DNA from: a virus
IMG/VR virus record: IMGVR_UViG_3300020396_000013
Coordinates: 1-42,936 of that record
Length of the DNA: 42,936 nt
Reading direction: 5' to 3' (one strand)
Each line of letters opens with the position of its first letter. Positions within the stretch are counted from its first letter, which is position 1. Below the pieces are notes generated by a model. That model was not told the origin of the DNA. It worked only from the letters and a program-made list of their open reading frames with translations, and ran no database searches. Below are positions 1-42,936 of this stretch, piece after piece. The translations under genes were made by a program, and so were the position numbers.

Positions 1-75
1 TTAACAGTAGATATAACACAAATTGGTAGCACTACAGCGGGATCTGATCTTACTGTTACGTTTACATATTCATAA
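1..75 (+). CDS. C-terminal end of an unidentified protein, probably virion (partial)
   Basis: An open frame enters from the left edge and stops with TAA at 73-75. The visible 24 residues end in LTVTFTYS, a beta-strand-like tail of the kind common in phage structural proteins. The next gene starts 12 bases later and the downstream genes are neck and tail genes, so a virion role is likely by context only. Too little is visible to name a family. Confidence 0.55.
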   Translation, partial: LTVDITQIGSTTAGSDLTVTFTYS

Positions 76-87
76 GAGGAATAAAAT

Positions 88-372
88 ATGGCACTAACTG
101 ATGAAGAAATTTTAGATGTTAGAGAGAGACATGGACTCAATCAAGATTCTGAAGCAGATACTTATATTCCTACATTTAAGGTATATAGGTATAAAGAAGG
201 CACTGAATATAGTAAAGCAAATATGAATGTAGACTATTTAGTAGAAAATTTTGATGGAAGTACAATGCGCGTGTTTTCTCAAAGGTCACCATTAGAAATT
301 GTAACTTTTGGTATATCATCTTTAAAAGATGAAAATAATGTTTGGGTAGAATGGACAGGGGGAACAGAATAA
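88..372 (+). CDS. Hypothetical protein, 94 aa, likely virion-associated
   Basis: I do not recognise this family. The start ATG follows an AGAGGA-type ribosome binding site, and the TAA shares its last A with the ATG of the next gene (TAATG), which implies translational coupling. The protein is acidic and mixed alpha/beta, with no signal peptide, membrane segment or cysteine. It lies just upstream of the neck genes. In T4 the genes before 13 encode baseplate, short-fibre and whisker (fibritin) proteins, but nothing here matches those visibly. A structural or assembly role is inferred from position only. Confidence 0.7.
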   Translation: MALTDEEILDVRERHGLNQDSEADTYIPTFKVYRYKEGTEYSKANMNVDYLVENFDGSTMRVFSQRSPLEIVTFGISSLKDENNVWVEWTGGTE

Positions 373-1541
373 TGGCATATTTTTACGGGACTCCTAGAAA
401 TCCAGGAACGCAAACAAATTATGACGTAAGAGACATGTGTTATAGTATCGCAGATTTTTTAGAAGGTAGTGATTGGCGCACTGACGCTAAAGCAACTGGG
501 TCCACTGGATTTAACGGTTCAGCAGGTAACTATGCTGGCACGAATCCAACAAGTGGTATTTACCACACGATATCAGCCACTGGATCAATAACCAATGGTT
601 CAGTGACTTTTTACAAAAAACATTATGCGACAGGTCAAACCTCTGGTTATACTCCGAGTTATAAAATTGTAATAAATTGTGACCCCTCCGATGGTTGGAG
701 AGTGAATGTTTATGATGATAATGGAGCCAATTCAACTCCTGTATCCCACACTAGTGTTGGTATGGGAGGCAACACAAATGCAAGTTATAATAGAATTGCT
801 GGAGCATATGGCTCATATTTGCACCAAATGCATATAATTGCAAATGATACTACCTTTATGATGAAAGTAAGTGGCGATGGTGTTTCTGGGGGAGGCACAG
901 ATACTACTCGCGATCACGGATGGTTTGTTCTTAATGATCTGGAATACGCTCCAACAATAGATAATTGGGCATATAATATAGATGATACATATTGTCCGTC
1001 TGTTCTTATACATTCTGCATGGATGAATGTTATGGACAATCCTATTCCTAGTGAAACTAATACAAATTATTGTCACTTTGGTGTTGGTCAACCTAGATAT
1101 ATTGATTATAACGGTGTTGTAAGAACCGCACTTTTTTCACCGCTTCATGCAATACAACATTTTGGGTTGGATCAAGTAGCAAGCACTGGATGGTCTACAA
1201 TAAATCCACCTCCTTCTCTTAATCAAGAACACTTTAATGTATCTGGTGGAGATGCTCCTATTCATCAGTTAACTCCTATTCAATTTGTTGGACAACATTC
1301 TCTGAGGCTTGCGGTGGCCTCGTCTACTGCTAATGCGATTAATAAAAATCCAAGGCGTGGCAGAATGATGAATATGTATAGAATATCAGACAATGCAGGT
1401 AATGATGGAGATGTTATATTAGAAGGTAGTACTAGATATCGAATTTTTAAACCTCATAAATGTGGGTCTGGAGTCGGTGGATATGAAGGGGATATAAATG
1501 CATGTTACGCATTTCCTGAAGCTAATGTACCTTATGCATAG
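372..1541 (+). CDS. Putative virion structural protein, 389 aa
   Basis: I do not recognise this family. The start chosen is the ATG at 372 (MAYFYGTPRNP) that overlaps the previous stop. The frame is open back to 342, but those ten residues would lie inside the upstream gene and have no ribosome binding site. The composition is rich in Gly, Asn, Ser, Thr and aromatic residues, with predicted beta structure and no catalytic motif, typical of fibre, whisker or decoration proteins. It has no membrane segment. Its place upstream of gene 13 is where T4 carries the short tail fibre and fibritin genes. It could be a functional replacement for one of these, but no homology is visible. Confidence 0.7.
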   Translation: MAYFYGTPRNPGTQTNYDVRDMCYSIADFLEGSDWRTDAKATGSTGFNGSAGNYAGTNPTSGIYHTISATGSITNGSVTFYKKHYATGQTSGYTPSYKIVINCDPSDGWRVNVYDDNGANSTPVSHTSVGMGGNTNASYNRIAGAYGSYLHQMHIIANDTTFMMKVSGDGVSGGGTDTTRDHGWFVLNDLEYAPTIDNWAYNIDDTYCPSVLIHSAWMNVMDNPIPSETNTNYCHFGVGQPRYIDYNGVVRTALFSPLHAIQHFGLDQVASTGWSTINPPPSLNQEHFNVSGGDAPIHQLTPIQFVGQHSLRLAVASSTANAINKNPRRGRMMNMYRISDNAGNDGDVILEGSTRYRIFKPHKCGSGVGGYEGDINACYAFPEANVPYA

Positions 1542-1552
1542 GATAATATAAA

Positions 1553-1765
1553 ATGGCACTCATGGTATCAGTATCGTCATCACCGCCGCATAATCTTAAT
1601 GGAATAGGGTTGGCAAGGATGGTATCTAATGGTGGAACTACAGTATCTACTACTACAGTAAGTAAAACTACAAATATATTATTATTTGGTTCTGCTGGTG
1701 ATGGAAGTGGTGGTGGTGGTGGTGCAGCAACTGGCTCAGAAGCACAATCTTGGTCTGATGGATAA
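1553..1765 (+). CDS. Small Ser/Thr/Gly-rich protein, 70 aa
   Basis: This small frame starts 11 bases after the preceding stop and runs in the same direction. The product is dominated by Ser, Thr and Gly, with a run of about six glycines in its last third (DGSGGGGGAA). It has no recognisable domain and no catalytic residues. It could be a small virion or tail-tip peptide co-expressed with the 389-residue protein. The low complexity lowers certainty, but spacing and direction fit a real gene. Confidence 0.5.
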   Translation: MALMVSVSSSPPHNLNGIGLARMVSNGGTTVSTTTVSKTTNILLFGSAGDGSGGGGGAATGSEAQSWSDG

Positions 1766-1794
1766 TTTTAATAATATGTTGAGATTAAAATCTA

Positions 1795-1802
1795 TATAAA
1801 TA
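1795..1802 (+). promoter_or_regulatory. T4-type late promoter (TATAAATA) before gene 13
   Basis: There is an exact TATAAATA box in a 69-base gap, 33 bases before the gene 13 start. T4 late promoters consist of this box alone at about -10 and are read by host polymerase carrying gp55, activated by the gp45 clamp. Both factors are encoded in this window. It probably starts the neck/terminase/tail transcript. Confidence 0.8.
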
Positions 1803-1834
1803 GAAGTGAATAAACTATTTAATTAGGAAATACT

Positions 1835-2593
1835 ATGTCATCAAATAGACCCGACACCAGAGATGAATTGATAGATTACTGTTTGAGAAGATTAGGCTCA
1901 CCAGTGATTGAGATCAATGTTGCGACAGACCAAGTAGAAGATCGTATTGATGACGCAATTGATTTTTATCAAGAATTTCACTCAGACGCCACACATAGGA
2001 CATATTTAAAACATCTCGTTACTTCTGACGATGTTACAAACAAATATATTCCAATACCTTCAAGCGTAATTTATGTAACAAAATTATTTCCTATTATTAC
2101 TGCTGGCAATACTTCAAATTTCTTTGATATTAAATATCAAATGATGTTGAATGATGTTGCTGACATGGGTAGTTTTATTGGGGATTTAATGTATTATGAA
2201 CAAATGCAGCAACACTTGGCATTGATTGATACTAAATTGAATGGTATTCCACAAGTAGGGTATTCACGCAGAGAGAATAGACTTCATATTCACGGTGAGT
2301 GGCAAAACGGTGATATAAAAGCAGGTGATTATTTGGTTGTAGAAGTATTGCAAATTATTGATCCAGACACGAATGTTTCTGTTTATAATGATAGGTTTCT
2401 AAAAGATTATGCAACTTGTTTAATAAAAATTCAATGGGGATCAAATCTTATAAAATTTGAAAATATGCAAATGCCAGGTGGGGTCACATTAAATGGTAGA
2501 CAAATATATGATGATGCCATACAAGATAGAGATAGACTTGAAGAACGAATGAGGCTGGAACAAGAAATGCCACCTGATTTTATGGTGGGTTAA
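1835..2593 (+). CDS. 13: Neck protein gp13
   Basis: This is the head-to-tail connector protein, which in T4 joins gp14 on the filled head before tail attachment. The recognisable N-terminal pattern is a DELIDYCLRRLG segment followed by VEDRIDDAIDFYQEFH, the hallmark of marine T4-like gp13. The protein is 252 aa, against about 309 in T4. A late promoter lies just upstream, and gene 14 starts 3 bases after the stop. The order 13-14-15-16-17-18-19-20 that follows is the T4 virion order, which supports the call. No anomaly is seen. Confidence 0.9.
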   Translation: MSSNRPDTRDELIDYCLRRLGSPVIEINVATDQVEDRIDDAIDFYQEFHSDATHRTYLKHLVTSDDVTNKYIPIPSSVIYVTKLFPIITAGNTSNFFDIKYQMMLNDVADMGSFIGDLMYYEQMQQHLALIDTKLNGIPQVGYSRRENRLHIHGEWQNGDIKAGDYLVVEVLQIIDPDTNVSVYNDRFLKDYATCLIKIQWGSNLIKFENMQMPGGVTLNGRQIYDDAIQDRDRLEERMRLEQEMPPDFMVG

Positions 2594-2596
2594 AAT

Positions 2597-3202
2597 ATGA
2601 CAACTAATCATTATATTTCTCAAACAGTAAGAAGCGAACAAAGTCTTTATGAAGATATCGTTATAGAGTCTCTTAAAACTTATGGGCAAGACGTTTATTA
2701 TCTTCCTAGAACTATAGTAAATGAAAACAAAGTATTTGGTGATGATGTACCATCAGCATTTAATTCTTCATACAAAATAGAAATGTATATTGAAAATACT
2801 GAGGGTTTTGATGGTGAAGGTGATCTGTTTACAAAGTTTGGCGTAGAAATACGTGATGCTGCTACATTTATAGTTGCTAGAAGAAGGTGGAGAAACCTTG
2901 TTGGTCAAACAACCAACGATATAGATCAAATAGACAGGCCAGCAGAAGGTGATTTAATATATTTACCTTTATCAAAATCTATGTTTGAAATAATGCATGT
3001 TGAGCATGAACAGCCATTTTATGCTTTAAGTAATTTACCGACATATAAAATGCGATGTGAGTTATTTGTTTATAATGATGAATCATTTGATACTAGTTTG
3101 GCTGTTCTTAATGAACTTGAGGCAACAGATGCTTATACCTATGAACTTACCTTAAAAATTCCTAAACAAGCAACTGCGACTGCTAATATAGGAGTTATAT
3201 AA
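2597..3202 (+). CDS. 14: Neck protein gp14, N-terminal domain form
   Basis: This is the partner of gp13 in the neck that seals the portal and docks the tail. The first 130 residues look like gp14: an SLYEDIVIESLKTYG helix, YYLPRTIVN, the GVEIRDAATFIVARRRW core, and IYLPLSKSMFEI. The product is 201 aa (T4 about 256) and ends shortly after the helix LAVLNELEATDAY. In marine relatives, as I recall, gp14 continues with a beta-rich tail ending in a motif like DFxExNPFGxP. Here that motif is found at the end of the next gene instead. The stop overlaps the next ATG (TAATG) and the frame shifts by -1, so the two are probably translationally coupled halves of one neck component. Confidence 0.85.
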   Translation: MTTNHYISQTVRSEQSLYEDIVIESLKTYGQDVYYLPRTIVNENKVFGDDVPSAFNSSYKIEMYIENTEGFDGEGDLFTKFGVEIRDAATFIVARRRWRNLVGQTTNDIDQIDRPAEGDLIYLPLSKSMFEIMHVEHEQPFYALSNLPTYKMRCELFVYNDESFDTSLAVLNELEATDAYTYELTLKIPKQATATANIGVI

Positions 3203-5088
3203 TGCCCACTAACTACATTCAGAGCGGAGAAATCACTGATGGTGGTTTCGGATATGATTCTGCACCATTAATAATAGTTGCAGCACCAACTATTCCAATA
3301 CTAAAAGCAGTTATGCAACCAGCCTTAGATAGTGCTGCTACAACAATATCAATTGGAGTTGTTACCGCTGGATCACATTATCTAAATGCGCCAAATATTA
3401 CAATATCATCGCCTACAGATTCAAGTAATAAACAAGCGTTAGTATCAGCAACATTGGTAAGTAATAAAGTAAGTTCTTTTTCAGTTACTAATGCTGGTAA
3501 ATTTTATGATAGTTCTAGTATAGTTACTTTAACAATATCACCACCCATAGATTCAAGTAATAAACAAGCGTTAGTTACATCGTCAATATTGTCCAATAAA
3601 GTTTCTGGTTTAACAATAACTAATGCTGGCAAATTTTATGATAGTGATGGTGCTGGCACAGCAAATATAACAATATCGGCTCCATTGGATAATGATAAAC
3701 AAGCGTTAGTTACATCGTCAATATTGTCCAATAAAGTTTCTGGTTTAACAATAACTAATGCTGGCAAATTTTATGATAGTTCTACACCACCAACCATCAG
3801 TGTTTTGAGTCCAACTGGTGATAGTAACAAACAAGCGACATTATCATTACAATATGATGCTATAAATGATAAGGTATCAGGATTAACTATAACCAATGCT
3901 GGTAAACTTTATGATAATTCTACACCACCCACAATAACAATTTCAGCCTTTGATTCTGTTGGTGGTTCAACTGCTACCGCCACAGCAACAATAGTTAATA
4001 ATAGACTTTCAAGTGTTTTAATTACAGATTCTGGTAGTGGATATACAACATCACCAACTGTTACAATTTCAGCACCGACATTACCGTTAAGTGATTTTAC
4101 TGCGACAGCGACAAGCACTGTAACCAATAACAGATTAAATTCTGTGTTGATTACTGACTCTGGAGATTTTTATTCTAGCGAACCGACTGTTACTATTTCT
4201 GCACCAACACTACCATCAAGCAATTTTACCGCGACTGCGAGTTTAGTGATAGTTGACAATGTGGTGTCTACTGTGACTATTACAGATTCTGGGGATTTTT
4301 ACACCTCTCCACCTAGTGTGACTATTTCCGCACCAGAAAAAATAGCAAGTGACTTCACTGCTAGTGCATTACCAGTGATAACCAATGCGGTTTTATCATC
4401 TTTAACTATAACAGATTCTGGAAATTTTTATACAGATGCCCCAACAGTAACTATTTCAGCCCCAACCAAACTCGCGACTGATTTTACAGCCACTGCCGTT
4501 GCAAATATGAATCCAGTTGATAGTGATAATAGTATTTTATCTGTTACAATGACTAATGCTGGAAGATTTTATACAGAATTACCAACAGTAATTTTTGATA
4601 GTGCAACTGGAGATAGTAACCATTTTAGAGCGAATGGATTTTCTATTGTACACCCAACAAATAGAACAATAACAGGAATAACCATAACGGCTAGGGGAAA
4701 ATATTATGATCCAAGTCTTGGCTCACCTGCAATTCATATCGCGGCACCAATTTTAGCAAAATATTCTGTTGGTGAAAAAATATCTCATCAATTAGCAACC
4801 ACTAAACTTAGAGGTGAAATAACTAATTTTAATTCAGAAACTGGTGTAATGTCTTTAGTTCATGTGGGTGCTGATGATGGGAAATATCATACTTTTTCAA
4901 TTGGATCAGACTCAGACATTGTTGGTGCTGATAATGGATTTAAAACAAAAATTTTGTCAGTAAAAGAAGTTAATAAAATTTCTTCAAATGAACAGAATGA
5001 AGAGTTTGCTGCTAATGTTAGTGGTACTACATTAGATTTCTTGGATTTTTCTGAAACTAATCCATTTGGTGATCCAGGAGACGAATAA
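3202..5088 (+). CDS. Repeat-rich neck/virion protein carrying a gp14-like C-terminus, 628 aa
   Basis: About twelve beta repeats of 40-45 residues fill residues 5-510. Each contains a (V/I)T(N/D)(A/S)G(K/D)FY core followed by a PTxTISAP strand, for example LTITNAGKFYDS and VTITDSGDFYTSPP. The repeats change from an NAGKFYD version to a DSGDFYT version midway, suggesting successive expansions. The last 110 residues are not repeats. They contain YSVGEKISHQ and end in DFLDFSETNPFGDPGDE, which I remember as the gp14 C-terminus of marine T4-like phages. So this may be the second half of gp14 enlarged by surface repeats, perhaps as neck whiskers. It could instead be an independent fibre. Expression is coupled to gp14 by TAATG. 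Confidence 0.7.
   Translation: MPTNYIQSGEITDGGFGYDSAPLIIVAAPTIPILKAVMQPALDSAATTISIGVVTAGSHYLNAPNITISSPTDSSNKQALVSATLVSNKVSSFSVTNAGKFYDSSSIVTLTISPPIDSSNKQALVTSSILSNKVSGLTITNAGKFYDSDGAGTANITISAPLDNDKQALVTSSILSNKVSGLTITNAGKFYDSSTPPTISVLSPTGDSNKQATLSLQYDAINDKVSGLTITNAGKLYDNSTPPTITISAFDSVGGSTATATATIVNNRLSSVLITDSGSGYTTSPTVTISAPTLPLSDFTATATSTVTNNRLNSVLITDSGDFYSSEPTVTISAPTLPSSNFTATASLVIVDNVVSTVTITDSGDFYTSPPSVTISAPEKIASDFTASALPVITNAVLSSLTITDSGNFYTDAPTVTISAPTKLATDFTATAVANMNPVDSDNSILSVTMTNAGRFYTELPTVIFDSATGDSNHFRANGFSIVHPTNRTITGITITARGKYYDPSLGSPAIHIAAPILAKYSVGEKISHQLATTKLRGEITNFNSETGVMSLVHVGADDGKYHTFSIGSDSDIVGADNGFKTKILSVKEVNKISSNEQNEEFAANVSGTTLDFLDFSETNPFGDPGDE
3561..3780 (+). repeat. Exact 85-bp direct repeat inside the repeat-protein gene
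   Basis: Bases 3561-3645 and 3696-3780 are identical over 85 bases, 135 bases (45 codons) apart. They encode the same repeat unit twice. Identity at the DNA level, including synonymous positions, points to a recent duplication by recombination or slippage rather than old divergence. Confidence 0.9.
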
Positions 5089-5882
5089 TGTTACAATATT
5101 TTTATCACGAACGAATTAGAAAATCAGTTGCAATATTTGGAACTATGTTTAATAACATCTATGTTCTAAGAAAAGATTCTTCTGGCAAAGTCATAAGTCA
5201 AGTGAAAGTTCCACTTTCATACGCACCTAAAGTAAAATATCTGGATAGGATTAGAGAGAATCCAACTCTTGAAAATGATACAAGAGTTGCTATTAAACTT
5301 CCTAGAATGTCCTTTGAGATAACATCATTCACGTACAATGCTGAACGTAAACTTCCTAAAATGAATGCGTATGATAAGAATTTATCTGTAACATCTAATA
5401 CTAAAAGAAATAAATTTTTCAGCCCAGCCCCATATGATATTGCATTTCAATTGAATATCTATGCAAAGACACAAGATGATGCTCTGCAAATGGTAGAACA
5501 GATAATCCCATATTTTAATCCTCATTATACCATAACAATGAAACCTTTTGCAACATTAGCCTCTGATATAAAAGAAGATGTTCCTATTACTTTAACAAGC
5601 GTAAATTTTGCGGATGATTTTGAAGGATCATTAGAACAAAGAAGAACCATAATTTATACTTTAGATTTTACAATGCTGGCGAACTTTTATGGGCCTATTA
5701 ATGATCATAGTATTATTAGAAAAACAACTACTGATGTTTATAACCAAATTTTAGGAGATTCTGCTGATCCTCAACTATCTCAATATACTATTGAACCAAA
5801 TCCTTTAAATTTAGCACCACCACAAGGAGATAGTGATTTTGGATTTACTGAGACAATAAAAGAAAATTTTGATAGCGCATAG
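5088..5882 (+). CDS. 15: Tail sheath stabilizer / tail terminator gp15
   Basis: In T4, gp15 forms the hexameric ring that caps the tail and stabilizes the sheath so it can join the neck. The N-terminus (MLQYFYHERIRKSVAIFGTMFNNI) and the PRMSFEIT segment are characteristic. The length of 264 aa is close to T4 gp15 (about 272). Its ATG overlaps the TAA of the preceding gene (TAATG), and gene 16 starts 8 bases after its stop. The position between neck and terminase genes matches T4. No defects are seen. Confidence 0.88.
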   Translation: MLQYFYHERIRKSVAIFGTMFNNIYVLRKDSSGKVISQVKVPLSYAPKVKYLDRIRENPTLENDTRVAIKLPRMSFEITSFTYNAERKLPKMNAYDKNLSVTSNTKRNKFFSPAPYDIAFQLNIYAKTQDDALQMVEQIIPYFNPHYTITMKPFATLASDIKEDVPITLTSVNFADDFEGSLEQRRTIIYTLDFTMLANFYGPINDHSIIRKTTTDVYNQILGDSADPQLSQYTIEPNPLNLAPPQGDSDFGFTETIKENFDSA

Positions 5883-5890
5883 GGAAAAAA

Positions 5891-6271
5891 ATGAGTGATT
5901 CAGATAATGAAAAAAATGATATTGAGTTTACAAGACAAACATATTACGATCTAATCAATAAAGGTCAAAATGCTTTAGATGAAATGACTTCAATAGCAAG
6001 TGCGTTAGAGCATCCTAGAGCCTTTGAAGTTGTTGCGGGTTTAATTAAAAATGTATCAGAAGTAAGTGATAAACTTATTGATCTTCATAAAAAGAAATAT
6101 GAATTAAGTAGGATTGATCCTACATTGGAAGGTGGGACTACAAATAATTTGTTTGTGGGTTCAACTGTAGAACTACAGAGAATGCTTCAAGATATGAAAG
6201 AACCGAAAACTGTTGATATTAAAGATAATGCAAATATCATAGAATTTAATCCAAAGAACGACGATGACTGA
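5891..6271 (+). CDS. 16: Terminase small subunit gp16
   Basis: This is the DNA-recognition subunit of the packaging motor. It regulates the ATPase and nuclease of gp17 and starts packaging. The 126-residue protein (T4 about 164) is acidic and mostly helical. Its central YYDLINKGQNALDEMTSIA and HPRAFEVVAGLIKNVSEVSDKL segments form the helical-hairpin oligomerisation core typical of gp16 proteins. The C-terminal 20 residues are polar and probably flexible. The gene overlaps the start of gene 17 by 8 bases, which fits coupled synthesis of the two packaging subunits. Confidence 0.85.
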   Translation: MSDSDNEKNDIEFTRQTYYDLINKGQNALDEMTSIASALEHPRAFEVVAGLIKNVSEVSDKLIDLHKKKYELSRIDPTLEGGTTNNLFVGSTVELQRMLQDMKEPKTVDIKDNANIIEFNPKNDDD

Positions 6272-7865
6272 TCGTCAAGTAAACAATTCATATCTTGGAA
6301 ATATGAACGTAAAACGTGATGGAGTAATCCAAGATTGGGATCAAGCAAGTGTCTTGGAATATCAAAAATGTATGAATGACCCAGCATATTTTGCTAAAAC
6401 GTATTGTAAAATAATATCACTTGATAAAGGTCTTGTCAATTTTGATTTATATCCCTATCAAGAAAAAATGTTTAAGCAATTTACCGATAATAGATTTTCT
6501 ATTGTTCTGGCGTGTCGGCAATCAGGTAAATCAATATCATCAGTAGCATATTTACTTTGGTTTGCTTTGTTTAACCCAGAACAAGTTATTGCAGTGATGG
6601 CAAATAAAGGCGCGACAGCAAGAGAAATGTTAGGAAGAGTAACTCTTATGTTAGAGAACCTACCTTTCTTTTTACAGCCAGGTTGTAAAGCACTGAATAA
6701 AGGTTCAATTGAATTTAGTAATAATTCTAGAATTGTGGCGGCGGCTACATCTGGTTCTTCTATTCGTGGTATGTCTGTAAATCTCCTATATCTTGACGAA
6801 TTTGCGTTTGTTGAGAGGGCGAATGAGTTTTATACTTCAACATATCCTGTTGTTTCTGCTGGGGAAAATACTAAGGTTATCATCACTTCTACTGCAAACG
6901 GCATAGGTAATGTATTCCATAAAATTTGGGAAGGTGCTGTTCAAGAAGTAAATGAATATAAGCCTTTTCGCGTTGATTGGTTTGATGTTCCGGGTAGAGA
7001 TGAGGAATGGAAAAATCAAACTATAGCAAACACTTCACAAGTACAATTTGACCAAGAATTTGGAAACACATTTATTGGTACTGGCAATACACTCATTGAA
7101 GTGGAGACATTACTCTCATTATCAGCAAGAATCCCTAAAAAAAGAATTGACAAGGACAGTGTTTTAATATATAATGAACCGATAGAAGGCCATACCTATA
7201 CATGTATGGTAGATATTGCACAAGGTAGAGGTAGAGATTATTCAACCTTTAATATAATAGATGTTTCAAGTGACGTATTTGAACAAGTCGCAGTATATAG
7301 AAATAATCTAATATCACCATTACTATTTCCAAACATAATTTACAAATATGCCAAAGCATATAATATGGCAACTGTTGTGGTTGAATCTAATGATGCTGGC
7401 ATGGTTGTAGCAAACGGATTATATCACGATCTAGAATATGAAAATATGTATGTAGAATCATTAGTGAAAGCAGATTCTATTGGTATTAAAATGAATAAAA
7501 AAGTAAAAAGAATGGGTTGTTCATCATTCAAAGACTTACTTGAAAATCAAAAAATACTTATACACGATGAAAATACTATTTTAGAAATATCTACATTTTC
7601 AGCAAAGGGAAATTCATGGGAAGCGAGTGATGGTAATCATGATGATCTAGTAATGAATTTTGTTCTTTTTGGTTATTTTGTAGGTACACTTCATTTTAAT
7701 GAAATTACAGATATAGAAATTAAAGATTTATTATTTTCCCAAAGAATGGAAGAAATTGAGAATGATGTGCTTCCATTTGGATTTATAGATGATGGGAGAG
7801 AAGAAATTATTGTTGATCATGATGCAAGTAGATGGCATGTGCAAACAGAGTATGAAAGGTTCTAA
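6264..7865 (+). CDS. 17: Terminase large subunit gp17 (packaging ATPase/nuclease)
   Basis: This protein packages DNA into the prohead with its N-terminal ATPase and cuts the concatemer with its C-terminal RNase H-fold nuclease. Visible motifs are Walker A ACRQSGKS (residues 83-90), Walker B LLYLDEF (174-180) and the coupling motif TSTAN (about 208-212). The nuclease acids are D317 in MVDIAQG, with D325 nearby, E374 in VVVESND, and D460/D461 in GNHDDL. The length is 533 aa against 610 in T4, because the N-terminal extension is shorter. It overlaps gene 16 by 8 bases and sits on the portal of gene 20 during packaging. All catalytic positions are intact. Confidence 0.96.
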   Translation: MTDRQVNNSYLGNMNVKRDGVIQDWDQASVLEYQKCMNDPAYFAKTYCKIISLDKGLVNFDLYPYQEKMFKQFTDNRFSIVLACRQSGKSISSVAYLLWFALFNPEQVIAVMANKGATAREMLGRVTLMLENLPFFLQPGCKALNKGSIEFSNNSRIVAAATSGSSIRGMSVNLLYLDEFAFVERANEFYTSTYPVVSAGENTKVIITSTANGIGNVFHKIWEGAVQEVNEYKPFRVDWFDVPGRDEEWKNQTIANTSQVQFDQEFGNTFIGTGNTLIEVETLLSLSARIPKKRIDKDSVLIYNEPIEGHTYTCMVDIAQGRGRDYSTFNIIDVSSDVFEQVAVYRNNLISPLLFPNIIYKYAKAYNMATVVVESNDAGMVVANGLYHDLEYENMYVESLVKADSIGIKMNKKVKRMGCSSFKDLLENQKILIHDENTILEISTFSAKGNSWEASDGNHDDLVMNFVLFGYFVGTLHFNEITDIEIKDLLFSQRMEEIENDVLPFGFIDDGREEIIVDHDASRWHVQTEYERF

Positions 7866-7876
7866 AATATCGTTTA

Positions 7877-7884
7877 TATAAATA
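7877..7884 (+). promoter_or_regulatory. T4-type late promoter (TATAAATA) before gene 18
   Basis: An exact TATAAATA box lies 12 bases after the gene 17 stop and 65 bases before the gene 18 start. It is expected to be read by gp55-containing polymerase and to give abundant sheath and tube mRNA. Confidence 0.82.
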
Positions 7885-7948
7885 CAAGTAATTGAACATA
7901 ACCGTATTATGAAGAACTTATTAATTTACTTGGAAAAGGAAAAGAGAA

Positions 7949-9688
7949 ATGGCATTAACAGCACCCTCTGAATCTCCTGCAATCGTTGTAAAAGAAGTTG
8001 ATTTAACTAGTGGAGTCCCAAACATACCTACATCTACAGGTGCTATGGTCGGGAACTTTTCTTGGGGTCCATGTGACATACCCACACTGGTTAGCAACGA
8101 AGCAACATTAGTCGGAACTTTTGGAAGTCCTGATACAGTTAATACTGTAGACTTCCACACAGCAGCATATTATCTTAGATATTCTAATGATCTATACGTT
8201 GTTAGAGATTACACATCAGTAGCAAAAAATGCTTCTGATACAAACGCAAGTAGTATACCACTTGTTACTAATAGAGATAACTTTGACAGTCAAATTGCGG
8301 CATTAGCAACAGCAACACATAACTTTATAGCAAAATATCCGGGAACATTAGGAAACAGTATATCAGTTTCTTTTTCTGGACAAGGTGATACAGGTTATGC
8401 TACTTGGCCGTATAAGTCATATTATGATGCAGCACCAGGAACATCAGATTTTGCAGCGGCAGCAGGTGCAACAAATGATGAAGCACATATTGCCGTTATA
8501 GATGAAGATGGAGCAATTAGTGGAACTGCTGGTACAGTTTTAGAAACATTCCCATTTGTGTCTATTGCACTAGGTGCAAAAACTTCAGACGGAACTTCAA
8601 ACTATATTTTGAATGTTATAAACACTAGATCACAATATATTTGGATGGCAGGAATTGCAACAGCAACCTTCGGAACAAATGCTGGTAGTGCGCCAACAAC
8701 TGGTTTAGATTTTGCGGCTGGTTTAGCCGTTGATGTTAATGTATCATTAGTTGGTGGGGTAAATTCAGCAGCACTTGGCACGGCAGATTTTGCAACAGGA
8801 TTTGATAAATTTGAAGACCCAAATGCTTTGGCTATTGACTTTATGATTGCACCAGGTATGGCAACAGCAGCAGACCATGCAACTGTTGTGAATGATATGA
8901 TTACAACTGCACAATCAATTCGTAAGGATTGTATGGTACTTGCATCACCAAATCGTGCAGCAGTAGTTGGGCAAACAACTTCAGCGGCGGCGGTCACGGC
9001 AATTTCAAGCGCAATGACTTCTAATGGATTTACAAGAAGTTCTTATCTTGCTGTTGATAACAACTATCTAAAAGTTTACGACAAATATAATGATCAATAC
9101 ATTTTTATTCCAGCAGCATCTTCTACAGCAGGTATTATGGCGGCAACAGACAATAATTTTGCTCCATGGTTCTCACCAGCAGGTACACGTAGAGGTCAAT
9201 ATTTTGGTGTAACTAGTTTGGCGTATTCGCCAAATAAATCAGAGAGAGATACGCTGTATAAAGCAGGTATCAACCCAATCGCTAATATTCCGGGCCAAGG
9301 CGTATTGCTTTATGGTGATAAAACTCACTTAGCAAGACCATCCGCATTTGATCGGATTAATGTTCGCAGGTTGTTCCTTGTTCTTGAGAGAGCAATTTCA
9401 GCAGCGGCACAAAACATTCTGTTTGAATTTAACGATGAGTTTACAAGGGCAGAATTTGTAAATATCGTTGAACCTCTACTCAGAGATGTGAAAGGTAGAA
9501 GGGGAATTACCGATTTCAAATTGGTTTGTGATGAAACTAATAACACACCGTTAATTATAGATTCAAATCAATTTATCGCTTCCCTATTCATCAAACCTGC
9601 AAGGTCTATTAACTTCATCACTCTTAACTTTGTTGCTGTACGCACTGGAGTTTCGTTTGAAGAAGTTGTTGGCACTTCTGGCGTATAA
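7949..9688 (+). CDS. 18: Tail sheath protein gp18
   Basis: This is the contractile sheath subunit. Hexameric rings stack around the gp19 tube and contract at infection. The N-terminus (MALTAPSESPAIVVKEVDLT, then GAMVGNFSWGPCD) and the C-terminal segment containing FEFNDEFTRAEFVN are typical of T4-like sheath proteins. The C-terminal region forms the conserved inner sheath domain. The length is 579 aa (T4 659), so one of the variable outer domains is smaller. It has its own late promoter and is followed by gene 19 after 20 bases, which carries a GGAGAT ribosome site. Confidence 0.95.
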   Translation: MALTAPSESPAIVVKEVDLTSGVPNIPTSTGAMVGNFSWGPCDIPTLVSNEATLVGTFGSPDTVNTVDFHTAAYYLRYSNDLYVVRDYTSVAKNASDTNASSIPLVTNRDNFDSQIAALATATHNFIAKYPGTLGNSISVSFSGQGDTGYATWPYKSYYDAAPGTSDFAAAAGATNDEAHIAVIDEDGAISGTAGTVLETFPFVSIALGAKTSDGTSNYILNVINTRSQYIWMAGIATATFGTNAGSAPTTGLDFAAGLAVDVNVSLVGGVNSAALGTADFATGFDKFEDPNALAIDFMIAPGMATAADHATVVNDMITTAQSIRKDCMVLASPNRAAVVGQTTSAAAVTAISSAMTSNGFTRSSYLAVDNNYLKVYDKYNDQYIFIPAASSTAGIMAATDNNFAPWFSPAGTRRGQYFGVTSLAYSPNKSERDTLYKAGINPIANIPGQGVLLYGDKTHLARPSAFDRINVRRLFLVLERAISAAAQNILFEFNDEFTRAEFVNIVEPLLRDVKGRRGITDFKLVCDETNNTPLIIDSNQFIASLFIKPARSINFITLNFVAVRTGVSFEEVVGTSGV

Positions 9689-9708
9689 GATAGCATAGGA
9701 GATAAAAA

Positions 9709-10236
9709 ATGGCGATTTTAGGCGTAGACGATTTTAAAGCAAAATTAAAAGGGGGTGGCGCAAGAGCAAACCTTTTTAAAGCAACCATTAACTTTCCAGG
9801 ATATGCAGCAGGTAATGTTGAACTTACATCTTTTATGTGTAGGGCAGCACAACTTCCAGCATCAACACTGAATGCAATTGAAGTTCCCTTCAGAGGTAGA
9901 CAGTTAAAAATTGCTGGAGATAGGACATTTGAAACTTGGACCACAACAATCATTAACGATACAGATTTTGGTACAAGAGATGCCCTAGAGCGTTGGATGA
10001 ATGGTATTAATTCTCATACCACCAACATTGGATTTACCAATCCTCAAACTTATCAAGCAGACCTTTTGGTTGATCAACTTGATAAGGATGAAAGTGTTCT
10101 GAAAAGATATATTTTCAGAGGTTGTTTTCCAACTAATATTTCTTCAATTGAATTATCTTATGATACTCAAGATGCTATTGAAGAATTTACTTGCGAGTTC
10201 CAAGTACAATATTGGGAAAGTAATACCACAAGTTAA
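9709..10236 (+). CDS. 19: Tail tube protein gp19
   Basis: This is the major tail tube subunit, the conduit for DNA and internal proteins during infection. The 175-residue product (T4 163) has the diagnostic MAILGVDDFKAKL start and the PFRGRQLKIAGDRTFETW strand pair with WTTTIINDTDF, all typical of gp19. It follows the sheath gene and precedes the portal gene as in T4. It lacks cysteine clusters or membrane segments. A late promoter and a stable hairpin lie just after its stop. Confidence 0.95.
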   Translation: MAILGVDDFKAKLKGGGARANLFKATINFPGYAAGNVELTSFMCRAAQLPASTLNAIEVPFRGRQLKIAGDRTFETWTTTIINDTDFGTRDALERWMNGINSHTTNIGFTNPQTYQADLLVDQLDKDESVLKRYIFRGCFPTNISSIELSYDTQDAIEEFTCEFQVQYWESNTTS

Positions 10237-10238
10237 CG

Positions 10239-10246
10239 TATAAATA
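10239..10246 (+). promoter_or_regulatory. T4-type late promoter (TATAAATA) before gene 20
   Basis: An exact TATAAATA box lies two bases after the gene 19 stop and 57 bases before the gene 20 start. The expected transcription start is around 10252, only a few bases upstream of a strong hairpin at 10257-10278. Confidence 0.8.
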
Positions 10247-10256
10247 CTTGTGAAAA

Positions 10257-10278
10257 GTGGGGGGATTCGTTCCCCCAC
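10257..10278 (+). terminator. TTCG-loop hairpin between genes 19 and 20
   Basis: GTGGGGGGA and TTCCCCCAC pair over nine positions (one G-U) around a TTCG tetraloop, one of the most stable RNA loops. No long T-run follows (ACTCAATATAAATT), so it is a weak candidate for factor-independent termination of the 18-19 transcript. It lies right behind the gene 20 late promoter, so it may instead form a 5' stabilising cap on that mRNA. Confidence 0.65.
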
Positions 10279-10303
10279 TCAATATAAATTATAGGAATGT
10301 TTC

Positions 10304-11836
10304 ATGGCAGAAAATACGGTTTCTCTCTTTGGTTTTGAAATAAAACGAAAGAAGCAAGGTGATAAAGATTCGGAACGAATTAAAAGTGTAGTTGCGCCAC
10401 AAAATGATGATGGTGCTGGATATATTACTGCATCTGGAAGTCATTTTGGTCAGTATGTGGACATTGATGGTGACAACACCAAAGATAATATCGCAATGAT
10501 TAACAAATATCGTGGAATTTCTATTCATCCAGAAGTTGATATGGCGATAGAAGATATTGTAAATGAAGCGATTGTAAATAATTCAGATGAAAGTACTTTA
10601 TCCTTAAATACCGATGATATAGAAGCACCAGATAATATTAAAAAAATTGTTCAAGAGGAATTTGGAAATGTTCTTTCAATGTTTGATGCATCTGAACATG
10701 CTCATGATTTATTTAAAAGATGGTACATTGATGGTAGAATTTATCATCACATTTTAGTTGATGAAAAAAATGAAAAAGCGGGTATTCAAGAATTAAGATT
10801 TATTGATGCTACCAAAATAAGAAAAATTAAAGAAGTCAAAACTAAAAAAGACGCTAATACAAATGCAGATATTATTGAATCAATTAATGAGTATTTCATA
10901 TATACCGAAAAACCAGGAAAAACATCAGCGGGTCAAATACAGAATAAAGGTGTAAAATTTACACTAGATTCAATTAATTATGTAACAAGTGGTCTTTTAG
11001 ACGAATCTAGAAAAAAGGTTGTTTCTCATTTACATAAGTGCATTAAGCCTGTAAATCAATTAAGAATGATGGAAGACTCTCTAGTAATTTACAGATTGAG
11101 TCGCGCACCAGAACGTAGAATTTTCTATGTTGATGTTGGTAACTTACCAAAAGGTAAAGCAGAAGAATACATGAAAAATATTATGACCAAATATCGTAAC
11201 AAATTGGTTTACGATGCTGGTACTGGAGAATTGCGTGATGATCGTAAGCATATGTCAATGCTAGAAGATTTTTGGTTGCCGCGCAGAGAAGGTGGTAGAG
11301 GAACTGAAGTAACAACACTTCCAGGTGGTGATAACTTAGGTCAGATTGATGATATCATATATTTTCAAAAACGGTTATACCGTTCATTAAATGTTCCACT
11401 GAATAGACTAGAACAAGAATCACAATTTTCCCTTGGTAGAAACAACGAAATTACAAGAGAAGAAGTAAAGTTTAGTAAATTTATAGACCGTCTTCGCAAA
11501 AAATTTAGTATGATTTTTTTACAAGTTTTGAAAAAACAATTAGTTCTTAAAAAAATTATAACTGAAGCCGATTGGGATGTTTGGAAAACTAGTATTAGAG
11601 TTGATTATGCAAGAGATAATTATTTTTCTGAGTTGAAAGATGCAGAAATATTAAGAGAAAGATTGCAGACGCTTGATATAATGACTCAGTATGTTGGCGA
11701 CTATTTCTCTAAAGAATGGGTATTTAAAAATGTGTTAAAATATTCAGAAGAGGATATTAAAGACTTGAAATCTCAAGTAGAGGATGAAATAAAAAGCGGA
11801 GAAATAGCAGACCCCGCTGATGCTGAAGAAGAGTAA
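10304..11836 (+). CDS. 20: Portal protein gp20
   Basis: This is the dodecameric portal at the special vertex. It initiates head assembly, is the channel for packaging by gp17 and exit into the neck, and nucleates the scaffold. Conserved blocks are KYRGISIHPEVDMAIEDIVNEAI (about 68-90) and RLSRAPERRIFYVDVG (264-279), then a long helical stem and crown region with LPGGDNLGQIDDI and FQKRLYRSLNVPLNRL. The length of 510 aa is close to T4 (524), and the C-terminus is acidic. It begins after its own late promoter. In T4 the prohead core genes follow directly, but here a fibre module starts 2 bases after the stop. Confidence 0.96.
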   Translation: MAENTVSLFGFEIKRKKQGDKDSERIKSVVAPQNDDGAGYITASGSHFGQYVDIDGDNTKDNIAMINKYRGISIHPEVDMAIEDIVNEAIVNNSDESTLSLNTDDIEAPDNIKKIVQEEFGNVLSMFDASEHAHDLFKRWYIDGRIYHHILVDEKNEKAGIQELRFIDATKIRKIKEVKTKKDANTNADIIESINEYFIYTEKPGKTSAGQIQNKGVKFTLDSINYVTSGLLDESRKKVVSHLHKCIKPVNQLRMMEDSLVIYRLSRAPERRIFYVDVGNLPKGKAEEYMKNIMTKYRNKLVYDAGTGELRDDRKHMSMLEDFWLPRREGGRGTEVTTLPGGDNLGQIDDIIYFQKRLYRSLNVPLNRLEQESQFSLGRNNEITREEVKFSKFIDRLRKKFSMIFLQVLKKQLVLKKIITEADWDVWKTSIRVDYARDNYFSELKDAEILRERLQTLDIMTQYVGDYFSKEWVFKNVLKYSEEDIKDLKSQVEDEIKSGEIADPADAEEE

Positions 11837-11838
11837 GT

Positions 11839-14800
11839 ATGAAAAATGATATTCTAAAGTATATAATACATCCACAAGGAATTACTGGAACATTAGATTT
11901 AAGAGATAATGCTGAGATAGAGTTTCCTTTTAACACAATAAGTGTTACTATAGGAATAGATTTAGATCAAACTTTTGAGCAGAATAGGGCTTGGAAACCT
12001 GTCACTATTGATGGAGTTGATGTTAGTTCTGATTACCCATATTTTAGACCCAATAATTACGTTTGGGAATATACTTCAACAATACCCACAGACCCAATAT
12101 TCTCTGATGTTGTAATACAAACGTATTCTTCCTCAAATGAAAATACTGCTAAAAATGATATGTGGTCTGATATCAATCAACCAACATATCAAGGAATAAA
12201 ATTAAAATTAAAAATAGCACCGTCTGATATTATTTTAGGATCAAATTCTGGTGTGGTCATATCATCTGGATCAGAAGATTCATCTACTGGATTAACAGAT
12301 TCATCTAAATCAAATAGTGTGTTTAGTGGTCTTGTCGCGGATAGTGGTAGATTTAATGATCTTTATGCTGACAGTGCATATTTTAAATATCTCAGGGCAG
12401 ACAGTGCCGATATAAAATGGTTAAGGGCTGATAGTGTTGATATTATCTCTCTTAGGGCTGATAGTGGATATATAAAACAATTAACCTCAGATAGTGGATA
12501 TTTTAAATATCTTAGGGCAGATAGTGGATATATTTCTCAATTTAGATCAGATAGCGCAAAAATATCATTCTTGAATGTTCCAAAACTAAGTGGTGATAGT
12601 GCAAGTATTCAATCAGAACTTAGAGTGGGCAGGTATGTTTTTGACGCTGGTGAATGGGATAGTAATGATTTATTAACAGATATTAATGCACTTGCTAAAG
12701 ATGACTTTGGTGGCATTTATTATACTCAACCAGATTCTATAAGTGGTATTAGAGAAAAATTTGCACATGTAAAGTATGACCAGATAGATAAAAAATGGCA
12801 ATTTTTTCCGAATTTAAATATCTCTGATCTGGATAGTTCTGGTGTCGTTGATAGCGAAAATGCAGTTTCAAAATCATCCAATATGCCTTTTGGGGAAGGT
12901 GAGAACGGACAATTTCTTTTCTATGATAAATTTCAAAAAAAGTACGATTGGGATTATATTGTAACAAGTGGTAAATTTGTATTTGATAGTGATCAATTAT
13001 CAAATGCTCTAAAAAATATTCCTGCTGATCTTGGATCAGATTCGGATAAAGCAGAAAGTTTAAAACAATATTTTGATTATAAGTTTTATAGTCATGGTGA
13101 TGAGAAATTTATTGAAAGTGGTGGAAATTTAATATTAGTACAGTCTAATATTGATAACCTTAATTCATTTAACAACCACGACAAAATAAAATCTGCGAGG
13201 GTGAATAACCAAAATACATACGTGTATTTAGATTCCAATAATCATACATTTAATACTACTAATTTGGATTCTGATAGACTCAATATAACATCTAAAATAC
13301 AAAAAATTAATAAATCTATTAATGGAGTTTATTCAAATAGTCCTTCACAATCCTATACATTGCAAGCAACATTTAGTGCTGTTGATAGTGAAAAACAAAC
13401 TGGTGCTATGGGTATATTAGTTGGATTAATAAAATCTGGTTTAGATGAAAAAACATTAACTGTATTAAGAAGCACTAGACAAGACGGTATGTTTGATTCT
13501 GATATAGATATGGTAAAAACTCGCGATGACTACCCATTTAATTTTGAATTAGTATATAATGCTGGTCAAGCAGATGAAACTGTAATTAATATGGGTAGAA
13601 TAGTTGAAGCACCACCAATTAATACTGATGCATCATGGGATTCTAGTGGTCATGTTGTAATTAAGGTTCAAAAAAGAGACTATAGTTTAGTAATAGAAAC
13701 GAGTCAGTTTGGAGACTCTTCAATTGATCCTCTGACAACGAAAAGAATTGATCTTTATGATAACTTAGGAATTCCCTCAGAAGTAGATTATCTTGATTTA
13801 AGAGAATTTGGAAATCCTGTTCATTATGGATTTGCGTTTGATAAAATTTCAAATGCAACAGTGAAAGATATATTATTCTCTGAAGGCGTAGAAGGTTTGA
13901 ATCAGACTGATGCAAACACTGTTGTAGACTTACAAAATAAAACAGCATACATATATTTTGATAGTGATAAAGCATTAGATTTTGGGGTTTCCAAAGGATA
14001 TCATCAGACTGATAGTGATGGTTTTGGTGGGCCTATTGTTGGCGGCGATATAATTACTGGTAGACTTTATCATAATCCAGAATTAGGTGCTACTTGGTAT
14101 CAAGACCCATATTCAACATTTCAAATAGGGCAAGTACAAAGTAAGGCCCAGCAGAAACTCTTAGATGGCGTTAAATTATTCATAGCAGGTGGTTATGATG
14201 GAGATAAACGCAGAACAATAGAAAAAGATGATCTTGGGTTAGAAGGCATTGATAATAGTTTTATAAAAAATGAAAAAGGTATAACACTCACAGTTTTTAC
14301 AGATATTGGTGATTTAGTCTCAACTACAAATTATGATATAGATGCAACGGTTGATACTAGTGGGGTTGTTGCTCAACAAATGGCAACAGATTTAACTGCT
14401 TTGAGAAATGGTGGAACTAATAATATTTGTGTAATTACATCTTTTGGTAATTGGAAATATACCGATTCATTTTTAATAGCAGAATTAAAAGAACATGGTT
14501 TAGTAAAATTATCAGCGGCTGGTACGGCAGCAATAGGAAATTATCAATATGCTGCTATTTTTCAACTCGGATCAAAAAGTAAAGTTTATGAAGTTGCTGA
14601 GTTTGCGGATTCAATAAATCAGGCAATGATAAGAGTTTTCATATTAAACAAAACCTTTTTCTTAATTGGTGGAGAAACTAATAGTAATAGCGCACTGACT
14701 AATTTTAGAGGAACTATTATTGCAGAAACTACTGGAGCCAACGATTTAAAATTAAGTGGTGGTGTTATTGCTACCACACCATCAACATTTAACAGTACTG

Positions 14801-17319
14801 TAAATGTTGCTGCTGGTGCTACAAACGGTATTCATTTTCCAGATGAAGCATTTGCTTCTGATGCTGATGACCAAGCAAGAATATATTTGATTGATAGTCC
14901 AAACGCATCTGGGAATCAAATTTTAACAATAGAAGTAAAAAATGACAATACCGATTTAATCAACCTTAGTACTCCAGAGTCTGATGGTAATGGAAAGGGT
15001 ATGAAAGGGTTACGTCATAATATGAAATCAATATTCTCTGAGGGATATTTAGATATTTCATACGATGACAGTCCTAGTTTGGGTGGAAATTTAAATATCA
15101 AAGAGTATAAAATATTTAGTAAGCCTTCAGATGATGAGTGGGAAGGAGATAAACCAACATTTGAGTTTGATTACGATGAAGCAGCAGATGATACAAATAG
15201 TACCTTATTATCTAGTTATAATTCAATATATAACTTTTTAGATATTACTAATAACTCAACTGGAAAATATTTTGGAATTTGGAATAATAAAAATCCATAT
15301 AGTGATACCGTAAATTCTGGAAATTCAATCTTTAGAGTAGATGAGAATGGGGATGTTAATGTAACTGGAGTATTTAATACAGTTACTACAGATGGACTTA
15401 CGGAAGGATCAACAAACCTTTACCACAGAGATAGTAGAGCAATTATTGCTGTACAAAATAAAATATCTGTAACTACTGTATCAGCGGCTGGTGGGGGTGC
15501 ATTATCGTGGACACCTTCACCAGATGCTGTTCAAGATGGTATTCTTAATTTTACGCCAGCACTTTCTCATAGCGTCACTACTAGTGATCCTGATGGAAGC
15601 ACATCTACTTTAGCATATGATGCTTCAACTGGAGCATTTACATTTAAATCTGCAAAAATATCAGATATTGTAGATTCAACACTTGAAAATATTAGTGTGG
15701 CAAATGCAACTCCTAGTGGAAATGCAAGTTCTCTTGCATATAATAGTGGTACTGGAATTATTACTCTAACACCAGCGGATATTCCAACAACAGCAAAAAC
15801 ATCTATTTCTGTAACTAATGACGCAAGTAATAGAGAAGCAGGTGGCGAAATAAGTTATGCTGAAGGTACTGGTGTAATAACATTTAAAAAGGATTATCTC
15901 TTATCAGTCACTAATGCAACACCATCTGGTACAGGAAGTCTTGCTTATAATGGAACTGGTAGTTTTACTTTCACACCACCTTCTGCTGGTAATGGGTTAA
16001 CTGTAACGACAAGTGCGGCACAATCTAGAGTACCAGCGGCATTATCACATTCAAATGGAACATTTACATTTAGACCAGCGGAACTATTTCCACCAATATC
16101 AATCATAGATACACCATCTATACCATCTCATGGTGAAGGAAGTTTAGCATATGATTCCGCAACTGGTGTTTTAACGCATCTTAGAGCGGCGACAGTAAAT
16201 CTTTTAAATTTTAGAGGAACTACAGATTCTGATAATGCTGAGTTTGGAAAAGTAGGTACAATTAGTTTTAGTTCTGATTCTAATTATGGAATTGGTACTT
16301 TTAAATTAACTCCTGGATATTTTGCTACCAATATAGATTCGTGTCTGGACACTACTTTAACTATACCACATGCTGGGGAAACCATGGGCCAAGTTTCGGC
16401 AGCAGTTGTTGCTACGAAACCTTCTGTGATGATGTTGGATAGTAGTGCTGCTATAAAGTTTTCAAATAGAAGAATAAGTTTAGGTGATTTAGTTAATGTG
16501 GCAGATAGTGCTAATGCCGCTCTTGGTTTTGTATTAACAAAAACACATCAAGGGTATGCAGATGCTACACCACACGGTTCTAATTTTGAATTTAAAGCAC
16601 TACCTTCTTCAATAGGATTAACAGATTTAAGTGTTACTGGCCTTACTAGTGCAGATGATGTTAATGGAAATATTGTTTATGACAATACTAATGGAGAATT
16701 TTCTTTTAAACCACCATTTTTTATTGGTAGAGTTACAGGCGGTAATGGTGGGACTACTACACCAGATGCACATAATGGAATTGTGACTTTTGCTGCTGAT
16801 GGCTCAAGTGGTTTAACTGTATCAGCAAGTGGACAAACAGTAACAATTGATGCTTCAAGTGTAGGTGGGTTCTCTGTTGACAATAACGCAAATAATAGAA
16901 TCGTCACTGCAACTGGTAGTGGCGGTAACGCTGAAGCAAATGCTACTTTTGATGGTTCAACATTAGCGATTGCTGGTGCAATCACTGCAACTGGAAATAT
17001 TAGTGCAGAAGGGAATGTTATTGCTGCTGCATCATCAGATTTAAGACTTAAAGACAATTTGGAAAAAATTGATAATGCTCTTGAAAAAGTTAGCAGATTA
17101 AATGGATATACATTTACTTGGAATGAAAAAGCAGATAAAATTTTCTCATCTAAAAATGATGTAGGTGTTGTAGCACAAGAAGTTGAAGAAGTTCTACCAG
17201 AGATTGTTATAGATAGGGCAGATGGTTATAAGGCCGTTTATTATGAAAAATTAGTTCCTTTATTGATTGAATCAATCAAAGAGTTAAAGGAGAGAATTGA
17301 AGAACTGGAGAAAAGATAA
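11839..17319 (+). CDS. Giant tail fibre protein with C-terminal S74 intramolecular chaperone, 1826 aa
   Basis: This is probably the main long tail fibre subunit for host recognition. The N-terminal 150 residues are a mixed domain that may attach to the baseplate or a connector. Residues about 165-245 hold seven 10-residue repeats of the form DSxxIxxLRA (for example DSAYFKYLRA, DSADIKWLRA), which suggest a triple-stranded beta shaft. Residues about 1150-1600 repeat Ser/Thr/Gly-rich strands such as SLAYNSGTGIITL. The last 95 residues, from SSDLRLKDN (near 1732) through VGVVAQEVEEVLPEI to a helical ELKERIEELEKR end, are a peptidase S74 chaperone. This folds the fibre trimer and is usually released by self-cleavage at the Ser-Asp pair. 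The gene overlaps the next one by TAATG. Confidence 0.88.
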   Translation: MKNDILKYIIHPQGITGTLDLRDNAEIEFPFNTISVTIGIDLDQTFEQNRAWKPVTIDGVDVSSDYPYFRPNNYVWEYTSTIPTDPIFSDVVIQTYSSSNENTAKNDMWSDINQPTYQGIKLKLKIAPSDIILGSNSGVVISSGSEDSSTGLTDSSKSNSVFSGLVADSGRFNDLYADSAYFKYLRADSADIKWLRADSVDIISLRADSGYIKQLTSDSGYFKYLRADSGYISQFRSDSAKISFLNVPKLSGDSASIQSELRVGRYVFDAGEWDSNDLLTDINALAKDDFGGIYYTQPDSISGIREKFAHVKYDQIDKKWQFFPNLNISDLDSSGVVDSENAVSKSSNMPFGEGENGQFLFYDKFQKKYDWDYIVTSGKFVFDSDQLSNALKNIPADLGSDSDKAESLKQYFDYKFYSHGDEKFIESGGNLILVQSNIDNLNSFNNHDKIKSARVNNQNTYVYLDSNNHTFNTTNLDSDRLNITSKIQKINKSINGVYSNSPSQSYTLQATFSAVDSEKQTGAMGILVGLIKSGLDEKTLTVLRSTRQDGMFDSDIDMVKTRDDYPFNFELVYNAGQADETVINMGRIVEAPPINTDASWDSSGHVVIKVQKRDYSLVIETSQFGDSSIDPLTTKRIDLYDNLGIPSEVDYLDLREFGNPVHYGFAFDKISNATVKDILFSEGVEGLNQTDANTVVDLQNKTAYIYFDSDKALDFGVSKGYHQTDSDGFGGPIVGGDIITGRLYHNPELGATWYQDPYSTFQIGQVQSKAQQKLLDGVKLFIAGGYDGDKRRTIEKDDLGLEGIDNSFIKNEKGITLTVFTDIGDLVSTTNYDIDATVDTSGVVAQQMATDLTALRNGGTNNICVITSFGNWKYTDSFLIAELKEHGLVKLSAAGTAAIGNYQYAAIFQLGSKSKVYEVAEFADSINQAMIRVFILNKTFFLIGGETNSNSALTNFRGTIIAETTGANDLKLSGGVIATTPSTFNSTVNVAAGATNGIHFPDEAFASDADDQARIYLIDSPNASGNQILTIEVKNDNTDLINLSTPESDGNGKGMKGLRHNMKSIFSEGYLDISYDDSPSLGGNLNIKEYKIFSKPSDDEWEGDKPTFEFDYDEAADDTNSTLLSSYNSIYNFLDITNNSTGKYFGIWNNKNPYSDTVNSGNSIFRVDENGDVNVTGVFNTVTTDGLTEGSTNLYHRDSRAIIAVQNKISVTTVSAAGGGALSWTPSPDAVQDGILNFTPALSHSVTTSDPDGSTSTLAYDASTGAFTFKSAKISDIVDSTLENISVANATPSGNASSLAYNSGTGIITLTPADIPTTAKTSISVTNDASNREAGGEISYAEGTGVITFKKDYLLSVTNATPSGTGSLAYNGTGSFTFTPPSAGNGLTVTTSAAQSRVPAALSHSNGTFTFRPAELFPPISIIDTPSIPSHGEGSLAYDSATGVLTHLRAATVNLLNFRGTTDSDNAEFGKVGTISFSSDSNYGIGTFKLTPGYFATNIDSCLDTTLTIPHAGETMGQVSAAVVATKPSVMMLDSSAAIKFSNRRISLGDLVNVADSANAALGFVLTKTHQGYADATPHGSNFEFKALPSSIGLTDLSVTGLTSADDVNGNIVYDNTNGEFSFKPPFFIGRVTGGNGGTTTPDAHNGIVTFAADGSSGLTVSASGQTVTIDASSVGGFSVDNNANNRIVTATGSGGNAEANATFDGSTLAIAGAITATGNISAEGNVIAAASSDLRLKDNLEKIDNALEKVSRLNGYTFTWNEKADKIFSSKNDVGVVAQEVEEVLPEIVIDRADGYKAVYYEKLVPLLIESIKELKERIEELEKR

Positions 17320-18887
17320 TGGTAAAGTTGAGGATGGTTAATTTATTTGATGCAAATGATCCAGGTCTCAGTTTAGATTCTATAGACGAAGTTTTTCCTT
17401 CTGGTAGTTCGGTAAACCACACCTTAACTGATTATTATAGAGGTGGAAGTTATGTCTCAGCAAATGAATCAATTTTAATTCCAACAAGCGGTGAGATATC
17501 AATACTAGATTTTCAAGGTGCTGGTGATGGAATAGCAGAACCATTTAGAACACATTGGGGTGCAATAGTCACTGGACAATCTGGGGAAAACATTAGTGCA
17601 ACTGTTTCATATGATATAACTCCACCAGCGCATTTCGCTGGAAAACATTTTGGATGTATTATTGTTGCTGGCGGTGGGGGTGCTGGAATTGCGCCGGGCG
17701 GCGGCGGTGGCGGTGGATCAGTAGTTTATATACCAAAAGGAATTCCATTTAATGCTGGAGATCAATGGAAATTTGAGGTTGGTGCAGGAGGTGCAGGAGG
17801 ATCAACAGGTGATGGTGCAATTGGTGGTTCAACAAAATTAAAGGTAAAACCAAGTGGTGGAAGTTCTTATGAGGTTTTTGTGCAAGCCAATGGCGGTAAA
17901 AGTGGTGATGGTCTAACAAATAATTCTGGCATCGCTGGGGATGGCGGCATTGTTGAATTGTTTAACACGACACACAAGAGAAGTCAAAATAGTATATTCA
18001 ATGATTATCCAGATAATGATGATATTCAAACTTCAACAGGCGGTGATGGTGGTATTATAGTCGCGTTTGCTGGCGGTGATCACGGCGGCGGGGGTGGTGG
18101 AGTAGGTGCATTTAATTATATATTTGGTCCATGGTCAAGTGGAACAGTTTTAGACCCTGTTGGTGGAAAAGGTTTTGGGGCAAGTGGTCAAACTCCTTCT
18201 AATGGAAATGGTGGTACTGGAGTTCTTGCTGCTGGTGGTGGGGCAAGAGGTCCAGTAGTATCACCATCAAGTGCAAGTAGTACTAATTTTCAAAGAAATT
18301 CTGGTGGAGGTATTTTTGATTCTTCCTACGATATGGCAACAAAGTATACAATGGATAGAGGTATGATTACAGGTGTTGCAGAAACTGGGTTTCAAGACGC
18401 CCAAGGTATTCCTTTTGGAACATCTAGCACTGTAACAACTGGAAACATATCAATGAAAAAGAATGTTTTTGTCGGTAATTCAAATACAAAAAATACACGA
18501 AATTCTTACTTTAAACTTACAAACACTAATAAAACTGATGGTGCTAAAGATGGTGGTGAAGGTTCTCACTCAAAGGCAGGTGGTCATGGGATTTATGGTG
18601 GAAAAGATGGAAATGCAAGAGAAACAGGAACTACTAGTGATGGTGGTTCTGGATCACATGGTAGAATATATAACCCTAAAAACTGGGGTGGTGGTGGCGG
18701 TGGTGCTGCTGCATTTGATGGAAGTACAGGAGCATGGGGAGTTTGCGGTGGTCCTGGAATTGCTATGATATTCGGCTCAACACCTTCAGTAGATAGTGCG
18801 TTTTTAACGGCAGAAGGAACAGAATTGATTATACCACATATATTTCCCACAGCAGATGGGTATTTTGATAGTGATGGATGGCATTAA
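17319..18887 (+). CDS. Glycine-rich fibre/adhesin protein, 522 aa
   Basis: The N-terminal 65 residues carry the YRGGSYV (40-46) and PTSGEIS (55-61) motifs that I recall from fibre-attached modules of marine phages. From residue 117 on, long glycine-rich stretches (GGGGAG, GGGGGGG, GAGGAGG and others) alternate with short hydrophobic strands, ending in FPTADGYFDSDGWH. Such glycine blocks resemble the polyglycine-helix domains of the T2/S16 gp38 tip adhesins, which also lie directly downstream of the large fibre gene. No direct homology is visible, so the adhesin role is inferred from composition and the TAATG-coupled position after the fibre. It could also be a separate side-fibre subunit. Gly-rich tip regions normally vary quickly with host receptor. 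Confidence 0.75.
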   Translation: MVKLRMVNLFDANDPGLSLDSIDEVFPSGSSVNHTLTDYYRGGSYVSANESILIPTSGEISILDFQGAGDGIAEPFRTHWGAIVTGQSGENISATVSYDITPPAHFAGKHFGCIIVAGGGGAGIAPGGGGGGGSVVYIPKGIPFNAGDQWKFEVGAGGAGGSTGDGAIGGSTKLKVKPSGGSSYEVFVQANGGKSGDGLTNNSGIAGDGGIVELFNTTHKRSQNSIFNDYPDNDDIQTSTGGDGGIIVAFAGGDHGGGGGGVGAFNYIFGPWSSGTVLDPVGGKGFGASGQTPSNGNGGTGVLAAGGGARGPVVSPSSASSTNFQRNSGGGIFDSSYDMATKYTMDRGMITGVAETGFQDAQGIPFGTSSTVTTGNISMKKNVFVGNSNTKNTRNSYFKLTNTNKTDGAKDGGEGSHSKAGGHGIYGGKDGNARETGTTSDGGSGSHGRIYNPKNWGGGGGGAAAFDGSTGAWGVCGGPGIAMIFGSTPSVDSAFLTAEGTELIIPHIFPTADGYFDSDGWH

Positions 18888-18905
18888 TTTGAAAAAACTA
18901 TTTTG

Positions 18906-18913
18906 TATAAATA
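18906..18913 (+). promoter_or_regulatory. T4-type late promoter (TATAAATA) before the prohead core genes
   Basis: An exact TATAAATA box lies 18 bases after the glycine-rich gene stop and 24 bases before the next ATG, which has an AAGGAGA ribosome site. It separates the fibre transcript from the prohead core transcript. Confidence 0.8.
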
Positions 18914-18937
18914 ACAGTATAATAAGGAGATATTGAA

Positions 18938-19249
18938 ATGGAAGATGACAATTTTGAAGTAGAGAATGAGACTAATGATACTATGGAAGATGACCATATT
19001 AATAGTGATTTTGAAGCAGAGATAGAAGATGAGGATATTAATAGTGATTTTGAAGCAGAGATGGAAGATGAGGATTTTGAAGTAAGAGATGAAACTTCTG
19101 ATATGATTGACGCTATCTATGATGGTAACCTTAGAGTTGCTGGTGAAGTTTTTAGCGATATGCTTGGGGATAAAATCAAATCTGCTTTGGATGTAGAAAG
19201 AATTTCCATGGGCCAAAAAATGTTCGCAAATGCATCATCTGAAGAATAA
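18938..19249 (+). CDS. 67: Acidic prohead core protein, gp67-like
   Basis: This is a 103-residue protein between the portal and the prohead protease, exactly where T4 has genes 67 and 68 apart from the inserted fibre genes. The first 55 residues are almost all Asp, Glu and Asn, including a duplicated 13-residue unit (INSDFEAEIEDED / INSDFEAEMEDED). The last 45 form a helix-rich segment beginning DMIDAIYDGNLRVAGEVFSDML. T4 gp67 is a small, very acidic core protein cut by gp21 into internal peptides. From memory its acidic part is at the C-terminus, opposite to here. The call rests on synteny, acidity and the short helical segment. It probably helps shape the core during head assembly. Confidence 0.65.
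   Translation: MEDDNFEVENETNDTMEDDHINSDFEAEIEDEDINSDFEAEMEDEDFEVRDETSDMIDAIYDGNLRVAGEVFSDMLGDKIKSALDVERISMGQKMFANASSEE
18996..19073 (+). repeat. Tandem 39-bp duplication in the gp67-like gene
   Basis: Two adjacent near-identical 39-base units (18996-19034 and 19035-19073) encode the 13-residue acidic repeat. They keep the reading frame and lengthen the acidic arm. Confidence 0.8.
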
Positions 19250-19254
19250 ATTTA

Positions 19255-19262
19255 TATAAATA
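19255..19262 (+). promoter_or_regulatory. T4-type late promoter (TATAAATA) before 19296
   Basis: An exact TATAAATA box lies 6 bases after the acidic core gene stop and 33 bases before the next start. It probably drives the small core/internal protein together with genes 21, 22 and 23, since no other TATAAATA box is seen before gene 23 ends. Confidence 0.8.
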
Positions 19263-19295
19263 CACTATAGATTAATAAAAAAGAGTTATAATTTA

Positions 19296-19490
19296 ATGAA
19301 AACTTTTAAAGAATTAAAAGAAAACCTACTAATTGAAAAATCTATGAAAATAGATGGTGCTAAAGTTGATATTAAAAAAGTAGGAAAAGAATTTAAAGTT
19401 GAGATTGATGGTGAGCATCTGGATAATTATAGTTCAGAAAAAGAAGCGATCACCATGGCAAAAGAATTCATTAAGCAATATAAAGGATAA
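19296..19490 (+). CDS. Small prohead core/internal protein, 64 aa (gene 68 position)
   Basis: The protein begins MKTFKELKENLLIE and then has a compact lysine-rich domain (KVDIKKVGKEFKVEIDGE, then a helix SEKEAITMAKEFIKQYKG). The opening resembles the capsid-targeting leader of T4 internal proteins, and LIE at residues 12-14 fits the (L/I)xE consensus cut by the gp21 protease. It stands directly before gene 21, in the place of T4 gene 68, but is much shorter than gp68 (about 141 aa) and shows no clear similarity to it. I infer that it is a core or internal head protein processed by gp21. An alternative is an unrelated small accessory protein. Confidence 0.65.
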   Translation: MKTFKELKENLLIEKSMKIDGAKVDIKKVGKEFKVEIDGEHLDNYSSEKEAITMAKEFIKQYKG

Positions 19491-19493
19491 GAC

Positions 19494-20144
19494 ATGAAAC
19501 TAATTGCTGAGTACTGTGACGGTGCATTAGATTTAATCACTGAAGCAAAAGAAAATGGTGAAAAGTCTTATCAAATAGAAGGCGTTTTTGCACAAGCAGA
19601 GGCGAAGAATAGAAATGGTCGTATGTATCCAAAGCCTATTATGGAAAATGCGATCAACAAATATGTAAAAGAACAAGTTAAAACTGGACGCGCTGTAGGT
19701 GAGTTAAATCATCCAGACGGTCCAACTGTTAACTTGGACAAGGTATCCCATCGTATTACTGACCTCAAGTTTGAGGGAAATGATGTGATGGGTAAAGCAC
19801 TTATATTAGATACTCCAATGGGTAAAGTTGTAAAAGGTTTACTTGATGGTGGGTGTCAACTGGGTGTTTCGACTCGTGGTATGGGAAGTCTTGAGAAACG
19901 TAATGGAATAATGGAGGTTAAGGATGATTTTATTCTTAACACCGTTGACATTGTTCAAGACCCAAGCGCACCTAACGCTTTTGTTAATGGTATAATGGAA
20001 GGTGTAGACTGGGTATGGGATAATGGAATGATTAAACCTCAAGAAATTGAAAAAATAGAGACTGAAATAAAAAGAACTCCATCAAAAGGTTTGCAAGAAG
20101 CGCAAATTCGTGGGTTTGAAAATTTCCTCTCGTTGCTGAAATAA
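19494..20144 (+). CDS. 21: Prohead protease gp21
   Basis: This is the serine protease that sits in the prohead core and, at maturation, cuts gp22, gp23, core and internal proteins after (L/I)xE. Visible features are the GVFAQAEAKNRNGRMYP segment, the catalytic His in GELNHPDG (H73) and the catalytic Ser in LGVSTRGMG (S126), followed by DIVQDPSAPNAF. The length is 216 aa, essentially as in T4 (about 212). An internal LITE at residues 14-17 would allow self-cleavage. It starts 3 bases after the preceding stop and is followed by scaffold and capsid genes in the T4 order. Confidence 0.95.
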   Translation: MKLIAEYCDGALDLITEAKENGEKSYQIEGVFAQAEAKNRNGRMYPKPIMENAINKYVKEQVKTGRAVGELNHPDGPTVNLDKVSHRITDLKFEGNDVMGKALILDTPMGKVVKGLLDGGCQLGVSTRGMGSLEKRNGIMEVKDDFILNTVDIVQDPSAPNAFVNGIMEGVDWVWDNGMIKPQEIEKIETEIKRTPSKGLQEAQIRGFENFLSLLK

Positions 20145-20157
20145 AAAGGAGTCAAGT

Positions 20158-21240
20158 ATGACTGATCAAACACAAGACCAGGAACTTGAGGTCCATGATG
20201 ACAACGAAATTGTGGAATCTCACGAAGAAGTAACTGAAGCATCACTTTCAGATGATCCAGAAGGTGCGGAAGATAATTCTGTACAATCTGTTCAGAAAGC
20301 GGCTCAAGTTACTAAAAAAGCATCTCCACCTAAAACTAAGGCGGGTATGGTTAATGCTATGACTGATAAAATGAATGGTATGAAAACCAAGACTGAAATC
20401 AAAGCAGCATATGAAAAAATGATGGGTGAAGAAATTGAAGTAGATATGGAAGAAGAAACAATGGTAGAAGATACTTCTACTGCTGATTTGGAAGTCCTTA
20501 TTTCTACTGATGAATCTCTATCAGAAGACTTTAAAGCAAAAGCAAGTACAATTTTTGAGGCAGCACTTACTACAAGAGTTGCAACTAGAGTTCAAGAATT
20601 GGATGAGGCATTTGGTGAAAAAGTCACATCTCTGGAAGAGCAATACGCTACAGAGACTGAAGAAGCAATCAATGAAGCAAAGGGTGACCTTGTAGACAAG
20701 ATTGATTCTTATTTAAACTACGTTGTTGAACAATGGATGGAAGAAAACCGCATTGCTGTAGAGCAAGGTATTCGCACGGAAATCGCTGAAGGCTTCATGG
20801 GTAAGTTGAAAGACTTGTTCACGGAATCTTACATTGAAGTTCCAGAAACCAAAGTTGACTTAGTAGACCAACTCGCTGAAGAAGTTCTAGAATTAGAAGA
20901 ACTTTTGAATAAGCAAACCCAAACCAATGTTGATATGAACGAAACAATTTCTAATTTGAAGCGTTCTGCTATTATTGTAGAAGCATCATATGATCTTGCT
21001 AGTACTGAAGCATCAAAATTGGAAAAACTGGTTGAAGGCGTAGAATTTGAAAATGAAGATAATTTCAAATTTAAAGTTGACACCATCAAAGAGTCTTACT
21101 TCAATGGAAAACCAGCAGTTTCACCTGCTGCAATCGTAGAAGAAACACTTACAGAAGAAACCCAAGAAGATACGGATGTAGATGTAAACGTATCAGATAG
21201 CATGGCTAAGTATGTCGCTGCTATTAAAGCAAGTAACTAA
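20158..21240 (+). CDS. 22: Prohead scaffold (core) protein gp22
   Basis: This is the main component of the assembly core around which gp23 polymerises. It is later digested by gp21 and expelled or kept as internal peptides. The 360-residue protein (T4 269) is acidic and almost wholly helical or coiled coil. It has the pattern DLEVLISTDESLSEDFKAKASTIFEAAL (about residues 100-127) typical of marine T4-like gp22, then long Glu/Lys-rich helices up to LTEETQEDTDVDV. An AAGGAG site precedes the ATG and gene 23 follows 12 bases later. The N-terminal 60 residues are an extra acidic stretch that accounts for much of the added length. Confidence 0.93.
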   Translation: MTDQTQDQELEVHDDNEIVESHEEVTEASLSDDPEGAEDNSVQSVQKAAQVTKKASPPKTKAGMVNAMTDKMNGMKTKTEIKAAYEKMMGEEIEVDMEEETMVEDTSTADLEVLISTDESLSEDFKAKASTIFEAALTTRVATRVQELDEAFGEKVTSLEEQYATETEEAINEAKGDLVDKIDSYLNYVVEQWMEENRIAVEQGIRTEIAEGFMGKLKDLFTESYIEVPETKVDLVDQLAEEVLELEELLNKQTQTNVDMNETISNLKRSAIIVEASYDLASTEASKLEKLVEGVEFENEDNFKFKVDTIKESYFNGKPAVSPAAIVEETLTEETQEDTDVDVNVSDSMAKYVAAIKASN

Positions 21241-21252
21241 GGAGTATCCATT

Positions 21253-22605
21253 ATGGAAATGAACTACAATCAATTGATTGAAAAGTGGGCCCCGGTTCTC
21301 AATGAAGAATCTGCTGGTTCCATCCAAGACAAGCACCGCAAAGCAGTTACTGCTGTTGTGCTTGAAAACCAAGAAATTGCTTTGCGTGAGCAAGCAACAC
21401 AACAAGGTGGTTTCGGTCAACTGACAGAAGCAGCACCAGCAAACAACACTGGTAATGTTGCTAACTGGAACCCTGTACTTATTTCGTTGGTTCGCCGCGC
21501 AATGCCAAACATGATGGCATATGACGTATGTGGTGTTCAGCCAATGACAGGTCCAACTGGTCTGATTTTCGCAATGAAATCAACCTATGAAACAACTCGC
21601 GGTGGCGCGACTGCTGACAATGAAGCACTCTTTAGCGAAGCGGTAACTGCTTTCTCTGGAGATTCTGCTGCAAGCATGGTAAACGATGGTTCTGGTCTTT
21701 CTGGTGTAGGAGATTCAGCATCAGGTGACTCGTCTATTGACAATAACCGTAATGATCCTGCTGTTGGTACAACTGGAATGACTCTCGCCAATGGCGAACT
21801 TCTGGGTACAACTGGCGCAAGCGCATTTGCTGAAATGGGTTTCACCATTGAAAAAGCAACTGTATCTGCCAAAACACGCGCACTGAAAGCGGAATATTCG
21901 CTTGAACTCGCACAGGATTTGAAAGCAATTCATGGTCTGGACGCTGAAAGCGAACTCGCCAACATTCTTTCAACTGAAATCCTTGCGGAAATCAACCGCG
22001 AAGTAATTCGTACCATTAACTCACAAGCAAAAACTGGTGCATCCACTGGTAACACCTTGTTGAATGGTATTTTTGATCTTCAAACAGATGCTGATGGTCG
22101 TTGGAGCGTTGAGAAGTTTAAAGGTCTCATGGTTCAAATTGAGCGTGAAGCCAATAACATTGCCAAAGAAACTCGTAGAGGTCGCGGTAACTTCATCATC
22201 ACATCTAGTGATGTTGCATCGTGCTTGGCAGCAACTGGTATGTTGGATTATGCTCCAGCAATGTCAACCAACTTGAATGTTGATGACACTGGTAACACAT
22301 TTGCTGGTGTTCTTAACGGACGCACAAAAGTATATGTTGACCCATATGCCACTATTGACTACATCACTGTAGGTTACAAAGGTACAAATGCATATGATGC
22401 TGGTATCTTCTATTGCCCATATGTACCTCTCACAATGGTTCGCGCCGTTGGTGAGAATGATTTCCAGCCAAAAATCGGTTTCAAAACCCGTTATGGTATG
22501 GTATCAAATCCATTTGTTGGTGGCACACCAGCAAACGGTCTTGCAACAAAGCAAACAAACCAGTACTACAGAATCTTCAGAGTGGACAACATTCTGGGTG
22601 CATAG
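21253..22605 (+). CDS. 23: Major capsid protein gp23
   Basis: This HK97-fold shell protein is 450 aa long (T4 521). The N-terminal helix region MEMNYNQLIEKWAPVLNEE ends at GQLTE (L57-E59), followed by AAPANNTGN. This is the (L/I)xE site where gp21 removes the propeptide at maturation, comparable to T4 residue 65. Conserved blocks include PVLISLVRRAMPNMMAYDVCGVQPM and TRRGRGNFIITSSDVAS. Base composition is visibly richer in G/C and codon use more even than in neighbouring genes, as expected for the most highly expressed gene. Gene 24 (vertex protein) does not follow, as in marine relatives. A strong terminator lies 53 bases after the stop. Confidence 0.97.
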   Translation: MEMNYNQLIEKWAPVLNEESAGSIQDKHRKAVTAVVLENQEIALREQATQQGGFGQLTEAAPANNTGNVANWNPVLISLVRRAMPNMMAYDVCGVQPMTGPTGLIFAMKSTYETTRGGATADNEALFSEAVTAFSGDSAASMVNDGSGLSGVGDSASGDSSIDNNRNDPAVGTTGMTLANGELLGTTGASAFAEMGFTIEKATVSAKTRALKAEYSLELAQDLKAIHGLDAESELANILSTEILAEINREVIRTINSQAKTGASTGNTLLNGIFDLQTDADGRWSVEKFKGLMVQIEREANNIAKETRRGRGNFIITSSDVASCLAATGMLDYAPAMSTNLNVDDTGNTFAGVLNGRTKVYVDPYATIDYITVGYKGTNAYDAGIFYCPYVPLTMVRAVGENDFQPKIGFKTRYGMVSNPFVGGTPANGLATKQTNQYYRIFRVDNILGA

Positions 22606-22617
22606 TATTGCACAAGA

Positions 22618-22645
22618 AGGGCGAAACAACTAATGATTTCGCCCT
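22618..22645 (+). terminator. First hairpin after gene 23
   Basis: AGGGCGAAA and TTTCGCCCT form a perfect 9-base-pair stem with a 10-base loop. It has no T-run of its own, so it may protect the 3' end of the gene 23 mRNA while the second hairpin terminates. Confidence 0.65.
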
Positions 22646-22658
22646 CTATAAAACTTTT

Positions 22659-22686
22659 AAAACAGTGCTTCGGCACTGTTTTTTTT
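22659..22686 (+). terminator. Strong bidirectional rho-independent terminator after gene 23
   Basis: AAAACAGTGC-TTCG-GCACTGTTTT forms a 10-base-pair stem with a TTCG tetraloop, followed by TTTT at the end of a run of eight T. It is a textbook terminator for the capsid transcript. The opposite strand also ends its stem with TTTT, so it can serve the converging reverse gene that stops at 22694. Confidence 0.93.
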
Positions 22687-22693
22687 ATGATAA

Positions 22694-23032
22694 TTAGGAA
22701 GAAAAACCTACCTTGACAGTTTTTCCATTATGGGGAGAAACATTCAAAGCCATTTCCTTTTGAAAATCACGATAGTCTTTATCATCATCTTCCATACTCT
22801 CTAACCATTCATCAACATTTGTATTTGAAGAAGGATACTCTTTCCAACCCAAAGTGTTTTCACAAAATGCAGCCATTACAAAAGCAACAGCATCTTGCTC
22901 ACGTTCAACGTCAGAAACAATATAGGTATTTCCACCTTTGAACTTCCAATAGGCATTTCCACTTGAGAATTTTCCATCCTCTTCATGTGAGCCATAATTT
23001 TCCAGAACTTGTGTGTGAACTACAAAAGTCAT
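22694..23032 (-). CDS. Conserved-type hypothetical protein on the reverse strand, 112 aa
   Basis: This is the only convincing gene on the minus strand. The product starts MTFVVHTQVLENYGSHEEDG, continues with NAYWKFKGGNTYIVSD, and has an acidic C-terminal half with WLESMEDDDKDYRDFQKEMAL. I recall small phage and bacterial proteins with a similar FVVxTQVLENYG..WKFKGG start, but I know no function. Support for a real gene comes from an AGAGAG ribosome site before the ATG, intergenic gaps on both sides, ordinary amino-acid composition, and a shared terminator with gene 23. Its direction suggests expression from an early promoter upstream (TTGACA at 23086-23091 on the minus strand), separate from the late capsid transcript. 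Confidence 0.8.
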   Translation of the reverse strand: MTFVVHTQVLENYGSHEEDGKFSSGNAYWKFKGGNTYIVSDVEREQDAVAFVMAAFCENTLGWKEYPSSNTNVDEWLESMEDDDKDYRDFQKEMALNVSPHNGKTVKVGFSS

Positions 23033-23058
23033 ATGATTCTCTCTTTCTATTGATTACA

Positions 23059-23091
23059 ATTATAATTACTATAAGTTTATGGGTATGTCAA
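23059..23091 (-). promoter_or_regulatory. Possible host-type promoter for the reverse-strand gene
   Basis: On the minus strand a perfect TTGACA (23086-23091) is followed by an AT-rich stretch with TATAAT at 23059-23064. The spacing of 21 is too long for a classic pair; TAATTA at 17 is a poor alternative. The gene start is 27 bases further on. The location is right but the exact -10 box is uncertain. Confidence 0.4.
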
Positions 23092-23092
23092 G

Positions 23093-23100
23093 TATAAATA
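23093..23100 (+). promoter_or_regulatory. T4-type late promoter (TATAAATA) before 23134
   Basis: An exact TATAAATA box lies 33 bases before the start of the tube-like gene and abuts the divergent TTGACA of the reverse gene. The expected late transcript begins inside the 10-base tandem repeat that follows. Confidence 0.78.
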
Positions 23101-23101
23101 C

Positions 23102-23131
23102 AGATATAAACGGATATAATTGGATATAATC
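23102..23131 (+). repeat. Three 10-base tandem repeats in the 5' leader of the tube-like gene
   Basis: AGATATAAAC, GGATATAATT and GGATATAATC are in tandem and end at GGATGG, which contains the start codon. The last two copies each contain TATAAT. The repeats occupy the place where a ribosome binding site is expected, with only GGA as a weak match. Confidence 0.7.
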
Positions 23132-23133
23132 GG

Positions 23134-23637
23134 ATGGCAACAGTTACCACAAATATGAACTATCTTCAGCCTACTAATTTTAAGGTAGTTATAAATCACA
23201 AAACTTTTGGGAACCTTGAGTTTTTTGCTCAAAGGATTATCCATCCAGGAGTAAGTGTTCAAGCAGCAAATGTTCCATACAAAAGAATTTCAAGTATTTC
23301 AATTCCCGGTGATACGCTTACTTTTGAAGATTTGGCAATGGATATTTTAGTTGATGAAAATATGCAAACTTATATTGAAGTTTTTAACTTATTGAGTTCT
23401 TTGGTTGAAACCAAATATAAATCGCCTATTACTAAAGCAGTAACTGCCAGTATAACACAAGAATTAGACATAACTTTAACCATAACTAGTAGTCACAATA
23501 ATGTTGTAAGAACAATTAGATATATTGATTGTGTTCCCACTAGCATTGGTACAGTTTTGATGGAAGCGACTTCTGAAACATCGCCTGTAATTACCTTTCC
23601 AGTAAACTTTAAGATCGGATATTACGAGATAAAATAG
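23134..23637 (+). CDS. Tail-tube-fold virion protein, possibly gp3 (tail tube terminator) or a tube initiator
   Basis: This 167-residue protein has the pattern of the T4 tube-like family (gp19, gp54): NFKVVINH near the N-terminus, HPGVSVQAANVPYKR, IPGDTLTFEDLAMDILVDENMQTYIEVFNLL in the middle, and beta strands ending INFKIGYYEIK-like (VNFKIGYYEIK). I recall similar marine phage proteins annotated as tube or baseplate proteins. In cyanophages a gene 3 homologue sits between gene 23 and uvsY/uvsW, so gp3 is the best guess by position. The sequence alone fits a tube or tube-initiator subunit equally well. It is expressed from its own late promoter. Confidence 0.6.
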   Translation: MATVTTNMNYLQPTNFKVVINHKTFGNLEFFAQRIIHPGVSVQAANVPYKRISSISIPGDTLTFEDLAMDILVDENMQTYIEVFNLLSSLVETKYKSPITKAVTASITQELDITLTITSSHNNVVRTIRYIDCVPTSIGTVLMEATSETSPVITFPVNFKIGYYEIK

Positions 23638-23672
23638 ACCTATATATTGTTAATACATTATGGAGAATATGA

Positions 23673-24119
23673 TTGCTTAACCTTGAAGAAATACTTGAAC
23701 ATTGGTCAAACGACTGTAATATTGATGAACATAATCTAGATAAATCTAGTGTGGACATTGCAAAACTACATGCAAAATATTTACAATTACTTTCTGTATA
23801 TAAACTTCAAAAGAAAAAGTCTGAGATGAATCAAAAAATTCTTCTCAAGGATAAGTGGTTATATTATAATGGTAAGATGACTGAACAGCAAATCATTGAA
23901 AAGAATTGGGAGTTTGACCCATTTGATGGTATGAAAATTATGAAGGGTGATATGAACCATTATTACGATTCTGATCCAGATATTCAGAAAAGTGAAGAAA
24001 AAATAATCTATTATAAAACATTGATTGAAACCCTACAAGAAATTGTAGAGACTTTGCGCTGGCGGCATCAAACAATTAGTAATATAATCAAATGGAAGGT
24101 ATATCAAAGCGGTGGATAA
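23673..24119 (+). CDS. uvsY: Recombination mediator UvsY (TTG start)
   Basis: UvsY loads the UvsX recombinase onto gp32-covered single-stranded DNA. The 148-residue, charged, helical protein (T4 137) opens LEEILEHWSNDCNIDEHNLD, has a basic KLQKKKSEMNQKILLKDKWLYYNGKM core and a C-terminal helix pair. This is the same layout as T4 UvsY. The start is TTG at 23673, seven bases after GGAG; a nearer ATG at 23669 runs into a stop after three codons. The gene overlaps uvsW by 8 bases. UvsX is not in the window. Confidence 0.82.
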   Translation: MLNLEEILEHWSNDCNIDEHNLDKSSVDIAKLHAKYLQLLSVYKLQKKKSEMNQKILLKDKWLYYNGKMTEQQIIEKNWEFDPFDGMKIMKGDMNHYYDSDPDIQKSEEKIIYYKTLIETLQEIVETLRWRHQTISNIIKWKVYQSGG

Positions 24120-25617
24120 GATAGTAGTGCAGAAGAAGAATGAATGCTCTCTTCTGTTAGGTTGTGACAATGGTATCATTCAAGAACTAAATGAATATTT
24201 TTCATTTTTTGTTCCAGGATATAAGTACATGCCAAAATATAAATCAAAGATGTGGGATGGTAAGATAAAGATATTTAATGCTTTATCTCATGAATTGCCA
24301 GCAGGTTTGTTACATCAACTTAAAATATTCTCTAAGGAAAGAGGGTATGAATTAGACTATGAAGATGGTGAGTATGGACCACCAGAAGTTTTTAATAAAA
24401 TAAACCCTAAAGAAATTATGAATTTTATTGAAGGTTTGAATTTAAGGAGTCGTGGTGAACCGATATCTATAAGAAGTTATCAATTTGATGCTGTGTGTTC
24501 TGCTATAAGAGAAAGAAGGTCTCTTTTACTATCACCAACTGGATCAGGTAAATCTTTAATTATCTATGTACTCATGCGTTGGTACATGGAAAATCATCAC
24601 GATAATGTTTTGGTTATTGTTCCAACCACTTCACTTGTTCAGCAGATGTTTGCAGATTTTAGTGATTATTCATCACACGATGATAGTGTTAATATAGAAA
24701 ATGATTGTCATTTTATTTATTCTGGTCAAGCAAAAAATGGAATAAAAGAAAGAATAATTATATCAACATGGCAGTCAATTTATAAGTTACCTGCAACATG
24801 GTTTTCTAATTTTGGTGTAATTTTTGGGGATGAGTGTCATGGTTTTAAATCAAAATCTTTAACATCTATTATGAATAAGAGTAGAAATACTGGATACAGA
24901 TTTGGAACTACTGGAACTTTAGATGGGACTGAAACACATAAATTAGTATTAGAGGGATTGTTTGGTAAGGTAATAAAGGTAACCACTACAAAAAAATTGC
25001 AAGACGATTCAACATTAGCACCCCTTGAAATATATTTATTGAAATTAGAATATGATGAGGCTGATTGTTTTCAAAACGTAGGTAACACCTATGCCCAAGA
25101 AATTAATTGGATTGTTCTAAATGAAAAAAGAAATAAATTTATTCGCAATTTAGCATTAGATATGAATGGTAATACTTTAGTATTATTTCAATTTGTGGAA
25201 AAACATGGTAAGGTACTTTATGATCTGATTTGTGATAAAAAGGAAGATAAAAGAAAAGTATTTTTTGTTTCTGGTGCTACAGAAGCAACAGACAGAGAAG
25301 CGATTAGAAAAATTGTAGAAAGTCAAAAAGACTCAATCATCGTCGCATCTCTAGGAACCTTTAGTACTGGTATAAATATTAGGAACTTACATAACATAGT
25401 ATTTGCTTCTCCGAGTAAATCCCAAATTAGAGTATTACAAAGTGTTGGGAGAGGACTGAGAAAAAGTGATGATGGAAGAATTACTAAATTATATGATATC
25501 GTAGATGATTTGAGACACAAAAAGAAATTAAATTATGCTTTACTTCATGGGGAAGAACGATTGAAAATATATAAAAAAGAACAATTCAATTTTAAAAGGT
25601 ATGAGGTCCGATTATGA
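24112..25617 (+). CDS. uvsW: Recombination/branch-migration helicase UvsW (GTG start)
   Basis: This is a superfamily 2 helicase that unwinds R-loops and branched DNA and so switches T4 from origin- to recombination-dependent replication. An N-terminal domain of about 110 residues is followed by Walker A SPTGSGKS (141-148), DECH box (240-243), TGT motif III (267-269) and motif VI QSVGRGLR (443-450). The length of 501 aa is practically that of T4 UvsW. Translation starts at GTG inside the uvsY end; no in-frame ATG with a better site is near. It overlaps the next gene by ATGA. All helicase motifs are intact. Confidence 0.95.
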   Translation: MDKIVVQKKNECSLLLGCDNGIIQELNEYFSFFVPGYKYMPKYKSKMWDGKIKIFNALSHELPAGLLHQLKIFSKERGYELDYEDGEYGPPEVFNKINPKEIMNFIEGLNLRSRGEPISIRSYQFDAVCSAIRERRSLLLSPTGSGKSLIIYVLMRWYMENHHDNVLVIVPTTSLVQQMFADFSDYSSHDDSVNIENDCHFIYSGQAKNGIKERIIISTWQSIYKLPATWFSNFGVIFGDECHGFKSKSLTSIMNKSRNTGYRFGTTGTLDGTETHKLVLEGLFGKVIKVTTTKKLQDDSTLAPLEIYLLKLEYDEADCFQNVGNTYAQEINWIVLNEKRNKFIRNLALDMNGNTLVLFQFVEKHGKVLYDLICDKKEDKRKVFFVSGATEATDREAIRKIVESQKDSIIVASLGTFSTGINIRNLHNIVFASPSKSQIRVLQSVGRGLRKSDDGRITKLYDIVDDLRHKKKLNYALLHGEERLKIYKKEQFNFKRYEVRL

Positions 25618-26048
25618 GTTATAAAGAACTTAAAGATTTTGATAAAGTAAAACAGATAAAGATTTCTTCTGGTGATGAAATTTTATGTGAAATAATGGAT
25701 ATTACGGATGAAGAACTTATAGTTCGTCACGCCCTTCAAATCTGTAAAATTGAAGTTGATGCCAGTAGAAGTTATGGTATGTTAAAACCTTGGATTTCGT
25801 TTCAAGAGCAAACACAAGAATTAGTATCATTAAACGACATGCATATTGTTGCTATTGCTACACCTAGTGAAGATTTAATAGTTCAATTTGGTAACGCCAT
25901 TAAAGGTAATAATAGCGATGAAGATTTTGATGTTGATACTTGGATGGATAGATTGTATAATAAAAAAGAAAGTTTAGAAGTTAATTTTAGTGAGATGCTT
26001 GATAGTGATGAAAATATCATCAGTTTTCCATCTGGATACAAACATTGA
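25614..26048 (+). CDS. Hypothetical Sm-like beta-barrel protein, 144 aa
   Basis: The first 80 residues fit an Sm/LSm-like barrel: a VKQIKISSGDEILCEIMDITDEELIVRHALQI strand series with the Gly-Asp-Glu turn typical of such folds, then a MLKPWISFQ segment. The acidic C-terminal half ends NIISFPSGYKH. I recall proteins of this type as common unknowns in marine T4-like phages. The function is unknown; RNA or protein binding is possible from the fold only. It is coupled to uvsW by an ATGA overlap and precedes a 132-base gap holding divergent promoters for gene 55 and for an antisense transcript. Confidence 0.7.
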   Translation: MSYKELKDFDKVKQIKISSGDEILCEIMDITDEELIVRHALQICKIEVDASRSYGMLKPWISFQEQTQELVSLNDMHIVAIATPSEDLIVQFGNAIKGNNSDEDFDVDTWMDRLYNKKESLEVNFSEMLDSDENIISFPSGYKH

Positions 26049-26073
26049 TTCCCCCCCATAAAGGATACTCCTT

Positions 26074-26102
26074 ATTATACACATAACTTATGATTCTGTC
26101 AA
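26074..26102 (-). promoter_or_regulatory. Perfect consensus sigma-70 promoter pointing antisense into the uvsW operon
   Basis: On the minus strand TTGACA (26097-26102), a 17-base spacer ending TGTG, and TATAAT (26074-26079) match the consensus at every position. The expected start is about 26067, so transcription would run leftward against the Sm-like gene and uvsW. The only nearby minus-strand frame (58 codons from 26059) is Leu/Ser-rich, and its ribosome site lies at the presumed start point. A non-coding antisense RNA is therefore more likely than a protein. Confidence 0.7.
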
Positions 26103-26125
26103 CCCCTAAAATAAAATAATTATGC

Positions 26126-26154
26126 TTTACATTACCGTCTATTTGTGGTAGAAT
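26126..26154 (+). promoter_or_regulatory. Sigma-70-type promoter for gene 55
   Basis: TTTACA (26126-26131), a 17-base spacer and TAGAAT (26149-26154) precede gene 55. An AAGGAG ribosome site at 26167-26172 follows. It probably allows early or middle expression of the late sigma factor by unmodified host polymerase. Confidence 0.75.
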
Positions 26155-26180
26155 GGTAGAAATATTAAGGAGTGAATTTG

Positions 26181-26777
26181 ATGCCAAAAGCAAAGTCTAA
26201 AAGTACGCATTATGTAGATAACAAAGAATTTTCCGCTAAAATAGTAGAATATGTTAAAACTATAAATGAAGCAAGAGATAATAATGAAGAATTGCCTGTA
26301 GTTCCAAATTATTTAGCATTATGTTTTTTAAGAATTGCTGAAAATCTTTCTCACAAATCTAATTTTATTAGGTATACCTATCGTGAAGAAATGGTTATGG
26401 ACGCAGTAGAGAATTGTTTAAAGGCAGTAGAAAATTATAATATTAATGCTGCTACTAGAAGTGGTAAACCAAACGCCTTTGCTTATTTCACTCAAATTAT
26501 TTGGTATGCATTTCTAAGAAGAATTGCCAAAGAGAAAAAACAACAAGATATTAAAGAAAAATATATGTCCCAATCTGGCATAGAAGCATTCCTTGTGACT
26601 GAAACTGGTGAAGCATCAACTGGCGTTGCGACACACTTCATTGACGTTCTCAAAGACCGAATTGACAAAGTAAAAGAATACGACACAGAAATAAAAGAAT
26701 TTGGTAAGGTTGAAAGGCAACAAAGAAAAAAAAGAACAGTTAATGTTGATTCCGATTTGAAAGACTTTTTAGAATGA
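26181..26777 (+). CDS. 55: Late-transcription sigma factor gp55
   Basis: This small sigma-family factor directs host RNA polymerase to TATAAATA boxes; eight such boxes are visible in this window. Sigma region 2-like helices are recognisable in YREEMVMDAVENCLKAVENYNI and AFAYFTQIIWYAFLRRIAKEKKQ. The C-terminus DSDLKDFLE is a hydrophobic/acidic sliding-clamp binding tail like that of T4 gp55, which contacts gp45 during activation. It is 198 aa long, against 185 in T4. The start chosen is the ATG 8 bases after AAGGAG; an in-frame GTG at 26172 lies inside that site. It overlaps gene 47 by ATGA. Confidence 0.93.
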   Translation: MPKAKSKSTHYVDNKEFSAKIVEYVKTINEARDNNEELPVVPNYLALCFLRIAENLSHKSNFIRYTYREEMVMDAVENCLKAVENYNINAATRSGKPNAFAYFTQIIWYAFLRRIAKEKKQQDIKEKYMSQSGIEAFLVTETGEASTGVATHFIDVLKDRIDKVKEYDTEIKEFGKVERQQRKKRTVNVDSDLKDFLE

Positions 26778-27835
26778 AATTATTAATACTGAACGATACA
26801 CATACAGGTATAAGAAATGCCTCTGATATTTTTTTAGATAATGCTGCAAAATTTTATAAAGAAATTTTATTTCCGCATTGTGACGATCATAATATCAAGC
26901 AGATATTACACTTGGGTGATTATTATGATCATCGTAAGTTTATAAATTTTAAGGCACTGACACACAATCGCAAGAGTTTTCTAAATCCTATGCGAGAGCG
27001 TGGCATGACTATGGATATTATTCCGGGTAATCACGACACATATTTCAAGAACACCAATGATTTAAATTCACTCAAAGAACTATTGGGTCATTATATGAAT
27101 GAAATTCATATTGTTATGAAACCCACAGTAATGAACTATGGTGGTCTTGACGTTGCGTTACTACCATGGATCACCAGTGAAAACTGTTCAGAATCTATGA
27201 ATTTTGTTAAAAATTGCAAAGCATCATTCCTTGCTGGTCATTTAGAATTATCTGGTTTTGATATGATGAGAGGAATTCAAAATAAACATGGAATGGATAA
27301 AGAAGCGTTCTCTAGGTTTGAGTTAGTTTTATCTGGTCATTATCATACCAAATCTCAAAAAAATAACATTATGTATCTGGGTACGCAGATGGAATTTTTC
27401 TGGTCAGATGCACATGATCCAAAACATTTTCATGTTTTAGATACTGAAACTCGCGAGATTGAAGCAATCGTTAATCCATTCACATTATTTGAAAAGATAA
27501 TCTATGATGATACAAAAACAGACTATAGTAATTATAATGTAGACCATTTAGATAATAAATTTGTAAAATTAGTTGTGATCAATAAATCTAACCCCTTTAC
27601 ATTTGATAAATTATGTGATAAAATAACAGATAGAAAAATACATGAATTAAAAATTGCTGAGAATTTTGACGAATTTATAGGTGAAAGAGTTGGTGATGAG
27701 GGTGTATCTGTAGAGGATACTACCACCCTTCTTGATAGTTACATTGATAATGTTGACACTGAATTAGATAAGTCTAGAATTAAAATTGAAATGAGAAACT
27801 TATTGACTGAAGCACAGGCACTTGAAATCGCATGA
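26774..27835 (+). CDS. 47: Recombination nuclease subunit gp47 (Mre11-like)
   Basis: This metallophosphatase nuclease works with gp46 to resect DNA ends for recombination-dependent replication and to degrade host DNA. Metal-binding motifs are all present: NDTHTG (7-12), GDYYDHR (48-54), GNHD (85-88), a GH at 155-156 and GHYH (188-191). The 353-residue length matches T4 (339). It overlaps gene 55 and gene 46 by ATGA at both ends, so 55-47-46 form a coupled unit. Confidence 0.96.
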   Translation: MKLLILNDTHTGIRNASDIFLDNAAKFYKEILFPHCDDHNIKQILHLGDYYDHRKFINFKALTHNRKSFLNPMRERGMTMDIIPGNHDTYFKNTNDLNSLKELLGHYMNEIHIVMKPTVMNYGGLDVALLPWITSENCSESMNFVKNCKASFLAGHLELSGFDMMRGIQNKHGMDKEAFSRFELVLSGHYHTKSQKNNIMYLGTQMEFFWSDAHDPKHFHVLDTETREIEAIVNPFTLFEKIIYDDTKTDYSNYNVDHLDNKFVKLVVINKSNPFTFDKLCDKITDRKIHELKIAENFDEFIGERVGDEGVSVEDTTTLLDSYIDNVDTELDKSRIKIEMRNLLTEAQALEIA

Positions 27836-29547
27836 TAATATTTAAATCGTTGAAGTATAAAAATTTCCTATCAACTGGAGATAATTGGACTGAAATAAAA
27901 TTAAATAATTCTAAGTCCACTCTCATTGTAGGAATAAACGGCGCAGGTAAATCAACCATGCTGGACGCCATATCATTTGGGCTATTTGGTAAACCTCATC
28001 GTGGTATAAATAAACCTCAATTAGTTAATACAATTAATAATAAAGATTGTGTAGTTGAAGTTGCATTTTCAATAGGTAGTAAAGACTTCAAAATTGTTCG
28101 CGGAATAAAACCAAATCTTTTTGAGATTTGGACAAATGGTAATATGATTGATCAATCATCTCACGCTAAAGAGTATCAAAAAATATTAGAACAAAATATT
28201 TTAAAATTAAATCATAAATCTTTCCATCAGATTGTAGTATTAGGTAGCAGTTCTTTTATTCCATTTATGCAACTGCCAGCACAACACCGTAGGGATGTTA
28301 TTGAAGACTTATTGGATATTAACGTCTTTTCTAAAATGAATACTATTCTAAAAGAAAAAACTTCTTTATTACGCGAAAATTTAAAGGACATAAAATATAC
28401 CATAGATTTGACTGAAAACCAGATAAAAACTCAAAAGAAATATATTAATGACATAACCACACTAAATGATGATTTTATAGAAAAAAGAAATACTGATATA
28501 TCTAATTTAATTTCTGAGCGTGAAGAACTGGAAAGCGATAATGAAATATGTCAAAAGTTTATAGATGAAAATCAGAAAACTATGCAAGAGGAATTAGATA
28601 ATGCGAATGATAAAAAGCAAGCGTTGCTCCAGTATCAAGCCCAATTCCAAACAAAAATCAAAAGATTGGTAAAGGAGAGCAAGTTTTATGAACAAAACGA
28701 AACATGCCCAACTTGTACCCAGAGTATTGACGAAAGTGTTAGATCAGAGAACCTTAAATCCGCAAAGGCCAAAGCAAAAGAATTTCAGCAAGCAATGGAC
28801 CATGGACTTAAAGAGTCGGCTGCTGTGGAACAGATTATTGAAAGGTACACTGAGTTGGCAGAAAAGATTAGACAACAAATGTCAACTATATCTTCTAACA
28901 ATAACACAATCACACGGTTCCAAAGACAAGTACAATCTTACCAAAATGAACTAAACCAACTTTCTGATCAAACTGGAGATTTGTCAAAGGCAAATATTGA
29001 ATTAAAAGATTTAGAAGAAAAAAAAGAAATATCAAATAATACGAGGTATGAGATAAACGAATCACATACCTATAATAACGTCATGGGTGAAATGCTTAAA
29101 GATACTGGAATTAAGACCAAAGTAATTAAACAATATTTACCTGTAATTAATAATTTGGTCAATAAATATTTACAGACCTTAGACTTTTTCGTACACTTTG
29201 ATCTAGATGAATCTTTTCAAGAGACCATTCGCTCAAGACATAGAGATGCCTTTTCATACGACTCTTTTAGTGAAGGTGAGAAACAGCGTATTGATTTGGC
29301 ACTTTTGTTCACTTGGAGAATGATTGCTAAGATGAAAAATTCTGTCGCGACCAATCTTCTAATTTTAGATGAAACTTTTGATTCATCTTTGGACCATGAC
29401 GGTGTTGACAATCTTATGAAAATACTATATACTCTCGGTGAAGATACTAACGTGTTTGTAATATCGCATAAAGGAGAAATTCTTGATGGGAAATTTGAAA
29501 ACAGATTGGAGTTTTATAAAGAAAAAAACTTTAGTAGGATGAAGTAA
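27832..29547 (+). CDS. 46: Recombination nuclease subunit gp46 (Rad50-like)
   Basis: This SMC-type ATPase partners gp47. Visible features are Walker A GINGAGKS (34-41), two long coiled-coil arms (about 170-290 and 300-410), the zinc-hook CPTC (292-295) at their tip, the ABC signature FSEGEKQR (479-486) and Walker B LLILDET (509-515). The 571-residue length equals the T4 protein (560) closely. It starts in an ATGA overlap with gene 47. The stop is followed at once by a sigma-70-type promoter for gene 45. Confidence 0.96.
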   Translation: MIIFKSLKYKNFLSTGDNWTEIKLNNSKSTLIVGINGAGKSTMLDAISFGLFGKPHRGINKPQLVNTINNKDCVVEVAFSIGSKDFKIVRGIKPNLFEIWTNGNMIDQSSHAKEYQKILEQNILKLNHKSFHQIVVLGSSSFIPFMQLPAQHRRDVIEDLLDINVFSKMNTILKEKTSLLRENLKDIKYTIDLTENQIKTQKKYINDITTLNDDFIEKRNTDISNLISEREELESDNEICQKFIDENQKTMQEELDNANDKKQALLQYQAQFQTKIKRLVKESKFYEQNETCPTCTQSIDESVRSENLKSAKAKAKEFQQAMDHGLKESAAVEQIIERYTELAEKIRQQMSTISSNNNTITRFQRQVQSYQNELNQLSDQTGDLSKANIELKDLEEKKEISNNTRYEINESHTYNNVMGEMLKDTGIKTKVIKQYLPVINNLVNKYLQTLDFFVHFDLDESFQETIRSRHRDAFSYDSFSEGEKQRIDLALLFTWRMIAKMKNSVATNLLILDETFDSSLDHDGVDNLMKILYTLGEDTNVFVISHKGEILDGKFENRLEFYKEKNFSRMK

Positions 29548-29551
29548 GAGG

Positions 29552-29580
29552 TTGACTAATTATTTATAATATGTTATAAT
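29552..29580 (+). promoter_or_regulatory. Near-consensus sigma-70 promoter for gene 45
   Basis: TTGACT (29552-29557), a 17-base spacer and a perfect TATAAT (29575-29580) lie 30 bases before gene 45, with GGAG in the leader. It would allow early synthesis of the sliding clamp and the replisome genes behind it. Confidence 0.88.
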
Positions 29581-29609
29581 CACAGAAATGAAACAATGGA
29601 GATTAAATT

Positions 29610-30296
29610 ATGAGAGAAGTGATTAGCGAAGCTACAATTCAAGTATTGAAGAACTTCGCATCTATTAATTCAAATATTGTTATTGAAAATGGCAGCAGTA
29701 TTAGAACTATTTCAGAAGCAAAAAATATTCTGGCAAAAGCGGAAGTTGAGCAAACATTTCCCCAAAGGTTTGGAATTTATGATCTAAGCGAATTTCTTGG
29801 AGTACTTGGTTTGGTTGACACGCCAGTATTGGATTTCGCTGGAGATTATGTGACTATTGGAGATTCTACTGGTAGATCAAATATCAAGTATTTTTTCTCT
29901 GATCCAGACATGCTGACAACATCTACAAAAGATGTAAAGATGCCAGAAGGTGACGTTAAATTTCGCCTAGATATGGATACATTAAATAAACTAAAACGAG
30001 CGGCATCCGCACTAGGTCACTCAGAATTGATCATTGAATCTAGTGGAAATGACGGTCTTGCGAAATTGACGGTAACGACAACTGATAATTCTACAGCGAA
30101 TACTTTTTCTATTGATATTCCTGTTGAAGAAAATTCAAGTAGTTATAAGTTTGTGTATAACATTAACAACTTGAAAATTTTAACTGGTAATTATGATGTG
30201 GAGATTTCATCAAAATTGATTTCAAAATTAACTAATACTGAAACTAAATTGCAATACTGGATTGCACTTGAAAAAACATCTACTTATGGAGAGTAA
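29610..30296 (+). CDS. 45: Sliding clamp gp45
   Basis: This trimeric DNA clamp tethers gp43 polymerase during replication and, in the late phase, slides to activate gp55-dependent promoters. The product is 228 aa, the same length as T4 gp45. It shows the characteristic N-terminal helix EATIQVLKNFASINSNIVIE and the FGIYDLSEFLGVLGLVDTP segment. Partners carrying clamp tails in this window are gp43 (SSLEDFFS end) and gp55 (DLKDFLE end). The clamp loader genes 44 and 62 lie downstream in the same transcript. Confidence 0.96.
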   Translation: MREVISEATIQVLKNFASINSNIVIENGSSIRTISEAKNILAKAEVEQTFPQRFGIYDLSEFLGVLGLVDTPVLDFAGDYVTIGDSTGRSNIKYFFSDPDMLTTSTKDVKMPEGDVKFRLDMDTLNKLKRAASALGHSELIIESSGNDGLAKLTVTTTDNSTANTFSIDIPVEENSSSYKFVYNINNLKILTGNYDVEISSKLISKLTNTETKLQYWIALEKTSTYGE

Positions 30297-30302
30297 TTAA
30301 AA

Positions 30303-30521
30303 ATGGCTGACGATAAAAATAAAAAAGTTGAAGACCCAAATAAAAAAGCATATGATCTTATGAATCAAATTTCTCGCAGCGCGATTGCAGTAATTGATAC
30401 CGTAACTCAGCGCGGTGGTTTTCGTGGTGAAGAACTATCAACGATTGGGCAGTTGAGAGATCAGTGTACTCAAGGTGTACAGATTGTTGAAAACTATAAG
30501 CAAGAGCAAGCAGAAGAATAG
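30303..30521 (+). CDS. Small hypothetical protein between clamp and clamp loader, 72 aa
   Basis: This is a highly charged, helical protein. The Lys/Asp-rich N-terminus is followed by KKAYDLMNQISRSAIAVIDTVTQRGGFRGEEL and a Gln-rich end. I do not recognise a function. It begins 6 bases after the gene 45 stop and is part of the 45-44-dexA-62 unit. Marine T4-like phages often carry a small unknown at this point, as I recall. T4 has 45 and 44 adjacent. It has no clamp-binding tail or metal site. Confidence 0.75.
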   Translation: MADDKNKKVEDPNKKAYDLMNQISRSAIAVIDTVTQRGGFRGEELSTIGQLRDQCTQGVQIVENYKQEQAEE

Positions 30522-30544
30522 ATATTAAAGGATAGATTTATATA

Positions 30545-31510
30545 ATGAATACTCAGAGTGACTTCTGTAATACAAATGAATTTCTGTGGGTGGAGAAGTA
30601 CCGCCCACAGAAAATTGAAAGAACTATCCTACCAAAAGAACTAAAGCAAAATCTACAAAAAATCGTTGAGACCGCCGAAATTCCTAACATGCTATTTACT
30701 GGAACCGCTGGTCTCGGCAAAACAACAGTTGCCAAAGCATTATGTAATACATTAGGTTTGGATTACATAATAATTAATGGCTCTGAAGATGGTAATATTG
30801 ATACCTTGCGTGGCAAGATCAAACAATTTGCTTCTACTGTATCATTGCAAGGTGGTTATAAGGTTGTGATCTTAGATGAGGCAGACTACCTCAATCCACA
30901 ATCAACTCAACCTGCTTTGCGTGGATTTATAGAAGAATTTAGCAACAATTGTCGCTTTATAATGACATGCAATTTTAAGAATAGAATTATTGAACCTTTA
31001 CATTCCAGATGTGGTGTATATGAGTTTAATACGACTAAAAAAGAAATGGCTGGTCTTTGTGGGGATTTTCTTAAACACGCTAGAAATATTCTTGAACAAG
31101 AGAATGTAAAATTTGAAGATCAAGACCTTGTTAATATTATTATGAAACATGCTCCTGATTGGAGAAGGGTTTTAAATGAAACACAAAGACGATCTATGGG
31201 TGGTATTCTTAGTGGGAATAGTTCTAGTAATACTGGTATTAATGAAATTGACTCTCTCTTAAAGTTCATCAAAGACAAAGACTTTAAGAAAATGCGTTCT
31301 TGGGTGGTCAATAATATTGATACGGATAGTTCTGCTATTTTTAGGGGAATTTATGATAAAATGTCAAATCATATAAAACCACACGCTATCCCTCAAGTTG
31401 TGTTAATTCTTGCAGAATATCAATATAAAAATGCTTTTGTTGCTGATTTAGAAATCAATACAGTTGCGTGTCTAACTGAAATAATGGCAAATGTGGAGTT
31501 CATAGAATGA
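30545..31510 (+). CDS. 44: Clamp loader ATPase gp44
   Basis: This is the AAA+ subunit that, in a 4:1 complex with gp62, opens and loads gp45. Motifs are EKYRPQKIE (17-25), Walker A GTAGLGKTT (53-61), Walker B ILDEADYL (109-116) and the arginine-finger SRC (154-156). It is 321 aa long, against 319 in T4. It overlaps the next gene by ATGA. All loader motifs are intact. Confidence 0.96.
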   Translation: MNTQSDFCNTNEFLWVEKYRPQKIERTILPKELKQNLQKIVETAEIPNMLFTGTAGLGKTTVAKALCNTLGLDYIIINGSEDGNIDTLRGKIKQFASTVSLQGGYKVVILDEADYLNPQSTQPALRGFIEEFSNNCRFIMTCNFKNRIIEPLHSRCGVYEFNTTKKEMAGLCGDFLKHARNILEQENVKFEDQDLVNIIMKHAPDWRRVLNETQRRSMGGILSGNSSSNTGINEIDSLLKFIKDKDFKKMRSWVVNNIDTDSSAIFRGIYDKMSNHIKPHAIPQVVLILAEYQYKNAFVADLEINTVACLTEIMANVEFIE

Positions 31511-32118
31511 GTGTTGCTTATGAAGGATTAAATGATTGTGTGATATATGACTTTGAAACACTTTCTGTTGATGTAAACAGAGGTGTTGTATTATCTTTAG
31601 GTCTGCTTACTTTCTCTAGGGCGAGATTTACAAATAATCCATACAGTTATGAAGAACTTTTAGATGGTAGTGTTGGTATTAAATATGATGTTAAAAAACA
31701 AGTGGAAGTTTATGATCGTAAAATTTCAAAATCTACACTTGATTGGTGGAATAAACAGCCCAAAGAAACAACAGCAGCAGTGATGGTTCCATCAGAAAAT
31801 GATAAAGATATTAGCGAAACCTATAACTTTTTTGTGCAGAATGTAAATATCAATAACCTAAAAACTGTGTTTTCTCGCGGAAATACCTTTGATATTCCTT
31901 TCTTTGAAGGTATCTTAAATGATACTGGTAAAAAAGTTCCTTATCCATTTTGGATGGTTCGTGATACAAGATCATTTCTTGATGGTTTGCTTTGGGGGTC
32001 TGGTGTTAAGAACGATTATATTCCAGAAGGATGTGCAGAAAAGTTTGTTAAACATGATGCGCGGCATGATTGTGTAATGGATGTAATGCGTATGCAAACA
32101 GTGATACAAAACCTATGA
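31507..32118 (+). CDS. dexA: 3'-5' DNA exonuclease DexA-like
   Basis: This is a DEDD-family exonuclease. In T4, DexA degrades single-stranded DNA 3' to 5'. Catalytic motifs are YDFETLS with D15/E17, SRGNTFDIPF with D129, and HDARHD with H183 and D188 (DEDDh arrangement). The length is 203 aa (T4 227). Here the gene stands between 44 and 62, coupled by ATGA at both ends, while in T4 44 and 62 are adjacent and dexA lies elsewhere. This suggests co-expression with the replisome. Confidence 0.85.
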   Translation: MSVAYEGLNDCVIYDFETLSVDVNRGVVLSLGLLTFSRARFTNNPYSYEELLDGSVGIKYDVKKQVEVYDRKISKSTLDWWNKQPKETTAAVMVPSENDKDISETYNFFVQNVNINNLKTVFSRGNTFDIPFFEGILNDTGKKVPYPFWMVRDTRSFLDGLLWGSGVKNDYIPEGCAEKFVKHDARHDCVMDVMRMQTVIQNL

Positions 32119-32492
32119 ACCACTTTGATTATTTAAACTCAATCAACCATAATAAAGGCGATATTATGGTTGATGATATCACTGAAAAATCATATAAATC
32201 ATACTACATTAATAGATCGTTATCCTATTTTAATGACACTATTCTTGCTGCAAACGAGATGAATAGGCACCATCATATTGATGGTAGGTTACAATATGAT
32301 TTTATGCGTAATATTGTTAGGAAACGAAAGCGGTTTTCTAAATGGACTAAGGCTGATAAAATGGATGCTTTAGATTCAATTAAGGAGTATTATGGATACT
32401 CAAATCAAAGGGCAAGAGAAGTTCTAAAATTGATCCCCAAAGAGCATTTAGATCATATTAGATTTAAGTTGCGTAAGGGTGGTAAAAACTAA
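32115..32492 (+). CDS. 62: Clamp loader small subunit gp62
   Basis: This is the non-ATPase subunit that completes the loader with gp44. The 125-residue product (T4 187) shows the marine gp62 pattern: FDYLNSINHNKGDIM, YYINRSLSYFNDTILAANEMNRHHHID, YDFMRNIVRKRKRFSKWTKA and the C-terminal YYGYSNQRAREVLKLI. The start taken is the ATG at 32115 overlapping the dexA stop (ATGA); the frame is open to 32070, but those 15 residues would lie in dexA without a ribosome site. It ends just before a late promoter. Confidence 0.88.
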   Translation: MNHFDYLNSINHNKGDIMVDDITEKSYKSYYINRSLSYFNDTILAANEMNRHHHIDGRLQYDFMRNIVRKRKRFSKWTKADKMDALDSIKEYYGYSNQRAREVLKLIPKEHLDHIRFKLRKGGKN

Positions 32493-32497
32493 AATTA

Positions 32498-32505
32498 TAT
32501 AAATA
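32498..32505 (+). promoter_or_regulatory. T4-type late promoter (TATAAATA) before regA and the accessory cassette
   Basis: An exact TATAAATA box lies 6 bases after gene 62 and 42 bases before regA. Behind it run regA and the leader-bearing genes up to 35096 with gaps of 0-11 bases, so it probably makes the cassette a late operon, the timing needed for packaging its products into heads. Confidence 0.78.
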
Positions 32506-32540
32506 CCATTGTCATTAATGAATATAACAAAAAAAGTGAG

Positions 32541-32569
32541 TTGACAATGAATGAAGAAACAAATATAGT
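32541..32569 (+). promoter_or_regulatory. Possible sigma-70-type promoter overlapping the regA start
   Basis: TTGACA (32541-32546), a 17-base spacer and TATAGT (32564-32569) match the consensus at 11 of 12 positions. The -10 box lies inside the regA coding sequence, so it could only serve genes downstream of regA, or arise by chance. Confidence 0.35.
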
Positions 32570-32960
32570 AAATTGGTCACCAACTGATATGTTGGAGATA
32601 ACTTTAAATGAACCTGATGATTTCTTAAAAGTAAGAGAAACATTAACACGAATTGGTGTATCAAGTAGGAAAGAAAATAAACTATTTCAATCTTGTCATA
32701 TCCTTCATAAACAAGGTAGATACTTTATAGTCCATTTTAAAGAGTTGTTTTTGCTAGATGGTAAAAAATCAAACTTAGAAGAAAGCGACATAGGCCGTAG
32801 AAATACTATCGCTACACTTATGTCAGATTGGGGTCTAGTCTCCATACAAAATGAATCAGTTGCTAAAAATTTAGCACCTCTGCGACAGATTAAGATTATT
32901 CCTTTTAAAGAAAAAAATAATTGGGAACTATGCCCCAAGTATAATATAGGAAGAAAATAA
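32547..32960 (+). CDS. regA: Translational repressor RegA
   Basis: This RNA-binding protein blocks translation of many early phage mRNAs at their start regions. The block EPDDFLKVRETLTRIGVSS (residues 22-40), followed by QSCHILHKQGRYFIVHFKE and a C-terminal YNIGRK, is almost identical in pattern to T4 RegA. It is 137 aa long (T4 122), with an extra N-terminal dozen residues. The ATG at 32547 was chosen; a TTG two codons earlier is possible. In T4 the order is 62-regA-43; here gene 43 is displaced 6 kb downstream by inserted genes. The next gene starts directly at its stop. Confidence 0.94.
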   Translation: MNEETNIVNWSPTDMLEITLNEPDDFLKVRETLTRIGVSSRKENKLFQSCHILHKQGRYFIVHFKELFLLDGKKSNLEESDIGRRNTIATLMSDWGLVSIQNESVAKNLAPLRQIKIIPFKEKNNWELCPKYNIGRK

Positions 32961-33524
32961 ATGCAGAGTTTCAAATCTCACCTTATAAATGAAAGTGCGC
33001 TTAGTGCGCTAAGAACTGCGACGAAAGCCCACAAAGGGCAGTTTAGAAAAAGTGGTGGTGAATACATTGCTCATCCAAAAGAAGTCGCTAAAATAGTTGC
33101 TAAGTTCAAACCAAAATCAAAAAATTTATCTGCATTAGTTCAAGCAGCATATCTGCATGATACTATAGAAGATACTGATTTATCACACGCTGACTTAGTT
33201 AAGCAGTTTGGTGGGTTGGTTGCCAATCTTGTTGACCAATTGACCACTAAAAAAGATGATCTGGAAGCAGCAGGTGGTAAGGGTGAGTATATAAAAGATA
33301 AGATGGTCAACATGACAAGTTGGGCATTAGTTATTAAACTCGCTGATAGACTTGCTAATGTATCTGATATTAAGCAGCAGAAACCAGAATGGCAAAGAAA
33401 ATATGCTGGCGATACAAAATTGGCGTTAGACGCTGTAAAAAGAGATAGAAAACATTTGAGTCCTACGCATAAGAAAATTATTAAGAATATAGAAACTATT
33501 ATCAAACCTTATGTGAAAGGATAA
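32961..33524 (+). CDS. HD-domain hydrolase of RelA/SpoT-MESH1 type with capsid-targeting-like leader
   Basis: The protein opens MQSFKSHLINES, then forms a complete small alarmone hydrolase domain of about 170 residues: HKGQFRKSGGEYIAHP with H38, the YLHDTIED box with H66/D67 and E70/D71, and KLADRLANVSD with D129/N133. The spacing within these boxes equals that of the (p)ppGpp 3'-hydrolase domain of SpoT/Rel (H77-D78-E81-D82 and D144-N148), so hydrolysis of ppGpp or a related nucleotide is likely. There is no synthetase domain. The leader, the (I/L)xE site INE at 9-11 and the late promoter suggest packaging in the head and delivery with the DNA. It follows regA with no gap. Confidence 0.88.
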   Translation: MQSFKSHLINESALSALRTATKAHKGQFRKSGGEYIAHPKEVAKIVAKFKPKSKNLSALVQAAYLHDTIEDTDLSHADLVKQFGGLVANLVDQLTTKKDDLEAAGGKGEYIKDKMVNMTSWALVIKLADRLANVSDIKQQKPEWQRKYAGDTKLALDAVKRDRKHLSPTHKKIIKNIETIIKPYVKG

Positions 33525-33529
33525 ATTCT

Positions 33530-33877
33530 ATGAAACTTTTTTCTAAATTTATAACAGAAATAACTAAAAATCAACGTAAAAAGAAAGAAGCCTATGCTTT
33601 GACATATGTTAGGCAAGGCAAGATGGGTATTCTAAGAATTAGGCCATTACCAGGAAGCAAGTGGGTTGAGGTACGTGGTAAGGTGGGATTTGAAAATAAT
33701 TACGATGAAAATGATTATTTACACAGAACTATGACTCTTATCGGTAAAGGTGTAAATGTATCTGAATTTGTAAATGGTTCAGAGGTTGTACTATATGATA
33801 GAGGTGATAAAGTTGCAAAACTAGCATTAAGAGCAGTTAGGGCAATTGTAAAATATCCAGACGTACAGCATTGGTAG
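33530..33877 (+). CDS. Basic hypothetical protein with capsid-targeting-like leader, 115 aa
   Basis: The N-terminus MKLFSKFITE aligns without gaps to the MKTYQEFIAE type of leader that I recall from T4 internal proteins, with ITE as the predicted gp21 cut. The remainder is a Lys/Arg-rich, beta-strand protein (GKMGILRIRPLPGSKWVEVRGKVGF, then VLYDRGDKVAKLALRAVRAIV), a composition suited to binding packaged DNA. I do not recognise the family. It lies between the HD hydrolase and the CCA-enzyme-like gene, 5 bases after one and 10 before the other, in what looks like one transcript. Confidence 0.75.
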   Translation: MKLFSKFITEITKNQRKKKEAYALTYVRQGKMGILRIRPLPGSKWVEVRGKVGFENNYDENDYLHRTMTLIGKGVNVSEFVNGSEVVLYDRGDKVAKLALRAVRAIVKYPDVQHW

Positions 33878-33887
33878 GTAATAATAA

Positions 33888-35096
33888 ATGAAAAGTTTTA
33901 TATCTCATTTAAATGAAAGTATGTTAGAAAAACTTTTAACTATGAAAGTTAGAAAGTCTATTAAAAACGCTGGTGGTAAAATCTATCAAATTGGTGGTGT
34001 GGTTCGTGATGAACTACTTGGAAAGGTTTCAAAAGACTTAGACTTAATCGTTGTTGGTGTAGAACTAAGCGATTTAGAAGAAATATTAAAGCCTCACGGT
34101 AAAGTGAATATGGTTGGCAAATCTTTTGGTATTCTAAAATTTGTACCAACAGGTTCAACAGAAGAAGAAGATGTTGATATTTCAGTACCAAGAGTTGACT
34201 CTAAGAGTACTGGGGCTGGTCATAAAGATTTTGAGGTACAATTAGGAAAAGGTATTACTTTACAACAAGATCAGTTGAGAAGAGATTTTTGGATAAATCA
34301 ATTGGCTAAAGATGTTGATACTGGAGAGATTATTGACACTGATGGCAAGGGTATGAAAGATATTAAGAATAAAGAAATTCGTATGATCAGTCCTACTTCA
34401 TTTGAAGATGATCCTTTAAGAATGTTAAGAGCCATTCAATTCGCGGCTAGGTTTGAATTTAAAATTGAAAAAAATACTTTCAAGGAAATGAAAAAACAAG
34501 CACATACTATTTCATCAGTTTCTTCTGATAGATTCAATGAAGAATTTAAAAAACTTTTCACCAAATCAAAAAAACCATCAATCGGTGTAAAACTTTTATT
34601 TGAAAGTGGATTGATTAAACATTTATTCCCAAAGGCATCCATTAAAGACATTAATTTAAAAGCATTAGATAAACTAGAAACTAAAAACTATGGTGCTTTT
34701 ATAGGAATGGTTCTAATGAGTTATAAACAAGATGCTGGTAAAATCGCCAAGGCTGGAATGAAATTATCTAATATTGATTCCAAAGCAGTTCAATCTGTAA
34801 CTTCATACAAAGATATGGATTTAGTTAAATTAGTTGGATGGGCTAAAGATAACGATATTAAATCTGTTGATGCCTATCTTACTGCTATAGGAAAACCAAC
34901 AGTATCATCAAAATTAAAAGGTGTTAAATACCTTTCAATTAAAGAACTACCTATAAATGGAAAAGATGTTTCTCAATTGGGGTTTAAAGGTAAGAGTATA
35001 GGTGATGCTTTACAATCTGCATTAGATTTCTCTATTAAGACTAATAAAACAAGTAAAAACGATCTTCTTAAACATATAAATAGTAAGAACAAATGA
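33888..35096 (+). CDS. CCA-adding enzyme / poly(A) polymerase-like nucleotidyltransferase with capsid-targeting-like leader
   Basis: After a leader MKSFISHLNES, residues 30-190 form a class II nucleotidyltransferase: GGVVRD (36-41), the metal-binding DLD (50-52), another acidic pair in EEDVDIS (95/97), RRDF (131-134), and the binding block EDDPLRMLRAIQFAARF (173-189). A helical region with SSDRFNEEFKKLF and FESGLIKHLFP follows, as in CCA-adding enzymes. The last 150 residues are not recognised. The length of 402 aa is typical. The substrate may be tRNA 3' ends (CCA repair) or RNA tails; the sequence cannot decide. The leader implies internal head location. The C-terminal codons contain the late promoter of the next gene. 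Confidence 0.88.
   Translation: MKSFISHLNESMLEKLLTMKVRKSIKNAGGKIYQIGGVVRDELLGKVSKDLDLIVVGVELSDLEEILKPHGKVNMVGKSFGILKFVPTGSTEEEDVDISVPRVDSKSTGAGHKDFEVQLGKGITLQQDQLRRDFWINQLAKDVDTGEIIDTDGKGMKDIKNKEIRMISPTSFEDDPLRMLRAIQFAARFEFKIEKNTFKEMKKQAHTISSVSSDRFNEEFKKLFTKSKKPSIGVKLLFESGLIKHLFPKASIKDINLKALDKLETKNYGAFIGMVLMSYKQDAGKIAKAGMKLSNIDSKAVQSVTSYKDMDLVKLVGWAKDNDIKSVDAYLTAIGKPTVSSKLKGVKYLSIKELPINGKDVSQLGFKGKSIGDALQSALDFSIKTNKTSKNDLLKHINSKNK
35075..35082 (+). promoter_or_regulatory. T4-type late promoter (TATAAATA) inside the end of the CCA-like gene
   Basis: An exact TATAAATA box covers the last codons of the preceding gene, 29 bases before the next start. It probably drives 35111-36610 as a separate late transcript. 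Confidence 0.72.
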
Positions 35097-35110
35097 TAAA
35101 GGACTGAAAC

Positions 35111-35683
35111 ATGGCATGGGTAACTATTACAAATAATCCGAGTTGGCAATATGACAATGCCCCTGCTGATCCTGGTGCTAATAGCCCATTACGACCCTTA
35201 TGGTTAAAGCAAACCAGCGGAGTTAGAACTACCAATGGTCATGAGGTATATACAAGTGTTCGCAAAACTATCGCGGGAACTGGTACTGTTACTTTTGCTA
35301 TAACTGTTTCAAATCCAGGAGTAGGAAATAGATACTATATAGATGGTGTTGGTCCTGCTAGAATATTAAGTTTGACAGAAGGTAGAACATACCGATTCGA
35401 TCAAAGCGCATCTTCTAATTCTGGGCATCCACTTAGATTTTCTATTACGTCAAATGGAACGCATGGCGGCGGGAGCGAGTACACAACAGGAGTAACAACA
35501 GCAGGAACTCCAGGAAGTTCTGGGGCATATACTCAGATATCTGTGGCTGTTGGTGCGCCTACCTTATATTATTACTGTACAAACCACAGCAATATGGGCG
35601 GGACTGCAAACACTCCAGCATCTAGTACATCTACAGTTTCTATGGGTGAAATTAGTAAAACTTTTTGGGATAATGTATCATGA
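35111..35683 (+). CDS. Virion protein with cupredoxin-like (blue-copper) domain, 190 aa
   Basis: Residues about 60-170 read as a cupredoxin-like beta sandwich: a YYIDG strand, SLTEGRTYRFDQS, a His in SGHPLRFS (H106), a Gly-rich HGGGSEY turn, and YYYCTNHSNMGG with C156, H159 and M162. One upstream His followed by Cys-x2-His-x2-Met is the pattern of a type 1 copper site, although plastocyanin has four residues before its Met. I recall very similar segments repeated in marine phage tail and fibre proteins. The N-terminus (MAWVTITNNPSWQY) carries no targeting leader. The late promoter and absence of a signal peptide suggest a virion surface or fibre-associated protein. Copper binding is unproven. 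Its TGA overlaps the next ATG. Confidence 0.7.
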   Translation: MAWVTITNNPSWQYDNAPADPGANSPLRPLWLKQTSGVRTTNGHEVYTSVRKTIAGTGTVTFAITVSNPGVGNRYYIDGVGPARILSLTEGRTYRFDQSASSNSGHPLRFSITSNGTHGGGSEYTTGVTTAGTPGSSGAYTQISVAVGAPTLYYYCTNHSNMGGTANTPASSTSTVSMGEISKTFWDNVS

Positions 35684-35949
35684 TTAAGTTTATGACATTT
35701 ATAACTGATGAGTATCAGAGAGATTACAAAAAAGAACGAAAAAACTATCTTGGAACTCCAGAGCAGATGGAGAGAAACGCCGCTAGAAAACGCGCTAGAA
35801 GAAAGATGGAAAAAGAGGGTAAGGCAGAGCCTTTTGATGGAAGAGATATTCATCACAAAGATGGTGACCCACTCAATAATAATCCAAAAAACTTATCAAG
35901 TGTAACTGTCCATTATAATCGTAAAGAGCCAAGGATGAGAGATAAATGA
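35680..35949 (+). CDS. Small HNH-like nuclease with possible capsid-targeting leader, 89 aa
   Basis: The C-terminal half has the HNH (beta-beta-alpha-metal) layout: DIHHKDGDPLNNNPKNL with H58/H59, D61 and the central Asn residues, ending with H78 in VTVHYN. The middle is a very basic helix (RNAARKRARRKMEKEGK) suited to DNA contact. The first residues, MIKFMTFITDE, resemble the leaders of neighbouring genes with one residue inserted. It is too small for a complete homing endonuclease and has no intron around it. It may nick DNA or act after delivery into the host. ATGA overlaps link it to both neighbours. Confidence 0.75.
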   Translation: MIKFMTFITDEYQRDYKKERKNYLGTPEQMERNAARKRARRKMEKEGKAEPFDGRDIHHKDGDPLNNNPKNLSSVTVHYNRKEPRMRDK

Positions 35950-36212
35950 AATCTTTTAAAAATTTTAAAGAAGGTATGGACCGAGATGCTATCGCCATTT
36001 TTGCCAAAGAAGATGACGAAGAGGGTGGAGATATAACCATTTATAAATTACCTAACGTCCCATATTATAACCATGGTTACGGTGATAAGGGATGGGTTGG
36101 TGATGTACGTTCAGATTATGATTTTTTCGCTAAAAGTATGGCAGAACTTAAACAAAAAATTAAACGTGCTGGTGGCAATCCAAATAAACCAATATATGGA
36201 AAACTAAAATGA
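35946..36212 (+). CDS. Hypothetical protein with MKSFKNF leader, 88 aa
   Basis: The N-terminus MKSFKNFKEGM matches the leader pattern of the cassette in its first seven residues, but FKE replaces the (I/L)xE protease site, so cleavage is less certain. The rest is a small alpha/beta protein with an acidic EDDEEGGD turn, aromatic residues (YYNHGYGDKGWVGD) and a C-terminal helix KSMAELKQKIKRAGGNP. I do not recognise a family. It is coupled by ATGA overlaps to the HNH gene before and the 133-residue gene after, as part of the 35111-36610 transcript. Confidence 0.72.
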   Translation: MKSFKNFKEGMDRDAIAIFAKEDDEEGGDITIYKLPNVPYYNHGYGDKGWVGDVRSDYDFFAKSMAELKQKIKRAGGNPNKPIYGKLK

Positions 36213-36610
36213 AAACATTCAAAAATTTTATAATAGAAGATAAATGTGATTTGGTAGGTATGAAACAAATCAAAGCATTTGAATCTATTGTTGATAAACT
36301 ATTCAAAAAGTATGGAATTGATTTTAAATTCACTCGTCATTTTGGTGATAGGATGGGAGATGATAGAAATAATCCTTGTATTTCCATGAAAGAGTTGGCA
36401 GAATTTATAAAAAAGATTTATGCAAAGCAAGGCAAATCCCTTAAAGGTGTTGCTGGTGCAGAAGCGGTAATTAAAGATATGCAAACTAATTTGAATATTC
36501 CAGTAGCAGTTAAGTATGATCAAAGAAATGATGAATTTGATGTTGTACTGAAAACCATTATGCGTAAAAAAGATTTTAAAACTCCAGATAAGATAATACG
36601 ATATGCGTAA
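36209..36610 (+). CDS. Conserved-type phage protein with capsid-targeting-like leader, 133 aa
   Basis: MKTFKNFIIED at the start is the closest match in the window to the T4 internal-protein leader, with IIE as predicted gp21 site. The body contains FTRHFGDRMGDDRNNPCIS, a helix ELAEFIKKIYAKQGKS, VIKDMQTNLNIPVAVKYD and the end FDVVLKTIMRKKDFKTPDK. I recall this same skeleton (HFxDRxxDRRN, then DxQTxLNxP, then TIMRKxDFKT) in many marine phages, always without a known function. The repeated His/Asp/Arg residues could be an active site. It is the last gene of the leader-bearing cassette. Confidence 0.78.
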   Translation: MKTFKNFIIEDKCDLVGMKQIKAFESIVDKLFKKYGIDFKFTRHFGDRMGDDRNNPCISMKELAEFIKKIYAKQGKSLKGVAGAEAVIKDMQTNLNIPVAVKYDQRNDEFDVVLKTIMRKKDFKTPDKIIRYA

Positions 36611-36645
36611 GAATGGAATGGCGTAGAACATTTTTGGATTAAATT

Positions 36646-37335
36646 ATGAAATACTTTATATCAGCACCTTTTGGAAACTATTTAAAACTTCCTAACGCAA
36701 TTAGCGTAACTGGAAGTTGGACTGTTGAAAAAAGAGAAGGACTCATTCCTCAAATTTTTAAAACTCTTAGGTATAAAAATGGTGGATGGATTAATAAAAT
36801 TGGATTGCGTAACGCAGGAATATATGAAGGTTTAAAAAGAACAAACTCTACAGATGTGTTGAGCCTTGCCGCAATAAATGAATATGATTGGATAAATTTA
36901 GACCGCATAGTAGGTAAAAATTTGTCTGTTGAAATTAATATAAGTTGTCCAAACCTTGATAAAGATGTAGGAGCGGTTAATCTTCGCGGATTTGATTTAT
37001 TTCCTAAAAATAACAGAGAATGGTGTATATGTAAGATACCGCCTACTGCGACAGAATGTCTCATAGACAAGATAGTAGATTTGGGGTATAATCAAATACA
37101 TGCAAGCAACACTTTGTACTCTTTAAATGGGGGTCAAAGTGGAACAATTTTAAAACCATATACTACAAGGATTATAGAATATATAAAGAGAAAACATCCC
37201 AGTGTCACTATAATCGCTGGTGGTGGGGTTACAAATAAGGATGATGCAGAATTTTATTTTGATAAAGGCGCAGACTATGTAAGTCTAGGAACAGTATGTT
37301 TCACACCTTGGAAAATAAAAAGCATAATTTCTTAA
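36646..37335 (+). CDS. Dihydroorotate dehydrogenase-like FMN enzyme, 229 aa
   Basis: The protein carries the FMN/orotate-binding landmarks of the PyrD barrel: KIGLRNAGI (51-59), EINISCPN (96-103), a conserved Lys in CICKIPP (K130), HASNT (152-156), AGGGVTN (191-197) and GADYVSLGTV (208-217) for the FMN phosphate. At 229 aa it is about 80 residues shorter than cellular PyrD, with the N-terminal barrel strands and active-site loop trimmed. It could still make orotate for pyrimidine synthesis during phage DNA replication, or reduce another substrate. The catalytic Ser/Cys base cannot be assigned. No promoter is seen directly upstream. It looks like an auxiliary metabolic gene. Confidence 0.8.
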   Translation: MKYFISAPFGNYLKLPNAISVTGSWTVEKREGLIPQIFKTLRYKNGGWINKIGLRNAGIYEGLKRTNSTDVLSLAAINEYDWINLDRIVGKNLSVEINISCPNLDKDVGAVNLRGFDLFPKNNREWCICKIPPTATECLIDKIVDLGYNQIHASNTLYSLNGGQSGTILKPYTTRIIEYIKRKHPSVTIIAGGGVTNKDDAEFYFDKGADYVSLGTVCFTPWKIKSIIS

Positions 37336-37353
37336 TTTTTTTTACCTAACCCC

Positions 37354-37383
37354 TTGAAATCACAAAATAAAGACATATATACT
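37354..37383 (+). promoter_or_regulatory. Sigma-70-type promoter for hsp20
   Basis: TTGAAA (37354-37359), an 18-base spacer and TATACT (37378-37383) lie about 90 bases before the Hsp20 start. A palindrome sits right at the expected transcription start. Confidence 0.65.
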
Positions 37384-37389
37384 AATGAG

Positions 37390-37407
37390 TTAGCATTTTG
37401 GTGCTAA
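37390..37407. promoter_or_regulatory. Palindromic operator-like site TTAGCA-N6-TGCTAA before hsp20
   Basis: TTAGCA (37390-37395) and TGCTAA (37402-37407) are perfect inverted repeats around TTTTGG, six bases after the -10 box. The half-sites equal the outer six bases of the HrcA/CIRCE heat-shock operator (TTAGCACTC-N9-GAGTGCTAA), but the arms are shorter and closer. It is either an operator or a small RNA hairpin at the 5' end. Confidence 0.6.
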
Positions 37408-37471
37408 TCAAATTAAGGGGATGCGAATAATCGGTCCCATTAATATCTTGCTTGATCAAAAGGAGATAACA

Positions 37472-37954
37472 ATGACAGGCTTACAAACACTTTTTCCACG
37501 TTCATCTTTCGTGGGTTTTGACCATCTATTCAATGAACTAGAGTTCACTGCTAAACATGCTCAAGATCACTATCCACCACACAATATTATTAAAGCAGGA
37601 GAATCAGATTACTTGATTGAACTTGCTATTGCTGGATTTTCACAAGATGAAATCAATGTTGAAGTAAAAGATAGAACTTTGACAATAACTGGTGAACACG
37701 TTTCTAAAGGTAGAGAATTTATCCATCGTGGCATTTCAACAAAGAAATTTAAACGAACTTTTAGGCTGTCTGAACACGTACAAGTAAACGGAGCAGATAT
37801 TCAAGATGGTATTCTGGCAATTGAGTTGCAGTATATTATCCCAGAAGAAATGCGTCCTCGTAAAATTAAAATTGGCAATTACGAGGAAAACTCAAATGCA
37901 ACACATACTAACAACGCACAACTACTTAACGAAAGGTCTAACAGGACTGTTTGA
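37472..37954 (+). CDS. hsp20: Small heat shock protein (Hsp20/alpha-crystallin)
   Basis: This is an ATP-independent holdase chaperone. The N-terminal arm (MTGLQTLFPRSSFVGFDHLFNEL) is like that of bacterial IbpA. The alpha-crystallin domain spans about 36-134, with PPHNIIKAGESDYLIELAIAGF, VEVKDRTLTITGEH, HRGISTKKFKRTFRL, DGILAIEL and a terminal KIKI (I-x-I-type) anchor. The 160-residue length is standard. The start is the ATG after AGGAG (37461-37465); an in-frame ATG at 37421 has no spaced ribosome site. T4-like cyanophages commonly carry Hsp20, perhaps to aid virion protein folding. A host-type promoter and palindrome precede it. Its end overlaps the next gene. Confidence 0.93.
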   Translation: MTGLQTLFPRSSFVGFDHLFNELEFTAKHAQDHYPPHNIIKAGESDYLIELAIAGFSQDEINVEVKDRTLTITGEHVSKGREFIHRGISTKKFKRTFRLSEHVQVNGADIQDGILAIELQYIIPEEMRPRKIKIGNYEENSNATHTNNAQLLNERSNRTV

Positions 37955-38108
37955 TCTTTTATCATCTTTAGTAAAAAGTATTCAACTCACAAGACAATGT
38001 TCTGCAAATGCAGATTTGGTAAGATATTTTAGAATAGAATATCCAAATATGTCTGATCACGAAATACTGACTGAACTAAATAGGAGAACTTTGGAGGAAT
38101 TTAAATGA
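37896..38108 (+). CDS. Small hypothetical protein overlapping hsp20, 70 aa
   Basis: The start chosen is the ATG at 37896 following GAGG, giving a product that begins MQHILTTHNYLTKGLTGLFDLL and overlaps the last 59 bases of hsp20 in another frame. The frame is open upstream to 37806, but that part would lie wholly inside hsp20. The C-terminal half, ADLVRYFRIEYPNMSDHEILTELNRR, is a plausible small helical domain. I do not recognise a function. It is coupled by an ATGA-type overlap to the next small gene. Confidence 0.62.
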   Translation: MQHILTTHNYLTKGLTGLFDLLSSLVKSIQLTRQCSANADLVRYFRIEYPNMSDHEILTELNRRTLEEFK

Positions 38109-38269
38109 TTCATTGGATCAAAAATTTCTTTAAGAGTGCGGCTCCTAAAACTATGATAGAAGAAAGAGATGAATATTTTGCAAATGCAAAAGATTTATGT
38201 GACCTTGAAAGAAGAATGAAGGCGTGGGAAAAAACATCTATGAATGAAAATCTTCGTGGGTGGATTTGA
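38105..38269 (+). CDS. Very small hypothetical protein, 54 aa
   Basis: This frame begins in the ATGA overlap with the previous stop. The product MIHWIKNFFKS... has an amphipathic N-terminus and the segment IEERDEYFANAKDLCDLERRMKAWEK, ending NLRGWI. The charged helix with regular heptads and the normal codon use suggest a real gene although it is short. I recall similar phage and marine bacterial microproteins of the form EERDEYFxxAxDLxDLExR, of unknown role. It is followed by a short gap with a terminator. Confidence 0.65.
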   Translation: MIHWIKNFFKSAAPKTMIEERDEYFANAKDLCDLERRMKAWEKTSMNENLRGWI

Positions 38270-38350
38270 TCTTATACCATATTATGATGAAATGGAAACT
38301 TTATAGACAGATTGCAGAATATATCTGGATTAGAGTTTTACCTTAAAATT

Positions 38351-38374
38351 AGGAAGGGCATCAATGCCCTTCTT
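38351..38374 (+). terminator. Hairpin terminator after the hsp20 group
   Basis: AGGAAGGGCA-TCAA-TGCCCTTCTT forms a ten-pair stem (one G-U) with a 4-base loop, and its arm ends in TTCTTT before an ACACAC run. The T-tract is short, so termination may be incomplete. It separates the hsp20 group from 38404. Confidence 0.7.
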
Positions 38375-38403
38375 TCACACACACACAAATTATGGAGAAT
38401 ATA

Positions 38404-38709
38404 ATGAAAGAATATATTAATGACACTTGGAATAGTGTTATGGATGCAAACGTCAATCCTTTAAAGAATATCCCAAATTTACAAGTACGCCATTTAATCA
38501 TGCAAATTCTTGCATGGATGTGGGTATCTGTATGTTCTATGTACATTGGTAGTATCACTTTTTGGGGGATCAACGCAATCGCACATACACTTTTACTCGC
38601 TGCAATTGTTATTACAGTTGGCACATTTGAGACTGCGAAGCGAAAACCTAAAGTTTTTGATAGAATTGATGGATACAACGGGCGACAAAAGAACGGCGAA
38701 CATAATTAA
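38404..38709 (+). CDS. Small two-helix membrane protein, 101 aa
   Basis: After a polar N-terminus, residues about 31-52 (LIMQILAWMWVSVCSMYIGS) and 56-74 (HTLLLAAIVITVG core) form two membrane segments, followed by a basic tail (ETAKRKPKVFDR). By the positive-inside rule both ends would face the cytoplasm. The function is unknown. A role at the host inner membrane (lysis timing, exclusion) is possible but not shown. The start used is the ATG at 38404 after GGAG; the ATG at 38392 lies on that ribosome site. Confidence 0.72.
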   Translation: MKEYINDTWNSVMDANVNPLKNIPNLQVRHLIMQILAWMWVSVCSMYIGSITFWGINAIAHTLLLAAIVITVGTFETAKRKPKVFDRIDGYNGRQKNGEHN

Positions 38710-38728
38710 ATTTAGATAGGAACACACA

Positions 38729-38950
38729 ATGGCACACAAAAACCCTTTTGAAATCCGCGCAGAAATGTTACAAATGGCAAAAGATTATATGGATCAGCAA
38801 TGGACCATGAATATCCAACTTGCAAATGATTTGTATGAGCAAGGCCATAAATCAGCAGAAGAAGTTAAGGAAGCGTACAAAATTTATAGTACAGATGATT
38901 TGATGGCAAAGGCTAAAGAAATGTATTCTTTCGTATCAAAGAAAGATTAA
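38729..38950 (+). CDS. Small helical hypothetical protein, 73 aa
   Basis: The product MAHKNPFEIRAEMLQMAKDY... is all helical, with two predicted helices and no cysteine. I recall the opening NPFEIRAEMLxxAKDYMDQQ from many T4-like phages, where it has no assigned function. It begins after an AGGA ribosome site, 19 bases behind the membrane protein gene, and is the last gene before DNA polymerase. Its stop lies inside a small inverted repeat. Confidence 0.75.
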   Translation: MAHKNPFEIRAEMLQMAKDYMDQQWTMNIQLANDLYEQGHKSAEEVKEAYKIYSTDDLMAKAKEMYSFVSKKD

Positions 38951-38995
38951 TGATCTACAGATCATATTTTAAGTTTATGATCTGAAAATCATATT
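38951..38995 (+). repeat. Pair of 18-base direct repeats upstream of the gene 43 promoter
   Basis: TGATCT-ACAG-ATCATATT (38951-38968) and TGATCT-GAAA-ATCATATT (38978-38995) repeat at a 27-base interval. Each is also partly palindromic (TGAT...ATCA). They end 15 bases before the -35 box of the polymerase promoter, so they may be a tandem binding site; weak terminator hairpins for the upstream genes are the alternative. Confidence 0.6.
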
Positions 38996-39010
38996 ATTAT
39001 TTTTAATTTG

Positions 39011-39039
39011 TTGACTAAACCTTTATATTATGATATAAT
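39011..39039 (+). promoter_or_regulatory. Near-consensus sigma-70 promoter for gene 43
   Basis: TTGACT (39011-39016), a 17-base spacer and TATAAT (39034-39039) match the consensus at 11 of 12 positions. The expected leader is only about 15 bases. ACTCC-AAA-CGGAG at 39041-39053 could pair with and mask the GGAG ribosome site. Confidence 0.87.
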
Positions 39040-39060
39040 AACTCCAAACGGAGAAGAATA

Positions 39061-41562
39061 TTGAAAGCATTTTATACAAACGTAGCAAGATATGGCAACT
39101 CACTCTTATACCGTGGTTATAATGACCACGGTGTTCGTATTGATAAGCGAGTCAAGTTTAAACCAAAACTCTTTGTTCGTAGCAAAGAAAAAAATACAGT
39201 ATGGAAAACCCTTGAAGGATTTTCTGTTGCACCAGTAGAATTTGAATCTATGAGAGCAGCAAAAGAATGGTTAGAGACTTACAAAGATATGGATAATGTC
39301 AAAATCTATGGCATGACTAATTATATCCAACAGTTTATAACTAGTGCATTTCCAAATGAAATACAGTTTAATCGTAAAACAATCAATGTCGCCAACTTAG
39401 ATATTGAAGTAGCATCAGATGATGGATTCCCACATCCAGATGCTGCTGATTATCCTGTTATATCAATTTGTCATAAATCGTCAACCTCTAATGTTTATCA
39501 TGTTTGGGGTTTGGGTGAATATGATGTTGATAAGCGTGAAAACCAAAATTTGATTGTCCAGTATCGTCATTGTAAAAATGAATTAGAGTTATTAGCAAAG
39601 TACATGGAATTTTGGACTAAGAATCCACCAGATGTTATAACTGGTTGGTATATTAAAATGTTTGACATGCCTTATCTAATTAATCGTATTACTAAAATTG
39701 CTGGTAATGATGTAGCAAAAAAGTTTTCCCCATGGGGTTTGATTAGTGAACGCAACGTAAATATCGCTGGTCAAAATAATAAACATTATGAAATAACTGG
39801 TATTTCTCAGTTAGATTATATGGACTTATTTAAAAAGTTTGGATATTCGTATGGAACTCAAGCATCGTACAAATTAGATCACATTGCCAATACTGTACTT
39901 GGCGAGAAAAAGTTATCGTATGAAGAGTATGGAACACTTCATACTCTTTATAAAAATGATCATCAATTATTCATTGATTATAACATCAAAGATGTTTACC
40001 TAGTAGATAAAATTGATGAAAAGATGGATTTAATTACTCTCGCGCTGACCATGGCATATCGTGGTGGTGTGAATTATGAAGCGACACTTGGAACAACTGC
40101 TATATGGGACTCAATTATATATCGTGAACTAAACAAACAAAATATCGCGATACCGCCAAATGAAAACACAATCAAATCTCCATATCCAGGAGGTTACGTT
40201 AAAGAGCCTCAAGTCGGATTACATGATTGGGTGGTTTCGTTTGATTTGAATTCACTATATCCTAATTTGATTATTCAATATAATATGTCACCAGAAACTT
40301 TGGTTGTAGATATTGACAACACTTATCAATCAGGTGTTGAATATTATATGAATAATATTCCAAATGTAAAAAATGATCTTTCTGTAGCAGCAAACGGTTC
40401 AACTTATACTAGACAAAGGCAAGGCATTGTTCCTCAAATCATTGCAGATTATATGTTGGAGCGTAAAGCAACTAAGAAGTTGATGCTTGAAGCAATGCAA
40501 AAAAATCAAGATAATCCATCTACTGAACTTGAAAAGCAAATCAATCAACTTGAAAATCGGCAAATGGCGATTAAAATTCTATTGAATTCTCTTTATGGTG
40601 CTTTGGGTAATGCTTACTTTCGGTATTTTGATATGCGTGTCGCAGAAGGTATTACTCTGTCTGGACAGTTAGCGATTCAATGGGCAGAACGCGCTATGAA
40701 TGATGAAATGAATAAAATACTCAAAACAGATAATTTTGATTATGTAATCGCTATTGATACTGACTCACTGTATATCAACTTTGGGCCTTTTGTAGATAAA
40801 TTGAAACCTAATGACCCTGTTAAAGCATTGGACAAAATTTGTGCTGAACATTTTGAAAAGGTTTTAGAGAAAGCGTATGATAAACTGTTTAATCAAATGA
40901 ACGCATATACAAATCGCATGGTTATGGAAAGGGAAGCGATTGCAGATCGTGGTATCTGGACTGCCAAAAAACGATATTTACTGAATGTTCATAATAATGA
41001 AGGTGTTCAATACGCAGAACCAAAATTAAAGATCATGGGTATTGAGGCTATCAAATCAAGCACACCTCAAGTGGTGCGAGATAAGTTTATGCATTCTTTT
41101 AAAATCATCATGTCTGGTTCTGAAGAAAAAACAAGAAAGTTTATTGCTGATTTCAAGAAAGAGTTTAAATCTCTACCACCAGAAGATATATCTTTTCCAA
41201 GAGGTGTTAGTGATATTATGAAATGGAGTGATAGAAATACTATTTACAAGAAAGGAACGCCAATTCATGTGAGAGGTAGTTTACTTTATAATAATCAGAT
41301 CAAAGATAAGGCATTAGGAAAAAAGTATGCACTTATTCAGAATGGTGAAAAAATTAAGTTTTGCTATTTAAAGATGCCCAACCCTCTAAAGGAAAATGTT
41401 ATATCATTTCCAGATTACATTCCAAGTGAGTTAAATCTACATAGATATGTAAATTATGACGTTCAATTTGAAAAGACCTTTGTAGAACCAATTACACCAA
41501 TCTTAGATGCAATTGGGTGGAGTGTAGAGGAAAGATCATCATTAGAAGATTTTTTCTCCTAA
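39061..41562 (+). CDS. 43: Replicative DNA polymerase gp43 (family B, TTG start)
   Basis: This is the phage replicase with proofreading. Exonuclease motifs are DIE (114-116), a GWYIKMFDMPYL block with D202 and YNIKDVYLV with D311. Polymerase motifs are A DLNSLYPN (395-402), B KILLNSLYG (505-513) and C DTDS (566-569). The C-terminus SSLEDFFS is a clamp-binding tail for gp45. The length is 833 aa (T4 898). The start is TTG at 39061, 6 bases after GGAGAAG-type sequence; no better ATG exists before the conserved N-terminus. The gene has its own host-type promoter and is separated from regA by 6 kb of inserted genes, unlike T4. Confidence 0.97.
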   Translation: MKAFYTNVARYGNSLLYRGYNDHGVRIDKRVKFKPKLFVRSKEKNTVWKTLEGFSVAPVEFESMRAAKEWLETYKDMDNVKIYGMTNYIQQFITSAFPNEIQFNRKTINVANLDIEVASDDGFPHPDAADYPVISICHKSSTSNVYHVWGLGEYDVDKRENQNLIVQYRHCKNELELLAKYMEFWTKNPPDVITGWYIKMFDMPYLINRITKIAGNDVAKKFSPWGLISERNVNIAGQNNKHYEITGISQLDYMDLFKKFGYSYGTQASYKLDHIANTVLGEKKLSYEEYGTLHTLYKNDHQLFIDYNIKDVYLVDKIDEKMDLITLALTMAYRGGVNYEATLGTTAIWDSIIYRELNKQNIAIPPNENTIKSPYPGGYVKEPQVGLHDWVVSFDLNSLYPNLIIQYNMSPETLVVDIDNTYQSGVEYYMNNIPNVKNDLSVAANGSTYTRQRQGIVPQIIADYMLERKATKKLMLEAMQKNQDNPSTELEKQINQLENRQMAIKILLNSLYGALGNAYFRYFDMRVAEGITLSGQLAIQWAERAMNDEMNKILKTDNFDYVIAIDTDSLYINFGPFVDKLKPNDPVKALDKICAEHFEKVLEKAYDKLFNQMNAYTNRMVMEREAIADRGIWTAKKRYLLNVHNNEGVQYAEPKLKIMGIEAIKSSTPQVVRDKFMHSFKIIMSGSEEKTRKFIADFKKEFKSLPPEDISFPRGVSDIMKWSDRNTIYKKGTPIHVRGSLLYNNQIKDKALGKKYALIQNGEKIKFCYLKMPNPLKENVISFPDYIPSELNLHRYVNYDVQFEKTFVEPITPILDAIGWSVEERSSLEDFFS

Positions 41563-41603
41563 GAATTATATCTAAGTTATAAACCAAAAGGAATAATTAT
41601 ATT

Positions 41604-42164
41604 ATGAAACTAAAGCCAAGTGAAATGTACGATTTAGCAAAAAACAATGAAATACAGAATTATATACAAAACAATCTTTATGACCCATGGATAGGAAGCC
41701 CCTTTGAAGGATATAGATACATGGGTAATAAACAAAAGGGTGAACTAGGAGAGAGATTAGTAACTCTAATAATGGAAAAGGCTGGTTACAATGTTGAATT
41801 TGCTCACACATCAACCGCTGGATATGATAGAATTTTAAATGGAATTAAAACGGAAATTAAGTTTTCTGTTGCACATACAGACACTAAAAAAAGATCAATC
41901 AAAAAAGATTGTTTTACAATGAACCATGTCGCAGTTGGTAAAGATTGGGACCGTCTTATTTTTATTGGAGTAAATGAAAATCCTAATGAATTTAAGGCTG
42001 TGTATATGACAAAAGAAATGTTTGAAAACTGTCTGAAAACAGATAATCATTTTAATCATCAACAAGGTGGTAAAAAATCAAAGAATGATGATTATATGGT
42101 TACGGAGAAAAAACTTAGAGAACTAATACAATCAGAATATGTAAAAGAATTGAGTGAATGGTAA
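41604..42164 (+). CDS. PD-(D/E)XK-type endonuclease, probably restriction-like, 186 aa
   Basis: A helix GELGERLVTLIMEKAGYNV (46-64) precedes GYDRILNGIKTEIKFS, giving D75-x8-E84-x-K86. This is the metal-binding core of the PD-(D/E)XK nucleases, with E47/E50 in the usual helix position. The size is typical of small Type II restriction endonucleases. The next gene is a DNA methyltransferase overlapping it by 7 bases, which is the classic layout of a restriction-modification pair. An AAAGGAAT ribosome site precedes the ATG. It could cut host or competing phage DNA while the methylase protects phage DNA. A repair or recombination nuclease is the alternative. Specificity cannot be read. Confidence 0.72.
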   Translation: MKLKPSEMYDLAKNNEIQNYIQNNLYDPWIGSPFEGYRYMGNKQKGELGERLVTLIMEKAGYNVEFAHTSTAGYDRILNGIKTEIKFSVAHTDTKKRSIKKDCFTMNHVAVGKDWDRLIFIGVNENPNEFKAVYMTKEMFENCLKTDNHFNHQQGGKKSKNDDYMVTEKKLRELIQSEYVKELSEW

Positions 42165-42886
42165 AAACTATACTTGGTGATTGCTTAGAGGTATTGCCTA
42201 CAATTGAAGATAATTCAGTAGATATGCTTCTTGCTGATCTTCCATATGGCACTACTGCATGTAAATGGGATTCTGTTATTCCATTAGATAAACTATGGGA
42301 ACAATACAATAGGGTTTGTAAGAAAAATGCAGCAATGGTTTTTACCGCAATGCAACCATTCACAACAATTCTTGCTGCTTCTAATATAGAAAATTTAAGA
42401 TATGAATGGATTTGGGAAAAACCTCAAGGTACAAATCCCATGAATGTAAAAATAATGCCTTTAAAGTCTCATGAAAACATCTTAGTATTTTACCGAGAGA
42501 AACCAACTTATAATCCTCAAATGTGGTATAGTACACCGTATTCTGGATTTAGTAGCGATACTGCAAAAATTGGTGAAGTGTATGGCAATGCTGAATCAAA
42601 ACATAGGGATAACCCAGAAGGATCAAGATACCCAAAAACAGTGATAAAACATAAACAAGAAAAGGGTTATCATCCTACTCAAAAACCAGTAGGTTTGATG
42701 AAATATTTAATAAAGACTTACACTAATGAATGGGATGTTGTTCTTGATAATACGATGGGTTCTGGAACTACAGGAGTTGCTTGCGTTCATACAAATAGAG
42801 AATTTATAGGAATAGAAAAAGAAGAAAAGTATTTTAAAATAGCAGAAAAAAGATTAGGAACAAATTTAAACGAATTTTTCTATTGA
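42158..42886 (+). CDS. DNA methyltransferase (N6-adenine/N4-cytosine, beta class)
   Basis: The catalytic motif DLPYG (27-31, a DPPY variant) comes first, then the target-recognition region with TACKWDSVIPLDKLWEQY, then HPTQKPVGL (172-180) and the SAM-binding DNTMGSGTTG (197-206). This order defines the beta class of amino methyltransferases, acting on adenine N6 or cytosine N4. The 242-residue length is normal and complete. It overlaps the nuclease gene by 7 bases, so the two are co-translated. Its role may be self-protection against the neighbouring nuclease or evasion of host restriction. The recognition sequence is unknown. Confidence 0.92.
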   Translation: MVKTILGDCLEVLPTIEDNSVDMLLADLPYGTTACKWDSVIPLDKLWEQYNRVCKKNAAMVFTAMQPFTTILAASNIENLRYEWIWEKPQGTNPMNVKIMPLKSHENILVFYREKPTYNPQMWYSTPYSGFSSDTAKIGEVYGNAESKHRDNPEGSRYPKTVIKHKQEKGYHPTQKPVGLMKYLIKTYTNEWDVVLDNTMGSGTTGVACVHTNREFIGIEKEEKYFKIAEKRLGTNLNEFFY

Positions 42887-42911
42887 CTCTCTAATACGAA
42901 TCATGTATTCA
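42883..42911 (+). promoter_or_regulatory. Possible sigma-70-type promoter at the right edge
   Basis: TTGACT (42883-42888) overlaps the methyltransferase stop and is followed after 17 bases by TATTCA (42906-42911), a poor -10 box. It may serve a gene beyond the window. The remaining bases to 42936 hold no recognisable start. Confidence 0.3.
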
Positions 42912-42936
42912 TATAGTTGAAGTTAGTGAATAAAAC

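What the first reader, a model, noticed from the sequence alone, without database searches (positions are those of the whole stretch)
32961..36610. Cassette of unrelated proteins sharing an MKxFxxF(I/L)xE leader: a candidate set of head-packaged, injected effectors
Seen in sequence: neighbouring proteins with different folds begin MQSFKSHLINE, MKLFSKFITE, MKSFISHLNE, MIKFMTFITDE, MKSFKNFKE and MKTFKNFIIE. Known: T4 internal proteins and Alt carry N-terminal capsid-targeting leaders (MKTYQEFIAE type, from memory) that are cut after (I/L)xE by the gp21 protease and travel with the DNA. gp21 is encoded here, and TATAAATA late promoters precede both halves of the cassette. Inference: this is a multi-enzyme internal-protein cargo (alarmone hydrolase, nucleotidyltransferase, HNH protein, unknowns) acting in the host at time zero. 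FKE in the 35946 protein and FITDE in the HNH protein are weaker fits.
Basis: partly seen in the sequence, partly recalled or inferred. Interest (0 to 1): 0.88.

Follow-up and report, generated by a model that had tools for sequence, protein, structure and literature searches.

The report
Marine phage's leader-tagged, head-packaged enzyme cargo
A marine relative of phage T4 carries a row of unrelated enzymes that share the short address tag T4 uses to load proteins into its head, so it probably injects a small toolkit (including an enzyme that erases the bacterial starvation alarm) together with its DNA.

Summary
Five of 49 window ORFs match the leader pattern (0.15 expected from shuffled N-termini); a sixth keeps the two key aromatics. 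A non-leader tail-fibre-like gene (35111-35683) interrupts the row.

(1) The tag has the register of the T4 capsid-targeting sequence: aromatic at 4 and 7, I/L at 8, E at 10. In a 50-kb T4 segment the same pattern finds ipII and ipIII. (2) In related marine contigs it precedes about 50 unrelated mature families, while bodies alone match leaderless homologues. (3) Leader proteins are as basic as T4 internal proteins and enriched behind late promoters. (4) In three published cyanophage virion proteomes, 7 of 12 leader proteins were found in particles against 122 of 710 others (p=0.003). These include a SAM lyase-family enzyme, a kinase and NMNAT-like enzymes. (5) The window's HD, HNH and 36209 domains also occur inside large NMNAT-headed proteins, with LxE motifs at most junctions.

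Not shown: virion presence for this phage, cleavage, injection, or enzyme function. Best filed as a new variant of the T4 internal-protein system: a modular marine cargo with polyprotein forms.

The parts
19494..20144 (+). gp21-type prohead protease, the presumed processing enzyme
   Evidence: phrog_207 head maturation protease E=1e-78; 75% identical to the protease of phage C48C1
32498..32505 (+). T4-type late promoter element TATAAATA before regA and the first half of the cassette
   Evidence: two such sites recur in the eight relatives scanned
32961..33524 (+). HD_4 protein, (p)ppGpp-hydrolase (SpoT/Mesh1) type, with leader at 32961-32993 (MQSFKSHLINE)
   Evidence: PF13328 E=1.3e-15; PDB RelA/SpoT/MESH1 matches from residue 11-23 of the query, HD, ED and DRLxN residues kept
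33530..33877 (+). 115-aa basic protein of unknown function with leader at 33530-33559 (MKLFSKFITE)
   Evidence: no Pfam or PHROG match; relatives in viral contigs carry leaders
33888..35096 (+). class II CCA-adding/poly(A) polymerase-like nucleotidyltransferase with leader at 33888-33917 (MKSFISHLNE)
   Evidence: PF01743 E=6.9e-18, PF12627 E=1.1e-15; PDB CCA-adding enzyme and PAP matches start at residue 13 or later, most at 18-31
35075..35082 (+). T4-type late promoter element TATAAATA before the second half
35111..35683 (+). tail-fibre-like protein, no leader (interrupts the cassette)
   Evidence: phrog_30742 tail fiber E=3.7e-21
35680..35949 (+). HNH_3 protein, most basic of the 46 + strand ORFs compared, with variant leader at 35680-35712 (MIKFMTFITDE; D at position 10)
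   Evidence: PF13392 E=1.1e-7; homologues have canonical leaders such as MKTFKAYISE; charge rank 1 of 46
35946..36212 (+). 88-aa protein of unknown function with truncated leader at 35946-35972 (MKSFKNFKE; no (I/L)xE)
   Evidence: no family match; only an identical copy found among the loci fetched
36209..36610 (+). 133-aa conserved domain of unknown function with leader at 36209-36238 (MKTFKNFIIE); elsewhere a module of large NMNAT-headed proteins
   Evidence: phrog_23027 E=1.3e-36; alignment A1; model pLDDT 87 with a low-confidence leader

Best explanation
The cassette is a T4-type internal-protein cargo. Late in infection each protein is made with a detachable 9-11 residue N-terminal leader whose aromatic residues at positions 4 and 7 would dock it onto the prohead scaffold core. 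The gp21 protease would then cut after (I/L)xE, at least in the four canonical cases, freeing a basic enzyme that stays bound to packaged DNA and enters the next host with it. Shown here: the leader, its T4 register, its portability, the basic bodies, the late-promoter association, intact signature residues in the HD, nucleotidyltransferase and HNH proteins, and virion presence of leader-tagged proteins in related cyanophages. Inferred: targeting, cleavage and injection in this phage. Most likely roles, less certain: the HD protein lowers (p)ppGpp or related alarmones at time zero, the nucleotidyltransferase repairs or tails RNA 3' ends, and the HNH protein nicks or cuts DNA. The HNH leader, with D at position 10, is predicted to target but to be cut poorly.
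For: Leader matches the experimentally mapped T4 CTS (positions 4 and 7 target, 8 and 10 process, D10 blocks processing only; PMC9026906). T4 control: the exact-register pattern finds only ipII and ipIII among 73 ORFs; ipI (MKTFKEF...ITE) keeps the aromatics with a displaced site. Enrichment in the window and in C48C1. About 50 mature families share it, among them an ADP-ribosyltransferase (the class of T4 Alt), SAM lyase, a polynucleotide kinase/HAD-like protein, DUF6267 and NMNAT-like proteins. K at positions 2 and 5 is enriched although the pattern does not require it (43% and 52% against 13% and 12% background). Leader proteins rank 1, 2, 3, 4, 6 and 8 of 46 in positive charge (p=7e-5); in related contigs mature parts have median +5.3 against 0.0 per 100 aa, T4 ipII/ipIII +5.6/+5.5. 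Late promoter element within 120 nt upstream in 34/213 leader ORFs against 80/1503 (p=4e-7). Virion proteomes: S-CREM2 4/5 leader proteins detected against 48/214; three phages together 7/12 against 122/710, stratified p=0.003. S-CRM01's virion kinase (virion status from PMC10665884) also begins MISFDQFLSE, within a run of leader-tagged genes. The regA-hsp20 island swaps cargo between relatives while leaders persist.
Against: No virion data exist for this phage. Three leader proteins in the comparison phages were not detected (S-SZBM1_191 and _192, S-SCSM1 44203-44535); taken individually the S-SZBM1 and S-SCSM1 tables are not significant (p=0.32 with called ORFs, 0.13), and one of the seven detected matches (S-SCSM1 gp31, MPFKNFLWDE) may be a chance match in a structural protein. 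The proteome papers say co-purification cannot be excluded. Peptide data showing cleavage were not available. 35946 lacks an (I/L)xE site. Homologues are not independent, so contig-level p-values are inflated; the pattern was set from the window's own leaders, and one S-CREM2 variant test was post hoc.
Confidence: 0.8

Rival explanations
1. The leader targets the proteins to the prohead core, but they act there as scaffold or core components (like T4 gp67/gp68) and are not injected effectors.
For: Targeting alone does not prove injection; the marine gp21 and gp23 also carry LxE-type sites near their N-termini.
Against: Intact signature residues in the HD and nucleotidyltransferase proteins, cargo swapping between close relatives, and detection of tagged enzymes in mature virions of cyanophages fit cargo better than degraded core.
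Confidence: 0.1
2. The proteins are ordinary late cytoplasmic enzymes; the shared start is a convergent translation-start or N-terminal stability signal.
For: A-rich starts favour translation; several non-leader genes lie in the same island.
Against: Conservation is at protein level (F4, F/Y/H7, L/I8, E10) with differing codons; the pattern is rare at internal Met; leader proteins are enriched in virions and basic.
Confidence: 0.05
3. Chance resemblance among a few K/F-rich N-termini.
For: About 1 chance hit per whole genome is expected with the loose pattern.
Against: 5 of 49 ORFs against 0.15 expected, clustered in one island; the same families carry variant leaders across relatives.
Confidence: 0.01
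4. The N-termini are integral parts of each fold, similar by coincidence.
For: The 36209 leader is modelled as a short helix.
Against: Homologues in phages and the PDB mostly align only after the leader; the leader is the least confident part of the model; the same domains occur internally in larger proteins without that N-terminus.
Confidence: 0.02

Closest known systems
T4 internal proteins IPI, IPII, IPIII and the capsid-targeting sequence (CTS)
   Same: 10-residue leader with aromatic 4 and 7, hydrophobic 8, E10; basic bodies; non-homologous bodies; variable cassette; gp21 encoded
   Different: The T4 IPs that have been characterised are inhibitors of type IV restriction enzymes; here the tag is on enzyme families (alarmone-hydrolase type, CCA/PAP type, HNH) and on about 50 families in the marine group, some as large multidomain proteins
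T4 Alt (injected ADP-ribosyltransferase)
   Same: Leader-tagged ADP-ribosyltransferases occur next to relatives of this HD gene (L120:1047-1988, L203, L204)
   Different: No ART in the window itself; Alt's own leader was not examined here
Polyvalent proteins of phages and conjugative elements (PMC5512222)
   Same: Multidomain effector proteins presumed virion-packaged and injected
   Different: Those are often linked to MPTase, MuF or portal domains; here a T4-type leader heads several of them and LxE motifs lie at domain junctions, suggesting gp21 processing
Virion-associated enzymes of T4-like cyanophages (S-CREM2, S-SCSM1, S-SZBM1, S-CRM01)
   Same: SAM lyase-family, kinase and NMNAT-like enzymes reported in virions begin with this leader
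   Different: The passages read in those papers report the enzymes without a targeting signal; the window has a different enzyme set
RelA/SpoT/MESH1 (p)ppGpp hydrolase domain
   Same: HD_4 domain with HD, ED and DRLxN residues
   Different: Stand-alone, leader-tagged; substrate untested

Membership tests
T4-type internal protein (CTS cargo) | N-terminal leader with aromatic residues at 4 and 7 | tested here: met
   All six leaders have F4 and F or H at 7; T4 ipI, ipII and ipIII have F/Y4 and F7
T4-type internal protein (CTS cargo) | Hydrophobic at 8 and E at 10, the gp21 (I/L)xE site | tested here: inconclusive
   Met by 33530, 33888 and 36209; 32961 has it one residue later (INE); 35680 has ITDE; 35946 fails
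T4-type internal protein (CTS cargo) | Leader separable from unrelated mature bodies | tested here: met
T4-type internal protein (CTS cargo) | gp21 prohead protease and gp22 core encoded by the same phage | tested here: met
   phrog_207 and phrog_237
T4-type internal protein (CTS cargo) | Basic mature protein | tested here: met
   Ranks 1, 2, 3, 4, 6 and 8 of 46
T4-type internal protein (CTS cargo) | Late expression | tested here: inconclusive
   Late-promoter elements at 32498 and 35075 and statistical association in relatives; no transcript data
T4-type internal protein (CTS cargo) | Present in mature virions | not testable with these tools
   Indirect only: leader-tagged proteins of related cyanophages are enriched in virions
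T4-type internal protein (CTS cargo) | Leader removed by gp21; protein injected with DNA | not testable with these tools
   Needs N-terminal peptides and infection assays
SpoT/MESH1-type alarmone hydrolase (32961) | HD domain with catalytic H..HD..ED..D..N residues | tested here: met
   Pfam HD_4; residues kept in the PDB alignments; activity not tested
Class II CCA-adding enzyme / poly(A) polymerase (33888) | GGxVRD, DxD and RRDFxIN motifs with head and RNA-binding domains | tested here: met
   PF01743 and PF12627, alignments; activity and specificity not tested
HNH_3 endonuclease (35680) | HNH signature | tested here: met
   PF13392 E=1.1e-7 over residues 47-80

The most novel reading that the evidence does not exclude
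The T4 capsid-targeting leader is a general, portable address tag of marine T4-like phages that loads tens of enzyme families into heads, and part of this cargo is made as multidomain proteins (NMNAT head plus HD, 36209-type and HNH modules) that gp21 cuts at internal LxE junctions into separately injected enzymes; in the window the same modules are separate leader-tagged genes.
Probability: 0.5. Interest if true: 0.85.

Novelty: new variant of a known kind. Interest (0 to 1): 0.72.

Why it matters
T4-like phages are among the most abundant marine viruses, and most of their genes are unnamed. A ten-residue tag that predicts which proteins ride in the head would turn dozens of 'hypothetical' genes into candidate injected effectors and would explain why enzymes such as SAM lyases, kinases and NMNAT-like proteins keep turning up in cyanophage virions. 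It also makes a long-standing question testable: what a phage does to its host before its first gene is expressed. An injected alarmone hydrolase would be a direct way to silence starvation or alarmone-based defence at time zero.

Tried and rejected
Chance and integral-fold explanations were tested and rejected. Counting TATAAATA alone did not exceed chance; only position, strand and conservation support it. Structure of 33530: low confidence (pLDDT 61), not searched further. Fold search with 36209: no significant match; the best is the HigB2 RNase toxin at E=0.32, TM about 0.4, kept only as a lead; the sequence profile found nothing significant in the PDB. 33530 has no tblastn match in named phages; 35946 has no relatives other than an identical copy among the loci fetched. 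PADLOC gave nothing for the cassette proteins. No tRNA in the window to explain a CCA enzyme. A first clustering of leader proteins chained unrelated families through multidomain proteins and was replaced by a coverage-limited one, whose 54 clusters still include a few probable chance hits (e.g. UvsW in C48C1) and split families. The S-CREM2 'Cas9' annotation of gp12 is not supported by Pfam, so it is not counted as a known enzyme. Literature searches found no report of this leader in marine phages, but the library lacks most subscription papers.
Full report
What is there. The window is a 42.9-kb record of a marine T4-like myophage. The nearest complete relative by gp21 is phage C48C1 (Kyanoviridae, 75% identity). 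Between regA (32541) and hsp20 (37421) lie six genes whose products begin MQSFKSHLINE, MKLFSKFITE, MKSFISHLNE, MIKFMTFITDE, MKSFKNFKE and MKTFKNFIIE. Their bodies are unrelated: HD_4, no family, PolyA_pol plus its RNA-binding domain, HNH_3, no family, and phrog_23027. Two genes of the same island have no leader: a tail-fibre-like ORF at 35111 and a DHO_dh-like ORF at 36646.

More than chance. With shuffled N-termini as the control, the window has 5 hits where 0.15 are expected, and C48C1 has 5 in exact T4 register where 0.07 are expected. In contigs fetched by the HD and 36209 proteins, the pattern is at 185 of 1961 N-terminal Met and at 11 of 7991 internal Met. Clustered by the mature part it falls on 54 clusters, about 50 after allowing for chance hits, and fewer if split families are merged. 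Positions left free by the pattern also follow a consensus (K2, S3, K5), giving M-K-S-F-K-x-(F/Y/H)-(L/I)-x-E.

Comparison with T4. T4's own record shows MKTYQEFIAE for ipII and ipIII and MKTFKEFTSTTTPVSTITE for ipI; the exact-register pattern picks ipII and ipIII, and nothing else, from 73 ORFs of a 50-kb T4 segment. Published mutagenesis assigns targeting to residues 4 and 7 and processing to 8 and 10, with D10 blocking processing but not targeting (PMC9026906). All six window leaders keep the two aromatics (F4; F or H at 7). Three keep I/L8 and E10 exactly, the HD leader has its INE one residue later, the HNH leader has D10, and 35946 has a shortened form. The HNH homologues have canonical leaders (MKTFKAYISE, MKSFIEYIGE).

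The leader is a removable module. Homologues of the HD protein in named phages align from residue 6-26, mostly 14-16, the nucleotidyltransferase mostly from 19-33 and 36209 from 10 or later. PDB relatives behave the same way. In the predicted 36209 structure the body is confident and the leader is not. Across relatives the same domain carries different leaders, and the island swaps cargo while leaders persist.

Independent properties. The six proteins rank 1, 2, 3, 4, 6 and 8 of 46 for positive charge. In related contigs the mature parts of leader proteins have a median net charge of +5.3 per 100 residues against 0.0 for others; T4 ipII and ipIII have +5.6 and +5.5. Leader ORFs more often follow a TATAAATA element (34/213 against 80/1503). 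These p-values treat homologues as independent and are optimistic.

Virion evidence from relatives. S-CREM2's published virion proteome (PMC10665884 Table 3) contains 4 of its 5 leader proteins against 48 of 214 others (p=0.012): SAM hydrolase/lyase MKDFDSFLEE, kinase MKRFDAFLTE, cytidylyltransferase MKNFSSFLTE, and gp136 MQTFSMFFSE. The kinase gene lies in a run of four genes (gp12-gp15) all detected; gp13 and gp15 have variant leaders and gp12 has the motif at residues 17-25. In S-SZBM1 the one non-structural enzyme detected begins MRFRQFIIEA (PMC9146016), and S-SCSM1's virion NMNAT begins MKSFLQFLKEA (PMC9602691). S-CRM01's kinase, reported from virions according to PMC10665884, begins MISFDQFLSE. 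Together 7 of 12 leader proteins against 122 of 710 others were detected, stratified p=0.003; the S-SZBM1 table uses annotated starts, and one of the seven, S-SCSM1 gp31, may be a chance match in a structural protein. Against: two leader proteins in S-SZBM1 and one in S-SCSM1 were not seen, neither phage is significant alone, and the authors warn of co-purification.

Multidomain cargo. The HD, HNH and 36209 domains are also found inside larger proteins, several headed by a leader and an NMNAT/cytidylyltransferase domain: L068 joins NMNAT, 36209 and HNH behind a leader; L117 joins NMNAT, 36209, DUF5824 and HD (no leader at the called start); L149 joins HD and 36209. At 29 of 33 internal junctions an (I/L/M/V/F)xE motif lies within 15 residues upstream, against 21% at random positions in the same proteins, and 10 of 33 have a full leader-like motif against 2%. 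These junctions are partly homologous. This links the window's separate genes to the family found in virions and suggests, without proving, gp21-processed polyproteins.

Other cargo with the leader in relatives: an ADP-ribosyltransferase with HG, STS and ExE motifs, the biochemical class of T4 Alt; a SAM lyase of the family (PF23780) also found in the S-CREM2 virion; a polynucleotide kinase/HAD-like protein; DUF6267.

How it most likely works. Late transcription makes the tagged proteins; the leader's aromatics bind the prohead core; gp21 trims most of them; basic bodies stay with the DNA and enter the next cell. Steps up to 'tagged, late, basic, of an enzyme family with signature residues' are supported from sequence; packaging is supported by analogy with virions of relatives; cleavage and injection are inferred from T4. 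The HD protein keeps the hydrolase residues of RelA/SpoT/MESH1, so removal of alarmones at the start of infection is the most likely single role. The other roles are guesses from family membership.

Novelty. The targeting principle is that of T4 and is known. New here, as far as the searched library shows, are its breadth in marine T4-like phages, the enzyme cargo of this island, and the link to virion proteomes and multidomain cargo. I therefore call it a new variant of a known kind.

Noticed in passing
window 41604-42164 and 42158-42886: Adjacent restriction-enzyme-like (PADLOC REase_II, E=4e-9) and N6/N4 DNA methyltransferase (PF01555, E=1.7e-30) genes beside the DNA polymerase gene: a possible phage-borne type II restriction-modification pair.
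   Followed up: partly
window 36646-37335: Dihydroorotate-dehydrogenase-like TIM-barrel protein (PF01180, E=1e-12) in the same island, without a leader; conserved in most relatives of the island.
   Followed up: no
window 35111-35683: Stand-alone tail-fibre-like domain protein with its own late-promoter element inside the cargo island; replaced by shorter or other ORFs in relatives.
   Followed up: partly
L120:1047-1988, L203:1069-1944, L204:3001-3903: Leader-tagged ADP-ribosyltransferases with HG/STS/ExE motifs and histidine-rich middle regions in marine viral contigs.
   Followed up: partly
L117:3808-7401, L026:3697-6366, L149:5218-6945: Recurrent linker segments such as GAGDEGTDKLTKKYKKDTPGE and KPSKHTKKFKQMFGE between domains of the large proteins, some resembling internal leaders; function unknown.
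   Followed up: partly
L166:7704-10313 (S-CREM2 gp12) and L216:6422-6973 (S-CRM01 g128): Virion protein gp12, annotated as Cas9/Csn1, has no Pfam match; gp12 and the similar S-CRM01 protein carry a leader-like motif about 17 residues in, after a shared RW..W start.
   Followed up: partly
window 36209-36610 family (alignment A1): Highly conserved domain (H44, R48, R53, N54, TIMRK motif) with only a weak, non-significant fold match to the HigB2 RNase toxin.
   Followed up: partly
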